In this document: positions 1 through 64,000 of the stretch, piece by piece | How positions within the stretch are numbered: the first letter of the stretch is position 1 | Layout: each line of letters begins with the position of its first letter | NCBI GenBank assembly: GCA_016935315.1 | Contig: JAFGRD010000169.1 | Location: 1-64,000 of the forward strand | Length of the DNA: 64,000 bases | DNA from: Pirellulales bacterium | Lineage (GTDB): Bacteria > Planctomycetota > Planctomycetia > Pirellulales > Thermoguttaceae | Reading direction: 5' to 3' | Notes under the pieces: model-generated | Databases searched by the model: none | The model's input: only the letters and a program-made list of their open reading frames with translations | What the model was told of the DNA's origin: nothing | Made by a program: the position numbers and the translations under genes

Positions 1-78
1 ATTCAACGCGGATAGGCCTTGCCATGACTGAATTCTAGCGGGTCAGGCCAAATGTGTCAAGTGTCAAGCGTTGACCCC

Positions 79-1161
79 CTACGCCCGGATTGTCGCGACC
101 GGCGCGAAATCGGGCGGCTGTTGGTCGAGCAACTCCGCGGCGCTGTAGCGCTGGACGATCGCCAACTTGACAACGATCGAGAGCAGCCCGGTTAACAGGG
201 CCGCGAGGGTGGCGACGGTGGCCAAGGGCTGCTGGCTCAGCCATCCCATCACTTGGGAGTAGGGCTGGCTGGCGTATTGGTAGTCGGCCAGCCAGGGTCC
301 CGAGTAGCGGAAGTTGAAATTGAATTTCGTGCTGCTGGATCCCGGCCAGCCGGAATGGAGATAGACATAGTGACCGGTTGCATACGCGCCTGCCAGGACG
401 TATTGCAGCAGCAGCAGTCCCCACCATTGGCCTCGGTTCTGCCAGCTTACGGCGATGCCGCGACGAAGCGTTGCCCAGAAGCCCTGGCGGCTCTCGACGG
501 CAACCGGCAACACGGCGGCCGTGGCCAGACTGATCAAGAAGCGGAAGGCCAGCGCGCCGATCAGCAGCGACCAGACCGCGACCTCACCCGCTCTTCCCAG
601 CACGTGAGCGATCGCCCCGACGAGCATCAACAGCAGCGGGATCTCGACAGCATACAGCAGCGTCGTCGAGCCCCAGCCCAAACACAGCAGCACCAGAACC
701 CTCAAGAAACGTCGCTTTGATCGCGGCAAGGCCCCGCCCAGATCGAGGCGGTCCTGCCGGACAACGTCCACGACCAGCAGCGTCATCCAGGTGGCGAACA
801 GGGTGTGCAGGAGAATCCTCAGGACCCAGGCGACACTGACCGCGACCGGCAGAACGCCCAAGGAAAACGCAAACAGTGGTGTCTGCAGCCCGATCTGCCA
901 GCCGCATATCCAGTCGACCAGGCCCAGCGCCGCGGCCAGCAGCCCCAGCGGCACGAGCAGGTCCGGGTGCCGCAGAATGTGCCGCCAGCCGTCCGGTGCC
1001 AGCCAGAGCATCGCGGCGACTACCGCGGCCGTAAACCCCAGGCAGAAAACGAGCGACCAAAGGAAAGCCGTCTCCAAGGTGATGCCGGTCGACTGCCAGA
1101 AGAGCAGCCCGGCCACCGCTGCCACCGCCAGCCAGCGGGCAGACTCGCCAAACCTGGACAT
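79..1161 (-). CDS. Polytopic membrane protein of unknown function
   Basis: The 360-residue product is dominated by hydrophobic stretches (roughly eight candidate membrane segments, from about residue 10 to residue 335) separated by short charged loops. An extended hydrophilic loop around residues 265-300 is rich in Tyr/Ser and is probably extracytoplasmic. The start is supported by a GGGAGG ribosome binding site about 9 nt upstream of the ATG. I recognise no family. The gene lies downstream of modABC on the same strand after a gap of about 130 bp, so it could be read from the same transcript, but nothing in the protein suggests a role in molybdate transport. Confidence 0.75.
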   Translation of the reverse strand: MSRFGESARWLAVAAVAGLLFWQSTGITLETAFLWSLVFCLGFTAAVVAAMLWLAPDGWRHILRHPDLLVPLGLLAAALGLVDWICGWQIGLQTPLFAFSLGVLPVAVSVAWVLRILLHTLFATWMTLLVVDVVRQDRLDLGGALPRSKRRFLRVLVLLCLGWGSTTLLYAVEIPLLLMLVGAIAHVLGRAGEVAVWSLLIGALAFRFLISLATAAVLPVAVESRQGFWATLRRGIAVSWQNRGQWWGLLLLQYVLAGAYATGHYVYLHSGWPGSSSTKFNFNFRYSGPWLADYQYASQPYSQVMGWLSQQPLATVATLAALLTGLLSIVVKLAIVQRYSAAELLDQQPPDFAPVATIRA

Positions 1162-1289
1162 TCTCGTCGTCCTCCCGATTCGAAGAGCGCGCGCAGGTCG
1201 CCCGAGTGTCTATTCGCTCGGCGGGTGGCAATCTTGGCTGTTGACAGGGCCGCTGAATTCCTGCAAATGCAGCTACGAGTCGCAAGTCG

Positions 1290-2363
1290 CTAGTTCAGCA
1301 CGCGAAGGCTGTGTGCCTTCAGCAGGCAGGTGACCTGGCTTCCCGGCACCAGTTGCAGCTCGGCGGCGGCCTCGGGCGTGACTTCGGCCCAGAGGAGCTG
1401 CCCGATGTCGACGGAAACGAACACCGCCCGGTCGAAGGCGACCACGTCGCGGATCAGCCCTTTCAGATGGTTGCGTGCGCTGAGGCCGGCGATTTCCCGG
1501 CGCGAGAGCGTGACGTCGGCCGGGCCGAACTGGACGAAGCAGGCAGCCCCGACCGGCGAGTCCTGGGGCGGCAGGTGGACGCGCTGTCCGGCGATCCGGC
1601 CCATGAGATGGTCGCTGGCCGACTCCACCTCTTCCACCCGCAGGAGATTGACCGGGCCCATCGAGTTCTTCCACCCCAGCGGCTCCGGTCGGCTGAGGGC
1701 ATCCTGGGGCGTGCCGCCGGCCACGATCCGGCCGGAATCCAAGATCACGACCCAATCGGCCAGGCGACGGACTTCGGCCTGGGAGTGGGTAACGAAGAGC
1801 ACGGGGACCTCCCATTCGGCGGCGACGCGTTCCAGGTAGGCGAGGATTCGGGCCTTCAAGGGCGCGTCGATCGCGGCCAGGGGCTCGTCCATCAACAGCA
1901 GCTCCGGATCGCTGAGCAGGGCCCGCCCCAGCGCCACGCGCTGGCGTTCGCCGCCGGAGAGGTTGCGGGGATAGCGGCCCAAGAGGTCGCCGATTTCCAG
2001 CACCTCGACGACCCGCGCCAGAGCGATCGACCGGCGCCGGCCTCGTCGGTATCGCTGGCCGTAGCGGAGATTGCCCCGGACGTCGAGGTGGGGGAAGAGC
2101 AAGTGCTCCTGGAACACCATGCCGACGTGCCGGCGTTCGGGGCGCACATGAACACGGCCGGCCGTGTCCAGCAAGGTCTTGCCACCGAGCCGCACCAGGC
2201 CGTGCTGCGGGGCCGTGAATCCGGCGATGATCGACAGCGTGCTCGTTTTGCCGCTTCCCGAAGGGCCGAACAAGGCCGTGACGGCGCAATCAAGCTCGAA
2301 GGCCGCCTCCAACTGGAAACCGCCCGGATAACGGTGCCGGCAGTCGAACTCAAGCAGACTCAC
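1290..2363 (-). CDS. modC: Molybdate ABC transporter ATP-binding protein ModC
   Basis: This is the ATPase that powers molybdate import with ModB and ModA. The 357-residue protein has Walker A GPSGSGKT at residues 33-40, the signature LSGGE at 135-139, Walker B LLLMDEP at about 156-162, and an H-loop His in the segment VTHSQAE. The C-terminal ~70 residues look like the TOBE/Mop-type oxyanion-binding domain typical of ModC. I chose the GTG start at 2363 because it has a GGAGG sequence 10 nt upstream and the protein begins directly with the first beta strand (VSLLEFDC). This start overlaps the end of modB by 14 bp, implying translational coupling. A longer reading to 2423 would add only an unsupported leader. 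Confidence 0.93.
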   Translation of the reverse strand: MSLLEFDCRHRYPGGFQLEAAFELDCAVTALFGPSGSGKTSTLSIIAGFTAPQHGLVRLGGKTLLDTAGRVHVRPERRHVGMVFQEHLLFPHLDVRGNLRYGQRYRRGRRRSIALARVVEVLEIGDLLGRYPRNLSGGERQRVALGRALLSDPELLLMDEPLAAIDAPLKARILAYLERVAAEWEVPVLFVTHSQAEVRRLADWVVILDSGRIVAGGTPQDALSRPEPLGWKNSMGPVNLLRVEEVESASDHLMGRIAGQRVHLPPQDSPVGAACFVQFGPADVTLSRREIAGLSARNHLKGLIRDVVAFDRAVFVSVDIGQLLWAEVTPEAAAELQLVPGSQVTCLLKAHSLRVLN

Positions 2364-3057
2364 GTCGCGTTTGCCTCCGTTCCAGCCATTCGCTGACCGC
2401 CATGGCGGCGCAGGCCAGCACAATCGAGATGGCCACCAGCCGCCAGCACTGCTGGATTCCGCCGGGCCGGCTGGTCATGGTGAACAGCGCCAGCGGGATG
2501 GTCCGCGTCTGGCCTTCGATGTTGCCGGCAACCATGATCGTGGCGCCGAACTCGCCCAGGCTTCGGGCGAAGGCCAGCGTCCAGCCGGCCACCAGGCCCC
2601 GCCTGGCAAGCGGCAGGCTCACCGAGAAGAACGTCGCCGCGCGGCCGGCGCCCAGACTCCGCGCCGCCATCTCCAGCCGCGGATCGACCGACTGAAACGC
2701 CAGCCGAACGGCCCGGATCAGCAGCGGGAAGCTGACGACCATCGAGGCCAGCACGGCGCCGGCCCAGGAAAACACGATCCGCACGCCGAACCACTCGGCC
2801 AGCGCCGAGCCGATCGGCCCGCGCGAGCTGAACAGCACCAGGAGCAGGTAGCCGGTTACCACCGGCGGCAGCACCAACGGCAGGTTGACCAGCGCCTCGG
2901 CCAGCCACTTGCCCGGAAAGGACGCCCGAGCCAGTGCGTATCCGACGGCCACGCCGACAGGCAGCGCGACCGTCGCCGCGCAGGTGGCCACGGTCAGACT
3001 CAGCCACAGGGCGGCCCATTCTTGGGGCGAGAGCAGAGCGAACGCAACGAGGCACAT
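2350..3057 (-). CDS. modB: Molybdate ABC transporter permease ModB
   Basis: Inner-membrane permease of the molybdate importer. The 235-residue product has five to six membrane helices and a well-formed BPD-transporter coupling loop near the middle (MAARSLGAGRAATF), where the ABC ATPase docks. The segment FARSLGEFGATIMVAGN is characteristic of ModB/CysT-type permeases. Start at 3057 (MCLVAF) is preferred because GAGGG lies 10 nt upstream; an in-frame ATG at 3087 has no ribosome binding site and would overlap modA. It is the middle gene of modA-modB-modC, with 16 bp to modA and a 14-bp overlap with modC. Confidence 0.93.
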   Translation of the reverse strand: MCLVAFALLSPQEWAALWLSLTVATCAATVALPVGVAVGYALARASFPGKWLAEALVNLPLVLPPVVTGYLLLVLFSSRGPIGSALAEWFGVRIVFSWAGAVLASMVVSFPLLIRAVRLAFQSVDPRLEMAARSLGAGRAATFFSVSLPLARRGLVAGWTLAFARSLGEFGATIMVAGNIEGQTRTIPLALFTMTSRPGGIQQCWRLVAISIVLACAAMAVSEWLERRQTRRESA

Positions 3058-3073
3058 GGAGTGCTGCCCTCTT

Positions 3074-3922
3074 TCATGTGGGCCCATCTTGTTTCTTGAC
3101 GGGCCCCTGTTTTTCGTCGGCCGGCGGCTGGTCGCCTACGGTGAAGCCGTGTTTGCGGAAGATCTCGGCCGCTTCCGGGCCGCCGAGATACTCGAACAGG
3201 GCCCGGGCCTCCGGACGATCGGCGCCTTGGGTCAGCAGCACCAGCGGATAGACGACCGGGCTGGTCAGCCGGGGATCGATTTCGACCGGCACTTTCACCG
3301 AATCGGAGAGGGCCGCGTCAGTCGCATAGACGATGCCCGCCTGGGCGGCGCCGGTCTCCACGAAAATCAACGCCCGGCGGACGTCGGCCGCGGACACGAC
3401 CTTCTTGTCGAGCGCGTCCCAAAGTCCGAGCTTCACGAGGGCTTGTTTGGCATACATACCGGCGGGCGCGGCGTCCGGATCGGCCAGGGCAATCCGCTCG
3501 ACCTGATCCTGCTGGAGGTCTTCGACCTTGGCGACGTCGACCCGGGAGTCGACCGGCACAATCACCACCAATCGATTGCCCAGCAGGTTGCGCCGTTTGG
3601 CGACCAACCCTCGCTGTTGGAGATAGTCCGCCCATTTCACGTTGGCCGAGAGAAACACGTCTGCCGGGGCCCCGTTCTCGATCTGCTGGGCCAGCGTGGA
3701 GCTGGCGGCGTAGTTGGCGCGGACCTCGACTGCCTGCTTCTGTTCAAACCGGGCCATGATCTCGTCCAGGACATTGGTCGTGCTGGCTGCGCCGAGAAGC
3801 TCGACGCGCACGCGCGCGGGGGCCTCCTTCCCGCAGCCCGGCAGCCCGAACGCGGCCAGCAGGACGAACACGGCGGACAACTTTGACGCCCTGGGCGGGG
3901 GTGGGAGAGAGATGCGCGGCAT
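3074..3922 (-). CDS. modA: Molybdate ABC transporter substrate-binding lipoprotein ModA
   Basis: Periplasmic oxyanion receptor that delivers molybdate (or tungstate) to ModBC. From the start chosen here the 282-residue protein has a lipoprotein signal peptide ending in LPGC with the lipidated Cys at residue 30, then the ModA-type opening LLGAASTTNVLDEI, in which the Ser/Thr residues normally contact the oxyanion. Later segments (NGAPADVFLSAN, ALADPDAAPAGMYA, GAAQAGIVYATDA) are all typical of the family. The start is uncertain: an in-frame ATG at 4015 exists, but 3922 gives a clean signal peptide, although neither has a strong ribosome binding site. It is the first gene of the mod operon. Confidence 0.92.
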   Translation of the reverse strand: MPRISLPPPPRASKLSAVFVLLAAFGLPGCGKEAPARVRVELLGAASTTNVLDEIMARFEQKQAVEVRANYAASSTLAQQIENGAPADVFLSANVKWADYLQQRGLVAKRRNLLGNRLVVIVPVDSRVDVAKVEDLQQDQVERIALADPDAAPAGMYAKQALVKLGLWDALDKKVVSAADVRRALIFVETGAAQAGIVYATDAALSDSVKVPVEIDPRLTSPVVYPLVLLTQGADRPEARALFEYLGGPEAAEIFRKHGFTVGDQPPADEKQGPVKKQDGPT

Positions 3923-4312
3923 GGCCGCGAAGTGCCCCGGTTTTCGCGCAGCGAGAATGGGGCTATCCCCCTTGGCCCTGCGTGAAGACACTTGCCCGTT
4001 CCATTGACAGATCATTTCTCATGCCTGGTGGAGTTCGCGGGATCAAGAGTCGGATGGACCACAACATGCAAGCCCGGCGCGCCGCGGGAAAGTCCTCGCC
4101 GGCGTCCATGCTCGTGGATTCACGCTCTCGTTTCCCCTTGTCTGCACTTGTTCAGAAAGTGCAGAATAGCAGAGGGAGACCGGAAATCAAGCCCGAGGCG
4201 GCAGGCGCCCTTGTCGGCGCCCGATCTCCGTGGTCGTTTCCGCCGGAATCGCCAGACTGCTCTTGACGGCCCGCGCGTTGCTCAATACCGTGGAGTGGTT
4301 CGAGGTGCAACC
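3923..4312. other. Divergent intergenic region between modA and the AlgH-family gene, with a hairpin
   Basis: I see no gene in this stretch. It carries the promoters of two divergent units. At 4142-4164 lies a perfect 8-bp inverted repeat (CTGCACTT / AAGTGCAG, 7-nt loop). It is nested in an outer pairing GTTTCCC (4130-4136) with GGGAGAC (4174-4180) that closes fully if one G-U pair is allowed. A second small hairpin, CGTG-GATT-CACG, lies at 4113-4124. I could not match the structure to a molybdenum-cofactor riboswitch or a ModE site. Confidence 0.5.
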
Positions 4313-4804
4313 ATGACGAAATCGCTTCAGGGCCACCTGCTGGTGGCCTCGCCGCAAGAGCGCGACCCCGACTTTGTCAAGGCGGTGATTCTGCTGATCC
4401 AGCACTCTGCCGATCAGGCCGTGGGCGTGGTGCTGAACCGGCCGACCGCCACGACCATCGAGCAGCTCTGGTCCAGCGCGATGAAGAAACGCTGCCCGTG
4501 CCGACAGCCGGTCAACGCCGGTGGTCCCGTGCCCGGCCCGCTGATGGCCGTGCACACCTGCCAGCCGCTGGCCGAGATCGAGATCCTGCCGAGCCTCTAC
4601 TACGCCGTCCAGAAGAAGAACCTGGACAAGCTCGTGCGGCAGACGGACCATCGCTTCAAGGTTTTCGACAGCCATGCAGGCTGGGGGCCGGGCCAGCTCG
4701 AGGCCCAGATCGAAGCCGGAGCCTGGCTGACCGTGCCGGCCACGATCGAGCACGTCTTCGGGCGGGTGAAAGACCTTTGGGACGATCTGGCCCCGGCCGC
4801 GTAA
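4313..4804 (+). CDS. YqgE/AlgH (UPF0301) family protein
   Basis: A 163-residue cytosolic protein of the widespread AlgH/YqgE family, whose biochemical role is not settled (AlgH was linked to alginate regulation in pseudomonads). It shows the family opening GHLLVASP, the segment AVILLIQHS-AVGVVLNRP, the GGPVPGPLMAVH motif, and the C-terminal FDSHAGWGPGQLEAQIEAGAWL. A Cys pair in the loop KKRCPCRQPV is not a family hallmark that I know. Start is fixed by GAGGTG about 6 nt before the ATG. It is monocistronic and divergent from modA. Confidence 0.88.
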   Translation: MTKSLQGHLLVASPQERDPDFVKAVILLIQHSADQAVGVVLNRPTATTIEQLWSSAMKKRCPCRQPVNAGGPVPGPLMAVHTCQPLAEIEILPSLYYAVQKKNLDKLVRQTDHRFKVFDSHAGWGPGQLEAQIEAGAWLTVPATIEHVFGRVKDLWDDLAPAA

Positions 4805-4965
4805 GAGGACAACCGAAGCACGTGCGTCGGCGATAAGTCCATTTGCGGCAAGCGTTTTGTGCGAAGTCCCACCGCGTCACGGTTCGTGACATATGTTTCC
4901 ACAAAGGGCGCCGTGGTCTTCGCGCCCGGTGCAATCGCGTTTCTGGCTCATGACGGGCTTGGCGA

Positions 4966-5877
4966 ATGGGCGTGCACGCAACCGATCCTCGCAACGCGGA
5001 CAATCCGCACGATCGGCCCTCGGGAGAGTTGATCGAGAAGCTCTTCTCCCAGATCGGCGAGGTCTCGTCGCTGCCGGACGTGGCGATGCACGTCATCCGG
5101 TTGGCCAACGATCCCGACACGGAGACCGACGACCTGCTGGAGGCGGTCCGCAGCGATCCCGCCTTGGCCATGCGGCTGATGCGGACGGTCAACTCGTCGT
5201 ACTACATGCTCGCGGAGAAGGTGTCCGACCTGAGACAGGCGATCACGCTGTTGGGTTTCAAGGAAGTCTGCAATCTCGCCTTGACCGCGTACGTGGCCCG
5301 GCTCTTCAAGGAAGCCAGCGGTTACGGCCAGTACACGCGCCGCGGTCTCTGGAACCACATGGTCGGCGTGGGCATGGTGGCCAGGTTGCTGGCACGGACC
5401 TGCGGCAAGGTCGCGCCCCAGGAAGTCTATCTGGCCGGGTTGCTGCACGATCTGGGACTGATCCTGATCGACCAGTATCTCCACCGGCCGTTCTGCCGGG
5501 TCGTCGACGTGCTCGATGAGGACACGCCCGTCTGCCAGGTGGAGACCAGACTGCTGGGCTTCGACCATGCGGCCCTGGGCGAGTACGTGGCCGTCAAATG
5601 GAACTTGCCGCCGCAACTGACCGCGGCCATCGGCCACCACCATGCGCCGGAGAAATACGACGGCCCGCACCGCTGGGTAGTCGACATCGTGGCGGTGGCC
5701 AACTGCCTCTGCCATCTGAAGAACCTCACGTCGCTGGGAGTCCGCCAGGCGCAGCCGCCGCCGGCGCGGCTCTTCGCCGAGCTGGGATTGCAGAAGCAGC
5801 AACTCACGCTGATCTTCGAGCAGCTCGACGAGGTCCTGCAGACGGCCGACGGGCTGGCCGTGGCCCAGGTCCGATGA
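4966..5877 (+). CDS. HDOD-domain signalling protein
   Basis: A 303-residue soluble protein whose residues about 22-215 form an HDOD domain, the degenerate HD-phosphohydrolase relative used in bacterial signalling. The opening LPDVAMHVIRLANDP and the block SDPALAMRLMRTVNSSYYM are diagnostic. A His-Asp pair is present at 161-162 (GLLHDLGLILID), as in other HDOD proteins, but the surrounding motifs do not form a complete hydrolase site, so a protein-protein or regulatory role is more likely than catalysis. The C-terminal ~80 residues contain HHHAPEKYDGPHRWV, a common end of HDOD proteins. It stands alone between unrelated genes. Confidence 0.9.
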   Translation: MGVHATDPRNADNPHDRPSGELIEKLFSQIGEVSSLPDVAMHVIRLANDPDTETDDLLEAVRSDPALAMRLMRTVNSSYYMLAEKVSDLRQAITLLGFKEVCNLALTAYVARLFKEASGYGQYTRRGLWNHMVGVGMVARLLARTCGKVAPQEVYLAGLLHDLGLILIDQYLHRPFCRVVDVLDEDTPVCQVETRLLGFDHAALGEYVAVKWNLPPQLTAAIGHHHAPEKYDGPHRWVVDIVAVANCLCHLKNLTSLGVRQAQPPPARLFAELGLQKQQLTLIFEQLDEVLQTADGLAVAQVR

Positions 5878-6003
5878 GCTTGACCGGTCAGTTGTTTTTC
5901 GTAGAATGCAGGCTTTCGACCCACAGGAATGCTCAACGCATTCATTCTCGAATCCACAGCCATGCGGGACTTGTCACTTAAGACGTCCAAAGGAGGCGCT
6001 GAG

Positions 6004-6324
6004 ATGTTCGTGGTTTGCATTCACGTTCACGTCAAGCCGGAGAACCGCGAGGCGTTCCTCGCAGCGACGCTGGAAAACGCCCGCAACACGGTCCAGGAAC
6101 CCGGCAATCTGCGGTTCGACGTCAACCAGCAGACGGACGACCCGAACCGCTTCCTGCTCTACGAAGTATATCGGGACGAGGCCGGGATGCAGGCGCACAA
6201 GGCCACCGCCCACTACGCCACCTGGCGCGAAACGGTGGCTTCCTGGATGGCCGAGCAGCGCCGCGGCGTGGGCCATACCGGTCTGTTCCCGGAAACGCCC
6301 GAACAGTGGGCCGCCGTGAAGTGA
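6004..6324 (+). CDS. Antibiotic biosynthesis monooxygenase (ABM/LsrG-like) domain protein
   Basis: A 106-residue single-domain protein of the ABM ferredoxin-like fold. The pattern IHVHVKPENREAFLAA, then EPGNLRFDVNQQTDDPNRFLLYEVY, then the HKATAHYATWRE block matches LsrG/YgiN-type proteins. These act on quinones or on phospho-AI-2, or are uncharacterised dimeric oxygenases without cofactor. The start at 6004 is set by a consensus AAAGGAGG 7 nt upstream; a longer in-frame reading from 5929 lacks one. The physiological substrate cannot be inferred from its neighbours. Confidence 0.88.
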   Translation: MFVVCIHVHVKPENREAFLAATLENARNTVQEPGNLRFDVNQQTDDPNRFLLYEVYRDEAGMQAHKATAHYATWRETVASWMAEQRRGVGHTGLFPETPEQWAAVK

Positions 6325-6364
6325 TCGGGCCCCGCGGCGCGCTGGTTTGCCCAATTGTTGCCGC

Positions 6365-6762
6365 ATGACCATGGACAACGCCGACCCGACGCAGCGCGGC
6401 CCGCGATGGTACCGGCTCACGCCCGGGCGCTTCCTGGGTGGGGCTGTTCGCCCTGGAGGCATTCCAGCTGCTGTCGGAGCGGTTCTGCTGGTTCGGCTTC
6501 AACGAGAGGAAGGGCTGGACCGTGCTGATCGGCGTGGCGGCCGGCGGGCTCGCGTTGCTGTTGCTGCTGTTGTGGTTTGCCGCCAGTTTGGTTTAAGGAA
6601 CTCAATCTCGACTACACCCGGGTCTCCGACGCCGGCCTGGAGCACCTGAAGGGGCTCAAGGGACTTCGCTTCCTGAACGTTCGTGGCACCCAGGTTACTG
6701 ACCGGGGCGTCCGGAAGCTCCAACAGGCTTTGCCGGACTGCAGGATTCTACGATTCTCGCCA
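6365..6762 (+). pseudogene. Decayed leucine-rich-repeat membrane protein, two frame disruptions and internal deletion
   Basis: Three reading frames each carry part of one protein. Frame 2 from 6365 encodes a start ending RWYRLTPGRFL. From about 6438 the reading continues in frame 3 (VGLFALEAFQLLSERF, then a Leu-rich membrane helix) and stops at 6594. From about 6595 frame 1 encodes LNLDYTRVSDAGLEHLKGLK and a second repeat ending ALPDCRIL, the usual C-terminus of planctomycete leucine-rich-repeat proteins. Known relatives have a much longer linker and several repeats between the helix and the end, so the gene appears to have lost its middle and to have a separate frameshift near 6437. It is probably not translated as one protein. 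Confidence 0.75.
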
Positions 6763-7052
6763 CTGAAGGACTCCGGGCCGAGGGCACGTCGCCGCCTGCG
6801 ACGGCGGGATCGGCGCTGGCGTTCGCTTGTACTGGTGCGGTGTTTGGCCGTCCGCTCCGCCGTCGCGCGGGATCGCGGGAACTTATTGGCAGGCAGGCTC
6901 GTCGACAGTAGTAAAGGGCAACGGGCAACACGACGTGGGCCCCCGCAGTGGGGGCGCGTCTTCTGCCGCTGCCAGACGCGGTGCCGACCGCAGCCCGGCC
7001 CGACTCGGGTCGGTCTGGCAGGCGACAGCGTGCATCCATAAGGTAGCCGCCG

Positions 7053-8456
7053 ATGTCTGTTGGCGTTTCCGATTGTTGTCCCACGGTTGCCGTGCGGCCG
7101 GAGCGTCCGCTGCCGGGCCCGCCAAGCGGCAACGGCCCCGCGCCGCCGAAGGCCGGCGGCGACGAGACGCTCCCGCCGTCGCCCGGTCGGCCCCCGCTGC
7201 TCGACCGCTTCCACCTGCTGAGCCAACTGGGCTCCGGCGCCTTCGGCATGGTCTGGAAGGCACACGACACGGACCTCGACCGCATCGTGGCGATCAAGGT
7301 GCCCAGGCAAGAGTGCCTCGACGCCGGGCAAGTCCGACGGTTCCTCGAGGAGGCCCGCGCCTGCGGCCGCCTGAAACACCCGAACATCGTCAGCGTCTAC
7401 GAGGCCCGGCGCCACCGTCAGGGCGTCTACATCGTGGCGGAATTCGTTTCCGGCCAGACCCTGGCCGAACGGCTGGAGCAAGGACGGCCCACGGCCCGCG
7501 AGGCGGCCGAGCTCTGCCGCACGATCGCCGAGGCCATGCACTACGCGCACGAGGCTGGCGTCATCCATCGCGACCTCAAGCCCTCGAACATCCTCGTCGA
7601 CGACCATGGCGTTCCTCATGTTGCCGACTTCGGCTTGGCGAAACTCGCGGCCGACGAGGCCACGATGACCGCCGAGGGCCAGGTCCTGGGCACGCCGGGG
7701 TACATGTCGCCCGAACAGGTGCAAGGCGACAGTCGGCGCGTCGACCGCCGGACCGACGTGTACGCGCTCGGGGTGATCCTCTTCGAGCTGCTCACCGGCG
7801 AGCGGCCGTTCCGCGGCACCGTGCAGAGGATGATCCACCAGGTGATCGAGGCCGAGGCGCCCCGTCCCCGCAGCCTTCACGGCGGCGTTCCTCGGGATCT
7901 GGAAACCATCTGCGTGAAGTGCCTCGAAAAAGAGCCGCGCCGGCGCTATCCCAGCGCGAAGGCCCTGGCCGACGATCTGGGGCGTTTTCTCGATGGCCGG
8001 CCCGTCAAGGCGCGGCCGGTCCGAACCTGCGTCCGCCTCTGGCGCTGGTGCCGGCGCAACCGCCTGGTTGCCGGCCTGGCGTGGGCCGTATTCCTGGTGC
8101 TGTCGGCCGGGCTGGTCGCCGCCGGCAGTCAGTGGGTCCGGGCGGAACGGGCGGCTGCCCGCGAGGCACAGATCCGCGGCGAGATCGAGACCTTGACCGA
8201 GAAGCTGCTCGACCTGGCCGAGCGGTTGCAGAAGCTGGAGCAGCGTGGCGCGCCGAGCTCGCTGGGCCGGGGCTCGCGTGCCGAGCTTCGCGAAGACGCA
8301 TCGCTGCGGCTGGCGTTTTCCCTGCAGCGAGAGCCGCCGCAGCCGACCGGACTTCAGACCGAGGCCCGGGCGACACTCAGGCGATTGGAGCAGCTATCGC
8401 CCGGCGTGGCCCGACGATGCCGCAGCGCGTTTCCGCAATTGGCCGGCGGTGATTGA
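7053..8456 (+). CDS. Hanks-type Ser/Thr protein kinase with C-terminal transmembrane segment
   Basis: A 467-residue eukaryotic-like kinase. The catalytic domain (about residues 53-325) has a complete glycine loop LGSGAFGMVW (59-68), the ATP-anchoring Lys82 in VAIKV, HRDLKPSN at 172-179, DFG at 192-194 and GTPGYMSPEQ in the activation segment. A Pro-rich, probably disordered leader of ~50 residues precedes it. A membrane helix at about 345-365 is followed by a short region with a coiled-coil look (EIETLTEKLLDLAERLQKLE) and no recognisable sensor domain, shorter than the WD40- or TPR-bearing kinases common in planctomycetes. The ~290-bp upstream gap contains only GC-rich inverted repeats. Confidence 0.93.
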   Translation: MSVGVSDCCPTVAVRPERPLPGPPSGNGPAPPKAGGDETLPPSPGRPPLLDRFHLLSQLGSGAFGMVWKAHDTDLDRIVAIKVPRQECLDAGQVRRFLEEARACGRLKHPNIVSVYEARRHRQGVYIVAEFVSGQTLAERLEQGRPTAREAAELCRTIAEAMHYAHEAGVIHRDLKPSNILVDDHGVPHVADFGLAKLAADEATMTAEGQVLGTPGYMSPEQVQGDSRRVDRRTDVYALGVILFELLTGERPFRGTVQRMIHQVIEAEAPRPRSLHGGVPRDLETICVKCLEKEPRRRYPSAKALADDLGRFLDGRPVKARPVRTCVRLWRWCRRNRLVAGLAWAVFLVLSAGLVAAGSQWVRAERAAAREAQIRGEIETLTEKLLDLAERLQKLEQRGAPSSLGRGSRAELREDASLRLAFSLQREPPQPTGLQTEARATLRRLEQLSPGVARRCRSAFPQLAGGD

Positions 8457-8581
8457 GTGACCGCACTTCCCCGGCCGACCGCCGGCAAGTACACTCAGTG
8501 ATAGCCTGCCGCCTCGTCGATGTCTCCGCATGGCATCGCGGAGCCTGCCCCGACACCCCGGCGATCGACTCGGAACGACCC

Positions 8582-10069
8582 ATGCCCGACCAAATGCACC
8601 AGTGTATGAGCCGCTGCCTGTTTCCGTGGGCGACGTCTGCCGCCTGCGTCGTGGTTCTCTTGGCAACCGCGGTTGGCGCGGCGGCGGCAGCGGAGACCAT
8701 CCGCGTCGACTGCGCCGAGGTGTTGGGCGAAATCCGCCCGCTGCACGGCGTCAACGGCGGCCCGCTCGTGCAGGGCGAGACTACCGACCTGAGCCGCTAT
8801 TGGCGGGAAGCCGGCATCCCCATCACGCGGCTGCACGATTGCGAGTGGCCGTTGCCCGACGTGGTCGATCTGCACGCCGTGTTTCCGCGGCCGGAAGCCG
8901 ATCCGCAGGACCCGGCCAGCTATCGGTTTGCGTTGACCGACGAGTATCTTCGGGCGATCATCGATTCAGGCGCGACGGTGGTCTACCGGCTGGGCGAGAG
9001 CATCGAGCACTCGCGGCACAAACAGTACGTCCACGCGCCGGCCGACTACGACCGTTGGGCCGCAGCCTGCCTGGGGATCATCCGCCACTACAACGACGGC
9101 TGGGCGGACGGATTCCGCTACAACATCCGCTACTGGGAGATCTGGAACGAGCCCGAGAACCGGCCGGCGATGTGGAGCGGCAGCGACGAGGACTACTACC
9201 GCCTCTACACCACGGCCGCCCGGGCGATCAAGTCGCGGTATCCCGAGCTTCAGGTGGGCGGTCCGGCCGTCGGGGCGACCGGCGAGCTCGACGGCCAGCG
9301 GTGGCGACCCACGGAGTTTCTCGAAGGGTTTCTCCGCTGGGTGGGCGAGCGGAACGCCCCGCTGGACTTCTTCTCCTGGCATACCTACACCGACGACCCC
9401 TATCTGTACGTGCGCAAGGCTCGCGCGATCCGCCAGTGGCTGGACGACCGCGGTTTCGCCCACACCAAGATCCATCTGAACGAATGGAACTACCTGCCGC
9501 GGAATGATTGGACGCCCATGTTGCTGCAGGGGGAGCCCGAGCGGCGGCAAGCGTGGTTCGAGACGATCGGCGGCGCCGAGGGCGCCGCGTTTACCGCCTG
9601 TGTGCTGATCCACCTCCAGGACGCGCCCGTCGACGTGGCCAACTACTATAGCGGCGACGTCAATCCGTTCGGGCTCTTTAATCGCTACGGCGTGCCGCGG
9701 AAGACCTACTACGCGATGCGGGCGTTTGGGCAGTTGCAGCAGACGCCGATGCGCGTCCGGGCCGACGGCGGGGCGCCGGGCCGGACGGCCGTCTGCGCCG
9801 GCGTGAACGCCGACCGCAATCGGGTTGCCGTGCTGGTCGCCAATCTGCGCCACGCAGAGGAACGCATCACGCTCCAACTGGTCAACCCGCCCTGGGGCGG
9901 CGCCACCGGCTGGACCGTGCGGCGACTGGATGCACGGGAGAACCTCGCTGCCGTCGCGGCGGGCGACAGCGGCGCAGGCGCGATGCATCTGGAGTGCGAG
10001 ATACCCGCTCCCGGCGTGTTGCTGGTCGAGTTCCGGCCCGCGGCGTCTGCCGCCCGGTCTCGGCAGTAG
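8582..10069 (+). CDS. Exported GH39-like glycoside hydrolase
   Basis: A 495-residue secreted enzyme resembling GH39 beta-xylosidases/alpha-iduronidases. After a Sec signal peptide (hydrophobic core about residues 14-37, AAAAE cleavage region) comes a (beta/alpha)8 barrel. The likely acid/base Glu190 sits in YWEIWNEPEN and the likely nucleophile Glu301 in HLNEWNY, both in the clan GH-A contexts. The segment FFSWHTYTDDP (about 263-273) is another clan-A landmark. A C-terminal beta-rich region follows, as in GH39. The start could also be the Met at codon 9. It converges on the next gene with only 8 bp between stops. Confidence 0.82.
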   Translation: MPDQMHQCMSRCLFPWATSAACVVVLLATAVGAAAAAETIRVDCAEVLGEIRPLHGVNGGPLVQGETTDLSRYWREAGIPITRLHDCEWPLPDVVDLHAVFPRPEADPQDPASYRFALTDEYLRAIIDSGATVVYRLGESIEHSRHKQYVHAPADYDRWAAACLGIIRHYNDGWADGFRYNIRYWEIWNEPENRPAMWSGSDEDYYRLYTTAARAIKSRYPELQVGGPAVGATGELDGQRWRPTEFLEGFLRWVGERNAPLDFFSWHTYTDDPYLYVRKARAIRQWLDDRGFAHTKIHLNEWNYLPRNDWTPMLLQGEPERRQAWFETIGGAEGAAFTACVLIHLQDAPVDVANYYSGDVNPFGLFNRYGVPRKTYYAMRAFGQLQQTPMRVRADGGAPGRTAVCAGVNADRNRVAVLVANLRHAEERITLQLVNPPWGGATGWTVRRLDARENLAAVAAGDSGAGAMHLECEIPAPGVLLVEFRPAASAARSRQ

Positions 10070-10077
10070 CGAGGCGA

Positions 10078-10764
10078 TCAGGGATCGCGCTGGGATGAAG
10101 GTCCTGCGGCGGGGTCACTCCCGCGCTGCTGCCCAGGTTGTCTCTCGTCCGGCTGGTCAGGCACAACGACGGCCAGCACGGCGCCGAGGTCAATGCCGAT
10201 CGATGCGAGCATGTGCACGGCCATGCCTTCCCTCGTCCGGAGCAGACCGATGAGCAAATGCTCGGCCCCGTAGGCGACTCGACGAGCTTGCTGCGCTTCC
10301 GCGGCGGCTAGACAAAGGGCCTTTCGCAGACGCGGTGTGAGCTCCACCTTTCCGCGAGCCTTTTTGCTTCCGCGTGCCACCTCGCCCTCGAAGAGCGAAC
10401 GCACCTTGGCCTCGTCGGCGCCGAGACGAGCCAGCGCATGCTTCGCCGGGCTGTCCACGACGGTCAGAGCCAGCAAGAGATGTTCCTGGCCGACGTACGC
10501 GTGCCGGTAGTCGGCCGCCTCGGCGCGCGCCTGCTCCATCGCGCGATCGGCCGAAGGCGCCGCCGTCATCCGCCGGAGCGTTGTCTGAAATTGTGCCTCC
10601 TGCTGCAAATACTCGGCCAGGCGACTCTCCGAAATCAACCACTTGCGGCCGATCTGCACGGCCGGCAGGGTGCCGTCCTGCAACAATCTGTAGACAGTGT
10701 TCTTATCGAGCCCGAGTTTTGAGGCGACCCACTTGGGATCACGGTAGTCTATCTTTTGCTCCAT
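10078..10764 (-). CDS. Excisionase-type HTH fused to two Clp-N repeats
   Basis: A 228-residue protein of two unlike parts. Residues 1-60 are a MerR/excisionase-type DNA-binding domain (KWVASKLGLDKNTVYRLLQDGTLPA, then VQIGRKWLISESRLAEYL). Residues about 75-128 and 143-200 are two Clp-N repeats, the substrate/adaptor-binding domain of ClpA/ClpC, each with its hallmark (YVGQEHLLLAL at 90-100, YGAEHLLIGLL at 165-175). No AAA+ ATPase domain follows. It could be a DNA-bound factor whose activity or stability is controlled by Clp adaptors, or a Clp-N scaffold (inference). It is transcribed from an unusually good sigma70-like promoter. Confidence 0.85.
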   Translation of the reverse strand: MEQKIDYRDPKWVASKLGLDKNTVYRLLQDGTLPAVQIGRKWLISESRLAEYLQQEAQFQTTLRRMTAAPSADRAMEQARAEAADYRHAYVGQEHLLLALTVVDSPAKHALARLGADEAKVRSLFEGEVARGSKKARGKVELTPRLRKALCLAAAEAQQARRVAYGAEHLLIGLLRTREGMAVHMLASIGIDLGAVLAVVVPDQPDERQPGQQRGSDPAAGPSSQRDP

Positions 10765-10818
10765 TGGTACATGTCCCTACTATTTTAGACTTCTTGAGTC
10801 CATTTCATGCATGTTAGT

Positions 10819-10846
10819 ATTATACAGTACTTGTTTTAACTATCAA
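10819..10846 (-). promoter_or_regulatory. Near-consensus sigma70 promoter for the HTH/Clp-N gene
   Basis: On the minus strand TTGATA (complement of 10841-10846) and a perfect TATAAT (complement of 10819-10824) are separated by 16 bp. They lie within an AT-rich island of about 100 bp in an otherwise GC-rich region. Transcription would begin near 10812, giving a leader of about 48 nt to the ATG at 10764. An imperfect dyad (AGTAC...ATACT) overlaps the -10 box and could be an operator. Confidence 0.72.
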
Positions 10847-11160
10847 GAGCTTTTTTAGTAATTCTAGATCCGCTTGTGGTCTGCTTGCCGGGGTATGCAA
10901 ACCCCCCTTGCGACGATGCCTCACAGATAGTCGCCCTGTTGCGTCGGTACAGCGGTTTCGAGGCTTCCTTGCGGCGGGATGGGAAGGCCGAGTATTCAGC
11001 GAAGCAGCACCGCAGACGGCACCGTCGGGAGGCGAGACGGCGGATTGCGCAGGAGACGGGCCCAGAGCGGCCGCCCTCTAGTAGTCCTCAGCCCGTTTCC
11101 AACAAGGCAGTAGCTGGCGTAGCGTGTTGTCAGATAAGGTGTTCTGGAAGAACCACTCGG
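10847..11160. other. Intergenic stretch between the HTH/Clp-N gene and rhaT
   Basis: Upstream of the promoter the sequence turns GC-rich again. I see no convincing gene: the plus-strand open frame here continues antisense through rhaT and has no family features. I see no clear terminator for rhaT, which ends at 11161. Confidence 0.4.
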
Positions 11161-12204
11161 CTACCCTCCAAGGTAATTACCCCAACCGATCACCACCGTA
11201 GAAAGGACCAGCACGAGGATGCCGCTCCAGACCGCGATCAAGGTGCGCCGGCTGACTCCCTTCCACTCGCGGAAGAAGAGCCCCCAGAGGTTGCTGAAGA
11301 CGATGATGAAGGCCATGTGGATGGTCCAGCTCGAGAAATCGTACTTCCCCATCTGCGTGGTGCCCATCCCGTAGAAGAAGAACTGGCCGTACCAGATCAC
11401 GCCGGCCAGGCTGGAAAGGGCATAGTTGGCGGCCAGCGAGCGGGGCGAGCCGGTGACATAATCTCCGATCGTCCGATTCTTGAAATTGAGAATCAGGCAC
11501 CAGAGGACGTTGGTGGTGAAGCCGCCGGCCATGATGACGATGAAGGCGGGCGTCTTCTTGTAGATCTCGTCGACCCCCGCCGCCACGGCCACCTCGCCGA
11601 TCGGCTCGCCGGCCCGGATCGCCAGCGCCATGCAGGCGCTCATCTCGCCCGCGAACAGCGCCACGGCAAAACCCTTGACAAGGGAAAACTCCTTTACGCT
11701 CTGTTTCTTCTGCTCCTCGGTCAGTTCGCGTTCCTTGCAGACGCCCGCGAAGCCGCAGACGCCGATCCCGCCCAGGCAAACGCCCACGCCAGCCAGGATG
11801 GCCCGTCCGGAATCGTCGCCGAACATCTCCAGCAGCTTCCCGTCAAACGCCGGCGGGATGAGGAACCCGAATGCGGCGCAGCATCCCAGCGCCACCGCGT
11901 AACCGAGCGACATACCCAGATAGCGCATGCTCAGGCCGAACGTCAGGCCCCCGATTCCCCAGAGGGCCCCAAATAGATAGGCCCAGGCGAGGCTCTTCAC
12001 GGGGCTGTCGGCGAGGACCTCCAGGAGGTTCGGCACCGTCAGTACGGCGGCGAGCCAGGGAGTGACAATCCAGGCCGCGATGCCTTGGATCAGCCAGTAG
12101 CTCTCCCACGACCAGAGTCGGACCTTGCGGAAGGGAATGTAGAAGCTGCCGGCGGCCAGTCCGCCGATCGAGTGCAGCACGACGCCGAAAAGTGGGTTGG
12201 GCAT
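11161..12204 (-). CDS. rhaT: L-rhamnose/proton symporter family protein RhaT
   Basis: A ~347-residue inner-membrane transporter with about ten hydrophobic helices and the RhaT family sequence: NPLFGVVLHSIGGLAAGSFY at the N-terminus, WSWESYWLIQGIAAWIVTPW, the helix GALWGIGGLTFGLSMRYLGMS, and GQFFFYGMGTTQMGKYDFSSW near the C-terminus. RhaT imports rhamnose or related 6-deoxysugars with protons. The start is placed at 12204 because the family begins there; a longer reading to 12264 adds an Arg/Pro-rich leader. No rhamnose isomerase or kinase lies beside it, though isomerases and a sugar kinase occur later in the window. Confidence 0.88.
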   Translation of the reverse strand: MPNPLFGVVLHSIGGLAAGSFYIPFRKVRLWSWESYWLIQGIAAWIVTPWLAAVLTVPNLLEVLADSPVKSLAWAYLFGALWGIGGLTFGLSMRYLGMSLGYAVALGCCAAFGFLIPPAFDGKLLEMFGDDSGRAILAGVGVCLGGIGVCGFAGVCKERELTEEQKKQSVKEFSLVKGFAVALFAGEMSACMALAIRAGEPIGEVAVAAGVDEIYKKTPAFIVIMAGGFTTNVLWCLILNFKNRTIGDYVTGSPRSLAANYALSSLAGVIWYGQFFFYGMGTTQMGKYDFSSWTIHMAFIIVFSNLWGLFFREWKGVSRRTLIAVWSGILVLVLSTVVIGWGNYLGG

Positions 12205-12354
12205 GGCAGGCGCGATTCGCGGGGACACGTGGGGCTGTCGTCTGTTGTGGATCGGCGCCGGCACGCCGACGGCAGACTACGGACGCCTGCATCGTCGACC
12301 GTTCGAAACGCAGACGTCCCTAGCAGACCATATGTCCCCGGGCGACGCAACCGC

Positions 12355-13494
12355 TCACCGCCGCAGGTCGCCGGAAGCGGCGGCTTCCACGAGCTCGGTC
12401 TCTGGGGCTCGCCAGCTCGCGACCACCTGCAGAAAATCGTCATATCTTGCCCGGAACGCTTCGACGACGTCCGGATCGAAGTGCTGCCCCTTCTCCTCCT
12501 CGATCATGCTCTTGGCCACCTCGGGATCGAAGGCCGATTTGTAGACCCGGTCGGAGGTCAAGGCGTCGTAGACGTCGGCCAGGGCGACGATGCGTGCCGA
12601 GAGGGGGATTTCGTCGCCCGCCAAGCCGTCCGGGTAACCGGTGCCCAGGTAGCGCTCGTGGTGGTGGCGGGCGATGTCGATGGCCATGTCGAGGAAACTC
12701 CCGCAAGCGCTCTCCTCAACGGCTTGCCGCAGGGCTTCGGCGCCGATGGTCGTGTGCTGCTTCATGATCTCGAACTCGTCCCTGGTCAGCCGCCCGGGCT
12801 TCAGGAGGATCGCGTCGGGGATACCGACCTTGCCGATGTCGTGCAGCGGGCTGGAACGGTAGATGTCATCGATGAATGCCTGATCGATCTGGGCGACGTA
12901 TGGTCCCTCGCGGCCGAGTTGCTCCGCCAGGATCCGACTGTATTGTCGCATTCTCTCCAGGTGTTCGCCCGCGTCCGGGTCGCGCGATTCGGCCAGTTTG
13001 GCCAGGCCGAAGATGGCCATGTCGCGCGTGGCCACCACCTCGGCCGTTCGCTGGTGGACCTGTTCCTCCAACTGGGCGTTGAACTGCTGGATTCGGGCGT
13101 TGGCCGACCAGAGCTCCTCCAGCGTTTCCCTCAGGCGGAATTGCAGGCGCACCTTGGCCAACAATTCATCGTGGTCGAAGGGTTTGACAATGTAATCATC
13201 CGCGCCGGCTTGGTAGCCCTGCACACGTTCCCGTGCCGACGCCTTGCCGCTGACCAGGATGACCTGCGTAAAATCCCCGCTGGGGCTGGCCTTGATCCGA
13301 CGGCAGACTTCGTAGCCGTCCAGCCCGGGCATCATGATGTCCAGCAGCACGAGATCCGGGCTGAAATGGCGCAGCTTCTTCAGGCAGTCCTCTCCCGACT
13401 CGGCCGTGGCCAGGTCGTAGTCGTCGCGGAGCAACTCGTGGAGAATCTCCACGTTCACGGTGCAGTCGTCGACAATCAGGATTCGCTTGTTCAT
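12355..13494 (-). CDS. Response regulator with HD-GYP cyclic-di-GMP phosphodiesterase domain
   Basis: A 379-residue two-domain signalling protein. Residues 1-120 are a receiver with the phosphoacceptor Asp52 (VLLDIMMPGLDGYEV), acidic pair DD at 9-10 and Lys104 in YIVKPFD. A coiled-coil linker (about 122-160) leads to an HD-GYP domain with HDIGK at 218-222, HHHE at 277-280, the GYP signature GTGYPDGL at 285-292 and DVYDALTSDR. All metal ligands and the GYP loop look intact, so active cyclic-di-GMP hydrolysis is expected (family knowledge). The start is the ATG giving the receiver's first beta strand. No partner histidine kinase is adjacent. Confidence 0.94.
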   Translation of the reverse strand: MNKRILIVDDCTVNVEILHELLRDDYDLATAESGEDCLKKLRHFSPDLVLLDIMMPGLDGYEVCRRIKASPSGDFTQVILVSGKASARERVQGYQAGADDYIVKPFDHDELLAKVRLQFRLRETLEELWSANARIQQFNAQLEEQVHQRTAEVVATRDMAIFGLAKLAESRDPDAGEHLERMRQYSRILAEQLGREGPYVAQIDQAFIDDIYRSSPLHDIGKVGIPDAILLKPGRLTRDEFEIMKQHTTIGAEALRQAVEESACGSFLDMAIDIARHHHERYLGTGYPDGLAGDEIPLSARIVALADVYDALTSDRVYKSAFDPEVAKSMIEEEKGQHFDPDVVEAFRARYDDFLQVVASWRAPETELVEAAASGDLRR

Positions 13495-13586
13495 GTTTCC
13501 ATCGTGTTGCGTATAATTGACGGACGCATCGAAACCGGCTCGGCAGTTCCCGCGTGAAAGAAGTATAGCTCGCATGGCGGGCCCCA

Positions 13587-13686
13587 ATTGATGGCTGTAT
13601 TGCGAGTGATCAAGGCCGACCAACAGGAGGCCGGGAGGATCGGGTTCCCGTTGGTGCCCTCGCGGATCGACCGCGCCAACGTCAAT
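13587..13686 (+). repeat. Dispersed palindromic element, copy A (100 bp)
   Basis: The element is bounded by ATTGATG (13587-13593) and its near inverted complement CGTCAAT (13680-13686). Inside lie ATTGCGAGTGATCAAGGC and an imperfect hairpin from ACCAAC (13619-13624) to GTTGGT (13650-13655). It aligns along its whole length with the reverse complement of copy C near 26.6 kb. Confidence 0.8.
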
Positions 13687-13807
13687 GAGGCCGAAAACCG
13701 CGGTTCTCACGGTTGCGCCGAGGATAGCGGATAGGCCCGCACGCCCCACCCCCGGGCGATCGCCGGGGCATCCGGCGACGGGCAATTGACGCGGGCCGGA
13801 TGGTGGG

Positions 13808-13849
13808 CTATTGATGTTTGCATTGCAGGTGCGTAAACGTCAATAATAG
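13808..13849. repeat. Minimal copy B of the dispersed element
   Basis: CTATTGATGTTTGCATTGC, 13808 onward, matches the left end of the element. It is followed after a few bases by AAACGTCAATAATAG, so only the two ends remain and form an inverted repeat. It lies about 50 bp upstream of the sulfatase start codon. Confidence 0.7.
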
Positions 13850-13901
13850 GGCAACGGAAACGACGAACGCGACCCAAGGGGCTTCGCAAGGGAGACTCAT
13901 T

Positions 13902-15377
13902 GTGCGACGTATCACGCGCAGACAACTGGATCGGTTCGCGCGGGGGCCGATCGTGCTGCCGCCGGCCGTCCTGCTGATCGCCGTTTGCATCCTCGCGCCG
14001 ACGGCGCTTGCCACGCACGACGGCCCGCCGCCCAACGTCCTCGTATTCCTGGCCGACGATCAAGGCGAAGGCGATCTGAGCTGCTACGGCCATCCCGTGC
14101 TGCGAACGCCCAACATCGACCGGCTGGCCGCGGAGGGCATGCGGTTCGATCGAGCCTTTCTGACGATTTCTTCCTGCAGCCCCTCCCGAGCGAGCATCCT
14201 CACCGGACGGTATCCCCACAATACCGGTGCCGAGGACCTGCACCAACCGCTGCCGGCCGAGCAGCAGACCGTCGCCCAATACCTGCGAGCCGCCGGCTAC
14301 CATTGCATGTCGGTCGGCAAATGGCACCTCGGCGACCCACAGCGGCGACACTGGGATCGGATCGTCGAATGTGCCGGCCGCGATACGGCCGATCAGGCCT
14401 TGGCTTTGCTGCAAAACCGTCCGATGGATCGGCCGTTCTTCTTCTGGGTGGCCACCAAGGATCCGCACCGCCCCTTCGACGCCGACGCCATCGCCAACCC
14501 GCACGATCCGTCCGAGGTGTTCGTGCCGCCCTATCTGCCCGATCATCCGCTGATTCGCAGGGAGCTGGCCCAGTACTACGACGAGATCACGCGTTTCGAC
14601 GAGCACGTGGGGTTGATCCGCGCCGAACTGGCGAAGCAGGGTGTGCTCGATCGGACGTTGATCATCTATCTGTCGGACAACGGCATGCCTTTTCCCCGGG
14701 CCAAGACCACCTTATACGACTCGGGAATCCACACGCCGCTGATTGTACGGTATCCCCCGCTGGTCGAGCCGGGCAGCCGGCAAGCGGGGCTGGTCAGCGT
14801 GATCGACCTGGCCCCCACGATCCTCGAGCTGGCGGGTGTCCGGCAGGATACGATGCAGGGCCGCAACATGGCCGCCATGTTGAAAGACTCCGAAGCGCCC
14901 GGCCGCCGGGCCGTCTATGCCGAGGCCAATTGGCATGACTACGAGAAGTTCACCCGGGCGGTCCGCACCGACCGCTTCTTGCTGATCCGCAACTACTATT
15001 GGGACAAACCGCTCTGGAACAGCGTCGACTCGATCAACTCCGTGACGTGGAAGGGAGTCATGGCCTTGCGCGACGTCGGCAAGCTAACCCCGGCGCAGAA
15101 GTTCCTGTTCGTCGAGCCCCGGCCGTTCGAGGAGCTCTACGATCTTCGCAAAGACCCGCGCTCGCTGGTCAACGTTGTCGAGGATCCGGAGTATCGCCAG
15201 CGGTGGTATGGTCTGCGAACGTTGTTGGACAACTGGCGCGTGGAGACCGACGACGCGATGCCGGCCGAGCGCCGCCGCGACGGTTGGACCAAAGAAGGCA
15301 TCCCGCTGCCCCACAACCAGCCCTGGTACGACCGTTTCATTGAGGCCGGCGGAAAGAGCAGCTTCGAGAAGTTCTGA
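13902..15377 (+). CDS. Exported sulfatase 1 (formylglycine-type)
   Basis: A 491-residue arylsulfatase-family enzyme for sulfate-ester hydrolysis, probably periplasmic. The N-terminus has twin Arg pairs (RRITRRQL) before a hydrophobic core, compatible with TAT export. Metal ligands DD at 52-53 follow NVLVFLADDQG. The canonical formylglycine site CSPSR (Cys92) sits in SSCSPSRASILTGRYP. The segment KWHLG, the catalytic-site DPHRPF and the C-terminal LYDLRKDP block are present. I chose the GTG at 13902 because GGGAG lies 7-8 nt upstream. A family 'alkaline-phosphatase-like' fold end (TKEGIPLPHNQPWYDRF) closes the protein. No sulfatase-modifying enzyme is in the window. Confidence 0.92.
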   Translation: MRRITRRQLDRFARGPIVLPPAVLLIAVCILAPTALATHDGPPPNVLVFLADDQGEGDLSCYGHPVLRTPNIDRLAAEGMRFDRAFLTISSCSPSRASILTGRYPHNTGAEDLHQPLPAEQQTVAQYLRAAGYHCMSVGKWHLGDPQRRHWDRIVECAGRDTADQALALLQNRPMDRPFFFWVATKDPHRPFDADAIANPHDPSEVFVPPYLPDHPLIRRELAQYYDEITRFDEHVGLIRAELAKQGVLDRTLIIYLSDNGMPFPRAKTTLYDSGIHTPLIVRYPPLVEPGSRQAGLVSVIDLAPTILELAGVRQDTMQGRNMAAMLKDSEAPGRRAVYAEANWHDYEKFTRAVRTDRFLLIRNYYWDKPLWNSVDSINSVTWKGVMALRDVGKLTPAQKFLFVEPRPFEELYDLRKDPRSLVNVVEDPEYRQRWYGLRTLLDNWRVETDDAMPAERRRDGWTKEGIPLPHNQPWYDRFIEAGGKSSFEKF

Positions 15378-15416
15378 CGGGCCTTCGGCACAACTCTGAC
15401 GGGCCTTCGGCACAAC
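15373..15416. repeat. Tandem 22-bp duplication over the sulfatase 1 stop codon
   Basis: The unit TCTGACGGGCCTTCGGCACA plus AC occurs twice without spacing (15373-15394, 15395-15416). The first unit contains the TGA of sulfatase 1. Each unit holds a GCC-TTC-GGC mini-hairpin. The second unit lies in the gap before the convergent GH38 gene. Confidence 0.85.
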
Positions 15417-15425
15417 GGCAAGTCG

Positions 15426-18400
15426 CTACTCGCCCAATTCGGCCCGCAAGGTGACGATTCCGAACGCGGGCACGTCGACCTGGCCCGTCAACTCGGCCCC
15501 GGGCTCTTCAAACAGGTCGGTGGTCGAGATGCTCCTGGGCGCCGGTTCGCTCCAGCCCAGCTTCGCCTTAGCCGGTTTGCCGCCGGCACCGAACAACCGC
15601 ACGATCAAGGCTTTCCCGTCGCGACTGGGCTTCAACGCCGTGACGATCACGCCGTCGGGCTCGACCCGCAGCCGCGAGGCAACCAGCGAGGGCGTTTGCC
15701 CGGTCGCCGGGACGACGATCAGCGGCTGGCTCTGCTCGATGCCGAATCGGGCCGACTCGATCGCGTTGTACGGGCCGGCATGCGGACGGATCGCGTAGCG
15801 GAACGTCGTCGGGCCCTGCTGGCTCGCCTTGTAGTTGGTCTCCCAGTAGTTGTTCATCACGTAGGAGTAGAGCGTCTGCGTCGGTTCCAGGTGGTCGATC
15901 CACTCCGAGGGCTCGGCGATGGGGCGGGAGACGTCCATCGCAATCGCTCCCACCTCGACCAGCGGCGCCTCGACCGTCGCCCAAGTAACCCCGAAATCGT
16001 CGTTCGAGACGTCGACCCAACGCTGCACGGTGAAGTAGTTCTTGCAGGCGCCGGGGAATTGGTCGAGTTCCGGCCGCACAACCGCCCACGGAATGTCCAT
16101 CCGCATCACCCCGCCGGGCACCTGAAACGCGAAGCCGAAATGGACGCCCTCTTTGCTGCGGACCTGCTGCTTGTCGACGACGTTGATCAACTCCACGCGA
16201 TCCAGACCATCGATCAGGCGGACCTCCCGTGTCAGTCGGCGGCAGCCGGGCGCATCGGATTCGACCAACAGCGACGCCACCAGCGGCCCCGCTTCCTGGA
16301 CGGTGATCTTGGCCGCGGCGTTGCGCTGCTGGTTCTTCGGATCGCGGCCGGCGACGTAGACGTATTCGTTCAGGCCGAGGCCGGCCCGGGCGTTGACCAG
16401 GTTGGACGGCATGCCGCCGGCCAGAAGCTCCGCGATTGCCCCGGTTTGGCTGTCGAGGGTCACGGTGACGGCGGCGTTGGAGAGACGGGTCGATTCGGCG
16501 CTCGCGCCGGTCTTGAGCGGGGACGAGTCCCGCGGCTCGCCGGCTGACCGTCCGAGGACGAATCGCTTGGCGCCGAAGGGTGGGACTTCCGTGGCCAGGA
16601 AGGCCAGCCGGCCGTCGGCAAGGCGTTGGGCGGCAACGGGCTTTCCATCAGGCCCCGTCACCTGCTCGTCGGCGGCGGACCACTCCTTCCGCAAGACCAC
16701 CAGATCGGTCCGCGGCCAGGAGCAGGTGTTGAAGACCTGCACGGCGGCGACCGTACTCGGCTGGTCTGCCGGCGTGCCGATCGCCGCTTCGAGCAGTTGT
16801 CGCGACTGCCTGGCCGCATCCACGGCAAACGCCTGCTTGATCTTCCACTGCGAAAGCGTGAACTCGTCGTCCGGTCGGCTGATGCTGCAATGGGCTCCCC
16901 AGGTGTGCTCGTCGTAGAGGACCGCGTTGCGCCAGGCCGCATAGAAGGCCTCGTCCGGGTATTGTCCCGGTCGGAGCATGGCCCAAAGCGTTTCGGCCTG
17001 AACGAGCCGCTCGGCCGCCGCGCGGTTGTCGGCCGTCTCGCGGGCCGAGGAGCCGGCGCCGTCTTCCCAATAGGGCGTGAAATCGCCGCGCACCTCGGGC
17101 ACCTGATCGCCGTAGCGACGCTCGAACTCGCGAAACATCTCGGCGGTCGTGGCGATCACCAGCTGCGGGTAGGCGTACTTGGCGTTCCAGTCCTTGACGA
17201 AGTCCGGCAGCTTCGGGTCGGGCGGGCCGTTGTCGCCCTGGATGCTGTATCGCACCTGCACCATGTCGTAGGGATAATCCGAGTCGGCCAGCTCGCCGAG
17301 ATACTCCAACAGCGGCTGCGGGCCGGCCTGATCGATCGTCCCCAGCCGTCCGCCGTGGAACCAGGAATAAGCCTTGCCGGCCATCCAGCAAAGCACCTTT
17401 TCGTTGCCCGACGGCGAGACCCAATAGAATGCCTTGTCGCCCCATTCCGACAGCGTGTGGCCAATACGATGGCAATGGTTTGGGCCGATGGAAAGGTACT
17501 TCACGCCGCTTTGGGCCATCGCCGGCACCAGCCCCCACGTGTAGCCCGGCACGTCGCTGATCATGGCGGCGTCGATCGGCAGATCGTATTGCCTCGACAC
17601 GCGTCGGGCGCAGTCCAACAGCCTCAGCAACTCCTCGGGCCGGCACAGCGCCGTCAGCTCGTTGCCGTAGAGTCCATCCAACTCGACCCAACCCTTGCGG
17701 ACCGCATCGAGCAACTCCTGCCGCCTTTCGGCCGGGGCTTCCCGCAGGAGGCTATCGACCGCCCAGAGCACTTCGGCGTTCCATTTGAACCGGGCCCCGG
17801 CGGGATAGTCGGCCGTATTGCGGGCCAGTTCGATCGCCTGCGCGAAGTGCCCCCATTGGCGCTGCATCACCTCGGTCTGCACGTGCGTGTAGCCGATGTC
17901 GACGTGGGAATGGGGCAGGATGTACATCACCCAACGGCGAACGGGCCGCAGCTTCAGCTCACTCTGGACGACCGTCCGTCCGTCGATCTTCAAGGCGACG
18001 TCGACCGCCGTTTCCGTCTTGACGGCCGGCGCGTGGCCCTCGAACACATGGGCGCCCAGCCGCAGCGAGACGTTCTTCGGCGGCGAGCCGGGCATCTCCA
18101 GCGTGGCGTCGACCGGCTCGATGTAGGGATACTGGACCGTAACCCGATACGGAAGCAACAGCTTGCCATCGCGCCGTTCCAGGGCCGGCGAGACGGTCGC
18201 GTCGACGGAAGTCCGCTTCGGTTCGGCCTCCGGCGGATCGGCCGTAAAGAAGTCGATTTCCGCTCCGCCTACCGTCTTGTAGGTCGTAAGCGCGGTGACC
18301 TGCCACCGGACGTAGCGGGCAGTCACCGGGGCGAACGGAACCAGCGTGGTGCCCCCGCGCGTGCCCACGTGATCGATTGCCACCTTGCCCAGCGGCTCGG

Positions 18401-18764
18401 CGAAATCCGGCGTGTTGCTGAAGGTCAGCTCGGCGGCGTCCACGTTGGCGATATCGAAGCGGTCGACGTGCCGAAAGGCGGCAATCGCCGTCGGCTTGCC
18501 GAAATCAAAATCGATGAACGTATCCGTACCCTTGCTGTCGGAGGCGTATTCGCTCGTGCGGTGCGGATCGACGTAGCCGTCGGCGATCTTCTCGATGTCG
18601 AAGTTACCGCCCGGATACGCGGCCGCGCCGGCGATAATCTTCGGCTTCGGCAGCGCCTTCAGCGGCGTAAACGCGGCCGCTCCCGTGACGGGCGTCCCGC
18701 CGATCGCGCAGGTCGCCGCCAGGAATGCCAAGGTGCCGAGACCGGCGAGCAAGGAACGAAACAT
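15426..18764 (-). CDS. Exported GH38-family alpha-mannosidase-like enzyme with discoidin domain
   Basis: A 1112-residue secreted glycosidase. After a signal peptide (1-29), residues about 40-175 resemble an F5/8-type discoidin/carbohydrate-binding domain (DTFIDFDFGKPTAIAAF, ARYVRWQV). The GH38 catalytic domain starts near 280 with HSHVDIGYTH (285-294), holding the zinc ligands, and includes the presumed nucleophile region ISDVPGYTWGLVPAMAQSG and the WEDGAGSS block. The long C-terminal half is the beta-rich mannosidase domain. GH38 enzymes release alpha-mannose with retention and need zinc; the substrate here is unknown. The gene converges on sulfatase 1 and is divergent from the GH16 gene. 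Confidence 0.88.
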   Translation of the reverse strand: MFRSLLAGLGTLAFLAATCAIGGTPVTGAAAFTPLKALPKPKIIAGAAAYPGGNFDIEKIADGYVDPHRTSEYASDSKGTDTFIDFDFGKPTAIAAFRHVDRFDIANVDAAELTFSNTPDFAEPLGKVAIDHVGTRGGTTLVPFAPVTARYVRWQVTALTTYKTVGGAEIDFFTADPPEAEPKRTSVDATVSPALERRDGKLLLPYRVTVQYPYIEPVDATLEMPGSPPKNVSLRLGAHVFEGHAPAVKTETAVDVALKIDGRTVVQSELKLRPVRRWVMYILPHSHVDIGYTHVQTEVMQRQWGHFAQAIELARNTADYPAGARFKWNAEVLWAVDSLLREAPAERRQELLDAVRKGWVELDGLYGNELTALCRPEELLRLLDCARRVSRQYDLPIDAAMISDVPGYTWGLVPAMAQSGVKYLSIGPNHCHRIGHTLSEWGDKAFYWVSPSGNEKVLCWMAGKAYSWFHGGRLGTIDQAGPQPLLEYLGELADSDYPYDMVQVRYSIQGDNGPPDPKLPDFVKDWNAKYAYPQLVIATTAEMFREFERRYGDQVPEVRGDFTPYWEDGAGSSARETADNRAAAERLVQAETLWAMLRPGQYPDEAFYAAWRNAVLYDEHTWGAHCSISRPDDEFTLSQWKIKQAFAVDAARQSRQLLEAAIGTPADQPSTVAAVQVFNTCSWPRTDLVVLRKEWSAADEQVTGPDGKPVAAQRLADGRLAFLATEVPPFGAKRFVLGRSAGEPRDSSPLKTGASAESTRLSNAAVTVTLDSQTGAIAELLAGGMPSNLVNARAGLGLNEYVYVAGRDPKNQQRNAAAKITVQEAGPLVASLLVESDAPGCRRLTREVRLIDGLDRVELINVVDKQQVRSKEGVHFGFAFQVPGGVMRMDIPWAVVRPELDQFPGACKNYFTVQRWVDVSNDDFGVTWATVEAPLVEVGAIAMDVSRPIAEPSEWIDHLEPTQTLYSYVMNNYWETNYKASQQGPTTFRYAIRPHAGPYNAIESARFGIEQSQPLIVVPATGQTPSLVASRLRVEPDGVIVTALKPSRDGKALIVRLFGAGGKPAKAKLGWSEPAPRSISTTDLFEEPGAELTGQVDVPAFGIVTLRAELGE

Positions 18765-19131
18765 CGCAAACTCCTTTTCAGGCAGGAAGACGAGAACACC
18801 ATCGGAATCTCAGGGGGTCATTCTAGCCCGCCGCAGACTCCGCGCCAACAAGCAGCAACGCCCGAGCCAGGACACGACAGACGGTCTCTGACAGCCATCG
18901 TACCACGTCCTTGGCCAAGATCCCGACGGGCCGGCGAAGCCAAGCGAGCCCGCAGTCTCCGAAGAGTTGTCTTGGAGTAGAGGCGAAGGAGGCGAGCCCC
19001 GGATGGAACGCACGGGATCGGTTGTGGAATATCGAGCAACCCACTCTGGCGATAGGCGCCGGGGGGTCGCCTGGCTAGAATGGAAGGCCTTGCGAGCCTG
19101 GACAAGAGTAACTCAAGAGGAGGAACAGGAA
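18765..19131. other. Divergent promoter region between the GH38 and GH16 genes
   Basis: No gene is visible in these 367 bp. The only clear signals are a ribosome binding site for each divergent gene: AAGAGGAGG just before 19132, and AAAAGGAG on the minus strand before 18764. No clear -35/-10 pair or hairpin stands out. Confidence 0.4.
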
Positions 19132-20838
19132 ATGAACCGGTCGCTGTTGTTGTCTGTGGTGCTGGCCTTGGCAATTGCGCCGGCGTGGGGATCGACGCCG
19201 GTGGTCGTGCAGGATTTTGAAAAGGCCTCTTCGCTGCCCAAGGTGTGGGTCGTAGGAATCCCCAACGAGAATGCGGCAGTCACCTTATCGACGGACCACC
19301 CGTGCGACGGAAAGCAGTGCCTGAACCTGCATTACCATTTCACCGGGGAAGGGCAATACCTGGGCATTCCAATCCCGGTCAAGATTCAGGCGCCGATTCA
19401 TCAACTGCATTTCACGCTCTATGGCGACAGCTCGGGGTGCGGGTACGGAGTCTATTTGGCCGACGCCCGTGGCGAAACGCACAAGTATAGAAACGCAGAA
19501 GTGATGAAGATCGATTTCAAGGGCTGGAAAGAACTTGTCATCGACTTGGACGCCGGCCACGAGACTTGGGGAGGAGATAAGAACGGCAAAATCGATTATC
19601 CGATCACGGGGATCACGTTCGAGATCAGTCATGCCAAGACGCCCGTCGAGAGCGATCTGTTCTTCGATTCCCTCATCGTGGACTCCGAGAAGAGCGCTGA
19701 GGAGACCTTGGGCTGCCAGGTGTCTGTGGTCTCGCCGGGCTATTGCTCCGAGGCATCCAGAGACACCCTCGTCACCCTGGCGGCCCCCGGCTTCAAGAAG
19801 TTGACCGTGAAGTGCTGGAAGCAAGGCGATGTCTTTGGCTCCGATTCCACCGTTGCCACCGTCGCACTCGATGCGAAAGGCAACGGCTCGTTCATTTTCC
19901 CGGCCGATGCCTATCCGCACGGCCCCGTCACGGTGACGATCAGCGGCGACAACGGTGCCGTCAAAGACAATTGTTACCTGCAGCTCTACAACCGGGGTGG
20001 CGTTTCCTGGAACGAAGGAATGCCCGCCGATCCGCCGGCGGCCAAAGGCATGGCGCTGGTTTTTGCCGATGACTTCGAAGGCCCCCTCTCCATTTCCAGC
20101 ACCGATCCGAAGGCCACCTATTATGACCACAAGCCGCCCGGCGGCTGGCAGGACTTCAGTACGCTTCGATTCACGAGTTTCGATCAACCCAACAATCCCT
20201 TTAGCCAGGTCGATTCCTATCTGCGGATTAGGGCCAGTGAGAAGGCCGAGAGTGCCGGCTTGATATCCTCCATGAAGAACGACGCCAGCGGGATCACGGC
20301 CAAGGCTCCCTGTTACTTTGAATGCCGCTTTGTCGGACCGAATGCCATCGGCACGTGGCCGGCCTTTTGGCTCCTGACGGATTACATGACGGATCACGTC
20401 AAAGGCATCAAAGTACCGTGCGATGAGTTGGACATCATCGAAGCCTATGGCGGCGAAGGCCCCGGCCATCCCAACGCGTTCGACGCCTATATGATCTGCC
20501 CCCACGCCTGGGACCAGGGCGAGAGCGGCAAGGCGATTGAAAAGAAGGCCTTCGAGAGTTTGCACAATCCAATTCGCATGCGCAAGTTCGGTATCCCCTC
20601 AACTTGGTATGAGGCGCCGCACACCTACGGCTGCAAGATCACCGAGACGGACACGATCTACTATTGCGACAACATCGAAGTCGGCCGCCACCCGACGCTT
20701 CCGCTCTCCAAGCAGAGCCGGTTCTTCTTTCTGATCAATCTTGCCACCGGCGGCGGCTGGCCCGTCGATCTGTCGCGGTATGACGGCCTGGCCGACATGT
20801 ATGTCGACTACGTGCGCGTGTATCAAGGAGAGAAATGA
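19132..20838 (+). CDS. Exported GH16 glycoside hydrolase with N-terminal accessory domains
   Basis: A 568-residue secreted protein. A signal peptide (1-20) is followed by a beta-sandwich of carbohydrate-binding type (about 22-185; VVVQDFEKASSLP...) and an Ig-like stretch (about 195-285). The GH16 concanavalin-like domain lies at about 300-568, with GTWPAFWLLTDYM and the catalytic signature ELDIIE (Glu432, Asp434, Glu437), where the first Glu is the nucleophile and the last the acid/base. GH16 enzymes cleave beta-1,3/1,4-glucans or galactans such as agar, carrageenan and laminarin; the target cannot be read here. A strong AAGAGGAGG site fixes the start. Its codons look clearly less GC-rich than its neighbours, suggesting a different history. 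Confidence 0.88.
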   Translation: MNRSLLLSVVLALAIAPAWGSTPVVVQDFEKASSLPKVWVVGIPNENAAVTLSTDHPCDGKQCLNLHYHFTGEGQYLGIPIPVKIQAPIHQLHFTLYGDSSGCGYGVYLADARGETHKYRNAEVMKIDFKGWKELVIDLDAGHETWGGDKNGKIDYPITGITFEISHAKTPVESDLFFDSLIVDSEKSAEETLGCQVSVVSPGYCSEASRDTLVTLAAPGFKKLTVKCWKQGDVFGSDSTVATVALDAKGNGSFIFPADAYPHGPVTVTISGDNGAVKDNCYLQLYNRGGVSWNEGMPADPPAAKGMALVFADDFEGPLSISSTDPKATYYDHKPPGGWQDFSTLRFTSFDQPNNPFSQVDSYLRIRASEKAESAGLISSMKNDASGITAKAPCYFECRFVGPNAIGTWPAFWLLTDYMTDHVKGIKVPCDELDIIEAYGGEGPGHPNAFDAYMICPHAWDQGESGKAIEKKAFESLHNPIRMRKFGIPSTWYEAPHTYGCKITETDTIYYCDNIEVGRHPTLPLSKQSRFFFLINLATGGGWPVDLSRYDGLADMYVDYVRVYQGEK

Positions 20839-20929
20839 GTCACGTCCACGTCATGGCCTCAAGATGGCAACACTGCTGGGATTGGGGGGAGACCAGTTCT
20901 TGCAGAAACACAAGGTTGCGGGAATCAGG

Positions 20930-22627
20930 CTAGCCGCTCCACTCGCGAATCAACAGCCGCAGAACGTCGCGCCGCCGCACCACGCCGAGAAACTGGTGCG
21001 GCTCTTCGGCGGCGATCACCGGAATGCAGTCGTCCTTGCTACGGGCGAAGATCTGGCTGGCGCGGCTGATCGGCTCGTCGGGATAGAGGACCTGCCGGGC
21101 GGGCGTGGTGACGTCGGTCGCGCGGACCAGCGGACCCAGCTTCCGGTCGAACAGGGCGTGGCTGAGCTCGCGGTAGCGAATCACGCCGATCAGGTCGCCC
21201 GTCTGGTCGACGACCGGAAACGTGTTGTCGCGGCTGTGCTCGATGCAGGCGACCACGTCGTCGAACGTGGCCGACTGCGGCACGCTGCGGACGTTCTTGC
21301 GCATGAGCTGGCGGATCGTCAGCTCGCCTTCCGACCGGCCGCCCCAGGGATCGAGCCCGAAGGCGATCAACACCCGGTTCCAGACGGCGCGCAACTGCTC
21401 GACGGGGCCGACGCCCGGATGGTGGACAGCCTGGGCCAGTGGCACCTCGCCGCTGCAGAGCACGGCCTGGCGAATCAACAGCGGCCCGGCAATCTCGAAA
21501 ACCACCACCGTGCCGAGAATGACGGTCTGGACGTCCTCGCAGATCTGCGGCAGCGTGCCCGATAGCTTCGCGGTCCGCTGCACGGCGATCGACGACAGGG
21601 CGATGGCCGCGCCGGCCTGCGACATCAACGTCAGACCGAGCCAGTTGCGGATTTCGGGCTCCTCGTGTTGGGTTTGGGCGGCCAGGCGGATTCCCAGGTA
21701 TTTGCCCGCGGCGCGGAAGGCCAGATAGCCGACGCCGGCGGCACCCGCCAGATAGAGCTTGTGGACGTCGAGGTCCACGCCGTGGGTGACGAAGAACACC
21801 ACGCAGAGCAGGCCGGTCAGCCGATCGAGCTCGGCCAGCACGTGCCGGGTCTGGTAGGAGCTGTTGGCCACGGTGGCGCCCATGGCCAGGAAGGTCAGCA
21901 GGTAGGGTACATCGAAGGCCAGGCAGAGCCCCAAGGCCAAAGTAATCGCGCCGACCAGCAGCACCAGCCGCCGCGCCTCGGCCACCAGGCCGTAGCAGTA
22001 GCTGACGGTCAACCCGGCCGCCGCGCCCAGCACGATCGAGCCGGCCAGATCGCGGGCGAGATAGGCCAATTGGGCCAGGGGCGAGTCCCGGAGCTCGCCG
22101 TGCAGCAGCAGGATCGCCAGAAACAGCAGCTCGAAGGCCACGATCGACGCCAGATTGTTCAGCGCTACCAGGGCGTTGGTGTATTCGGTGACCGAGCCCT
22201 CCGATTCGGTTTCTTTGAGCACCAGGATCGTGGTGGCCGGGGCGGTGGCCAGGCCGAGCGCGCCGAGCAACAGCGCGGTTTCCCAGCCCGCTCCCAACAG
22301 CAACAGACCGATCGCCACCAGCAGGAACGTGGCGCCCAGCTCGCCCAGCGACAGCCGCAGCACGCGGCGGAGGATGCGTCGCGCCCTGGCAAGCGGGAAG
22401 TGGCATCCCAGGTTAAACAAGACCAGCGCGATGGCCAGCTTCGTCAGTGGTTCGATCTGTTCGAAGTGCTGCCGGGGAACGCAATCCAGCAGAGACGGTC
22501 CCAGCAGCACGCCCATCAGCAGGTAGGAGGTGACCTTCGGCAGCCGGAACAGCTGGCCGACCACGCCCGCCAACAACGCGGCCGTCATCAGCATTCCCAG
22601 CGTCGTCGTGGCCCCCGGCCATTCCAT
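20930..22627 (-). CDS. CPA2-family cation/proton antiporter with two C-terminal CBS domains
   Basis: A 565-residue Kef/NapA-type sodium-proton or potassium-proton antiporter. About twelve membrane helices occupy residues 1-400, including the PKVTSYLLMGVLLGPSLL entry helix, the LATAPATTILVLKE crossover region and the FVTHGVDLDVHKLY region. A linker with no TrkA-N (NAD-binding) domain leads to two CBS motifs at about 440-495 (VRSVPQSATFDDVVACIEHS, FPVVDQTGDLIGVI) and 500-562 (FLGVVRRRDVLRLL). CBS pairs usually bind adenosyl ligands, so gating by nucleotide or ionic status is plausible (inference). The promoter should lie in the short gap near 22.65 kb, or the gene may be co-transcribed with the upstream FAH gene 50 bp away. 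Confidence 0.9.
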   Translation of the reverse strand: MEWPGATTTLGMLMTAALLAGVVGQLFRLPKVTSYLLMGVLLGPSLLDCVPRQHFEQIEPLTKLAIALVLFNLGCHFPLARARRILRRVLRLSLGELGATFLLVAIGLLLLGAGWETALLLGALGLATAPATTILVLKETESEGSVTEYTNALVALNNLASIVAFELLFLAILLLHGELRDSPLAQLAYLARDLAGSIVLGAAAGLTVSYCYGLVAEARRLVLLVGAITLALGLCLAFDVPYLLTFLAMGATVANSSYQTRHVLAELDRLTGLLCVVFFVTHGVDLDVHKLYLAGAAGVGYLAFRAAGKYLGIRLAAQTQHEEPEIRNWLGLTLMSQAGAAIALSSIAVQRTAKLSGTLPQICEDVQTVILGTVVVFEIAGPLLIRQAVLCSGEVPLAQAVHHPGVGPVEQLRAVWNRVLIAFGLDPWGGRSEGELTIRQLMRKNVRSVPQSATFDDVVACIEHSRDNTFPVVDQTGDLIGVIRYRELSHALFDRKLGPLVRATDVTTPARQVLYPDEPISRASQIFARSKDDCIPVIAAEEPHQFLGVVRRRDVLRLLIREWSG

Positions 22628-22677
22628 TGCGTTGTTTCCTTCCCACCGGTGCCCACAGCGCGGCAGGCCTGGGGGAA

Positions 22678-23523
22678 TTACGGGACGGCTACGGGGTTCT
22701 TCAAGACGCCGACGCCTTCGACCTCGACCTCAATCACGTCGCCCGGCGCGATGTTCGTGGTTTGGCCCGAGGTGCCGGTGAAGATCAGATCGCCGGCCTC
22801 CAGCGTACAGTGGCGGCTGGCGAAACTGACCATTTGCGACACGTTGAAGATCATCTGGCTGGTTCGCTCCTGCTGCTTCACCTCGCCGTTTTGCCGCAAT
22901 TGCACCAGCAGATCGTCGTAGTCGAGGCCGGCGACGATCCTCGGGCCGCAAGGACCGAACGTATCGGAGCCCTTCGCCCGCCACCACTGGGTGTCGTTCT
23001 TCTGCCAGTCTCGCGCGCTGACGTCGTTGCCGCAGGTAACTCCCAGCACGTAGTCCAGCGCCCGGGCCTCGGGCACGTTGCGGGCCCGCCGGCCGATCAC
23101 GATCACCAACTCGGCCTCGTACTGGACGTTGGTCGCGCCCTCGGGAATCACGATCGGCTCTGCCTGGGCAATCAGGCAGGAGGGTGGTTTGTAGAAGAAC
23201 TGCGGGACCTCGGGCGGTGCCGTGTCGCCGCCGTGGCTGCGGTAGTTGTGGGCCGCGGCCAGCACCTTGCTCGGCTGGGCGGGAACCAGCAGCTTGACGT
23301 CCGAGAGCTGGTGGGTCGTTCCGGTCGGCTTCCACTGGCCGAACAGATCGCCATCGAGCCGGCGGACGCGGTCGCCTTCGACGATGCCATAGGCGACCGT
23401 GTCGGCGACCTGGAATCGAACGTATTGCGCAACCTGTTTTTCCGCGGTCTCCGCGCGGCCGCCGACCGACAGCAAGACACCACACGCCAAGGCAACCGCC
23501 GCCATCGATTTCAGCCGATACAT
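22678..23523 (-). CDS. Exported fumarylacetoacetate hydrolase-family enzyme
   Basis: A 281-residue FAH-family protein with the family core: KVLAAAHNYRSHG, the metal site YEAELVIVIGRRARNV (an ExE pattern), DVSARDWQKNDTQWWRAKGSDTFGPCGP, and the C-terminal LEAGDLIFTGTSGQT...PGDVIEVEVEGVG. The unusual part is a Sec-type signal peptide at residues 1-25 (SMAAVALACGVLLSVGGRA), since FAH enzymes are normally cytosolic. Start at 23523 is set by GGGAGG about 9 nt upstream. The likely chemistry is hydrolysis or isomerisation of a 2-oxo/2,4-diketo acid, but the substrate is unknown. Confidence 0.88.
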   Translation of the reverse strand: MYRLKSMAAVALACGVLLSVGGRAETAEKQVAQYVRFQVADTVAYGIVEGDRVRRLDGDLFGQWKPTGTTHQLSDVKLLVPAQPSKVLAAAHNYRSHGGDTAPPEVPQFFYKPPSCLIAQAEPIVIPEGATNVQYEAELVIVIGRRARNVPEARALDYVLGVTCGNDVSARDWQKNDTQWWRAKGSDTFGPCGPRIVAGLDYDDLLVQLRQNGEVKQQERTSQMIFNVSQMVSFASRHCTLEAGDLIFTGTSGQTTNIAPGDVIEVEVEGVGVLKNPVAVP

Positions 23524-23738
23524 CGCAAGATCCTCCCGAGTGAAAACGTTTTCCGGCCTGGCCCCCAACGACTGCATCGATTGTAGGTTGCGGGCGCGGC
23601 GTTGGCAAGAGACGATCCGTCGGCGTGCTTGCACGCGGCGCGGCAGGGGCGTATGATGGCCCGCGGCGGCGGACGTTCGGCCGGCGGCGAGACGCCGGGC
23701 CGTAGACACTGATCAACCGTTCTTGGGGAGGTCTTGCG

Positions 23739-24707
23739 ATGCGAAGATGGCACCTGTTCTCACTCGGCGTCGTGGTAGGTTTGCTGGTGGCCGCCGGGTT
23801 CGGATTCGCCCGCTCCGGCGCGCCGGCCGACGCCGACCAGCCGGCGACCTTTGCCGGTGTGCCGGTGCGTCCGGACGACGGCAAGCTGGGAGTGATCGAG
23901 TTCGGGGCGCATCCCGACGATTGTGAAATCCGAGCCGGCGGGGTGGCCGCCCTGTGGTCCGAGTTGGGACACCACGTGAAGTTCGTCTCGGTAACCAACG
24001 GCGACATCGGACACTGGGCCATCGCCGGCGGCCCGCTGGCCATTCGCCGCAACGCCGAAGTCCAAGCGGCGGCCGAGGTTCTCGGCGTCACCTCCGAGGT
24101 GCTCGACATCCACGACGGCGAGCTGATGCCGACGCTGGAGAATCGCAAGATCATCACGCGGCTGATCCGCCAGTGGAACGCCGATGTCGTGATCGCCCAT
24201 CGGCCCAACGACTATCATCCCGACCACCGCTACACGGGCGTGCTGATGCAGGACAGCGCATACATGGTGGGCGTGCCGTTCTTGTGTCCCGACACGCCGC
24301 CGCTAAAGAAGAGCCCGGTCTTCCTCTACTCCTACGATCGTTTCCAGACGCCGACGCCGTTTCGGCCCGACGTGGTCGTGTCGATCGACGGCGTGATCGA
24401 GCAGAAACTCGACGCGCTGGCCACGCTGGAATCGCAATTCATCGAAGGCGGGGCAATGGGCAGCGCGGCCCGCATGCCGCGCAACGCCGCCGAGCGGGAG
24501 CAGGCCCACCAACGGTTGCGCGATAGCTTCAAGCGTCGTTGCGCCAATGTGGCCGACCGCTGTCGCGACAAGCTGATCGAGCTTTACGGCGAAGAGAAGG
24601 GCAAGAACGTGCGATTTGCCGAGGCGTTCGAGATCTGCGAATACGGCCGGCAACCCAACGCCGAAGAGCTCCGACAACTCTTCCCGTTCTTGCCGAAGAA
24701 GGACTGA
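23739..24707 (+). CDS. Exported PIG-L family deacetylase
   Basis: A 322-residue zinc-dependent N-acetylglucosaminyl deacetylase-type protein (LmbE/PIG-L) with a signal anchor or signal peptide at 1-30. The zinc/catalytic motif AHPDD is at 57-61 (FGAHPDDCEI) and the second motif YHPDHRYTG supplies the third ligand near residue 163. Members deacetylate GlcNAc-containing or related sugars; an exported copy probably acts on environmental or envelope glycans. A GGGAGG ribosome binding site precedes the ATG. It is divergent from the FAH-family gene and convergent with the CPBP protease. Confidence 0.92.
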   Translation: MRRWHLFSLGVVVGLLVAAGFGFARSGAPADADQPATFAGVPVRPDDGKLGVIEFGAHPDDCEIRAGGVAALWSELGHHVKFVSVTNGDIGHWAIAGGPLAIRRNAEVQAAAEVLGVTSEVLDIHDGELMPTLENRKIITRLIRQWNADVVIAHRPNDYHPDHRYTGVLMQDSAYMVGVPFLCPDTPPLKKSPVFLYSYDRFQTPTPFRPDVVVSIDGVIEQKLDALATLESQFIEGGAMGSAARMPRNAAEREQAHQRLRDSFKRRCANVADRCRDKLIELYGEEKGKNVRFAEAFEICEYGRQPNAEELRQLFPFLPKKD

Positions 24708-24815
24708 ATCGTCTGGGCAATTCCGGAAGAAACGTTGTCGAGGACGGCGATGGGTTTGGCGCGGACGCCCTGTCGCGGGCGGCCGCTGTGTTGTCCAGAT
24801 TGGCCGAGGCGGCTG

Positions 24816-25628
24816 CTACATCAGGTGCCAATCGCCAATGACGACCACGTAGACGCCCAGCAGCAGATTCGTGACCGCGTGGGCGGCCACGCAGTCCCAG
24901 AGGTTGCGGGTTCTGACCATCAGCCAGGTGACCATCGAGAACCAGACGGCGGCGGCCAGCAACTCGGCCGGGTGCATGGCCATCGGCACCAGCGTGCCGA
25001 CCAGTACGGCCGTCCGATTGACCTGGCCGATCGGCACACGGGACCAGTCGTCCTGCACCACGAGCCGCATCAGGAAGCCCCGCAGGAAAAACTCCTCCAC
25101 GACCGCGACCACCACGACCAGCCCGAAAAAGCGGACGCTCAAAAAACCCCACGCCCGAATCGGGCTGGCCGCAAGCTGCTCCAAGGGATTGAACGCGCTG
25201 CGGGCGCCGGCGGCGATCAGCCAGTCGAGTCCGATCGGCTTCAACAGCGGAACCAGCAGCCTCTGCTCCAAATCGACGCGGCAGAATCCCACCCAAACGA
25301 CGATTCCCACGACGCCGACCGCGACCGCCAGCGGGCTGATCCGAAACGGGAACTGCCGATAGCCGGGCCAGACGAAGACCATGGCCGCGACGGTCAAGGC
25401 GATCTTCAGCGCGTAGACCAGCGGATAGTGTGCATACGGGATGGCCAGCCCGACGGCCGCGCCGCCCGGCTTCTCGGGCGTGGGCTCCAGAGCCCCCGCC
25501 AGCATGAACACGATCATCGGCAGCAGGAACGTCAGCCAGCGGTGGCGTTGCAGCCAAGCCGCGCGACGGCCCGACACGGAGGCGGCGTCCGGGCGCTTGG
25601 GGTCGTTGCCGTTGTGGAATTCGGGCAT
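24816..25628 (-). CDS. CPBP-family intramembrane protease (CAAX-protease related)
   Basis: A 270-residue membrane protein with about seven helices and the complete CPBP/Abi signature: EE at 178-179 with the Arg four residues on (VVEEFFLRGFLMR), His219 in MAMHPAELLAAAVW, and His250/Asn254 in DCVAAHAVTNLLLG. The N-terminal half, with PYAHYPLVYALKI and FRISPLAVAVGVVGIVVW, resembles the 'CAAX prenyl protease-related' subgroup that often accompanies PEP-CTERM/exosortase systems. No exosortase gene is visible here, so a link to protein sorting is only a suggestion. Confidence 0.85.
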   Translation of the reverse strand: MPEFHNGNDPKRPDAASVSGRRAAWLQRHRWLTFLLPMIVFMLAGALEPTPEKPGGAAVGLAIPYAHYPLVYALKIALTVAAMVFVWPGYRQFPFRISPLAVAVGVVGIVVWVGFCRVDLEQRLLVPLLKPIGLDWLIAAGARSAFNPLEQLAASPIRAWGFLSVRFFGLVVVVAVVEEFFLRGFLMRLVVQDDWSRVPIGQVNRTAVLVGTLVPMAMHPAELLAAAVWFSMVTWLMVRTRNLWDCVAAHAVTNLLLGVYVVVIGDWHLM

Positions 25629-25666
25629 CGTGAGCAGAATCGCGTTGGGGAAAGTGACCGCGAGTC

Positions 25667-26359
25667 CTACCCGCTGCGGCCCCGCTTTCCGGCCAGCACT
25701 TCGAGGAATTTGGGCATGAAGTAGGGTAGATCAGGCCAGCCGCGCGACGTGACCAGGTTGCCGTCGACCACGGCCGGCTCGTCGACGAATTCCGCTCCGG
25801 CCAACTCGACGTCGGCCCGGATCCCGTAGTAGGCGGCGATCCGGCGCCCCTTCATCGGCCGGGCCGCGTAGACGACCTGCGGGCCGTGGCACATCGCGCC
25901 CAGCGGAAGCTTCTTGTCGACAAAATGGCCGGTGATCTTCAGCACGTCCTCGTTCTGCCGAATTTCTTCCGGGCCGCGGCCGCCGGGAATCAACAGCCCG
26001 TCGTAATCGGCCGGCGCGACGTCGCGATAGGCCACCTGGACCTGGATCAGGTAGCCCGGCTTCTCGGTGTAGTTGGAGTATTGGGGATCGAAGTCGTGGA
26101 CGACCATCTGCAGGCGTTTTACGTCCACGGCCGCCACCACCGGCACGACGCCTTCTTCGATCAGCCGGTAGACCATGTAATAGGTCTCCATGCCCTCGCT
26201 GAACTCGCCGACGGCGACCAGCACTCGCTTGCCTTCCAGGGGCCGTCGGCCCGGCGGTTGGGCCGTCGCCCGGGTCCCGGCCACGGCGGCGATGCCCGCG
26301 GCTCCCACGGCCGCCAAGGCCCCGCGACGCGTCAGTTTTCCGCTCGTTTGCTTTGCCAT
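25667..26359 (-). CDS. TAT-exported DJ-1/PfpI-family protein
   Basis: A 230-residue DJ-1/PfpI (class I glutamine amidotransferase-like) protein. A TAT-like leader (KLTRRGALAAVGAAG, cleavage after ATAQ) is followed by the alpha/beta domain with GLLIPGGRGPEEIR and the nucleophile elbow GAMCHGP, Cys157. The family contains proteases, glyoxalases/deglycases and stress chaperones; the activity here is not predictable. A GGGAG ribosome binding site fixes the start at 26359. The next gene upstream is divergent and separated by a repeat-bearing gap of 370 bp. Confidence 0.9.
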   Translation of the reverse strand: MAKQTSGKLTRRGALAAVGAAGIAAVAGTRATAQPPGRRPLEGKRVLVAVGEFSEGMETYYMVYRLIEEGVVPVVAAVDVKRLQMVVHDFDPQYSNYTEKPGYLIQVQVAYRDVAPADYDGLLIPGGRGPEEIRQNEDVLKITGHFVDKKLPLGAMCHGPQVVYAARPMKGRRIAAYYGIRADVELAGAEFVDEPAVVDGNLVTSRGWPDLPYFMPKFLEVLAGKRGRSG

Positions 26360-26472
26360 GATGTGCTCCCGGTCGTTCGATTTGGGTCTCGATTCAAGGA
26401 GGTTCCCGCAACCCCCATTCGAAAAGGGTAGCTTTTCGCGCCGCCGAGGACAAGGGCTTGGGGCCGGCCACC

Positions 26473-26526
26473 GGACGGGGTGGACGGGCCGGACGGGGTG
26501 GACGGGCCTGACGGGGTGGACGGGCC
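26473..26526. repeat. Three tandem 18-bp repeats
   Basis: The unit GGACGGGGTGGACGGGCC occurs at 26473-26490 and 26491-26508, and again with one change (first G to T) at 26509-26526. There is no spacer between units, so this is a minisatellite and not a CRISPR array. Confidence 0.95.
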
Positions 26527-26616
26527 TGGGAGTGCGGTGGTTGGAGAAGCTGACTTGCATGTGGCCGGAAGATGTGGTCTGCTGGGAGACATGGCAGGGC
26601 AACGGGAATTCTGCTT

Positions 26617-26720
26617 TATTGACGCGTGCACACTCAATGCGCGAGGGCGACCAACGGGAGCCCGACTTGTCCGGCCTCCCGTTGGTCGGCCTGAATCATT
26701 CCCAAGGCAAACATCAATAG
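26617..26720 (-). repeat. Dispersed palindromic element, copy C (104 bp)
   Basis: The ends are TATTGACG (26617-26624) and CATCAATAG (26712-26720), inverted complements of each other. The core is a perfect 13-bp inverted repeat, CGACCAACGGGAG (26648-26660) and CTCCCGTTGGTCG (26676-26688), with three further pairs inside after one mismatch. Read on the minus strand it aligns with copy A. Its terminal AG joins GA to make an AGGA ribosome binding site for the gene at 26730. Confidence 0.85.
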
Positions 26721-26729
26721 GATAGCTCG

Positions 26730-28592
26730 ATGCGATCGTTCTTGCACCGGAAACGGTTTCGCGCGGGGGTAAACCCCGCGGCTCGCCTGCAGGGTAGGGT
26801 TGTGACGGGCGCGGGTTGGGCGGCCGGGCAAGGACGGCCGTTGTCTGGCGCCGTGCTGGTGCTTCTGACGGCGGCACTGGTTGTGCGAGCCGATACCACG
26901 TCCGACGTGGCCACGGACGACGCCCGGCAGGAGCTTTCGGTATCGCAGACGTTCAACGACGCTCCCTTCCGCTATGGGATGCGGCTGCTGGCCAAGCAGG
27001 CCGGCTATCGGGTTTACCGGCTGACGTATCCTTCGCCGGTGGTCACGCCGGTCGAGCAGAACAACACGATTCCGGCCGACTACTACCTTCCCGACGGCAT
27101 CCGTCCCGGGGCCCCCGGGCGGCCGGCCGTGATCTGCATGCACATTCTCGAGGGCAATTTCGAGTTGGTGCACATGACCTGCTCGGTGTTGGCGTCGCGC
27201 GGCGTGCCGGCGCTGATGTTCAAGCTGCCCTACTATGGCGAGCGGAGTCTGCCCGGCGGCCGCGAAGCCTTGGCGAACGACCCGGCGTTGTTTGCGGGCG
27301 CGTTGTCGCAGGCGATGCAGGACGTGCAGCGGACGGTCGATGTGCTGGCTTCGCGGCCGGAGATCGATCCGCGGCGGATCGGCATCACCGGAATCAGCCT
27401 CGGCGGCATTGTGGCTGCGACCGCCGCCGGTGTCGATCCGCGGTTGGGCCGGGCCGCGTTGATCCTTGCCGGCGGCGACCTGATGCACATCGTCCATCAC
27501 GCCCGAGAAACGCGCAGGCTCAGCGAGACCATCCGGCGCATGCCACCGCGGCAGCGGGCTGATTTGGAGGCCAGAATCCGCGAGGTCGATCCGTTGCGGC
27601 ACGCGGCCGGGCTCCGTGAGCGGGCCCGGCAAGGGCGGGTGATGATGATCAACGCGGAGGCCGATCAGGTGATTCCCCCGCCCTGCACCGAGAAGCTGGC
27701 CGCCGCGCTGGGGATCGCCGAGAAGGTGGTCTGGCTCAAGGGGCTCGGCCACTACACGGCCATGGCGGCCATGCCGCAGGCGCTGCAGCACACGGCCGAT
27801 TTTTTCGCCCAGGATCTGCCGCCCGGGGTGAAAGCGGTGGACCCGACGCCGGCCGGCGGCTCGGCGTCGCGGACCGTGGCCCTGTTGCTGCAGCAGGCCG
27901 GGGCCCTGCTGGTTTCCGACCCCGAGCCGGGGCGCTGCCACTTCGTGGACCTCGAACTTGCGGCCACGTGGAAAGACGGCAAACCGGTCGCCGGCAAGCT
28001 TCGGCTGGTGCGGGGCGCGTCGAGCCGGTTCAGCATCCGCTGTGAGATTCCCGGTCTGGGCAAGGCCGCCCTGGGCCAAGGGGCCTATCCCTGGTTGGCT
28101 TCCGCCCAACAGACCGTGTTTCGCGGCACGATCGGCGCCCCGGCCGAGCCCGGCAATCCGCTGGCCTATGCCGATGAGCAGCACGTCTTGAAGCTGCGAA
28201 TGCTCTCCGGCGCGCTGGCGGCGGTGGCCATGGCCCCCGAGATGCTCGAACGATGGGTGACCATTGCCGACGATCCCGCCGCGGCAACGACGGGCTCTGC
28301 CGACGAGGGCGGCCGGCCGGCGATCCGAATCGTCCGCAAGGCCAACGGCGACCGGAAGCCCGACCAGGTGCGGCTGGTCCTGGACCGCGACGGGCGAGCG
28401 CCGCAGCGTCTTTCCTTCAACGTGGAGGGCGCGCGGGGAACCGTGACGTTCCGCGGCTGGCAATTCAACACCCTGGCCCACGAGTCGCTCTTCAAGGAAC
28501 CGGACAACCTGACCGCTGAAGAAGTCAAGGCGGAAGATCTACACCGGGTCTTCTCCGCCCTGTTCAGCTTTGCCATGGAGCACGTGCAGTGA
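26730..28592 (+). CDS. Exported alpha/beta hydrolase with C-terminal extension
   Basis: A 620-residue protein. A signal-anchor-like hydrophobic segment (about 40-53) follows an Arg-rich leader, so the true start may be internal. The alpha/beta-hydrolase core runs from about 110 to 365: GRPAVICMHILEG (oxyanion strand), nucleophile Ser223 in ITGISLGG, acid in INAEADQVIPPP, and His in LKGLGHYTAM. Residues about 385-620 have no recognised domain and look beta-rich. It resembles planctomycete 'acetyl xylan esterase/dienelactone hydrolase' type proteins, but substrate assignment is not justified. Its stop overlaps the next gene's start (GTGA), so the two are translationally coupled. Confidence 0.82.
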   Translation: MRSFLHRKRFRAGVNPAARLQGRVVTGAGWAAGQGRPLSGAVLVLLTAALVVRADTTSDVATDDARQELSVSQTFNDAPFRYGMRLLAKQAGYRVYRLTYPSPVVTPVEQNNTIPADYYLPDGIRPGAPGRPAVICMHILEGNFELVHMTCSVLASRGVPALMFKLPYYGERSLPGGREALANDPALFAGALSQAMQDVQRTVDVLASRPEIDPRRIGITGISLGGIVAATAAGVDPRLGRAALILAGGDLMHIVHHARETRRLSETIRRMPPRQRADLEARIREVDPLRHAAGLRERARQGRVMMINAEADQVIPPPCTEKLAAALGIAEKVVWLKGLGHYTAMAAMPQALQHTADFFAQDLPPGVKAVDPTPAGGSASRTVALLLQQAGALLVSDPEPGRCHFVDLELAATWKDGKPVAGKLRLVRGASSRFSIRCEIPGLGKAALGQGAYPWLASAQQTVFRGTIGAPAEPGNPLAYADEQHVLKLRMLSGALAAVAMAPEMLERWVTIADDPAAATTGSADEGGRPAIRIVRKANGDRKPDQVRLVLDRDGRAPQRLSFNVEGARGTVTFRGWQFNTLAHESLFKEPDNLTAEEVKAEDLHRVFSALFSFAMEHVQ

Positions 28593-29854
28593 GAAATACG
28601 CAAACGCCGCGGGCGGCCTGGCAACCGCCCCGTCACCCGGCCCTCTGTTTGCTGATCGTCTGTTTTCCGATCCTTTGCTCCCCGGTGCTCGGGGTCCTCA
28701 CGGTCCTCGGCGGCGACGCCTGCTGGGCCCAATCGCCGCAAACGCAACAGACAGGATCGGCACCGGACGATTTGGAGCTACTCGCCCGCGACCCGGCCGG
28801 CCACGGGTTGCTCTGCCGGTCGCAAGGCAAGCGGGTGTTGATGGTCGCGGGCACGCCCCGGCAAATGGGAGCCGCCCACGGCCACCTGCTGCAAAAGGAA
28901 TCGCGCAAGCTCGTCGAGAAGGTACTGTACGTGGTCGGCGGCGCCGACAGCGTGCAGTCGGGCAAGTGGTTTCTGGGGCGGATGGCGGAGATTGAGCGAC
29001 GAACGCTGCCGCACACGCCGCCCCGGTTCCTGGCCGAGTGCGACGCCTTGTCGGAGGCTGCCGGCGTGACCAGGCAGCAGGGCCGCTACGCCAACCTGTT
29101 TCCCGAACGGTTCCACTGCAGCGGCGTGGCCGTTCGCGGCAAGGCCACGGCCGACGGGCGCGTACTGCACGCCCGCGTTCTGGATTACATGCGCGACATC
29201 GGCCTGCAAGACGCCGCCGCCGTGGTCGTCTTCATGCCCGAGGGACGCTACCGCTGGATGAGCCTGGGATACGCCGGGTTTATCGGCACCGTCACGGCGA
29301 TCAACGAGAAGGGGCTGGCGATCGGCGAGATGGGCGGCGGAGGCGTCGGCGATTGGGACGGCGTGCCGATGAGCCTCCTGCTGCGCGACGTGATGGAACG
29401 CGCCGCCACCGTGGAAGAGGCACTGGAGCTGCTCCGCACTTCTCCCCGAACGTGCGAATATTACTACGTCTTAAGCGACAAGTCGCGAACGATGCGGGCA
29501 CTGCACTGCACGCCGAAGGAAATGGTCGTGATGATGCCCGGAGAGCAACATCCGCGGTTGCCGCTGGTCCCGGAGGACACGGTGCTGGTTTCCGGCCCGG
29601 GCAGGGCGGAGGCGCTCAGCGAGCGCTTGCAGCAGCAATACGGCAAGATCGACGTGCCAACGCTGATCGAGATCATCAAGCGGCCCGTGGCCATGGAGTC
29701 GAATCTGCACGATGCGGTCTTCTCGGCCGAGACGCTGGAGATGTGGTGCGCCGACGCGGGCAAGCACACGCCGGCGTGCGACGAGCCGTATGCGCATTTC
29801 GATTTGGGGCGTCTGATCGAATACTACGCACAGACAATCGCCGCAGGCCGTTGA
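28589..29854 (+). CDS. Exported C45-family (acyl-CoA:6-APA acyltransferase-like) Ntn hydrolase
   Basis: A 421-residue exported protein (hydrophobic signal at about 17-46) of peptidase family C45. Residues 80-165 match the family pro-region (MGAAHGHLL, CDALSEAAGVT). The presumed autocatalytic nucleophile is Cys177 in ERFHCSGVAV, followed by HARVLDYM and GTVTAINEKGLAIGEMGGG. Family members cleave or transfer amide-linked acyl groups (penicillin acyltransferase, ceramidase-like enzymes). The GTG start overlaps the upstream hydrolase stop by 4 bp, indicating an operon and possibly joint action of an esterase and an amidase on one exported substrate (inference). Confidence 0.85.
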   Translation: MRNTQTPRAAWQPPRHPALCLLIVCFPILCSPVLGVLTVLGGDACWAQSPQTQQTGSAPDDLELLARDPAGHGLLCRSQGKRVLMVAGTPRQMGAAHGHLLQKESRKLVEKVLYVVGGADSVQSGKWFLGRMAEIERRTLPHTPPRFLAECDALSEAAGVTRQQGRYANLFPERFHCSGVAVRGKATADGRVLHARVLDYMRDIGLQDAAAVVVFMPEGRYRWMSLGYAGFIGTVTAINEKGLAIGEMGGGGVGDWDGVPMSLLLRDVMERAATVEEALELLRTSPRTCEYYYVLSDKSRTMRALHCTPKEMVVMMPGEQHPRLPLVPEDTVLVSGPGRAEALSERLQQQYGKIDVPTLIEIIKRPVAMESNLHDAVFSAETLEMWCADAGKHTPACDEPYAHFDLGRLIEYYAQTIAAGR

Positions 29855-29919
29855 GTCCCACAAGACAAGTGAAACAGGCTAGTGCCTTGGAAGCCAGTAC
29901 CTTGGAAGGAGGTTCCTCA

Positions 29920-31374
29920 ATGCGGCTGAATCGGCGTCTTCTGCTTCTCGGCGCGGGCATTCTTGCGGTCGCCGTGCTGGCTGGCCGACTCGCGGCGCCC
30001 TGCCGCGCGGCGGAGCCCACGCCGCCGAACATCATCTTCCTGCTGACCGACGATCAGCGCTGGGACACCTTGGGATGCATGGGCAACGCGATCGTCCAGA
30101 CGCCCAACATCGACCGCCTGGCCGAAGGGGGCATGGTATTCGACAACTGTTTCGTGACCACGTCGATCTGCATGACCAACCGGGCGTGCATCTTCACCGG
30201 CCAGTACGCCGCGCGGCACGGCATCATCCGCTTCCGGGTTGACTTCACACCCGAGCAGCTCGCCCAAACCTATCCCGCGTTGCTGAAGCGGGCCGGCTAC
30301 CACATCGGGTTCATCGGCAAGTGGGGCGTGGGCAATCCGCCCGAGGATCTGTTCGACTACAACCGGGGCTGGCCGGGGCAGAACTCGTATCTGCGGAGAC
30401 AGCCGGGCAAGGACGTGTTGGGCTACCTGGATCCCCCGGCCCGCCGAAGCGTGGACCCCGAGGACGTCGATCAGGAGCACCTGACCGCCCGCATGGGACG
30501 ACAGGCGTTGGAGTTTCTCGACGGCGCTCCCCGGGACCGGCCGTTCTGCCTTTCGTTCAGCTTCAAGGCGCCCCACTGCCAGGACGGGCAGCCGGCCTAT
30601 CGCCAGTTTCCCTACGACCCGCGGCTGGAGTCGCTCTACCAGGACGTGACCATCCCGCCGGCGCGGCTTTCCGAACCGGAATTCTTCGACGCCCTGCCGG
30701 AGTTCCTCAAGATGTCGGAGAACCGTGTCCGCTGGCAGATCCGCTTCGCCGACGAGCCGATGTACCAGCACTCGGTCAAGTCGTATTACCGGCTGATCAG
30801 CGGCGTGGATCGCGTGGTCGGCCGCCTTGTGCGCAAGCTGGAGCAATTGGGGCGGGACCGCAACACGGTGATCGTCTACACGGGCGACAACGGCTTCTAC
30901 CTGGGCGAGCGGGGCCTGGCCGGCAAGTGGTTGGCGCACGAAGTGTCGCTCCGCGTGCCGCTGGTGGTGTACGATCCGCGGGCGCCGCGGGAGCATCGCG
31001 GCCGGCGGTGCAACCAGACCGTGCTGAGTATCGACCTGGCGCCGACCATGCTGGCCATGGGGGGCGTGGCGATTCCCGAAGGCATGCAGGGCGAAAGCCT
31101 GGTGCCTATGCTCAAAGGTGAGGACCCTCCCTGGCGCACGGAGTTTTTCTACGAGCATTTGTTTGCCAACGCCCGGATCCCGCGCAACGAAGCCGTCCGC
31201 GACGCCCGGCACAAATACATCCGCTATCTCGACGTCGAGCCGCCTGGCGAAGAACTGTACGATCTGACGGCCGATCCCGACGAAGCCGACAACCTGGCCG
31301 CTCAGCCGGAACACGCGGCGGCGCTCGAGCGCATGCGCGAGAAATGGCAGGCGTGGCGGCAGCGGGTGAAGTAG
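29920..31374 (+). CDS. Exported sulfatase 2 with non-canonical active-site motif
   Basis: A 484-residue sulfatase-family protein with a signal peptide (1-30) and metal ligands DDQ at 44-46 (IIFLLTDDQRWDTLG). The segment KAPHCQDG and the C-terminal ELYDLTADPDEADNLA block are also typical. At the formylglycine position the sequence is TSICMTNRACIFTGQ: Cys84 and Arg88 are kept, but the usual Pro and Ser of CxPSR are Thr86 and Asn87. A consensus GGAAGGAGG fixes the start. Whether the Cys can still be converted is open; the overall fold and remaining ligands look intact. Confidence 0.9.
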   Translation: MRLNRRLLLLGAGILAVAVLAGRLAAPCRAAEPTPPNIIFLLTDDQRWDTLGCMGNAIVQTPNIDRLAEGGMVFDNCFVTTSICMTNRACIFTGQYAARHGIIRFRVDFTPEQLAQTYPALLKRAGYHIGFIGKWGVGNPPEDLFDYNRGWPGQNSYLRRQPGKDVLGYLDPPARRSVDPEDVDQEHLTARMGRQALEFLDGAPRDRPFCLSFSFKAPHCQDGQPAYRQFPYDPRLESLYQDVTIPPARLSEPEFFDALPEFLKMSENRVRWQIRFADEPMYQHSVKSYYRLISGVDRVVGRLVRKLEQLGRDRNTVIVYTGDNGFYLGERGLAGKWLAHEVSLRVPLVVYDPRAPREHRGRRCNQTVLSIDLAPTMLAMGGVAIPEGMQGESLVPMLKGEDPPWRTEFFYEHLFANARIPRNEAVRDARHKYIRYLDVEPPGEELYDLTADPDEADNLAAQPEHAAALERMREKWQAWRQRVK

Positions 31375-31380
31375 ACCCTC

Positions 31381-31402
31381 GGGCCGCGCCCTTCTTGTTT
31401 TT
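31381..31402 (+). terminator. Probable weak intrinsic terminator after sulfatase 2
   Basis: A short GC stem GGGC-CGC-GCCC (31381-31391) is followed by TTCTTGTTTTT, seven bases after the sulfatase 2 stop. The 4-bp stem is short for a terminator, but the T-rich tail is clear. It sits between convergent genes. Confidence 0.4.
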
Positions 31403-31436
31403 GGATGGCCAACTTGCTTTCTCGAGAGCCCCTTGG

Positions 31437-32603
31437 CTATCCGGCCGACCATTCGGGATTCGGCCGGTCGAGAATCTGCGGAACGGCGTTGCGCTGGATT
31501 GCGGCGACGGCCTGTTCGGCGGCCGCCACGGCGTCGGCATTGGCGAGGGCCTCGATGGCGATCGCGAACGTGCGCGTCTCGCCGGGGGCCAAGACGCCCA
31601 CGCGACCCTGTTGCTGCTCGAACGATCGGGCATTCGGATAGTTGATCGCCGGCTCGAGGCCGGTCACGTAGCCGTCGGCCTCGGCCTGGCGGTTCTTCCA
31701 GAGCGTGAAACAGGGCAACTGGTTCTTGTTGAACGTCAGGCTCACGCCCCGGTCACCGGCCGCGTTGCGCAACAGCGTCTGCGTCCGGCCGTCGGCTTCC
31801 GCGGCCAGATCGCAGAAGAAGACGGCCTCGATCGAACCGGGCTCTTCCGGACCGTACGTGTTCCACTGGGACACGTTGCCCGCGGCCACTTCGTCGCGCG
31901 GGGCCACCTTGGCCACCGGCAACACGACCTTCGAGCCCGGGTCCAAAAGCGGCGTGCCGAAGTTGATGTGATAGAGCAACTCCATCTCGCAGCCCTGCTC
32001 GGAGATGTTGGTGATCTCGTCGTGGACGGTCATGCCGGGCCGGCCGACCTGCGTGATGATCGTCGAGACCATCCGCAGCTTGTTGCCGAACAGCCGCGCC
32101 TCGTCGACCACGCCGCTGATGCGGATCTCGCCCGACTCGCCGTCGATCGAGACCTCGACCTTGTGGGCCGGCAGGTTGGCGATTCGTCCGTGCAGCGGAT
32201 AGCGCAGGGTGCCGTTGTCGTTGAATTCGGGCGCCCCGTTGCTCTCCAGGCCGCAGCGGACCAGCATCTCGTCGAAGCCGTCGAGCCAGCCGATGCCGCT
32301 GGGCTCCCAGAGGCGGACCATGCTGGGGTGGACCGGGCCCTTGACCGGCGACTTCCAGCCGAGCTGCAACTGGCCGAGGCCGGCCTTCCAGATACCCATA
32401 CCCCGGGTGGGCACCACGACGAAGCGGAACGAGCCATTGTTGACTTCGATCACGTCGACCCCGCAGCCCAGCCCGGCGGCCAACGTTCGTTTCGTGACCG
32501 AATAGCCCGAGGCACTGCCGCCGACGTTCTCGGGCCCCAGGCTGATCTGTTCGACGTAGAGATCCTGCTGCTGATCTTCGAGCGTCCAGGTTCTGCCAGC
32601 CAT
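31437..32603 (-). CDS. DUF4432 family aldose-1-epimerase-like protein
   Basis: A 388-residue cytosolic protein of the galactose-mutarotase superfold. It shows FVVVPTRGMGIWKAGLG, GWLDGFDEMLVRCGLESNG, YPLHGRIANLPAHKVEV, the catalytic-type HDEITN region, LLYHINFGTPLL and YVTGLEPAINYPNARSFE, the pattern of DUF4432. By homology it may interconvert sugar anomers or simply bind a sugar acid; catalysis has not been shown for most members. GGAG lies about 10 nt upstream of the ATG. It is divergent from the isomerase cluster that starts at 33055 and probably belongs to the same metabolic unit. Confidence 0.88.
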   Translation of the reverse strand: MAGRTWTLEDQQQDLYVEQISLGPENVGGSASGYSVTKRTLAAGLGCGVDVIEVNNGSFRFVVVPTRGMGIWKAGLGQLQLGWKSPVKGPVHPSMVRLWEPSGIGWLDGFDEMLVRCGLESNGAPEFNDNGTLRYPLHGRIANLPAHKVEVSIDGESGEIRISGVVDEARLFGNKLRMVSTIITQVGRPGMTVHDEITNISEQGCEMELLYHINFGTPLLDPGSKVVLPVAKVAPRDEVAAGNVSQWNTYGPEEPGSIEAVFFCDLAAEADGRTQTLLRNAAGDRGVSLTFNKNQLPCFTLWKNRQAEADGYVTGLEPAINYPNARSFEQQQGRVGVLAPGETRTFAIAIEALANADAVAAAEQAVAAIQRNAVPQILDRPNPEWSAG

Positions 32604-33054
32604 GATCGGTTATCTCCTATGTGAAGTATCTGGGGGCATTTCTACATCCCTCCCCTGCGATCGTGCAAGGTTCCCGGCTCTGGGTACAGCCTCCAGCGGT
32701 CAATGTACTTTTTCCGGCCCACAGTATCCAGGGTGTCGCAGCGGGCCGTTGAGAAAGTGGGGGCAATCGTAGGGATTCGCAGGAATTCAGCTTCTCGTGA
32801 TGCCGAAGGGTCCCAAATCTGAAGTCTTGCGACTTCCGCTACCGTGCGGCTGCGGAGTCTCGGAAGCAAGAGACCCCGATCGGCACTTCCCGAATACCCC
32901 GCTTTCCCCAAAGCACCCAAGCTCATCCCGCTATGGGGCAGGCCTCTTGTCAAGGCTCTGCTCAGCCCCTAAAACAGGCTTCTTGGTTTAGCTGGCCGCC
33001 GATGGCGACAAGCGGCGGCAGTGCCCTTAGAGAAACTGGGAGTGGTGAGCAATT
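32604..33054. other. Divergent intergenic region of 451 bp before the sugar cluster
   Basis: I find no gene or RNA gene here. It contains a small perfect hairpin GAAGTC-TTGC-GACTTC (32821-32836). No consensus promoter is obvious, although it must drive the divergent DUF4432 gene and the plus-strand cluster. Confidence 0.45.
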
Positions 33055-34302
33055 ATGTGTGCATCGGAAATTGTGAAGAAGGATAACGTAGGCGCGATCC
33101 TGGAGCGTGCACTGGACGCCGGCGGTGGGCTGTTGCGGCTGACGCCGACCTGGGTGCCTCGAAGCTTTTTGCACCCGGGCAAGCGGATCAAGCTGGCCCC
33201 GACCGACTGGTACGCCCTGGGCGTGCATCGCGGCGGCATCGACGAACGCTGGTTCGCCAGCACGACCGAAGCGATGAACGACAACCGCGCGCCCGATGAG
33301 GGCCTGAGCTACTGCACCTTCGAGGGGAAGCGGTTCCAGTTGCGCGACGCGGTCGCGGAAGCCGGACCGCGGCTGATCGGCCAGGCCATGTGGGACAAGT
33401 ACCAGCGCTGGCCCGTCTATTCGAAGTTCTTCGACAACATGGGCCCCATCCCGCACCACATGCACCAGTCGGCCGAGTTCGCCAAGCTGACCAACCAGGA
33501 AGGCAAACCGGAAAGCTACTACTTCCCGCCGCAACTGAACGCCGCCGAAAACCATTTCGACTACACGTTCATGGGTCTGGAGCCCGGCACCACCAAGGAC
33601 GACGTGCGCAAGTGCCTGGAGAACTGGAACAAGGGCGACAACGGGATTCTCGATCTTTCCCGGGCGTATCGTCTGAAGCCCGGCACCGGCTGGCTGATTC
33701 CGGCCGGCGTGTTGCACGCCCCGGGCTCGATGTGCACCTACGAGCCCCAATGGGGCAGCGACGTGTTCGGCATGTTCCAGTCGCTGGTCGAGGGCCGCGA
33801 AGTGCCCTGGGACCTGCTGGTCAAGGACGTGCCCAAGGACAAGCACCGTGACCTGGACTTCATCATCGACCAGCTCGACTGGGACAAGAACGTCGACCCG
33901 TACTTCAAAGAGCACAACTATCTGGAGCCGGTTGTGGATCCCGAGCGGTCGGGCGACGGATACACCGACCGATGGATCGACTACGGGAAGGTCCAGGGTT
34001 CGCAGTTGTTCTCGGCCAAGGAGTTGACGATCGAGCCGGGCGCGAAATGCGTGTTGAAGGACCGTGGCGCCAGCGGCTGGATTACCGTGCAGGGCAGCGG
34101 CCGGATGGGCCCGCTGACGCTGCAAACGCCCGCGATGATCCACTTCGGCGAAGAGCCATGGGACGAGATGTTCATCACGCACGAAGCGGCCACGGCGGGC
34201 GTCGAAATCGAGAACACCGGCGGCGAGCCGTTGGTCGCCCTGCGGTACTTCGGCCCGGACGTGCACCAGGACATGCCCAACGTGGGCGACTACAAGAAGT
34301 AG
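33055..34302 (+). CDS. Cupin-fold, phosphomannose-isomerase-like protein
   Basis: A 415-residue cytosolic protein. Residues about 130-235 contain MGPIPHHMHQSAEF, then ENHFDYTFMGLEPGTT, and later GWLIPAGVLHAPGSMCTYEPQWG. This is the order of metal-ligand His/Glu segments seen in type I mannose-6-phosphate isomerases and their non-phosphorylated-sugar relatives. A second cupin-like barrel may occupy about 325-410 (ITVQGSGRMGPLTL). It could isomerise or epimerise a hexose or sugar acid, but strict family assignment needs a profile search. It opens the plus-strand sugar cluster. Confidence 0.75.
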   Translation: MCASEIVKKDNVGAILERALDAGGGLLRLTPTWVPRSFLHPGKRIKLAPTDWYALGVHRGGIDERWFASTTEAMNDNRAPDEGLSYCTFEGKRFQLRDAVAEAGPRLIGQAMWDKYQRWPVYSKFFDNMGPIPHHMHQSAEFAKLTNQEGKPESYYFPPQLNAAENHFDYTFMGLEPGTTKDDVRKCLENWNKGDNGILDLSRAYRLKPGTGWLIPAGVLHAPGSMCTYEPQWGSDVFGMFQSLVEGREVPWDLLVKDVPKDKHRDLDFIIDQLDWDKNVDPYFKEHNYLEPVVDPERSGDGYTDRWIDYGKVQGSQLFSAKELTIEPGAKCVLKDRGASGWITVQGSGRMGPLTLQTPAMIHFGEEPWDEMFITHEAATAGVEIENTGGEPLVALRYFGPDVHQDMPNVGDYKK

Positions 34303-34387
34303 GCTGGCCGGGCGTCGGCGGGGTCGCGCACGGGGTGGGGCCGCGCCTGCGCGACGTTGCGGACCTGGCAGAAGGATGCGGCGAGCG

Positions 34388-35326
34388 ATGGCCAGACGGA
34401 TTTCGATCGGCACGTGGGCCTACGCCATCGGCCCGTACGCGGACCGACCGGTGCCGTTTCCCGAGGTGGTCGAGCGGCTGGCCGAGTTGGGCTTCGACGG
34501 TCTGGAGCTGGGTTGCTTCGGCCGTCATCCCAACCCCGACCTGCTGGAAAACAAGGACCAGCGGGACGAGCTGCGCTGCCTGTGGCAGTCGCGGGGCATG
34601 GGCTGTAGCGGGTTGGCGGCCGACCTTTGGGGCCAGAGGCTGATTACCTCCGCCAGGCCCGACGCTTACTTGGCTGCGTTCCGGAAGAACCTGCGGTTCT
34701 GCGAGGACCTGGAGATTGACGTGATCCGCGTCGACACGACCGAGCCGCCCGGCACGTTGGGTCCGGTCGCCGGCGAACGACCGGCCGGGGCGCCGATCGA
34801 CTACGACCGGGCGCTGAAGCGAGTGGTTCGCACCTGGCGGGAGTGTGCGAAGATGGCAGCCGACCGGGGCGTGCGTATCGTGTGGGAATTCGAGCCGGCC
34901 TTTGCCTTCAACAAGCCCAGCGACGTCTTCCGCGTGCTCGACGGCGTCGACGACGACAACTTCTACGCGCTGTTGGACACCAGCCACGCCAACATGATGG
35001 CGGTCCACGGCGCCCGGCAAGTGGGCCAACCGGAGACGCTGCGCGAGGGAATCCGGGAACTGGCCCGGCGATTGGAGGGCAAGGTCGGCCGGCTGCACCT
35101 GGCCGATTCCGACGGCACGCTCAACGACGGCCGGACCAGCACCCATGTGCCGTTGGGCCAGGGCGATCTCGATTTCGACGAGCTGGTGCCCGCGCTGATC
35201 GACGCCGGCTGCCCCGACGACTGGTGGACCATCGATTTAAGCCGCTGGCCCGACGCCTGGCGGGCCACCGAGGCCTGCAAGCAGTTCGTCGACGCCTTGG
35301 CGAAGAAACACGAGACGTTAGTGTAA
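34388..35326 (+). CDS. Sugar phosphate isomerase/epimerase-family TIM-barrel protein (first copy)
   Basis: A 312-residue AP-endonuclease-2-like TIM barrel. The pattern ISIGTWAYAIGPY, FDGLELGCFGRHPNPDLL, VRIVWEFEPAFAFNKPSD, YALLDTSHANMMAV, VGRLHLADSDGTL and HVPLGQGDLDFDELV matches xylose-isomerase-like barrels. Likely metal ligands are the Glu in WEFEP, Asp in LLDTSHAN and His in LHLADSDG. The ATG at 34376 lies directly on its AAGGA sequence, so 34388 is preferred. It is the second gene of the cluster, 85 bp after the cupin gene. The substrate is unknown; related barrels act on free, keto- or phosphorylated sugars. Confidence 0.86.
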   Translation: MARRISIGTWAYAIGPYADRPVPFPEVVERLAELGFDGLELGCFGRHPNPDLLENKDQRDELRCLWQSRGMGCSGLAADLWGQRLITSARPDAYLAAFRKNLRFCEDLEIDVIRVDTTEPPGTLGPVAGERPAGAPIDYDRALKRVVRTWRECAKMAADRGVRIVWEFEPAFAFNKPSDVFRVLDGVDDDNFYALLDTSHANMMAVHGARQVGQPETLREGIRELARRLEGKVGRLHLADSDGTLNDGRTSTHVPLGQGDLDFDELVPALIDAGCPDDWWTIDLSRWPDAWRATEACKQFVDALAKKHETLV

Positions 35327-35434
35327 ACACACGGAAAAAGAGGCCTTCTCTCCCGCTTTGCAGGACAGGGGAGGCATCTGGTCATCTATAAACCACCACC
35401 TCTACCAAACGATACTGAATCACGAGGACGACGC

Positions 35435-36490
35435 ATGAGCACGAGCCACGCAAACAACTTTCCCAAGCTCCATAACGCCGCCTGGCCGGGGCTGGTCGGC
35501 AAGGGGGACGGCGGTGAACCGCCCATCGATCTGGACACCATGCTCGATATGACGGCCGCCGCGGAAGTGGACGGGATCTCGTTCGATGGTTTCGACATCT
35601 TCCTCTACCACCCGCACTTCGACATCGACGGCGGCGACGACGAGATCAAGGCCCTGGCCGACAAGGCCCAGGCGCGGGACCTGGACGTGGGCACGGTGGT
35701 GGCGCCGATCTACGAGGGTACCGGCGGCGGCTCGCCGATCGGAACGCCCCAGCAGCAAGCCGCCTTCCTCGGCCAGGTCCGCAAGGCGTGTGGCGTCGCC
35801 CAGAAGCTCCGTGAGCTGGGCGTGCGACCCCACGGCGCGGTGCGCTTCGATTCGGGTATCGGCGTGGAACCCTGGGCAGCCGACCCGGAAGGCAACATGA
35901 AGAAGATCGCCGACGTCTTCCGCCAGGCCTGCCAGATCGCCGAAGACCACGCCGAGCGGATGGTCGCCGAAGGCGAGATCTGCTGGGGCGGCATGCACAG
36001 TTGGCGACGGATGATCCAGCTCCTGGAGATGGTCGATCGGCCGCGAACGCTGGGCTTCCAGGCCGACATGTCGCATACGCTGCTGTACCTGCTGGGCTAC
36101 AACGCGCCGGAAGATGCGCTGTTGCCCGAGGGTTTCGACTTCAGCGATCGGGAGCAGTTCGACGCGGCCTACAAGCGGCTGACCGACGCCTTGCGCCCGT
36201 GGACGATCGAGTTGCACGTGGCTCAGAACGACGGCACGGTGCACGGCTCCGGCTCGCACGACAAGACGGGCCGCCACTGCCAGGCCACCGATCCGAACGG
36301 CAAGCTCGACATCCCCCACCACGCCGGCTACTGGCTCCGCGGCGCCGACGGCGAGCTGACGAAGCGCATCCCCCACCTCTGCTGGGACGGCTGCATGTTC
36401 GCCAACGCCGTGATGATGGACCCGCAAACCTGGCAAGACATCCTCCAGGCGATGATCGCGGTGCGCGACGCGCACGGCTGGCAGGAGTAG
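35435..36490 (+). CDS. Xylose-isomerase-like TIM-barrel protein (second copy)
   Basis: A 351-residue protein related to but clearly longer than the first barrel. It opens with FPKLHNAAWPGLVGKGDGG, contains VDGISFDGFDIFLYHPHFD, GVRPHGAVRFDSG, MVAEGEICWGGMHSWR (probable Glu ligand), LGFQADMSHTLLYLLGYN (Asp/His) and TIELHVAQNDGTVHG (His). The long insertion around GSHDKTGRHCQATDPNGKLD-IPHHAGYWLRG adds several His/Asp residues not typical of small epimerases. GAGG lies about 7 nt upstream of the ATG. The neighbouring Gfo/Idh dehydrogenase suggests action on oxidised (keto) sugars (inference). Confidence 0.82.
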   Translation: MSTSHANNFPKLHNAAWPGLVGKGDGGEPPIDLDTMLDMTAAAEVDGISFDGFDIFLYHPHFDIDGGDDEIKALADKAQARDLDVGTVVAPIYEGTGGGSPIGTPQQQAAFLGQVRKACGVAQKLRELGVRPHGAVRFDSGIGVEPWAADPEGNMKKIADVFRQACQIAEDHAERMVAEGEICWGGMHSWRRMIQLLEMVDRPRTLGFQADMSHTLLYLLGYNAPEDALLPEGFDFSDREQFDAAYKRLTDALRPWTIELHVAQNDGTVHGSGSHDKTGRHCQATDPNGKLDIPHHAGYWLRGADGELTKRIPHLCWDGCMFANAVMMDPQTWQDILQAMIAVRDAHGWQE

Positions 36491-36641
36491 AGTAACAGAA
36501 CACGTGTCTCATAATGCGGCGGCCGTCGGGCGCGCCGGGCAATCGCCCGCGATCGCGGTTCGGCAAGCGCGATGCAGCCCGCCGTTGCGGCTTTGTGAGT
36601 GAAACTGAACCGGACTTCCAACCCCTACGAGAGTACAAACC

Positions 36642-37808
36642 ATGAGCAAACCACTGAACGTCGGCGTGCTCGGCTGCGGCTTCATGGGCCGGGCCCACTC
36701 GAACGCGTATCTGCAAGTCAACCACTTCTTCGACCGCGAGCACCAGCCGGTGCTGAAGACCTGTTACGGCCGCCAGGAAGACCGCGAGAAGCTCGAAGCC
36801 TTCGCCAAGCGTTGGAGCTACGAGTCGATCGAGACGGATTGGCGCAAGGTGGTCGAGCGCGACGACATCGACCTAATCGACGTCTGCGTGCCCAACTTCA
36901 TGCACCACGATTGCGTGATCGCCGCGGCCGAGGCCGGCAAGATGATCATCTGCGAGAAGCCGCTGGCGATGAACGTGGCGGAGGCCGAGGAGATGGTCGC
37001 CGCGGTGGAGAAGGCGGGTGTGGCGAACATGGTGTCGTTCAATTATCGCCGCGTGCCGGCCATCGCGCTGATGAAGCAGATCATCGACGAGGGGCGCGTC
37101 GGCCGTCCCTTCCACTATCGGGCCACCTACAACCAGGACTACACCATCGGCGCCGACGTGCCCCAGGGCGGCATGGCGCTGTGGCGGCTCGACAGCCGCG
37201 TGGCCGGCTCCGGCGTGACCGGCGACCTGCTGGCCCACTCGATCGACTCGGCCGAATGGCTCAACGGCCCGATCGCCAAGGTTTGTGCCTACGCGGAGAC
37301 GTTCATCAAGCAACGGAAGCACGCCGACACGGGCAAGGTGGAGAAGGTCGACATCGACGACGCCTGCATGTTTCTGGCCGTGTTTGCCAACGGCTCGATC
37401 GGCACCTTCGAGAGCACGCGCTACGCCCGGGGGCGAAAGAACTACAGCACGATGGAAATCAACGGCGAGAACGGCGCGATGTTCTTCGACCTGGAGAACG
37501 CCCACATGCTGCGCTACTTCCGCTACGCCGACCCGGACACCGGCAAGAAGATCGAGGACCATCTGACCGGCTGGCAGGACATTCTGGTGACCAACTTCGA
37601 GCATCCGTACATGAAGAACTGGTGGGTGCCGGGCTGCGTGATCGGCTACGAGCACACGTTCACCAACAGTTTCGCCGATTTCCTGGCCGGCCTGGAAGGC
37701 GGCGAGTCGTTCCAGCCCGACATGAAGTGCGCCCTGCGGACGCAGCGGGTCTGCGAAGCCGTGCTGGCCAGCGCCAAGGCGGGGCAGTGGGTGGAAATTC
37801 CCGCCTGA
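36642..37808 (+). CDS. Gfo/Idh/MocA-family oxidoreductase
   Basis: A 388-residue NAD(P)-dependent sugar or polyol dehydrogenase. The Rossmann motif [16 protein letters not shown] is at residues 7-22. The EKPLA motif ([10 protein letters not shown]) holds the catalytic Lys. The C-terminal alpha/beta domain has [14 protein letters not shown], with the His usually involved in catalysis or binding, and [13 protein letters not shown]. No signal peptide is present, unlike the many TAT-exported planctomycete members, so it is cytosolic and fits the surrounding cytosolic isomerases. Such enzymes oxidise a ring hydroxyl (often C2 or C3) of hexoses, inositols or glycosides. Confidence 0.93.
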
Positions 37809-37940
37809 GCCGTGGTAGGCCGTTGCACGGGGGCACGGGGATGAACCCGGCGGTTCGCCGTGCGATGCGTCGTCAACGGCATCGTGTATCACGCGTCCGC
37901 GCTGCGACCCCCGGTCGCGGCCTGATTCGTCGCAGCCGAC

Positions 37941-38600
37941 ATGAACTACCTCGCCCACGCACTACCGTTCCTCGACGACCCCTACTTCGTTGCGGGCACC
38001 GGCGTGCCGGATTGGCTTTCGGTGGTCGACCGCCGCGTTCGGGTCCGCTCGAAGCAGGTCCGGCCGTTTCTCAGCGACGCCGATCCAGAGACGGCAGCGG
38101 TGGCCGGGGGCATCTTGCAGCACCTGCGGGACGACGTCCGGTTCCATGAATCGCGACCGTTTGCCGAGTTGACGCTGGCGCTGTCGGCCAAGGTTCGCGA
38201 CGTGCTCAACGTCGAGTCCGGCTTCCAGTCGAGCTTCCTGGGACACCTACTGGTCGAGGTGCTCCTGGACGGCGCGTTGGTGGCAGAGGACCCCGAGCAG
38301 ATGGAAGCCTATTACCAGACGCTTCAGGCCGTCGACGCCCGGCAGGTCCAGCAGGCCGTCAACCGCATGGCCACCAAACAGACCGACCGGCTGGCGGCCA
38401 TGATTTCCGAGTTTTGCCGGCTGCGGATCTTGTCGGACTACGCGGAAGATGCCAAACTGATGGGTCGGCTGGGCCAAGTGATGCGCCGCGTCGGCTTCGA
38501 CCCGCCGCCGGAACACTTCGTCGAGCTGCTCCCGGAAGCCCGACGGATGGTCGCCGGCCGCAAGGAAGCGCTGCTGGAGGGCATTCCCACGTCTTCGTGA
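37941..38600 (+). CDS. AcpH-like (ACP phosphodiesterase-related) protein, function uncertain
   Basis: A 219-residue helical protein. The opening MNYLAHALPFLDDPYFVAGTG resembles the MNFLAH start of acyl-carrier-protein phosphodiesterase/DUF479 proteins. Later segments ILQHLRDDVRFHESRPF and SSFLGHLLVEVLLDGALV give a spaced His/Asp/Glu pattern (HLLVEVLLD) that could bind metal. Sequence outside these blocks is not close to AcpH, and no acyl-carrier gene is near. It sits inside the sugar cluster, 130 bp after the dehydrogenase, and could equally be an uncharacterised planctomycete protein. Confidence 0.55.
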   Translation: MNYLAHALPFLDDPYFVAGTGVPDWLSVVDRRVRVRSKQVRPFLSDADPETAAVAGGILQHLRDDVRFHESRPFAELTLALSAKVRDVLNVESGFQSSFLGHLLVEVLLDGALVAEDPEQMEAYYQTLQAVDARQVQQAVNRMATKQTDRLAAMISEFCRLRILSDYAEDAKLMGRLGQVMRRVGFDPPPEHFVELLPEARRMVAGRKEALLEGIPTSS

Positions 38601-38642
38601 ACCCGCCCGTATACGAAACCAAATCATACCCAGGAGAACGCC

Positions 38643-39494
38643 ATGCGATTCGGAATGAACTTGCTGATGTGGACCGATACGCTGACCGACGAGATGCTGC
38701 CGCTGCTGGATCAGATGAAGGAGATCGGTTTCGACACGGTCGAGATTCCCTGCTTCGATTTGGACGACTTGGACAACTATGCGAAATGGGGGAAGCGATT
38801 CGACGCCGTGGGCCTCTCGCGAACGGGGACGGCGGTCCGCGGACCGGACCAGAACATGATCAGCCCCGATGCGTCGATCCGCAAGGCGGGCGTCGAGGCG
38901 AACCAGCGCAACCTCGATTGTTGCGCGGCGGCCGGGTGCGAAGTGATGGCCGGGCCTATCCATTCGGCCCTGGGCCAGTTCAGCGGCCAAGGCCCCACCG
39001 AGGACGAATGGAAATGGGGCGTCGAGGGCATGCGGGCAGTCGCCGAGCACGCCGCCAAGGTCGGCGTGACGCTGGGCATCGAATACCTCAATCGCTTTGA
39101 GTGCTATTTCCTCAACACGGCAGCCGACGGGGCCCGATTCGTCCGTGACGTGGACCACCCGAGCTGCCAGATGATGTACGACACCTTCCACGCCCACATC
39201 GAAGAGAAGAGCATCCCCGAGGCCATCCGCGCGCTGAAGGGCTGCCTGGCCCACGTGCACATCTCGGAGAACGACCGCAGCACGCCGGGCCAGGGCAACG
39301 TCCGTTGGGATGCCAACTTCGACACGCTGAAGGAGATCGGCTACGATGGTTTCATGGTCGTCGAGGCGTTCGGGCTGGCCCTGGAAAAACTGGTAGCCGC
39401 CACCAAGATCTGGCGCCGCATGTACCAGAGCGAAGTCCGCCTGGCCACCGACGCGTTGAACTTCATGAAGACGGAAGTCGGCAAGCGATGGTAG
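38643..39494 (+). CDS. D-tagatose/D-psicose 3-epimerase-like TIM-barrel enzyme
   Basis: A 283-residue protein close in layout to ketohexose 3-epimerases. It starts MRFGMNLLMWTDTL and carries the two catalytic/metal Glu residues: Glu147 in LGIEYLNRFECYFLNT and Glu241 in FMVVEAFG. The Asp180 (MMYDTFHAHIEE) and His206 (HVHISENDR) ligands complete the four-ligand metal site. The GxGxxxW-type segment GQGNVRWDANFDTLK also fits. Enzymes of this family epimerise free ketoses at C3 without phosphorylation. AGGAG lies about 7 nt upstream of the ATG. It closes the sugar cluster and overlaps scpB by 7 bp. Confidence 0.88.
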   Translation: MRFGMNLLMWTDTLTDEMLPLLDQMKEIGFDTVEIPCFDLDDLDNYAKWGKRFDAVGLSRTGTAVRGPDQNMISPDASIRKAGVEANQRNLDCCAAAGCEVMAGPIHSALGQFSGQGPTEDEWKWGVEGMRAVAEHAAKVGVTLGIEYLNRFECYFLNTAADGARFVRDVDHPSCQMMYDTFHAHIEEKSIPEAIRALKGCLAHVHISENDRSTPGQGNVRWDANFDTLKEIGYDGFMVVEAFGLALEKLVAATKIWRRMYQSEVRLATDALNFMKTEVGKRW

Positions 39495-40270
39495 TCGACC
39501 GGGATGGGCAAGCTGCCGAGCCGGAGCCCGAATCGCCGCAGCCTCAGGGTATCTCGCTGAGCGAGCTGACCGAGGCGTTTGCGCAGGCGATGGGCGTCGA
39601 TCCGAAGGCTCCCGGCCAGCCGCCGACGACGTCGCAGGGGTCGCCGCCGGCGGAACCTGCCGACACGGCCGACGAGCCGGCGGCCGATCTGTCGGACGAG
39701 CACGAGCCGGCGCCGGGGGGCGAGGAAGACGATCGCTGTGAAATCAGCCCCCGAAGCATTTTCGAAGCCATGCTGTTTGTCGGCGATCGGGAAAGCCAGC
39801 CGCTTTCGGGGGCTCGAGCGGCCGAATGGATGCGGGGCGTCGAGGCGGATGAGATTCCGCAACTCGTCGGCGCGCTCAACAGCCGCTACGCTGAGAACAA
39901 TTGCCCGTATCACATCATCCATGAAGGGGGCGGGTACCGGCTGACGCTCCGCAAGCCGTTCCACGGCCTGCGCAATCGGTTCTACGGCCGGGTGCGCGAG
40001 GCCCGCCTGTCGCAGGCCGCCGTCGACGTGCTGGCCATCGTGGCCTATCAGCAGCCGCTGACCACCGACCAGATTACCCGCTTGCGAGGAAAACCCTGTG
40101 GCCACGTGCTGCTGCAACTGGTGCGCCGGGGGCTGTTGCGGATCGAGCGGCAACAGGAAGGTGGAAAGCGGCGAACGGCCCGATACCGGACGACGGCGCG
40201 TTTTCTGGGACTCTTCGGTCTGGAGACCCTGGAGGATTTGCCGCAAAGCGAAGAGTTGCAGCGACAGTAG
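39488..40270 (+). CDS. scpB: Segregation and condensation protein ScpB
   Basis: A 260-residue kleisin-associated subunit of the SMC-ScpA-ScpB chromosome condensation complex. An acidic, Pro-rich, probably disordered leader of about 85 residues, longer than usual, precedes the two winged-helix domains. These begin with RSIFEAMLFVGDRESQPLS and include YHIIHEGGGYRLTLRK and LSQAAVDVLAIVAYQQPLTTDQITRLRG, the ScpB hallmark, followed by LVRRGLLRIERQQ and FLGLFGLETLEDLP. The ATG overlaps the upstream epimerase stop (ATGGTAG), so translation is likely coupled to the sugar cluster, an odd partner for a chromosome gene. ScpA is not adjacent. Confidence 0.9.
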   Translation: MVVDRDGQAAEPEPESPQPQGISLSELTEAFAQAMGVDPKAPGQPPTTSQGSPPAEPADTADEPAADLSDEHEPAPGGEEDDRCEISPRSIFEAMLFVGDRESQPLSGARAAEWMRGVEADEIPQLVGALNSRYAENNCPYHIIHEGGGYRLTLRKPFHGLRNRFYGRVREARLSQAAVDVLAIVAYQQPLTTDQITRLRGKPCGHVLLQLVRRGLLRIERQQEGGKRRTARYRTTARFLGLFGLETLEDLPQSEELQRQ

Positions 40271-40672
40271 ACGCTTCGCCGTGGGGATAGCCGATGGCGG
40301 AAACCCCTATCGCGAAGTGGGTCGCGCCCGTCGAAGGATGGGTGGCACGAGCGGCGACGGAATCCCCAAGTCGTTGAAATAAAAGAACTTGGGCGTTTCA
40401 TCCAAAACAAGTGCTGACGACGCGGAAGGGCGTTGGTAGAATACTAGAGTTGAATTGACTAGGATCGTACGCGGCTGTGGCGGTCGTTTCCCGCGCAGCG
40501 GCGTCAGTTCAATCAGCCAGTCTTGATCCCCGGGGCGGTACGTCGCGATCGAAAATCTCCGATCGAAAGACAACCAAGTGAGCAGGTGAGGAAAACTCGC
40601 CTGAGCATCTATCGCAGCATTCTGTTGGTCTTGCCGCCTTCGTTTCTGCCTCTCGGCCCGGACGCTTGCCGT
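40271..40672. other. Intergenic region upstream of rpe
   Basis: No gene is recognised in these 402 bp. A possible promoter (CTGACG, 17-bp spacer, TAGAAT) lies at 40414-40442. A short direct repeat GATCGAAA occurs near 40545 and 40562. I see no terminator for scpB. Confidence 0.4.
40414..40442 (+). promoter_or_regulatory. Possible promoter for the rpe-accD block
   Basis: CTGACG (40414-40419, four of six bases of the -35 consensus) is spaced 17 bp from TAGAAT (40437-40442, five of six bases of the -10). The transcript would have a leader of more than 200 nt before rpe. The match is moderate and not supported by anything else. Confidence 0.3.
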
Positions 40673-41377
40673 ATGTCGACCGCTGAACTGCTTACCGACT
40701 TGCACGCCGAGGTCCCGTTGATCGGGCCGTCGCTGTTGGCGTGCGATTTCGGCAATCTCCAGCGGGAGATCGGCCGGGTGGAAGAGGCGGGCGCCCGGAT
40801 CATTCATTTGGACGTGATGGACGGGCATTTCGTGCCCAACATCAGTTTCGGGCTGCCGATTGTAGCCGCCGCCCGCCGGGCAACCGACCTGCCGCTGGAC
40901 GTGCACCTGATGATCTCCGATCCGGCCCGCTACGTGCGGCCGTTTCGCGAGGCCGGGGCCGACCTGCTGACGATCCATATCGAAGCCGTCCCGCAACCGC
41001 GGCCCCTGCTGGAAGAGATTCGCTCGCTGGGTGCGGCGGCGGGCATTACGCTGAATCCTCCCACGCCCGTTTCCGCCCTGGAAGACTGCCTCGATCTGTG
41101 CGACCTGGTGTTGGTGATGAGCGTGATGCCGGGTTTTGGCGGGCAGGAGTTCGACCCGGTGGCACTGGAGAAGCTGCGGCGACTGCGCGAGTTGGTCGGC
41201 GCCGACGTCCTGCTGTCGGTCGACGGCGGCATCAACTCAAAGACGATCCAACTGTGTTCCGCGGCCGGTGCCGATTTGTTCGTGGCCGGAACCGCTTTGT
41301 TTTCCCAAGACGACTACGGTCGGGTCCTCCGCGAGATGACCGGCCTGGCAAGATCGCGTAAGGACGTACGGACTTAA
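40673..41377 (+). CDS. rpe: Ribulose-phosphate 3-epimerase
   Basis: A 234-residue TIM-barrel enzyme that interconverts ribulose 5-phosphate and xylulose 5-phosphate in the pentose phosphate pathway. It shows GPSLLACDFGNLQREI, the metal-binding HLDVMDGHFVPNISFG, LDVHLMISDP (His/Asp), MSVMPGFGGQEF and LSVDGGINSKT, the phosphate-binding region. The start at 40673 is the first Met near the conserved N-terminus, with no strong ribosome binding site. It is followed after 2 bp by the histidine-phosphatase-like gene and then by accD. Confidence 0.96.
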   Translation: MSTAELLTDLHAEVPLIGPSLLACDFGNLQREIGRVEEAGARIIHLDVMDGHFVPNISFGLPIVAAARRATDLPLDVHLMISDPARYVRPFREAGADLLTIHIEAVPQPRPLLEEIRSLGAAAGITLNPPTPVSALEDCLDLCDLVLVMSVMPGFGGQEFDPVALEKLRRLRELVGADVLLSVDGGINSKTIQLCSAAGADLFVAGTALFSQDDYGRVLREMTGLARSRKDVRT

Positions 41378-41379
41378 TC

Positions 41380-41964
41380 ATGCTCCAGATCATACTCATC
41401 CGGCCCGGATCGACCGACTACGACCAGCAGCATCGCATCCAAGGGACGCTGGACATTCCGCTGAACGAACAGGGTAGCGACGAGGTGGCTCAGACCGTCG
41501 AGCAGTTGGCCGGAAGAGGGATCGAAACGGTGTACGCACCGCCCACCCAACCGGCGGAACAGACGGGCCAGGCCATTGCCAAGGGCTTGGGCGTCAAGCT
41601 CAGGAAGCTGGAGCGGATGCAGAACCTTGACCATGGGCTGTGGCAGGGGATGCGGGTCGAGGATGTGCGTCAGAAGCAACCCAAGGTCTATCGCCAGTGG
41701 CAGGAGCAACCCGAGAACGTCTGCCCGCCCGAGGGCGAAATGCTCAGCCAGGCCGGAGAGCGCGTCCGCGCGGCGATCATGAAGTTGTTGAAGCGTCACA
41801 GGGAGGGCGTGATCGGGCTGGTTCTCTCCGAGCCGTTGGCCAGCCTGGTGCGCCATTTCGTGCAACACGTCGAGTTGGGGGATTTATGGAAGGCGACCAA
41901 CGGGCACGGGAGCTGGGAGATTCTGGAAGTGGAACCGGAGAAGCTGCTCGCCCATAGCAGTTAA
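41380..41964 (+). CDS. Histidine-phosphatase-superfamily homologue lacking catalytic histidines (pseudoenzyme)
   Basis: A 194-residue protein with the phosphoglycerate-mutase-like fold pattern: [50 protein letters not shown], then a C-terminal strand [18 protein letters not shown]. In active enzymes the first motif is RHGxT; here it is RPGST, with Pro9 replacing the phospho-accepting His. The second catalytic His (normally SHG) is replaced by Glu151-Pro152, and the usual Arg of the S/TxLxRA motif is missing ([10 protein letters not shown]). The frame is intact and codon use is normal, so this looks like a retained non-catalytic protein. It is tightly placed between rpe (2 bp) and accD (10 bp). 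Confidence 0.82.
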
Positions 41965-41974
41965 GGACTCAAGC

Positions 41975-42826
41975 ATGGCCGCAAACGCCTCGGACTCGAG
42001 TAGCTGGAAGAACATGATCAAGCGTCCCAAGCGGGGAGTTCCCGAAGGGCTCTGGCGCCGCTGCCCCGGTTGTCAGGAAACCATTTTCCGCAAGGAGGCC
42101 GAGAAACGGCTGGGGGTTTGTCCGGAGTGCGACTACCACTGGTACGTGCCCGCCCGCGAGCGGATTCGCCAGGTGCTCGACGAGGGCACCTTCGAGGAAT
42201 GGGACGCCGAACTGGAGCCGACCGATCCGCTGGAGTTCGTCGACAGTCGGCCTTATTGCCAGCGGTTGAAGGAAGAACAGGAGCGCACCGGTCTGCGCGA
42301 CGCGGCCGTGGTGGGAACCGGCATGATTCGCGCCCGACGCGTCGCTTTCGGGGTGACCGACTCGGCGTTCATCATGGGCAGCATGGGCTCGGTGGTCGGC
42401 GAGAAGCTCACTCGAACCGTCGAACGCGCGACCGAGCAGCACCTGCCGCTGATCATCATCTCGGGCTCCGGCGGCGGTGCCCGGATGCACGAAGGTCTGC
42501 TCTCGCTGATGCAGATGGCCAAGGTTTCCGCCGCGCTGGCCCGCTTCGACGCCGCCGAAGGCCTCTTCATCTCCGTGCTGACCAACCCGACCATGGGCGG
42601 CGTGGCGGCCAGCTTCGCCTCGCTGGGCGACGTGGTGTTCGCCGAGCCGAAGGCGCTGATCGGTTTTGCCGGGCCGCGAACCATCAAGGCCACCATCCGC
42701 ATCGAGTTGCCCAAAGGCTTCCAGACCAGCGAGTTCCTGCTGGAGCACGGCTTCATCGATCGGATCGTGCGGCGCCAGGACCTCAAGAGCGAAATCGCCC
42801 GGACTATCGACTTCTGCGGAAAGTAG
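41975..42826 (+). CDS. accD: Acetyl-CoA carboxylase carboxyltransferase beta subunit
   Basis: A 283-residue AccD, which with AccA transfers the carboxyl group from carboxybiotin to acetyl-CoA, the first step of fatty-acid synthesis. An N-terminal zinc ribbon uses Cys30, Cys33, Cys49 and Cys52 (RCPGC ... CPECDYHW). The crotonase-fold domain has [23 protein letters not shown], the oxyanion Gly-Gly pair, [17 protein letters not shown] and [19 protein letters not shown] lies about 7 nt upstream of the ATG. Downstream a kinase-like gene starts after 13 bp, suggesting an operon. Confidence 0.96.
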
Positions 42827-42839
42827 ATCCTCTCGAACC

Positions 42840-43715
42840 ATGGCCCTGCTCGACCGATTCAAGTCCACCTTCGGCGGCGGCAAGCTGAACGTGTCGTCGC
42901 GGTTTGCCCTGCTGCGTCGGGCGATCTCGGGTACGATGTCGAATTTCTACATGGCCCGTGATCTCCGCACCAACGAGGTCGTGGGGCTGAAGATCCTCGA
43001 TCCGGAGAAGACGGCCGCCTTCGAGACCCGCTTCAAGGGCCTGAAGAAGCCGACCGAAGGCGAAATCGCCGTGCAACTGAAGCACCCTCGAATCGTCAAG
43101 ACCTACGAGCACGGCGTCACGAACCAGAACGAGCAATACCTGGTGATGGAGTTTCTCGAGGGCGCCGGCATGAATTCGGTGCTGGTCGGCGGCAACGACC
43201 GCATCCTGGAGGGCCACCGCGTGCGGTTCATCCGCCAGGCGGCCGAAGCCCTCTCCGCCGTCCACGCTGCCGGCTTCCTCCACCGCGATATGTGCCCGAG
43301 AAACCTCATCGTCACCGACCACGGCCAGAACGTGAAGCTGATCGACTTCGGGCTGAGTGTGCCGGCGACCAGGCTGTTCATGCAACCGGGCAACCGCACG
43401 GGGGCACCCAACTACATGGCTCCCGAGTTGGTCCGCCGCCAGGCGACCGACAAGCGGCTGGACGTGTTCGCCTTCGGGGTAACCGCCTATGAGATCTGCA
43501 CATACCAGTTGCCCTGGATGCGCGGCGAGACCGGCATGGCGGCCATGACCCACAACCGCCCCCCCGCGGACATCCGGAGCCTCCGCCCCCAGATCAATCC
43601 GATTTTGGCCCGGGCGATCCACCACTGCATCGAGCCCCAGTTGAAGAACCGCTGCGAATCGATCGACCACTTTCTGGAGATGATCCACGACGTGAAGCAC
43701 GCGGACCAGCAGTAG
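42840..43715 (+). CDS. Divergent protein-kinase-fold protein
   Basis: A 291-residue kinase-like protein without membrane segment. The ATP-binding Lys51 (VVGLKIL), Glu75 (EGEIAVQL), catalytic Asp150 in HRD (148-150), Asn155 and DFG (169-171) are all present, as is the MAPEL motif. Two positions are unusual: the glycine loop is degenerate (LLRRAISGTMSNFYMAR instead of GxGxxG), and the conserved Lys two residues after HRD is Cys152 (HRDMCPRN). Phosphotransfer may be weak or altered. It lies 13 bp after accD and ends at a strong terminator. Confidence 0.83.
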   Translation: MALLDRFKSTFGGGKLNVSSRFALLRRAISGTMSNFYMARDLRTNEVVGLKILDPEKTAAFETRFKGLKKPTEGEIAVQLKHPRIVKTYEHGVTNQNEQYLVMEFLEGAGMNSVLVGGNDRILEGHRVRFIRQAAEALSAVHAAGFLHRDMCPRNLIVTDHGQNVKLIDFGLSVPATRLFMQPGNRTGAPNYMAPELVRRQATDKRLDVFAFGVTAYEICTYQLPWMRGETGMAAMTHNRPPADIRSLRPQINPILARAIHHCIEPQLKNRCESIDHFLEMIHDVKHADQQ

Positions 43716-43725
43716 GGTATCTGTG

Positions 43726-43746
43726 CCACTCCAGAGAGTGGTTTTT
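43726..43746 (+). terminator. Intrinsic terminator of the rpe-accD-kinase block
   Basis: A perfect 6-bp stem CCACTC (43726-43731) and GAGTGG (43736-43741) with tetraloop CAGA is followed at once by TTTTT (43742-43746). It begins 10 bp after the kinase stop codon and is the clearest rho-independent terminator in the window. Confidence 0.85.
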
Positions 43747-43957
43747 CCCGCCGTGTCGGGCCTCGTCCCTTCCGCTTGCAGCCCCGCCTTGCGGCCCGTA
43801 TACTAACATGTTCCCCGTGCCGTTGCCGGGATCAAGTAGCGGGCTGGAGCCGCCCCGCCGCAGGGCGGCTTCCCCCACGCAGATAGCACATTGCCGGTCG
43901 ATTGCCGCCGAGAGGCTCGGCCGGTTTCCGACAATACAGACGAGGAGATCGACGACG

Positions 43958-44182
43958 ATGAGCATGGACAAGAGCCTCCGGCTACGGCGTGGCTTGATCC
44001 GCAGTCGGAGCGTGTTGACGCGTGTCGAGCGGATCGAACGCCTCAAGGCGGCCGACCGCTGGAGCGAGGGCGACAGCCCCTTCGGCCTGGACAAGGTCCG
44101 CGTCTACAAAATCTCGCTCAAGAAGAAAAAGAAGAAGAAAGAGGACGAGACCGCCGAGGCCGGCGCGGCCAAGAAGGGCTAG
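43958..44182 (+). CDS. PVC-type small basic protein
   Basis: A 74-residue protein matching the 'small basic protein' family of Verrucomicrobia/Chlamydiae/Planctomycetes (the TIGR04137 type). It begins MSMDKSLRLRRGLIRSRSVLTRVERIERLK, short of residue 31, then has DRWSEGDSPFGLDKVRVYK and a run of seven Lys in the tail before an acidic-Ala end. GAGGAG lies about 12 nt upstream of the ATG. Its function is unknown to me; the composition suggests nucleic-acid or ribosome association. The gene lies just after the terminator at 43.7 kb. Confidence 0.85.
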   Translation: MSMDKSLRLRRGLIRSRSVLTRVERIERLKAADRWSEGDSPFGLDKVRVYKISLKKKKKKKEDETAEAGAAKKG

Positions 44183-44308
44183 CAGCCGGACCGGACAGCC
44201 GTCTGCACCGCCTTTCCCACCACAAGAACGCCCAACTCGTTCGTTCACGAGTCCCGATCATCGGGCAGAGCCGGGCGCCGGTTTATCTGGCTGGCGGAGG
44301 AGCGTCCC

Positions 44309-45580
44309 ATGCGCGTCCACCTGGAATATGGCCGGACGGGGCTTCAGGTGGAGCTGCCCGAGAAGCACGTGGTCAAATGCTTGGGCTATCGGCCCTGCGA
44401 GCCGCTGCCCGATCCGGAAGCGGCCGTCGTCGAGCGTCTCGGCCGTCCGACCGGCGCGGCGCCCCTGGCCGAACTGGCCCAAGGTCGCCGCAACGCCTGC
44501 GTGGTCATCAGCGACGTCACCCGGCCGGTCCCCAATCAGCTCCTCCTACCACCGATCCTCTCCACGCTCGAGGCCGCCGGAATCGCCCGCGAGCAGATTC
44601 TGATCCTGGTGGCCACCGGCATGCACCGCCCCAACCTGGGCGATGAGCTGGTCGAAATGGTGGGCCGCTCGACCGTCGCGAGCTATCGGATCGAAAACCA
44701 CGACGGGCGGGACCTTTCCTCGCACGCCTATCTGGGCAATTCGCCGCGGGGTGTTCCCACCTGGGTCGATCGCCGCTACGTCGAGGCCGATCTGAAGATC
44801 ACGACCGGGCTGATCGAGCCGCACTTCATGGCCGGTTTTTCCGGCGGGCGGAAGCTGATCTGTCCCGGCCTGGCGGCGCTGGAAACGATCCGGGTCTGGC
44901 ACGGCCCCGACTTCCTCGAGCACCCCAACGCCCGCAACGGCTGCCTGCGGGAGAATCCCGTCCACGAGGAGAACACATGGATCGGCCGCCGGGCGGGCTG
45001 CGATTTCATCGTCAACGTGGTGATCGACGCCCGGCGGCGCGTGCTGGCGGTGGTGGCCGGCGACATGGAGGCCGCCTTCGCCGAGGGCGTCGTCCTGGCC
45101 CGGCGGCCGGTGACCGACACCCTGGCCGCGCCGGTCGATATCGTGGTGACCACGTCGGCCGGCTATCCGTTGGACACGACGTTCTACCAGTCGATCAAGG
45201 GGATGGTGGCGGCCTTGCCGATCCTCAAGCCGGGCGGGACGATCATCCTGGCCGCCGGCATGAGCGAAGGGATCGGCAGCCCCGAGTTCCAGCGGCTGTT
45301 CGAGGAAAACGCCTCGCCCCAGGCCTTCATGGACCGCATCCTCCATAGCGACTACTTCGTGCTCGACCAGTGGCAGCTCGAAGAGCTGGCCAAGGTGCTG
45401 CGACAGGCCAAGGTCAAAGTCGTCACCGACGGCCTCGCGCCCGAGACGCTTCGCCGCCTGTTCGTCGAGCCGGCCGAAAGCGTCGAGACGGCGGTCGCCG
45501 AGGCCCTGGCCGAGCACGGCAGCGAGGCCACCATGGCCGTGATTCCCGACGGCCCCTACGTGATGGCGGAAATTGTGTGA
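44309..45580 (+). CDS. larA: LarA-family nickel-pincer racemase/epimerase
   Basis: A 423-residue member of the lactate racemase family, which uses the nickel-pincer nucleotide cofactor to racemise or epimerise 2-hydroxy acids by hydride transfer. The cofactor and catalytic residues line up: His106 in ATGMHRPN, His172 in GLIEPHFMAG, the cofactor-linking Lys182 in FSGGRKLICPG and His198 in VWHGPDF (compare His108, His174, Lys184, His200 of the Lactobacillus enzyme). The true substrate may differ from lactate, since many homologues act on other hydroxyacids. LarB/LarC/LarE, needed to make the cofactor, are not in the window. GGAGGAG precedes the ATG. Confidence 0.88.
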   Translation: MRVHLEYGRTGLQVELPEKHVVKCLGYRPCEPLPDPEAAVVERLGRPTGAAPLAELAQGRRNACVVISDVTRPVPNQLLLPPILSTLEAAGIAREQILILVATGMHRPNLGDELVEMVGRSTVASYRIENHDGRDLSSHAYLGNSPRGVPTWVDRRYVEADLKITTGLIEPHFMAGFSGGRKLICPGLAALETIRVWHGPDFLEHPNARNGCLRENPVHEENTWIGRRAGCDFIVNVVIDARRRVLAVVAGDMEAAFAEGVVLARRPVTDTLAAPVDIVVTTSAGYPLDTTFYQSIKGMVAALPILKPGGTIILAAGMSEGIGSPEFQRLFEENASPQAFMDRILHSDYFVLDQWQLEELAKVLRQAKVKVVTDGLAPETLRRLFVEPAESVETAVAEALAEHGSEATMAVIPDGPYVMAEIV

Positions 45581-45809
45581 AGACCCCCAGCGATACGCTG
45601 CGCCAAACCGGTGGCACCCTGTTGTCGCGGCGGCCGTCGAGCGGCTGGTCGATCTGGCGGTCCGACAGCGGGCGATCCTCATTTCTTCACACGACCCGAT
45701 CGTCTGGAAGACCTACCAGAAGGCCGGTCCCGATTGGCTCCGCCGGCTTCGCGAGATCTCGGATCGGGCCGTGAAGCGATATCGCAGCCGAAACCTCGGC
45801 AGGGGCTGA
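45573..45809 (+). CDS. Small hypothetical ORF overlapping the end of larA
   Basis: A 78-residue frame starting at TTG with an 8-bp overlap on the larA stop region. The middle, with WHPVVAAAVERLVDLAVRQ, ILISSHDPIVWKTYQKAGPDW and LRRLREISDRAVKRYR, has the GC-rich third positions of real genes here and a helical, basic character. I recognise no family. It could be a genuine coupled small protein or chance; the non-ATG start and lack of a clear ribosome binding site keep confidence low. Confidence 0.4.
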   Translation: MCEDPQRYAAPNRWHPVVAAAVERLVDLAVRQRAILISSHDPIVWKTYQKAGPDWLRRLREISDRAVKRYRSRNLGRG

Positions 45810-45871
45810 TCTCCGCGCTTCTTCACGTCGATGCCGATCAAGACGAAGACACGCGCCGTGAGCCCACCGCC

Positions 45872-47299
45872 TCAGTCAACGTCTTCTTCGACCAGATAGA
45901 CGTTACCCTGTTTCAGCCCCAGGTAGTGAAATCGCTTGGCCGAATCGAACGGCAATCGGGCCTCGGGCACCGTCCAGATAGCCTCGTAGCGACGGGCCGC
46001 CTCCTGGTCGTCGACGACGGTGAACGCCTCTTTGCCGCGGGTGGCCGCGTAGACGTAGTGCGCGCCGTCGGGCGTGAACGTCAGGTACCCAACCATGTCG
46101 TAGCGTCGATTGCGCCGGCCGTCGACGACCACGAACGAGGCGTTGCCCAAGCGGGCGATATGGCCCCAGCGGCGGCCGTCGCGGCTGAACGTCAGCGTGC
46201 CGCCGCCGACGCGATCGAAGGGGCGTTGCGGGCGGCCGTCGAGCACGACCGTCTCCGTGCCACCGGAGGTCGCCGTATAGGCCAGCCGCCGGCCGTCGGG
46301 ACTGAAGCGAATCTCGGCGACCTCATCGAACGGCGTCCCCTCGTGGTCGCCGGCCACCACCAGCCACTTTTCGCCGGCTTCGGCCGCGTAGACCAGCGTC
46401 CTGCCGTCGGGGTCGAATTGCAGCGTGCCGTCGCCGATCGCCTTGTAGGGTTTTTGCTCCTGGCCATCGACCACCACCAGCCATTGCCCATCGGGCCGCA
46501 TGGCCGCGTAGGCCAACCGGTTGCCGTCGCCGTTGAAGACGAGCTGGCCCAGGTTCTCGTACGCCGGTTGCGGCTGCTGATCGACCACGACCGACCACTG
46601 CCGCTTTTCCGCGGAATAGGCCGCGAAGGCCATGCGGCGGCCGTCGGGGCTGAAGCGGATGCCGGTGCGCGAGCCCAGGTAGTCAAACGGCCCGCCCTCC
46701 TGGTCGTCGAGGACGATGTGCCACTGTTGTCCGAGCCGGACGCCGTAGGCCAGCCGGCTGCCGTCACCGCCGAAGACGATCGCCCCGTCGAAGATCTCGT
46801 CGTAGGGCTTGCCCGGCTTGTTGTTGACGACCACGACGCGTTTCCCATCGGGCAACAAGGCGACGTGTGCCAGCCGCCGGCTGTTGGGGCTGAACACGGG
46901 CGGGCCGACCCGGTCGTAGGGCCCCTGTTCCCGCTGGTTGACCACAAGATACCACTTCCCGGCGGCCGAGGCCGCGTAGGCCAGCCACCGGCTGTCGGGG
47001 CTGAACTGCGGGGCGGCCACGCGATCGTAGGCCTTCTGGGAGCGGCCGTCCACAACGACGGCTTGCCCGGCTTGCGAAGGTTCGATGGAGGCCAGCCGCC
47101 GCCCGTTTGGGCTGATTACCGCCGAATCGTACTGCTCCGAGGGCAACGGCCCCAGCAGCGTTTCGGTATAGCGCCGATTGACCGGCGCCTGGGCGACGGC
47201 GACGCCCGCCACCGTCAGCATGACAGTCAGCATGACAGCCGGCATGACAGTCGGAACGGCAGGCAGCAGGATCCCCGCGGCGTTGTCTTTGCAGAACAT
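45872..47299 (-). CDS. Exported beta-propeller (TolB/PD40-like repeat) protein
   Basis: A 475-residue protein with a signal peptide (1-37) and about nine repeats of about 44 residues. Each repeat follows the pattern F(S/N)PDGRRLAY-A-xxGxxWxVVVDGxxxxPYDxVG, for example at SPNSRRLAHVALLPDG, SPDGRRMAFAAYSAEK and DPDGRTLVYAAEAGEK. Such WD40/PD40-type propellers serve as ligand or protein-interaction platforms in the periplasm. The signal peptide's hydrophobic core has been lengthened by three 12-bp DNA repeats. The next gene on the same strand ends 8 bp upstream, so the two are probably co-transcribed. Confidence 0.85.
   Translation of the reverse strand: MFCKDNAAGILLPAVPTVMPAVMLTVMLTVAGVAVAQAPVNRRYTETLLGPLPSEQYDSAVISPNGRRLASIEPSQAGQAVVVDGRSQKAYDRVAAPQFSPDSRWLAYAASAAGKWYLVVNQREQGPYDRVGPPVFSPNSRRLAHVALLPDGKRVVVVNNKPGKPYDEIFDGAIVFGGDGSRLAYGVRLGQQWHIVLDDQEGGPFDYLGSRTGIRFSPDGRRMAFAAYSAEKRQWSVVVDQQPQPAYENLGQLVFNGDGNRLAYAAMRPDGQWLVVVDGQEQKPYKAIGDGTLQFDPDGRTLVYAAEAGEKWLVVAGDHEGTPFDEVAEIRFSPDGRRLAYTATSGGTETVVLDGRPQRPFDRVGGGTLTFSRDGRRWGHIARLGNASFVVVDGRRNRRYDMVGYLTFTPDGAHYVYAATRGKEAFTVVDDQEAARRYEAIWTVPEARLPFDSAKRFHYLGLKQGNVYLVEEDVD
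47214..47249. repeat. Three 12-bp tandem repeats inside a signal-peptide coding region
   Basis: GTCAGCATGACA occurs at 47214-47225 and 47226-47237, with a two-base variant GCCGGCATGACA at 47238-47249. Read on the minus strand the repeats encode the VMPAVMLTVMLTV part of the propeller protein's signal peptide. Confidence 0.9.
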
Positions 47300-47306
47300 G
47301 TGGGAG

Positions 47307-48917
47307 TCACTCCGCCGGACGTTTCAGCTTCGAGGCCATTCCGTTGATGTACAAGTAGTACTCGCCGGGGTGCTGGGCGAATCGCTTCCGGGCCTCGGCG
47401 AGCACGGCGGCCGGGTCGAGTCGAGGGCAGCCGACCACGAACGGGGGCACCTCGTCTTCTTCGAAGTCGAGCACGATATCCCAGACGAGGATCTTGTTGC
47501 CCGACGGATCACTGACGGCCCACTCGCGGAAGTCCTCCAGGTGTCCGTATCGCTCGAAGAAGATCTCGTGCTGCGGATCGTACACGCTCGGCACGTGTTC
47601 GTAGAGGAATCGGGAAACGGCCGTCGGCAAGCAGAATCGTTCGGGTCTTGCGGGGTGATACTGTTGCAGGGTGTACACCGCCGGCACGAAGGCAAGTGCC
47701 GCCCAAACGCCGATCACCCACCGCGGCTTGCCGGCCAGCCACCCGAGGATGCACCACAACATGGCGAAGAAGAGGAACAGGAACCAAAGGCAGTAGCGGC
47801 AGATGTGAACGGTGCCGCCGCAATTGATGTTCTGCCCCCGCGTCTGCGACCAGTCGAGGATCAACAGGCAAAGGACGCCAAACACGACGGCCCGGGGCTG
47901 CACGCGGACCTTGCCGAGACAGCACAGGACCAGCAGCACCACCAGGATGGGCAGGGCGAACACCCAGTTGGCAAACATGCCCAGGTCTGGATCGACCCAG
48001 AAACTCGCCATGCGCCCGATCGGCAACAGACTACCGAAGAACTCCTCGCGCCTGGCCAGCAGCGAGGGGGTCAGGATGCCGTGCCGCAGCATAAAGTACG
48101 CCGGGTGCAAACCCATTAGGACCACGGCGGCGGCCAGGGTGAGCTTGTGCCGGGAAACCAGTTGCCATCGCTGCTCGAAGAAGCCGAAGCCCAGTGCGAC
48201 CAGTGAGAGGATGGCGAAGGGTGGGTTCTGGGGCGACGCCGCGGCGAACCAGGCGGCACACGCCGCATAGCGCCGCGCCAGGAAGTAGACCATGGCGGTC
48301 GAGGTGGTCATCACGGTGAAGAACTCAGTGTGCGCCTTGTCGATGAACCACAGGACGGGGGAAAACAGCACCATCAGGATCAGGCTCAGCGCGGCCAAGG
48401 GGCCGAGACGGCGCCCGGCGATCTGAACCGCCACGAACAGCAGGACGACGTGCAGCAGGTTGAAGCTCAGGCCGACGTCCAGCCCCAGCCACTTCAACGG
48501 CCAGTAGAAGACCGCCGCCAACGACGAGTAGAACCAGAAGTGGCAACAGTCCATCCCGCCGTCCGCGTCGCGAAGGACCCACAGCCCTTCCTTGATGGCC
48601 TCGTAAGACACCGGGTTTGCGCCGTCGTCGAAACCGAAGTAAGCGTCGTGAATGGCGCCGGCACGATCGGTCGGATAGGGTGTGCCATTCTCGGCGACGC
48701 TGAAGAGCGTCAGGTAGTACTCGGCCCCGTCACCGATGCGCCGCCCGACCCCGAGGTCGCAGATGCTCCAAAACGCCAGGCCGCAAAGCAACAGGAGGTT
48801 GAACGTAGACAGATCAACCGGCCGCCGGAGCCCGGACCGGTTGCCCGCGGGAGCTTGCACGCCGGTTGGCCGTGTCCCCGGATCGCAACGCGGGTCGGCA
48901 AGCGGCTCATCCACCAT
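47307..48917 (-). CDS. Integral membrane glycosyltransferase-like protein
   Basis: A 536-residue protein with a hydrophilic leader (about 35 residues), then about ten to twelve membrane helices. A large first extracytoplasmic loop contains GAEYYLTLFSVAENGTPYPTDR and other acidic and aromatic residues, as in GT39/GT83-type polyprenyl-phosphate-sugar transferases. A soluble C-terminal tail of ~100 residues (FFERYGHLEDFREWAVSD ... EYYLYINGMASKLKR) follows. The acidic DxE-type catalytic pair cannot be assigned confidently. Start at 48917 overlaps the nitroreductase stop by 11 bp. It may glycosylate an exported protein or lipid. Confidence 0.72.
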   Translation of the reverse strand: MVDEPLADPRCDPGTRPTGVQAPAGNRSGLRRPVDLSTFNLLLLCGLAFWSICDLGVGRRIGDGAEYYLTLFSVAENGTPYPTDRAGAIHDAYFGFDDGANPVSYEAIKEGLWVLRDADGGMDCCHFWFYSSLAAVFYWPLKWLGLDVGLSFNLLHVVLLFVAVQIAGRRLGPLAALSLILMVLFSPVLWFIDKAHTEFFTVMTTSTAMVYFLARRYAACAAWFAAASPQNPPFAILSLVALGFGFFEQRWQLVSRHKLTLAAAVVLMGLHPAYFMLRHGILTPSLLARREEFFGSLLPIGRMASFWVDPDLGMFANWVFALPILVVLLVLCCLGKVRVQPRAVVFGVLCLLILDWSQTRGQNINCGGTVHICRYCLWFLFLFFAMLWCILGWLAGKPRWVIGVWAALAFVPAVYTLQQYHPARPERFCLPTAVSRFLYEHVPSVYDPQHEIFFERYGHLEDFREWAVSDPSGNKILVWDIVLDFEEDEVPPFVVGCPRLDPAAVLAEARKRFAQHPGEYYLYINGMASKLKRPAE

Positions 48918-49431
48918 ATCGATTGAACCACGCCCGCTGGTCGAAAGGGAGCTTCTTCTTCTGGGTGCCCGGCTCGGCGGGCACGCCGATCGGCAGCAGG
49001 ATTCGCACGGCCTTTCCCTCGGGAACGCCCAGCAGCTCTCCGAGGCGGGCCACGCGGTCTTCGCTGCGCAACACGCCGTCGAGCCACACGGTGGCGTATC
49101 CCAAGGCGGTAATCGCCAGGAGCATGTTTTCCACGGCGGCCGCACAATCCTCGGCGGCAAACGAAAGGTCGCCCAAGATGGGCCGCGGGTCTTCCACACA
49201 GGCGATCACGGCCTTGGCCGAACGGCAGACGGGCTTATCGACGATGCGGGCGATTTGCCCCAGCAGCTTCGGATCGTCGACCACCACGAAGGAAGCGACC
49301 TGCTCATTCTTGGCCGACGGCGCCTGGATACCCGCCTGAATGATCCTCCCCAGGTCTTCCCGCAAAACGGCCGCATCGGTGAAATCGCCCCGATAGCTGT
49401 ATCGTTTCTCGATGGCTTCGAAGAGATCCAT
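48907..49431 (-). CDS. Nitroreductase-family flavoprotein
   Basis: A 174-residue FMN-dependent oxidoreductase of the compact nitroreductase type. It shows DLFEAIEKRYSYRGDF (FMN-binding Arg/Ser), IIQAGIQAPSAKNEQ, LSFAAEDCAAAVENMLLAITALGYATVWLDG (short of 31 residues in the helix-turn) and the ILLPIGVPAE end. A consensus AAAGGAG 5 nt before the ATG fixes the start at 49431. The physiological substrate (nitro compound, quinone or enone) is not evident. It overlaps the downstream membrane protein gene by 11 bp. Confidence 0.9.
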   Translation of the reverse strand: MDLFEAIEKRYSYRGDFTDAAVLREDLGRIIQAGIQAPSAKNEQVASFVVVDDPKLLGQIARIVDKPVCRSAKAVIACVEDPRPILGDLSFAAEDCAAAVENMLLAITALGYATVWLDGVLRSEDRVARLGELLGVPEGKAVRILLPIGVPAEPGTQKKKLPFDQRAWFNRYGG

Positions 49432-49528
49432 GGGAACTCCTTTGGCTGACGATTTCGCCCGGAGCAGGGCCGCTGCACGCCCTTTCTCCTTCGTGTTCAC
49501 GCAACCTGTTTCTGACGAGGCCCTCGCG

Positions 49529-50647
49529 CTATTTCTCCGGACGGCAGTAGGAGAGGGCCAGCAGGGCATACCCGGTAACCAGGGCGGAATCGCCCTCCAT
49601 CCAGCGGACGTTTTCGTTGATCCAGGAGCCATCGGGCCGCTGGCGGCGGGCGAGCTCCTCGACCAGGTCGCGGCGCCAGTCCCGCGGGACGCCCTGGGCG
49701 TCCTCGATCTGGCCCAACCCGGTCGCGGCAAGCGCCTTGGCGAAGACGTGATAGTAGTAGTACAGTCCCGCGTCGCCCATGCCCGGATTCGAGTTCAGCC
49801 CGTAGTGCTTCTGGATCCACTCCAGGGCGGCCTTGACCCGGGGATCGTCGGGCCCGACGCCGGCGTAGATCATGCTTTTCAGTCCGGCATAGGTCATCGA
49901 GCCGTAGCTGCGCAGCCCGCCGTCGGGCGTCTCACCGGCCTGGCTGCTGCCGCCGGCGGCACAGGTGTAGTAGAAGCCCTTGTCGGGGTTCTTGGCGGCG
50001 AACGGCGTGGTGTTGTGCTCCGACTCGAGGTTCTGGCAGCGGGAGACGAAAATCAGCGCCTTCTTGACGGCCTCGTCGTTGGGTCCGTTGCCCGCGGCCC
50101 GCAAGGCGTCGATCAGAAAGCTCGTGTTCGAGAGGTCCGGCCGTTTGTGCTTTCCGTAGCCCGCGCCACCATAGCTGGTGCTGGTCTGGTCGTGCTCCTC
50201 GTCTTCGTCCCATTGAATCCCCTTCACGAAGCGATCGGCGTTCTTGAGCAACTCGTTGTAGCGGCCATCGCGATTGGCCTCGGAAAAACAGACGATCGCC
50301 AGGCAGGTCTCGTAATTGCGATAGAGTGTGTCCTCGCCGTAAATGCCCCCGTCGTGGCGGACGAAGCCCTCGAGGTACTCCAGGCTCTTAGCCACCAGCG
50401 GGTCGCCGGGCGAGCGGCCGTGGCGCAAGATGCCGGTGGTCACCAGCGAGGTAACTCCCGGGCCGGCGTATCCGGCATAGGAGCCATCGGGCGCTTGGGC
50501 CTTGGTTTGCAGAAATCGGATTGCGCGATCGACCGTTCTCTGATAGGTCGTCGCGTCGATTCCCGAAGAAGCGTCGGCCGCCGGCGCAGAAACCGCGGCC
50601 AGCCAAGTGAGCAAAACGGCGAGAACAGCGAGTGATCGTCTGGGCAT
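49529..50647 (-). CDS. Exported prenyltransferase/squalene-oxidase-repeat protein
   Basis: A 372-residue exported protein (signal peptide 1-28) built of alpha-alpha repeats of the prenyltransferase/squalene-cyclase toroid type. Repeat marks include AIRFLQTKAQAPDGSYAGY, SLEYLEGFVRHDGGIYGED, and the C-terminal LARRQRPDGSWINENVRWMEGDSALVTGYALLAL with the QW-like RPDGSW. The DxDD acid motif of true squalene cyclases is absent, so a structural or binding role is more likely than cyclisation. GAGG lies 6 nt before the ATG at 50647. This family of exported repeat proteins is common in planctomycetes. Confidence 0.85.
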   Translation of the reverse strand: MPRRSLAVLAVLLTWLAAVSAPAADASSGIDATTYQRTVDRAIRFLQTKAQAPDGSYAGYAGPGVTSLVTTGILRHGRSPGDPLVAKSLEYLEGFVRHDGGIYGEDTLYRNYETCLAIVCFSEANRDGRYNELLKNADRFVKGIQWDEDEEHDQTSTSYGGAGYGKHKRPDLSNTSFLIDALRAAGNGPNDEAVKKALIFVSRCQNLESEHNTTPFAAKNPDKGFYYTCAAGGSSQAGETPDGGLRSYGSMTYAGLKSMIYAGVGPDDPRVKAALEWIQKHYGLNSNPGMGDAGLYYYYHVFAKALAATGLGQIEDAQGVPRDWRRDLVEELARRQRPDGSWINENVRWMEGDSALVTGYALLALSYCRPEK

Positions 50648-50955
50648 TACATACCTCAACAGGTCCGGGGGGAAGGCCTTCTTGAAGGCCGCGGGATTGC
50701 CGCTTTCTGCAATGAACTCCAATCCGCAAGTATCGATTATTCCGCTGCGTCGGCTCGCACCGTGCCGAGGCATCCACCTGAATTGTAGCCCGGCCAAATG
50801 GCAAATCCAGCCAGGCAAAGGCCAGCGACGAGAGGGACGATGCGGAAGCTGGTCGGCCGGCTTGAGCACCATCCCGATGATGAGCCTGCTCGGCCCGACA
50901 GACCGGTCTGAAAGCTATGCGATTCCCCCCCTTGCGAATGGTCTCGACGGGGCGG
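50648..50955. other. Intergenic region between groES and the prenyltransferase-repeat gene
   Basis: 308 bp with no recognisable gene. I see no strong terminator for groES and no consensus promoter for the downstream gene. Confidence 0.4.
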
Positions 50956-51243
50956 CTATGGGACGATCGCCAAGATCTCGTCCTCGTTCATGATCAGCAG
51001 CTCTTCGCCGTCCACGGTGACCTCGGTCCCGGAATACCCGCCAAAGAGCACGCGGTCCCCTTCACTGACCTCGTGTTCGGCGCGGGTCCCGTCGGCCAGC
51101 AGCCGTCCATCGCCGACCGATAGCACGCGTCCCTGCTGCGGTTTCTCTTGGGCCGCATCGGGCAGAACGATGCCGCCGCTGGTGGTCTCCTCCGGCTCCA
51201 ACCGCTTGATCATCACCTTATCGCCCAAGGGCACCACTTTCAT
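50956..51243 (-). CDS. groS: Co-chaperonin GroES without adjacent groEL
   Basis: A 95-residue GroES, the lid of the GroEL chamber. It has VVPLGDKVMIKRLEPEETTSGGIVLP, written here as overlapping 20-residue halves PLGDKVMIKRLEPEETTSGG and IVLPDAAQEKPQQGRVLSVG, which includes the mobile loop. The GDRVLFGGYSGTEVTVDGEE and LLIMNEDEILAIV end is intact. Length and motifs are normal. AGGAG lies about 9 nt upstream of the ATG. No groEL follows and no CIRCE inverted repeat is visible upstream, so it is an orphan copy, possibly one of several. Confidence 0.95.
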   Translation of the reverse strand: MKVVPLGDKVMIKRLEPEETTSGGIVLPDAAQEKPQQGRVLSVGDGRLLADGTRAEHEVSEGDRVLFGGYSGTEVTVDGEELLIMNEDEILAIVP

Positions 51244-51832
51244 CGTCGGTTTTCTCCTGAAAGGAAACCACTTTCGAGACTGCCGATCGAGACTGCCGAT
51301 AAACGGCAAATCCATTTTCGCATGGCGTTCGGGCGAGCACAAGAGGCTTGCCTTAGGGCCCTTGCGGGGGGGCAGCATGCGGTCGGTTCCTTTCCCAGCC
51401 CCGCCGGGTGAAAAAGACCTTGCACCATGCCGACAGGTCGCTACATTGGAGAATAGTCGTGTTGTCGAGTCAGATTTCCTCTTTTCGTGAGGGCAATTGG
51501 AACCTGCGGCAGCGGCCCGCTTGACCACGATCGATCCCCACACCACCGAGTCTTCCCGCAGGCTTTCGGTGTGCGCAAACCCGCAGACGCGTTCAACGTG
51601 ACTCGGGGTCGAGTCCTGGCTGGGGAAGGCCGCAAACGGCGCGAGTGAGCGAGCGCAACGTCTTGGCAGCAGGGCTCTTGCACGAGCCTGGGGCAGCACG
51701 CTGCAGACCCATGAGGCGGTCCGCTCGCTCGACCGGGATTCTTCCCGCACACGCGCCTGCGGCCGGCGCGGGACGACCGCCTGAACCGACAACGTACGAC
51801 CCCACAACGCACGAAGTCCGATTGCACCTCAA
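51244..51832. other. Long non-coding stretch upstream of groES
   Basis: About 590 bp separate the groES start from a terminator-like hairpin at 51.84 kb. I see no gene with family features on either strand, and open frames lack ribosome binding sites. It must contain the groES promoter but no consensus pair stands out. Confidence 0.4.
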
Positions 51833-51867
51833 CCGCCTCCTCACGTTCGTGGGGAGGCGGCTTTGTT
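51833..51867. terminator. Strong hairpin with T-rich tail
   Basis: CCGCCTCC-T-CACG (51833-51845) pairs with CGTG-G-GGAGGCGG (51848-51860), a 12-bp stem with one internal mismatch and a two-base loop. On the plus strand CTTTGTT follows, the layout of an intrinsic terminator. On the minus strand, where the nearest gene ends 66 bp upstream, the tail is only TTGAGG. It probably ends the minus-strand trio transcript, but the better T-tract faces the other way. Confidence 0.6.
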
Positions 51868-51926
51868 CAGGCCCAGCGACTTGAAGAGCCGCGTCTGCGG
51901 AGCCGACGAGATTGACAGACCCGGCC

Positions 51927-52457
51927 TTACGGGCTGGCAGGCTTTTTGGAATTGTGGATGGCTACCGGAATGGCCACCGCCGTGGCCACGATGCCGGCAA
52001 TCACCCAGGGATTTCCCAGGAAAGAGCAGAGCGGGCTCTGTTGGCGGACCAGCGTCTCGCGGACCACGACGTGCCGTGGCGCCGAAGGCGGCGCGGCGTT
52101 TGGCGCCCAGGCCCGATAGACTCCCCGCGCCCTGCCGGCCACGATCTCGTACGTTCCGTCGCGCAGTCCGCTGGCGGCAAAATAGCCGGCCGGGTCCGTG
52201 ACCGTGGTCGTGTCTCCGCCTTCGAGGCGACGCAACGAGACATTCACGCCACCCAGGGCGGCCCCGTTCGCGTCGATGGCCCTGCCCTGCAGTGCGCCGC
52301 CCCGGCCCAACGCCACGCTCATTCTGGCCGCACCCGCGGCGACCTGGGGCTGGGCGGTGCCCGTGGTCACCGCCGCCTCGAGGACGGGCGCGGGGATGAG
52401 CATTCCCAGGCAGGCCAAGCCGAGCATGGCAGCCTGCAACATTCTGATGCGTTTCAC
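51927..52457 (-). CDS. Exported carboxypeptidase-regulatory-like protein with C-terminal membrane tail (paralogue 1)
   Basis: A 176-residue protein: signal peptide (about 1-28), a small beta-sandwich of the carboxypeptidase-D regulatory type (ALQGRAIDANGAALGGVNVS, VTDPAGYFAASGLRDGTYEIV), a Pro-rich stretch (WAPNAAPPSAP), a membrane helix and a short basic end. The tail reads LGNPWVIAGIVATAVAIPVA then IHNSKKPASP. I chose the GTG at 52457 because AAAGGAG lies 7 nt upstream. It is the most divergent of three tandem paralogues. Function is unknown; a cell-surface or outer-membrane-vesicle role is plausible from the architecture only. Confidence 0.82.
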   Translation of the reverse strand: MKRIRMLQAAMLGLACLGMLIPAPVLEAAVTTGTAQPQVAAGAARMSVALGRGGALQGRAIDANGAALGGVNVSLRRLEGGDTTTVTDPAGYFAASGLRDGTYEIVAGRARGVYRAWAPNAAPPSAPRHVVVRETLVRQQSPLCSFLGNPWVIAGIVATAVAIPVAIHNSKKPASP

Positions 52458-52888
52458 TGTACAGCTCCTTTCCCAGTGTGGTTCTCGTTCGTTGTTCAGG
52501 CCAAGCAGCCGCGTGCAGCCGGAGCACGAGCGGGACCTTGCCATGAAAGCTCTCGAACCAAGGTGAGACGTGTCTTCGGGTTTCGCAGATTCTCCGCCCC
52601 CACGTCGATGCGTGAGGGGCTCCGCCCTCGCCGCGCACGGTGACATTCACCAGCGGTGTTCTCGACGAGGCGAGAGTCTCTGCGGGCTAGAAGAGAGGGC
52701 GGAATCCTACAGGAAACGCCGCCTGAGGAGAAGACCATTTCTTGGCAATTCTTGGTCGATTGCCAGGGAAACGGAGCAGACTGCGAGGCAAGGCGAAAGC
52801 GATGTGCCGAGGCAACGGGCGCAGCAGGGGGGGACCTGCCGTCCTCGGGCCACCAGCGGCGTGCGGACAGTTTTCTGCGCACAGCCCC
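52458..52888. other. Intergenic region between paralogues 1 and 2
   Basis: 431 bp without a recognisable gene. A CCCTTAAGGG palindrome overlaps the stop codon of paralogue 2 at 52.89 kb. I see no consensus promoter, though the gap's size suggests paralogue 1 has its own. Confidence 0.4.
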
Positions 52889-53443
52889 TTAAGGGCTAGA
52901 CGGCCGTTCAGAGTTGTGAACGGCAACGGGCACGGCAACCGCCGTTGCCAGGACGCCGGCAACCACCCAGGGATTGGCAAGCCAGAAGGCGAGGCTTCCT
53001 TTGCAGTTGCCGCAGCCTGAGTCACACCCGTCGCTACACTGGCCGCGGATCGTGTCGCCGGCAACCAGCAGAACGCCGGGCTGCGAGGTCGGCGGTGCGC
53101 TGTCGCGAGTCCACATCCGACAGGTGCCGTGGCTGCCCGCCCCGACGAGTTGATACACGCCGGTACGCAAGCCCCGCACGGCGAAGCAGCCGTTCTGGTC
53201 GGTTACGCCCCGGGCAACTTCGCGACGCTGATCTTGTAGGGAAACCGGTACTTTCGACAGCGCGATGCCTTGCGGGCTGACGACCTTGCCGAGCAAGACG
53301 CCGCCGTCTTGCAGGACGACGTCCTGGACGATCGGTTTCGGATGGGTTTCTGCTCCCGCCGCCAGCAACGGCTGAGGCAGACATACGCCCACAACCGCCA
53401 ACGACATGAGTGCCCCTCGGATAACCCCCTTACCCTTCATCAT
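52889..53443 (-). CDS. Exported carboxypeptidase-regulatory-like protein with C-terminal membrane tail (paralogue 2)
   Basis: A 184-residue paralogue with signal peptide (about 1-29), QDVVLQDGGVLLGKVVSPQG, PVSLQDQRREVARGVTDQNG and CFAVRGLRTGVYQLVG of the regulatory beta-sandwich, then SAPPTSQPGVLLVAGDTIRG. A Cys-rich insert GQCSDGCDSGCGNCKGS precedes the tail LANPWVVAGVLATAVAVPVA and VHNSERPSSP. The four or five clustered Cys may form disulfides or bind metal outside the cytosol. Two adjacent ATGs (53443, 53440) are possible; GGAG lies just upstream. It is nearly identical to paralogue 3 in the tail. Confidence 0.85.
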   Translation of the reverse strand: MMKGKGVIRGALMSLAVVGVCLPQPLLAAGAETHPKPIVQDVVLQDGGVLLGKVVSPQGIALSKVPVSLQDQRREVARGVTDQNGCFAVRGLRTGVYQLVGAGSHGTCRMWTRDSAPPTSQPGVLLVAGDTIRGQCSDGCDSGCGNCKGSLAFWLANPWVVAGVLATAVAVPVAVHNSERPSSP

Positions 53444-53716
53444 GACAACTCCAATTGGCTTGAAAAGAGACAATGCTGGGAAATGTCGCAAACGGTGTAC
53501 CTATCGGCTGGAGATTCCTTTCGACTACAGCAAAGCCCGGCAAAGAGCCCCGGATTTTCGGCAAGGATTCCCTGTCTTCCCAAAACGCGCCAGATCACTA
53601 ATGTCGTTTGCCCAGTCAATCCGCGAGGGTGCCCAATAGAAACCCGATATTCTTCGACCTCCCGCTGCAAAGCCGCCGTTGAAGTCGCCGCATGCTGGGC
53701 GTTCCGACTCACGGGC

Positions 53717-54265
53717 TCACGGGCTGCTGGGCCGCTGGGAGTTGTGGATGCCGACCGGCACCGCAACGGCGGTGGCCAGCACGCCCGCTACGACCCAGGG
53801 ATTGGAGAGCCAGAAGGCCATGCATCCGGCACAAGGCGCCGGCACGCACATGCCGCCCCACTGACCGCGAATCGTATTGTGGTCCGTCACCAGCAAGGCG
53901 GCCGGCTGAGACGTGGGCGGCGCGCTGCCCGGTGCCCAGAGGCGATAGGTCCCGCCCCCTCTTGCTGCCATGAGTTGATATACGCCGCCGCGAAGCCCGC
54001 GGAAGGCGAAACAGCCGTTATGGTCGGTTGTGGCCTTGGCGATCACGCCGCTTTGGTTGTGCAGTGCGACGGGCATCTCTGTCAGGACGAGGCCTTCCGG
54101 ATTGATTACTTGGCCGATCAAAATGCCCCCGTCCATCAGGGCCACGTCGGTCACGCTCGGTGTCGGCTCGGCGGCAGTTTCCACGGCCAAGATGGTTTGG
54201 GGAAAACAGACTCCCAACAGCGCCATGGACACCAGCAGTCGATAGACGATCGCTTGACCCCGCAT
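53717..54265 (-). CDS. Exported carboxypeptidase-regulatory-like protein with C-terminal membrane tail (paralogue 3)
   Basis: A 182-residue paralogue: signal peptide (about 1-28), VTDVALMDGGILIGQVINPE, ATTDHNGCFAFRGLRGGVYQ, the YRLWAPGSAPPTSQPAALLV stretch, then GMCVPAPCAGCMAF with three Cys and the tail LSNPWVVAGVLATAVAVPVG followed by IHNSQRPSSP. AGGAG precedes the ATG at about 5-8 nt. It is probably the first-transcribed of the trio. The conserved layout (secreted domain, helix, HNS-x-RPSSP end) across three copies points to a dedicated family under common targeting. Confidence 0.85.
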   Translation of the reverse strand: MRGQAIVYRLLVSMALLGVCFPQTILAVETAAEPTPSVTDVALMDGGILIGQVINPEGLVLTEMPVALHNQSGVIAKATTDHNGCFAFRGLRGGVYQLMAARGGGTYRLWAPGSAPPTSQPAALLVTDHNTIRGQWGGMCVPAPCAGCMAFWLSNPWVVAGVLATAVAVPVGIHNSQRPSSP

Positions 54266-54392
54266 TTTCTGAACTCCTGACCAGGAAACAAGACGAGAAT
54301 GAGCGGCCCCAACCCTTATCGGCCGCCAGGGTGGGCCGAGTCCACGATAGCCGGCCGCAGAAACCGGTTTTTCCGCAAGCTTTGACAGGCCC

Positions 54393-55214
54393 CTACCGAA
54401 AGGCGCTAAGCCAAGACTCGCGCTTCCAGCCCTTGAGATGGGCCAGAAGTCGCTGCCGGGTGCCGGGCAGCCGTTGCTCTAGCCGTTGGCTCAGCGCGGC
54501 GGGCGGTGTGCCGGAGGCGATCTCCCAGAGGTATCGCACAAGCTCTTGCCTGGCCGCCTCGGGGCCGTGAAGCATGAAATGGACCCAGGCCCACGAGTTG
54601 CGATACTCGGCCTGTTTCATTTCCGAGATATCTCCCAGCTTCTCCAGGCTCTCTAGCTGCGGGGCGCTGCCGAAGATGAGGTTCCAGCGGAGGGTGCGCA
54701 GATGCGGATTGTCGAAGCTTCGCTTCGCGGCCGGCATTTCGTAGTACTCCGCCAGACCTTCGTCCAGCCAGAGCGGCACCACCGGCAGCACTGCATGCAA
54801 CAGGGCGTGGGTACACTCGTGCCGCAGATCGGTCGGCAACTCGCGGCTGCGGTAGGCGTACACGCGGCCCTGTCCCTGACTCTTCACATACAAGGCGCGC
54901 CGATAGGGAACATGGGCCAGATGCTGCCGAAGATAGCGGGCGTAGCTGTACTTGTCGCGAAACAGATGGACGGCGACCCATTGCCCCGCGCCCGGAACGC
55001 CGAGGTCGCGATGCAGGTCTTGCTGGAGTTGGGCCAGCTCGGCCAGCAGATCCTGCACTTCGGTCAGCGGGAATTCCGTCCAGACGTCGAACGGCGGAAA
55101 CTGTCTGGTGTTGACCCAACCGGCGGCCCGGCAATCGCGCGCCAGGCCGACCGCATGCGCGGTCAGCAGGCCCAGCACCAGCGCCGCAACGAATCGATGC
55201 TTCGGCACAAGCAT
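54393..55214 (-). CDS. Exported gluzincin-like metallopeptidase (peptidase MA/DUF1570-like)
   Basis: A 273-residue protein with a signal peptide (1-31). The zinc-peptidase signature is RHECTHALLH with HECTH at 132-136, followed by the third ligand Glu152 in LWLDEGLAEYYE, the spacing of gluzincins. An upstream domain (residues 35-125) resembles the N-terminal part of DUF1570-type proteins (VWTEFPLTEVQDLLAELAQL). Start at 55214 overlaps the stop of the CpsB-type phosphatase gene (TGATG), with GAGGG upstream, so translation is coupled. The substrate is unknown. Confidence 0.8.
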   Translation of the reverse strand: MLVPKHRFVAALVLGLLTAHAVGLARDCRAAGWVNTRQFPPFDVWTEFPLTEVQDLLAELAQLQQDLHRDLGVPGAGQWVAVHLFRDKYSYARYLRQHLAHVPYRRALYVKSQGQGRVYAYRSRELPTDLRHECTHALLHAVLPVVPLWLDEGLAEYYEMPAAKRSFDNPHLRTLRWNLIFGSAPQLESLEKLGDISEMKQAEYRNSWAWVHFMLHGPEAARQELVRYLWEIASGTPPAALSQRLEQRLPGTRQRLLAHLKGWKRESWLSAFR

Positions 55215-55999
55215 CAGCCGGCCCTCTTCTTGAACCAACCACCCAGGCCCGAGTCCTTTGGCCCCTGGGTGGTTTGGCCGGCCACGACCGAGGCCGGGTT
55301 GCGGCAGCAAAGATCGACCGCCTGGTGGTAGCCGACCAGGCCAGCCGCACATTCGAAAGCCCTGCGGAGCAAGGGGCGGCGGACCCGCGCGCCGTGCGCG
55401 TCGGTGCTCACGAAGTGCGCAAGTCGCTGGCTCACCACCCAGTGTGCCAGCTTCTGCACGTGCGGTCCGAACGTGCCCACCATGGCCCCGGCCGTGATCT
55501 GCAACAGGCAGCCGGCCTTCACCAGCGGCGCCAGCACGTCGCGTTCCCGGAGGATGCCCAGGTTTCTTTCCGGATGCGAGAGCACGCCGACCACGCCGAT
55601 CGACCGCAGCTCCGACAAGAGTCGATCCAGGGGGAGATACAACTCGTGGGGCAATTCCAGCAGGACGTATCGACGTCGATCCGCCAGGGTGAGCACCTCG
55701 CCGTTCTGGATTCTCCGAGCCAGGTCGGACTCGATGCGGACATCGGCGCCCGGCAGGACGCACAGCGGGATGCCCTGTTCGTCGAGAAGCTGCTGCAACC
55801 GGGCAGTCTGATCGCGGATAGTCCGGGCGTGGTTCTTCTGGTAGCGACCCAACTGATGAGGGGTCGCCACGATGGTCGCGATCCCGTCGGCGACGGCCAT
55901 CCGGGCCATGGCCAAGGACTCCTCCCAGCTTGCCGAGCCGTCGTCGATATTCGGCAGCAGATGACAGTGGATGTCAACGAAGGGTGGCGGATCCGGCAC
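55214..55999 (-). CDS. PHP-family tyrosine-protein phosphatase of the CpsB/YwqE type
   Basis: A 261-residue metal-dependent phosphatase of the polymerase-and-histidinol-phosphatase fold. Motifs in order: FVDIHCHLLPNIDDGSASWE, IVATPHQLG, VLPGADVRIE, LLELPHELYLP, LSHPERN, FVSTDAHGARVRRP, giving the full set of His/Asp metal ligands. CpsB enzymes dephosphorylate bacterial tyrosine kinases that control exopolysaccharide export; no such kinase or polysaccharide operon lies in the window. The start is a GTG at 55999 behind AAAGGG. It is coupled to the downstream gluzincin gene. Confidence 0.9.
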   Translation of the reverse strand: MPDPPPFVDIHCHLLPNIDDGSASWEESLAMARMAVADGIATIVATPHQLGRYQKNHARTIRDQTARLQQLLDEQGIPLCVLPGADVRIESDLARRIQNGEVLTLADRRRYVLLELPHELYLPLDRLLSELRSIGVVGVLSHPERNLGILRERDVLAPLVKAGCLLQITAGAMVGTFGPHVQKLAHWVVSQRLAHFVSTDAHGARVRRPLLRRAFECAAGLVGYHQAVDLCCRNPASVVAGQTTQGPKDSGLGGWFKKRAG

Positions 56000-56022
56000 G
56001 GCAAACCCTTTCTCGACGCGAT

Positions 56023-56056
56023 TTCGACGGGTCCATTCGACGGGTCCATTCGACGG
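56023..56056. repeat. 13-bp tandem repeat, about 2.6 copies
   Basis: TTCGACGGGTCCA is repeated at 56023-56035 and 56036-56048, then partly as TTCGACGG. It lies just upstream of the CpsB-type gene on the minus strand. Confidence 0.9.
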
Positions 56057-56112
56057 CGGGCGTGGTGCCGGCGACCCGTCGAAAAGGTCAAACCAGGCCG
56101 GCCATCCGGCCG

Positions 56113-56418
56113 CTAGGCAGCGTCGGCCCGGGTGGATCGCCGGTGGCCGCCGGGACGTTCACCTCGCCTGCGGCCGGTTCGCATGGCCGCAAGATGCGTC
56201 GTTGCCGAGTCGGAACCGCTCGTGCGGCTCGACGTCAAGACGCGCAATACGGGGGGACGGCTCTTCTTGCGGGGCAATAGAAACCAGAAGCCGACGAACT
56301 TGTGATAGCAGTGATGGCACTTCAACGGGCGCAGCAACACGCACGCCAACAGGGTGGACTTCCACGGCTTGATCGGTCGCACGTGGACTTTTTCCGCCCA
56401 ACAGCGAGGACATTTCAT
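56113..56418 (-). CDS. Small zinc-ribbon protein with one hydrophobic segment
   Basis: A 101-residue protein beginning MKCPRCWAEKVHVRPIK, with Cys3/Cys6 and Cys34/Cys37 (LKCHHCYHKF) forming a zinc ribbon interrupted by a hydrophobic stretch (TLLACVLL, FVGFWFLLP). The C-terminal half is Arg/Ser/Thr-rich and probably disordered. AAAGGA lies about 7 nt before the ATG. Similar small zinc-ribbon proteins are frequent in planctomycetes, with no known role. Confidence 0.65.
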   Translation of the reverse strand: MKCPRCWAEKVHVRPIKPWKSTLLACVLLRPLKCHHCYHKFVGFWFLLPRKKSRPPVLRVLTSSRTSGSDSATTHLAAMRTGRRRGERPGGHRRSTRADAA

Positions 56419-56660
56419 GCGGCAGTCCTTTCGCGGCTGGCTGCAAGCCGGTTCTGGTCCTTTGCCATGAGAGCTGTTACCCCTTGGTCGAAACACACGT
56501 CGCCACGGAGGTCGAGAGGTTAGGGAAGCCGCGCGTGGCTGTCAAGAGCAAACTGCGGTTGACCTTTCCCCACGGAGTTGGTAGCTTCCCGCCCTCATTG
56601 GTAAAGGGACGCGCCGCAATTCGAAGTGCGTGCCGCGACAATCGACTTCAGGAGCAGGCG

Positions 56661-57698
56661 ATGGAGTATGCGTCCATTGGCCCGATTGCTGTTCACCTGC
56701 CGGAAACGGTTGAGGACAACGATCGCCTCCAGGCGGAGTTCCCCAAGTGGAACATGGATCTGGTCTACGCGAAGACAGGCATTCGTGCCCGGCACATCGC
56801 CGCGCCCGGCGAGTGTGCCTCCGATCTGGGCGTTGCCGCGGCCGAGAAGCTCTTCGCGCGGCACGACGTCGATCGCCGCTCGATCGATTTCCTGCTGTTC
56901 TGCACGCAGAGTCCCGATTATCCGCTGCCCACGACGGCCTGCCTGATCCAGGATCGGCTCGGGCTGCCGACCTCGATCGGGGCGTTGGATTTCAATCTGG
57001 GATGCTCCGGTTTCGTGTACGGATTGTCGCTGGCCGACGGTTTGATTCGCAGCGGCGCGGCCCGCCGCGTGCTGTTGATCACGGCCGAAACCTACTCGAA
57101 GTACATCCACCCGACCGACCGCTCGCTGCGCACCATCTTCGGCGACGGCGCGGCCGCCACGTTGGTCGAGGCCAGCCGCGAGCCCTCGTTGGGCTCCTTT
57201 TCTTTCGGCACCGACGGCCGGGGCGCCGATGCGTTGATGGTCACCGAAGGCGGCGCCCGGCCGATGGCCGACGCGCTGCGCCCGCGAAAGCGAAAACGGT
57301 GGCCCAGCAGCCTCTACATGGACGGTCCGGACCTGGTCAAGTTCACGCTGGACGTGGTCCCGCCGCTGATCGATCGGTTGCTCGGGCTGTCCCGGTGGGA
57401 CCGCGATCAAGTGGACGTCTATCTAATGCACCAGGCCACCACGTTCATGCTCGATCACCTTCGCGACCGGTTGAAGCTGGACGACGAGCGGGTTCCGGCA
57501 GCACTGCAGCACTGCGGCAATACGGTCTCTTCGACGATTCCGCTGCTGATTAGCAATCTGCGCGACGGGGGGCGGCTGCGCCCCGGAAAACAATCGCTGC
57601 TGATCGGCTTCGGCGTAGGATTCTCGTGGGCCGGTTGCAGTTGGATCGAAACCTGGGAGGCCGGTCAAAGCCAGGGCACGTGGCAAAGGGCCGCGTGA
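56661..57698 (+). CDS. 3-oxoacyl-ACP synthase III (KASIII/FabH)-like enzyme
   Basis: A 345-residue thiolase-fold condensing enzyme. The catalytic triad is clear: Cys115 in DFNLGCSGFVYG, His257 in YLMHQATTFMLDH and Asn287 in HCGNTVSSTIPLL. Length is close to FabH (~320), with a short C-terminal extension. KASIII enzymes start fatty-acid synthesis by condensing an acyl-CoA with malonyl-ACP; homologues also build secondary metabolites or transfer acyl groups, and this one (QAEFPKWNMDLVYAKTGIRA) may be of that side branch. GGAG lies about 7 nt upstream. The SDR at 60.7 kb could act with it, but the two are not adjacent. Confidence 0.9.
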   Translation: MEYASIGPIAVHLPETVEDNDRLQAEFPKWNMDLVYAKTGIRARHIAAPGECASDLGVAAAEKLFARHDVDRRSIDFLLFCTQSPDYPLPTTACLIQDRLGLPTSIGALDFNLGCSGFVYGLSLADGLIRSGAARRVLLITAETYSKYIHPTDRSLRTIFGDGAAATLVEASREPSLGSFSFGTDGRGADALMVTEGGARPMADALRPRKRKRWPSSLYMDGPDLVKFTLDVVPPLIDRLLGLSRWDRDQVDVYLMHQATTFMLDHLRDRLKLDDERVPAALQHCGNTVSSTIPLLISNLRDGGRLRPGKQSLLIGFGVGFSWAGCSWIETWEAGQSQGTWQRAA

Positions 57699-57729
57699 AA
57701 CAGAGCCTCAGCACAGGCAGGACGACCCC

Positions 57730-58317
57730 ATGTTGGACTCTCGACCAGGAAGCGATTCGTGGCAGAATGAACTATCGCCCGTGCTGCGTGTTCACCAGAT
57801 CGTCGTGGCCGCCCTGCTCACCGGCTGCCTCATGTTCCTGGTGATCACGCTGGTCATCGGCAGCAGCGTGGCCGAGGGAATGGAGCAGGAATCGACCCTG
57901 ATCACGTTTACTTCCCTCGGATTCGCCGTCGTGGCGTTGCTGGTCCGAACGGTGGTTTCCGGCGTCATAGTGGCTCGGGGCCGTCGGAGTATCCTTCGGG
58001 GCACATGGCGACTGCCGCGGGGTCGAGATGGTCAGCCAATCAGCGCCGAGTTCATCGAACGCACCGGCGACGCGGGCAAGCTGGCGGTGCTCTCGTTGCA
58101 GCGGACGATCGTCGGCGCCGCCGTTCTCGAAGGGGCCGCCTTCTTCACGCTGGTTGCCTACCTCATCGAGCAATCGCCGCTGGCGTTGGGCGCGGCTGCC
58201 CTGTTGATCGTCGGCGTGGGGCTCCATTTCCCGACGCAGGGACGCCTGGTCCAGTGGATCGCGGACCAGTTGACGCTCCTCGAGCAAGAGCGGCTGATGG
58301 GCGTTTCGCACTCGTAA
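57730..58317 (+). CDS. Four-helix membrane protein of unknown function
   Basis: A 195-residue protein with hydrophobic segments near residues 20-45, 58-83, 117-142 and 148-168, with both termini probably cytosolic. A short basic linker (ARGRRSILRGTWRLPRGRDG) divides two hairpins. I recognise no family. It starts 31 bp after the KASIII-like gene and may be co-transcribed. A start at 57730 is the first Met; no strong ribosome binding site is seen. Confidence 0.7.
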   Translation: MLDSRPGSDSWQNELSPVLRVHQIVVAALLTGCLMFLVITLVIGSSVAEGMEQESTLITFTSLGFAVVALLVRTVVSGVIVARGRRSILRGTWRLPRGRDGQPISAEFIERTGDAGKLAVLSLQRTIVGAAVLEGAAFFTLVAYLIEQSPLALGAAALLIVGVGLHFPTQGRLVQWIADQLTLLEQERLMGVSHS

Positions 58318-58439
58318 GAGAACAAGTTGGGAATTCTGATGGGTAGAAAGGCGTCGCAAACGCCCTGCTGTCCATGACCTTCGCCTCGTGTTGTATGCCG
58401 ATTCAAATCAGGTTCATCCGACTGCACCAACAGACCTCG

Positions 58440-60620
58440 ATGTCACCAACCGGTCGCCCAACCTCGGTCTCCCACCTATGGCATCGGCGGGTCGCATGGA
58501 CCGTCCTGCTCGCGGCGGCCGTCTTGTCGGCGGGCGGATGTGCCTCGTCGCGCGGCGTCAGTCTCCGCTCGATCCCCCAGAACCCCCTGGCCGATTCGCT
58601 GAAGCTCACTGCCCGCAGCGGACCGCGACCCAGCCCGCGAACGGTCCAGGTGCTGCGGGTGTGCAACCTCCGCTGGGACGCCGACGCCGACCCCCGGCAA
58701 CTGCTGCAGAACCTGCAAACGACGATCGAGCACGACCCTTCGCCGGAGAAGGTCTATGCGTTTGCCGAGCTTGCCTACATGGGCGGCAGGAAGGCGGAGG
58801 AGTTCGACACGGAGATCTCGCTGGATCTGTACGGCGCCGCGGTGTTGTATGCCTACCACTACCTCTTCGACGAGCACTTTGCCGGCGTGCGCAATCCCTA
58901 CGACCCCCAGTTCCGCGGCGCCTGCGATCTGTACAACGGTGCGTTGGAAGGGGCCCTGCGCATCGCGTGCAAACAGGGCGAACTGGTGCCCGGCAACAGG
59001 ACCACCATTCACACGGCGGCGGGCAGTTGGGACATCACCTGCGTGCTCCGTGGCAGCCGTTGGCGCGCCGAAGACTTCGGGGGCTTCAAGTTCGTCTCCG
59101 ACTACGAGATCAAGGGGCTGAAGAACCACTATCGAACCTACGGCCTGGGTGTTCCGCTGATCGCCGTGCGGCGCCGCTACGAAGGCGAGCCGGCGGCCGC
59201 CAGGTACTATCCGGAGGGGCTGAGCTTCCCGGTCACGGCCTTTCTGCGGCCGACGCCGCGGGTCGATCCCTTGACCGGGCGGACGACCGACCATCACCAA
59301 TGCGTGTTGGAGCTGTACGACCCGCTGATTACCTCGGGCACGACCGTGGCCGGGCGGCAGGTCGCGCTGCAGAGCGACCTGTCCACGCCGCTGGCCTACT
59401 TCCTCTCGAATCCGCAGATGGAGGACCTGGCCACCGTCGGCCTGTTGCGGCCCGACGTGCTGCTGAAGCTCCAGCCGGGCCGGCAAACGCCGCTGATGGG
59501 CCTTTACATGGTGCAGCCCTACGAGCCGGGCAAAATACCCGTGCTCATGGTGCACGGGCTCTGGTCCAGTCCCATGACCTGGATGGAGATGTTCAACGAT
59601 CTGCGCAACTCGCCGGCGATCCGCGACCACTACCAGTTCTGGTTCTATCTCTACCCCTCCGGCCAGCCGTTCTGGATCAGCGCGGCCCAACTCCGCGAAG
59701 ATCTCCTCCAGGCCCGGCGGCTGCTCGATCCGCAGTGGCAAGAGCCTGCGCTGGATCAAATGGTGCTGGTCGGGCACAGCATGGGTGGCTTGATCGCCCG
59801 ACTGCAAACGATCAACAGCCGCACCGATTTCTGGAATCTGGCCAGTGAAAAGCCGCTCGACGCGCTGCGGGCCGAACCGGAGGAGCGACAGACGCTGCAG
59901 AAGATCTTCTTCTTCCAGCCCAGCCCGTCCATCCGCCGCGTCATTACCATCGGCACGCCGCACCGCGGCAGCAGCTTCTCCAACCAGACCACCCAATGGC
60001 TGCTGGGCAAGCTGATCACCCTGCCCCAACGGCTGGTCAACAGCCAGCAGAAGCTCTTCCGCGACAACCAGGCCATGTTTGCCGATCGGTCGTTGCTGCG
60101 GGTGGAGAACAGCATCGACTCGCTGGCCCCCGGCTCACCCATCTTCCCGGTGATGCTGGCCAGCCGGCGTCCGCCCTGGGTGACCTACCACAACATCGTT
60201 GGTTCCATCCCCAACGACAGTTGGTGGACGCCGATCGTGGCTGGCGGTGACGGAGTGGTGGCCGAACAGAGCGCCCGGGTGGAAGACGTCGCGTCGGAAA
60301 TCACGGTGCCGGCCGACCACAGTTCGGTACACAGCCATCCGTTGGCCGTGCTGGAGGTCCGCCGCATCCTGCTGGCGCACCTGGCCGAGCTCCGCGCCTC
60401 GCCGACACGCGGCGTCGCGGCGCCACAGACCGCCGGCGTCCCCGGACCTGCGCCGGCGAGACTTGCTGTGCCGGGACCTGCCGTGCGAAGACCCACCACG
60501 CTGGAGCTTGCCGCGCCGGGGCTCGCCGCACCGGGACTCACCACCCTGAAACTTGCCACGCCGGGACTCACCACGCCGGGGCCTATCGCGCGAGGATCCG
60601 CCGCTGCCCTGGCACATTGA
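58440..60620 (+). CDS. Alpha/beta-hydrolase lipoprotein (putative lipase) with repeat tail
   Basis: A 726-residue putative lipoprotein: a basic leader, hydrophobic core and lipobox LSAGGC with Cys34. A beta-rich N-terminal region (about 50-350) precedes an alpha/beta-hydrolase domain with oxyanion segment PVLMVHGLWSSPMTWMEM, nucleophile Ser447 in VLVGHSMGG, and a likely His late in VPADHSSVHSHPL. The last ~75 residues are three imperfect 15-16-residue repeats rich in Pro, Leu, Ala and Thr (LELAAPGLAAPGLTT, LKLATPGLTTPGP). The start is uncertain (ATGs also at 58374 and 58395). It may release acyl chains from lipids at the envelope (inference). Confidence 0.82.
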   Translation: MSPTGRPTSVSHLWHRRVAWTVLLAAAVLSAGGCASSRGVSLRSIPQNPLADSLKLTARSGPRPSPRTVQVLRVCNLRWDADADPRQLLQNLQTTIEHDPSPEKVYAFAELAYMGGRKAEEFDTEISLDLYGAAVLYAYHYLFDEHFAGVRNPYDPQFRGACDLYNGALEGALRIACKQGELVPGNRTTIHTAAGSWDITCVLRGSRWRAEDFGGFKFVSDYEIKGLKNHYRTYGLGVPLIAVRRRYEGEPAAARYYPEGLSFPVTAFLRPTPRVDPLTGRTTDHHQCVLELYDPLITSGTTVAGRQVALQSDLSTPLAYFLSNPQMEDLATVGLLRPDVLLKLQPGRQTPLMGLYMVQPYEPGKIPVLMVHGLWSSPMTWMEMFNDLRNSPAIRDHYQFWFYLYPSGQPFWISAAQLREDLLQARRLLDPQWQEPALDQMVLVGHSMGGLIARLQTINSRTDFWNLASEKPLDALRAEPEERQTLQKIFFFQPSPSIRRVITIGTPHRGSSFSNQTTQWLLGKLITLPQRLVNSQQKLFRDNQAMFADRSLLRVENSIDSLAPGSPIFPVMLASRRPPWVTYHNIVGSIPNDSWWTPIVAGGDGVVAEQSARVEDVASEITVPADHSSVHSHPLAVLEVRRILLAHLAELRASPTRGVAAPQTAGVPGPAPARLAVPGPAVRRPTTLELAAPGLAAPGLTTLKLATPGLTTPGPIARGSAAALAH
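60447..60595. repeat. Minisatellite coding for the Pro/Leu/Thr tail of the lipase
   Basis: Related units of about 45 bp, visible as CTTGCCGCGCCGGGGCTC, CTTGCCACGCCGGGACTCAC and shorter CCGGGACTCACCAC blocks, fill the end of the gene. They keep frame and encode APGL/TPGL repeats. Confidence 0.75.
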
Positions 60621-60722
60621 CTGTGCAAACATCAGTAAGGGCCCTTTCTTTCGGGCGGAGCGATCGTATACTGGTTGCTGCTGAGCTTCCGCAACGGACA
60701 GGGACAAGGACACGGCGTCCAA

Positions 60723-61484
60723 ATGGACCTACGCCTGAAAGACAAAGTGGCCCTGGTCACCGGCGGTTCGCACGGCCTGGGCAAGGCCATCTGTTTGAGT
60801 CTGGCGGCCGAAGGTGCCAAGGTGGCCGTGAACTTTCGGCGGCATCCCGAGAAGGCCGGCGCCGTGGTGGAAGAGATCGCCGACCGGTTCGCGGTCGAGG
60901 CCTTCGCCGTACTCGGCGACGTGTCGAGCGAGGCCGACGTCACGGAGATGTTTCGACAGACCGAATCGCAGCTCGGCCCGCTCGACGTTCTGCTCAACAA
61001 CGCCGCCGTCTGTCCCACGTGCCGGGTGAAGGACATGACGCAGCAGCAGTGGAGCCACACGGTCCGGGTGAACCTGACCGGTACGTTCCTGACCTGTCGC
61101 GAGATGGTCCGGCGGCTGCTTCAGTCGGGCCGCACGGGGCGAATCGTCAACATCTCTTCGCAGGCCGCATTCCGCGGCTCGACCACCGGCCATGCCCCCT
61201 ACGACGCCAGCAAGGGCGGCATTGTCTCGTTCACCGTGGCGCTGGCCCGGGAGGTCGCCGCCGAGGGCATCGCGGTCAACGCGGTGGCCCCCGGCATGAT
61301 GCGCACCGAAATGACCGCCGAGACGCTGGCGGCCAACGAGCGGAAGTACCTCGACCGGATTCCCCTGCGCCGCATCGGCACGGTCGAAGAGATCGCCGAC
61401 GTGGCGGCGTTTCTGGCCTCGGAACGGGCGAGTTACATGACCGGGGCCACCGTGGATGTCAGCGGCGGTATGCTCATGCGGTGA
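60723..61484 (+). CDS. Short-chain dehydrogenase/reductase (FabG-like)
   Basis: A 253-residue classical SDR. The cofactor motif TGGSHGLG is at 13-20, NNAA near 92-95, catalytic Ser145/146 in VNISSQAAF, Tyr160 and Lys164 in YDASK, and NAVAPGMMRTEM follows. Arg39/Arg40 after the second strand (NFRR) favour NADP. The family reduces 3-oxoacyl-ACP or oxidises sugars and alcohols; no neighbour fixes the substrate. The ATG at 60723 begins the protein directly before the first strand. Confidence 0.92.
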   Translation: MDLRLKDKVALVTGGSHGLGKAICLSLAAEGAKVAVNFRRHPEKAGAVVEEIADRFAVEAFAVLGDVSSEADVTEMFRQTESQLGPLDVLLNNAAVCPTCRVKDMTQQQWSHTVRVNLTGTFLTCREMVRRLLQSGRTGRIVNISSQAAFRGSTTGHAPYDASKGGIVSFTVALAREVAAEGIAVNAVAPGMMRTEMTAETLAANERKYLDRIPLRRIGTVEEIADVAAFLASERASYMTGATVDVSGGMLMR

Positions 61485-61491
61485 GGGGCCG

Positions 61492-61545
61492 CTATTGATG
61501 TTGGCATTGCGAATGATCCAGGCCGGTCCTACGGGCCGCCCGCGT
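61492..61545 (+). repeat. Dispersed palindromic element, partial copy D
   Basis: CTATTGATGTTGGCATTGCG (61492 onward) and AATGATCCAGGCCG match the left third of the element. The hairpin core and right end are degenerate or missing. It begins 8 bp after the SDR stop codon, in the upstream region of the aldo/keto reductase gene. Confidence 0.75.
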
Positions 61546-61714
61546 TTTCGGACATGCTGGACATTCTCGCGGGACGACTGGTGGCGATCCGCGGCCCGGT
61601 CGTCTATAATCGGCGGGACCGGAGCGCATCCGAGGCGCATCCCAACAGCCGTAGGATTCACAACTTCATTGAAGACTGGACTCAGGCAGAAGTCCAGTCG
61701 GGAGGGGTTTTGCC

Positions 61715-62656
61715 ATGTCAAACATCTCGCGTCGTCAGTTTCTCGCCGGAACCTCGGCCGCCGGAGTCGCCGCCTTGACCGGGCGGTTCTCTTTTGCGGC
61801 CGAAAAGCCTCCCAGACCCGCACGCGGAACCGACCTGGTGGCGCTGGGACGCAGCGGGCTGAAGACCACGGTGCTGGGTATCGGAACGGGCACGCGCGGC
61901 GGCCGCGAACAACGCGAACTCCAACAGAGCGGATTCACCAGATTGGTGCGTGATGCGTACGACCGCGGCGTCCGCTACATCGACACGGCCGACGCCTACG
62001 GGACACACCCGCTGGTCCGCCCCGCCCTGCGCGGGCTCCCCCGCGAGCAGATCTTCATTCAAACCAAGACCCGGGCCAAAGACGCCGCGACGGCCAAGGC
62101 CGACATCGAGCGGTTCCTCAAGGAGCTCGACTGCGAGTACATCGACTCGCTGCTGATGCACTGCATGACCCGGGCCGATTGGCCCACCGACATGCGGCCG
62201 GTGATGGACGTGCTCAGCGAAGCGAAGCAGCAGAAGCGAGTTCGGGCGGTCGGCATTTCCTCCCACGGCATGGACCCGCTGGTCGCCTCGGTCGATTGCG
62301 ACTGGATCGATATCCAGCTTGCCCGCATCAATCCCTTCGGCGACAAAATGGACGGCCCGGCGGAGCAGGTCGCCGGCCACCTGAAGAAGATGCACGAGAA
62401 GGGCCGCGGCGTGATCGGCATGAAGATTTACGGCGAGACCGGTTTCGACACCGCCGAGAAGCGGTACGAGTCGCTGAAGTACGTGCTGGGGCTGGGCAGC
62501 GTCGATGCCTTCACGATCGGCTTCGTCAACGTGCGGCAAATCGACGAGACGCTGGAGATGATCGAGACGGCACTGGCGGAGTTGGCCGGCAAGCGCCCGG
62601 CGGCGGCCGTCTCCGGCTGGCTCGATCCGTCGCCCGCCGTCATGGCGACGTGCTGA
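61715..62656 (+). CDS. TAT-exported aldo/keto reductase
   Basis: A 313-residue aldo/keto reductase with a clear twin-arginine leader (SRRQFLAGTSAAG). The catalytic tetrad is complete: Asp90 and Tyr95 in YIDTADAYG, Lys118 in IQTKTR, His149 in SLLMHCM. GISSHGMDPLV and VIGMKIYGE are also typical. The enzymes reduce carbonyls with NADPH, so export is noteworthy; TAT can carry a folded protein with bound cofactor. GGGAGGGG lies about 8 nt before the ATG. Confidence 0.92.
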   Translation: MSNISRRQFLAGTSAAGVAALTGRFSFAAEKPPRPARGTDLVALGRSGLKTTVLGIGTGTRGGREQRELQQSGFTRLVRDAYDRGVRYIDTADAYGTHPLVRPALRGLPREQIFIQTKTRAKDAATAKADIERFLKELDCEYIDSLLMHCMTRADWPTDMRPVMDVLSEAKQQKRVRAVGISSHGMDPLVASVDCDWIDIQLARINPFGDKMDGPAEQVAGHLKKMHEKGRGVIGMKIYGETGFDTAEKRYESLKYVLGLGSVDAFTIGFVNVRQIDETLEMIETALAELAGKRPAAAVSGWLDPSPAVMATC

Positions 62657-62694
62657 TCCGGCAAGAGTCTGCCACGTGCCGACAAGGAGATCGC

Positions 62695-64000
62695 ATGAGC
62701 TACCTGATGGGTATCGACTTGGGCTCCACCAGCCTGAAGGCCATGGTCTACGACCTTCAGGGCAAGGCGGTGGCCGGTGGAAACCGGCCGACCGAGCTCT
62801 GCCATCCCTACCCGGATCATCCCGACTGGGCCGTCTGGCAGCCGGAACAAATCTGGGGCGGCACGGCGGCGGCGATCCGCGAGGCGGTGGCCGGGCTGGA
62901 CGATCCCCGGGCGATCCGGGCGGTGGCGGTCACGGGCATGGGCATGGACGGCGTGCCGATCGACGACGCCGGCCGGTGGCTCTACCCGTTCATCAGTTGG
63001 CACGATCCCCGTACCGCGCCGCAGTTGGAGTGGTGGAAAGAGCACATCGGCGCCGAAAAGTCGTTCGCCACCAGCGGCAATTGCCTCTGGCACATCTGCA
63101 CCGCGCTGCGGATCCTCTGGATGGCCGAGCACGAGCCGGAGATCCTCGCCCGGACCAAGAAGTGGCTGCTGATCGAGGACTTCCTGAATTTCATGCTCAC
63201 CGGGCGGCGGGTGACCGATTACAGCATGGCGTCGAACACGCTGCTGTTCGACCAGCACCAGCTCGACTGGTCGGACGCGATGCTCGAGGCCTCGGGCATC
63301 GCGCGGCGGCTGCTCTGCGACCCGCAGCCCAGCGGCACGGTCCTGGGCGAGGTCACCGCGGCCGCCGCCGAGGCGACCGGCCTGGCCGAGGGAACGACCG
63401 TTGTGCTGGGTGGCCACGACCACATCTGCGGCACGCTGCCGGTAGGGGCGTTTCGTCCAGGCGTGGCGTTGAACGTGATCGGCACCTGGGAGAGCGTGCT
63501 GATCACCATGGACGCGCCGGGGCTGACCCCCGCGCTGCAGCGGACCGGGATGATGGTCCAGACCCACGTGGCCCGCGGCCGTTACGCGGCGTCGGGCTCG
63601 ACGGTGGCGGCGGAGATGCTGGAATGGTACCGCAAGCAGTTCGGCTCCGAGGCCCGGCGGAGGGCAGCCGACGAGGGCGGCGCCGACTGGGACCACCTGA
63701 TGGCCGAGGCCGCGGATTCTCCCGCGGGGGCCCGGCGCGTGATGTTTCTGCCTCATATGTCCGGATGTAACTGCCCGGTGGTCGACGACCGCAGCCTGGG
63801 CGCCTTCGTGGGCTTGAGCAACCGTGCCACGGCCGGCGACATGCTCCGCGCGATCATCGAGGGGCTCAACTACCAGTTCGTCGACATCGTGACCACGGTG
63901 GAGGAGAACCTGGGGAAGTGCCTGGAGAAGTTCGTCGCGGTCGGTGGGGCCACGCGCAACGAGTTCTGGCTGCAGAACAAGGCCGACGTGCTCGGTCGGC
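62695..64000 (+). CDS. FGGY-family carbohydrate kinase (xylulokinase-like), truncated by the window end
   Basis: 435 residues of an open frame running off the window. The N-terminal FGGY motif MGIDLGSTSLKAMVYDLQGK (5-24) binds ATP phosphates. WAVWQPEQIWGGTAAAIRE, GMGMDGVPIDDAG, ISWHDPRT, IEDFLNFMLTGRRVTDYSMA (catalytic region) and GGHDHICGTLPVGAF (probable catalytic Asp) follow in order. The C-terminal FGGY signature VGGATRNEFWLQNKADVLG is just reached. Length to here suggests about 60-80 residues are missing. It phosphorylates a ketose or polyol; with rpe and the isomerase cluster it could serve pentose or ketohexose catabolism (inference). AAGGAGA lies about 4-7 nt upstream. Confidence 0.9.
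   Translation, partial: MSYLMGIDLGSTSLKAMVYDLQGKAVAGGNRPTELCHPYPDHPDWAVWQPEQIWGGTAAAIREAVAGLDDPRAIRAVAVTGMGMDGVPIDDAGRWLYPFISWHDPRTAPQLEWWKEHIGAEKSFATSGNCLWHICTALRILWMAEHEPEILARTKKWLLIEDFLNFMLTGRRVTDYSMASNTLLFDQHQLDWSDAMLEASGIARRLLCDPQPSGTVLGEVTAAAAEATGLAEGTTVVLGGHDHICGTLPVGAFRPGVALNVIGTWESVLITMDAPGLTPALQRTGMMVQTHVARGRYAASGSTVAAEMLEWYRKQFGSEARRRAADEGGADWDHLMAEAADSPAGARRVMFLPHMSGCNCPVVDDRSLGAFVGLSNRATAGDMLRAIIEGLNYQFVDIVTTVEENLGKCLEKFVAVGGATRNEFWLQNKADVLGR

Follow-up and report, generated by a model that had tools for sequence, protein, structure and literature searches.

A 103-bp palindromic repeat of a Pirellulales genome, very probably an IS630-type MITE, and its internal hairpin core

The locus

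The window analysed here, 64,000 nucleotides of contig JAFGRD010000169.1 from a Pirellulales bacterium, carries a palindromic element (copy C) between a DJ-1/PfpI gene and a gene for a Peptidase_S9/DLH protein. The initial annotation placed this element at 26617–26720; it is indeed present, but its limits are 26617–26719, one base shorter, with a TA at either end, a T before and a G after. The inverted ends described there (TATTGACG.../...CATCAATA) and the perfect 13-bp inverted repeat were both recovered, as was the end-to-end alignment with a copy on the opposite strand near 13.6 kb (copy A). In the orientation of its relatives, which puts the TATTGATG end first, copy C lies on the minus strand. 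The features of the window are as follows.

26617–26719, plus strand: full 103-bp copy C of the putative MITE (HMM match 1–103; 99/103 identical to the genome-wide consensus)
26617–26640, plus strand: terminal inverted repeat 1 (TATTGACGCGTGCACACTCAATGC), resembling the right end of Pirellulales IS630 elements
26696–26719, minus strand: terminal inverted repeat 2 (TATTGATGTTTGCC... on the minus strand), resembling the left end of Pirellulales IS630 elements
26617–26618, no strand: TA, copy 1 of the presumed 2-bp target duplication, T before (Y before TA in 99/102 full copies; empty sites)
26718–26719, no strand: TA, copy 2 of the presumed target duplication, G after (R after TA in 98/102; empty site of copy C)
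26645–26663, minus strand: canonical internal hairpin core GGGC-TCCCGTTGGTC-GCCC (fixed offset in ~20 genera, covarying stem)
26673–26691, plus strand: second, inverted core GGCC-TCCCGTTGGTC-GGCC (as a second core only in the elements of the source genome)
26648–26660 and 26676–26688, no strand: left and right arms of the perfect 13-bp inverted repeat
26730–28592, plus strand: downstream gene, Peptidase_S9/DLH (dienelactone-hydrolase-like), outside the element
13586–13687, minus strand: full copy A, older, ~74% identical to copy C over 86 bp
13809–13845, plus strand: mini copy B, 37 bp, ends only (TATTGATGTTTGCATTGC...GCGTAAACGTCAATA)
61493–61571, minus strand: fragment D, a single end and part of the interior
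53600–53667, plus strand: fragment E, left two thirds, decayed
60606–60637, minus strand: fragment F, a single end only, weak (E 0.019)

The long palindrome and its perfect 13-bp stem are due to the second, inverted core in the element of the source genome; no T-run follows the hairpin of copy C. Two further repeats were seen in the window: a short tandem repeat (~GGACGGGGTGGACGGGCC) at 26470–26530, between the DJ-1/PfpI gene and copy C, and six 54-bp units at 46253–47005, spaced by ~111–120 bp with one gap of 231, which probably encode a repeat protein.

Copy C had been described as abutting the putative start codon at 26730; it lies near it, with ten bases between the last base of the element and the ATG. 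The accompanying proposal that the element completes an AGGA ribosome-binding site does not hold. With copy C removed, the empty site reads ...ATTCTGCTT[TA]GGATAGCTCGATG, i.e. TTTAGGATAGCTCGATG, and already includes AGGA, since the target-type TA provides the A as its second base; the site is thus complete without the insertion. Copy C does place a strong hairpin (RNA z of about -5.4) directly upstream of this gene.

Copy number and conservation

Copies were surveyed in a sample of 1.66 Mb of the 7.1-Mb genome, the assembly of which comprises 172 contigs. Thirty genome copies were aligned, all of exactly 103 bp and with unrelated flanks, and the resulting HMM profile found 129 loci in the sample (102 at full length) but no locus in the reversed sequence. 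Scaled up, this corresponds to about 550 copies, or near 0.8% of the genome. A BLAST search of the genome with copy C gave ~40 places at 89–95% identity, and the end motif TATTGAYGYTTGCA, with one mismatch allowed, gave 496 matches against three for the reversed pattern, ruling out the chance-level similarity that the initial annotation had named as a refutation. Identity of the full copies to the consensus ranges from 61 to 99% (median 90%), so copies of many ages lie side by side.

Nor is a coding frame the cause of the conservation: according to a rough ORF-based gene model, on which all coding and stop-codon fractions given here are based, the midpoint of a full copy falls within a predicted ORF in 26 of 102 cases, whereas 88 would be expected. 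The element is short and of high copy number, carries no transposase gene and has terminal inverted repeats with sharp limits, as is characteristic of MITEs.

Target site and empty sites

The base preceding the first TA is C or T in 99 of the 102 full copies and the base following the last TA is A or G in 98; the same Y-TA...TA-R setting was found in all 47 copies examined from ~15 other genera. Two MITE copies interrupt other dispersed repeats, so that occupied and empty sites can be compared (L252:3723 with L086:7518–7618, and L228:11412 with L237). Both alignments (78–85% identity) are gapless when the element is taken out along with one 2-bp copy, and most of the 20 copies in the sample of the repeat holding the L228:11412 site are uninterrupted. 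Some copies also lie head to tail as pairs, overlapping by a few bases of their ends.

A search for duplications of 1–10 bp outside the ends gave no excess over permuted pairs; a 2-bp duplication is not visible statistically because the TA belongs to every copy. Its size of 2 bp is thus deduced from the empty sites, at the identity given above, and from IS630 precedent: the IS630-family element ISY100 duplicates its TA target upon insertion (PMC2170065). By analogy with ISY100, the empty sites and the TA context are what TA-targeting, TA-duplicating transposition would be expected to leave behind (PMC2170065).

A second dispersed palindromic repeat (...GCAAGGCCGCTGCGCGTCCTTGCACTTTCATGTATGTCCAACTTGTTCTTTTGCGAGTCCTTAG) was observed at L071:13541, L106:17142 and L228:11381 and in ~17 other places in the 1.66 Mb. 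The MITE has inserted into this repeat, which could be a TA-ended MITE in its own right.

A candidate transposase partner

A relative of the L111 transposase served as query in a search for partner elements across 396 genomes of the order, the ends then being paired by script. This revealed a Pirellulales clade of ~1.1-kb, two-ORF IS630 elements with TATTGAY..YTGCGC....AATGA ends, the transposase of which matches NCBIfam transpos_IS630 (E 1.1e-64) with Pfam DDE_3. End 1 of the MITE agrees best with the right end of one such element (L264; 21/26 positions) and end 2 agrees with the left end of another (L274; 19/26), against 5–14 of 26 for IS630 elements of other clades. In three of these elements the transposase is split into two overlapping frames (L111:1013–2031, L133:1010–2028 and L137:1014–2028), with an A/G-rich run at the frame junction that is consistent with programmed frameshifting.

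The sole complete IS630 element of the source genome (L111, contig C149; ends GATTGACCTTCGCAGAAGTAGTGA and TATTGACTCTCGCAGAAGTAGTGA) matches the MITE ends at 14–16 of 26 positions and has lost one terminal T. A decayed remnant in the same genome (L113) most resembles L264 (68.5% over 54 amino acids), and its right end matches the MITE ends at 17/26 positions. No intact IS630 with exactly matching ends was found in the source genome assembly or among the IS630 elements recovered; with the assembly in 172 contigs, a multi-copy IS may be absent from it. A search of the first 861 kb for an autonomous partner, as paired ends 0.2–6 kb apart, yielded only pairs of neighbouring copies or weak motifs, and a contig scan with the transposase query gave a single locus, in Pirellulales bacterium Zod_Metabat.1299. 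The initial annotation had called for a transposase with matching ends; such ends exist at the level of the clade, up to 21/26, while the exact partner was not found in the source genome. From the end sequences, we infer that the two-ORF Pirellulales clade, traces of which persist in the source genome, was the donor of the MITE.

The internal core was absent from the IS630 elements at up to three mismatches, the one three-mismatch match lying outside the element. Simple internal deletion in the IS elements seen consequently does not account for the MITE.

An order-wide family with a hairpin core

The exact ends are expanded in the source genome alone, with 214 exact matches there against 0–3 per genome in the remaining 395. 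The internal core is multi-copy in many genera and, in all copies inspected, lies within a 103–106-bp element bounded by Y-TATTGA...TCAATA-R or close variants. Across ~20 genera this layout and the hairpin CGGSC-TYCCGTTGGTC-GSCC are kept and the remaining interior is variable; copy numbers vary greatly among genera and are zero in most. Since the core first came from core-seeded searches, the 396 genomes were searched again by ends and spacing only, as an unbiased check. Matches were found in 32 genomes (control, one), and the core occurred at offset 54–59 in 21 of 34 representative elements, a score that a shuffled interior reaches with P 0.002. Outside the order, two single matches to the core were found in a sample of the class, and the one inspected was not an element; the core is essentially absent outside Pirellulales.

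Over 22 distinct rows, pairing holds in 98.9% of the stem cells. Of the pairs, one is G-C in 12 rows and C-G in nine, another switches once, and the covariation score was reached by none of 500 shuffles. As the rows are related, this covariation supports, without proving, a selected hairpin. The strong hairpin of the element has RNA z values of -5.4 and -5.8, and within the source genome core positions depart from the consensus at about half the rate of the ends (0.06–0.08 versus 0.13).

It is tempting to regard the hairpin (GGSC stem, loop TYCCGTTGGTC) as a functional module of a stop-tolerant IS630-type MITE, serving as a host-factor or transposase site, although we hold this to be somewhat less probable than not. 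If true, the MITE would have a recognizable third functional part besides its two ends, kept at a fixed position through the diversification of the order. The conserved hairpin offers a testable candidate binding site. Two elements in other genomes (G167 and G221; L320 and L321) have TATTGAT..YTGC ends, a length of ~105–107 bp and a long palindromic interior without the core, and represent a second kind of MITE with such ends in the order.

Insertion at stop codons

Among the 45 copies in which both TAs are intact, 17 gene ends run into the element at their stop codon. The element end TATTGA supplies the stop to the incoming frame as TAT-TGA, or a decayed form of it, and for 15 of the 17 the codon in the empty site is TAA or TAG. 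Stop codons make up 21% of permissive YTAR sites, so that 17/45 corresponds to p 0.009, a value that is slightly optimistic because the 17 gene ends belong to 16 copies, one being counted twice. At L102:15239 two frames converge on a copy of the element, and both end in it. Several of the stop-abutting proteins contain recognizable, near-complete Pfam domains (IlvD/EDD, DPP-IV/S9, SRP54-type GTPase and FliQ).

The simplest account of this placement combines the scarcity of TA in G+C-rich genes with harmless replacement of the stop, and needs no true preference. Insertions within genes would be lost, whereas those between genes or on TAA or TAG stops would survive, the latter because a fresh stop (TAT TGA) is provided by the TATTGA end one codon later. 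Stop-codon placement is a simple survival route for a TA-targeting element in G+C-rich, gene-dense DNA.

Nature of the element

Taken together, the copy number, the exact ends, the Y-TA...TA-R setting, the empty sites and the matching IS630 ends make it very probable that this is a non-autonomous MITE of the IS630/Tc1-mariner type, 103 bp long including one TA per end, moved by an IS630-family transposase. An IS630-family DDE transposase of the two-ORF Pirellulales clade would bind the TATTGAYnnYTGC... ends, excise the element and insert it at the TA within a Y-TA-R site, with duplication of this TA; this cut-and-paste scheme is modelled on the published work on ISY100. The core was probably kept across genera by aiding the mobilization or the tolerance of the element, a putative role.

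The initial annotation left the choice between a MITE and a REP-type element, and the evidence above favours the former. A REP/BIME element moved by a RAYT (Y1 tyrosine transposase) would likewise be palindromic, intergenic and of high copy number, GTAG-tagged REPs have been reported from Planctomycetes (PMC3733652) and the genome does encode one Y1_Tnp domain. However, this sole hit has no element ends nearby, REPs measure 20–40 bp (PMC3733652) against 103 bp here, and the element has two inverted ends beside TA instead of a one-sided GTAG/GGAG or CGTC tag. The empty sites, moreover, retain one 2-bp copy and the ends match a DDE-type IS630 clade. With symmetric TA-flanked ends and no RAYT gene flanked by repeats, membership of the REP/BIME group is not supported, and we consider this reading very improbable. 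The RAYT-like Y1_Tnp domain belongs to a very long frame at the end of a contig (L070:1–843), with 18-bp tandem repeats (CCGAGCCGCATTCAGTCC; GCCCTTCTGCCGAGCCGC) on either side that are translated in the same frame.

The strong hairpin, the covariation of its stem across genera, its lower rate of deviation and the frequent contact with stop codons might instead suggest an RNA or terminator module used mainly by the host at gene ends or starts, rather than a mobile parasite. This is very unlikely given the great variation in copy number, the zero counts in most genera and the lack of a T-run after the hairpin of copy C; the element also interrupts other repeats and belongs to no Rfam family. Such a role could still be a secondary use of the MITE. 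Some other IS groups likewise use TA-like targets, and no exactly matching IS was found, so an unrelated TA-target transposase missing from the assembly (for example of the IS5/IS427 type) might be thought to move the element. The agreement of the ends at up to 21/26 positions, their left/right asymmetry and the remnants of the matching IS630 clade in the genome make this similarly improbable.

Comparison with known systems

Searches of the open-access literature and Rfam gave no named element with these ends, in agreement with the initial annotation; six element loci gave no covariance-model match at the gathering score in Rfam 15, and the literature yielded no described IS630 MITE for the phylum. 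The family is of a known kind, that of IS630-type MITEs, and has no name in the sources searched; its order-wide hairpin core could be something more. The present data document a large MITE burst (~550 copies) and tie it to a transposase clade. As long as the element is unnamed, genes or ORFs will be wrongly extended into its copies during annotation.

As judged from published descriptions of size, target and proposed mechanism, one close likeness is to RUP, the repeat unit of pneumococcus, a 107-bp element with ~100 copies, IS630-like ends, TA insertion sites and a mostly intergenic location, for which IS630-Spn1 is the proposed mover (PMC2229807, PMC3049150). RUP differs in host phylum and sequence and is reported to have no other structural or functional motif (PMC2229807), whereas the Pirellulales family has an order-wide core hairpin and end-supplied stops. 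The Nezha MITE of cyanobacteria, also compared by description, is likewise a MITE of bacteria for which an IS partner has been proposed (ISNpu3-like elements, cited in PMC3049150) and differs in sequence and host. Correia/NEMIS elements of Neisseria, compared in the same manner, are MITEs near genes of ~100–155 bp, with another host and other length classes, and Correia copies of the 107-bp form are frequently fused to ORFs (PMC2229807). REP/BIME elements with RAYT share the palindromic form, intergenic location and high copy number, but are set apart by the size and tag discussed above. ISY100 and other IS630-family elements have the TA target in common with the MITE, but are autonomous and have different ends; a preference for CTAG is cited for IS630 (in PMC2170065). 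ISY100 encodes a DDE transposase with two HTH motifs (PMC2170065), and the Pirellulales IS630 clade differs from this type in its two overlapping ORFs.
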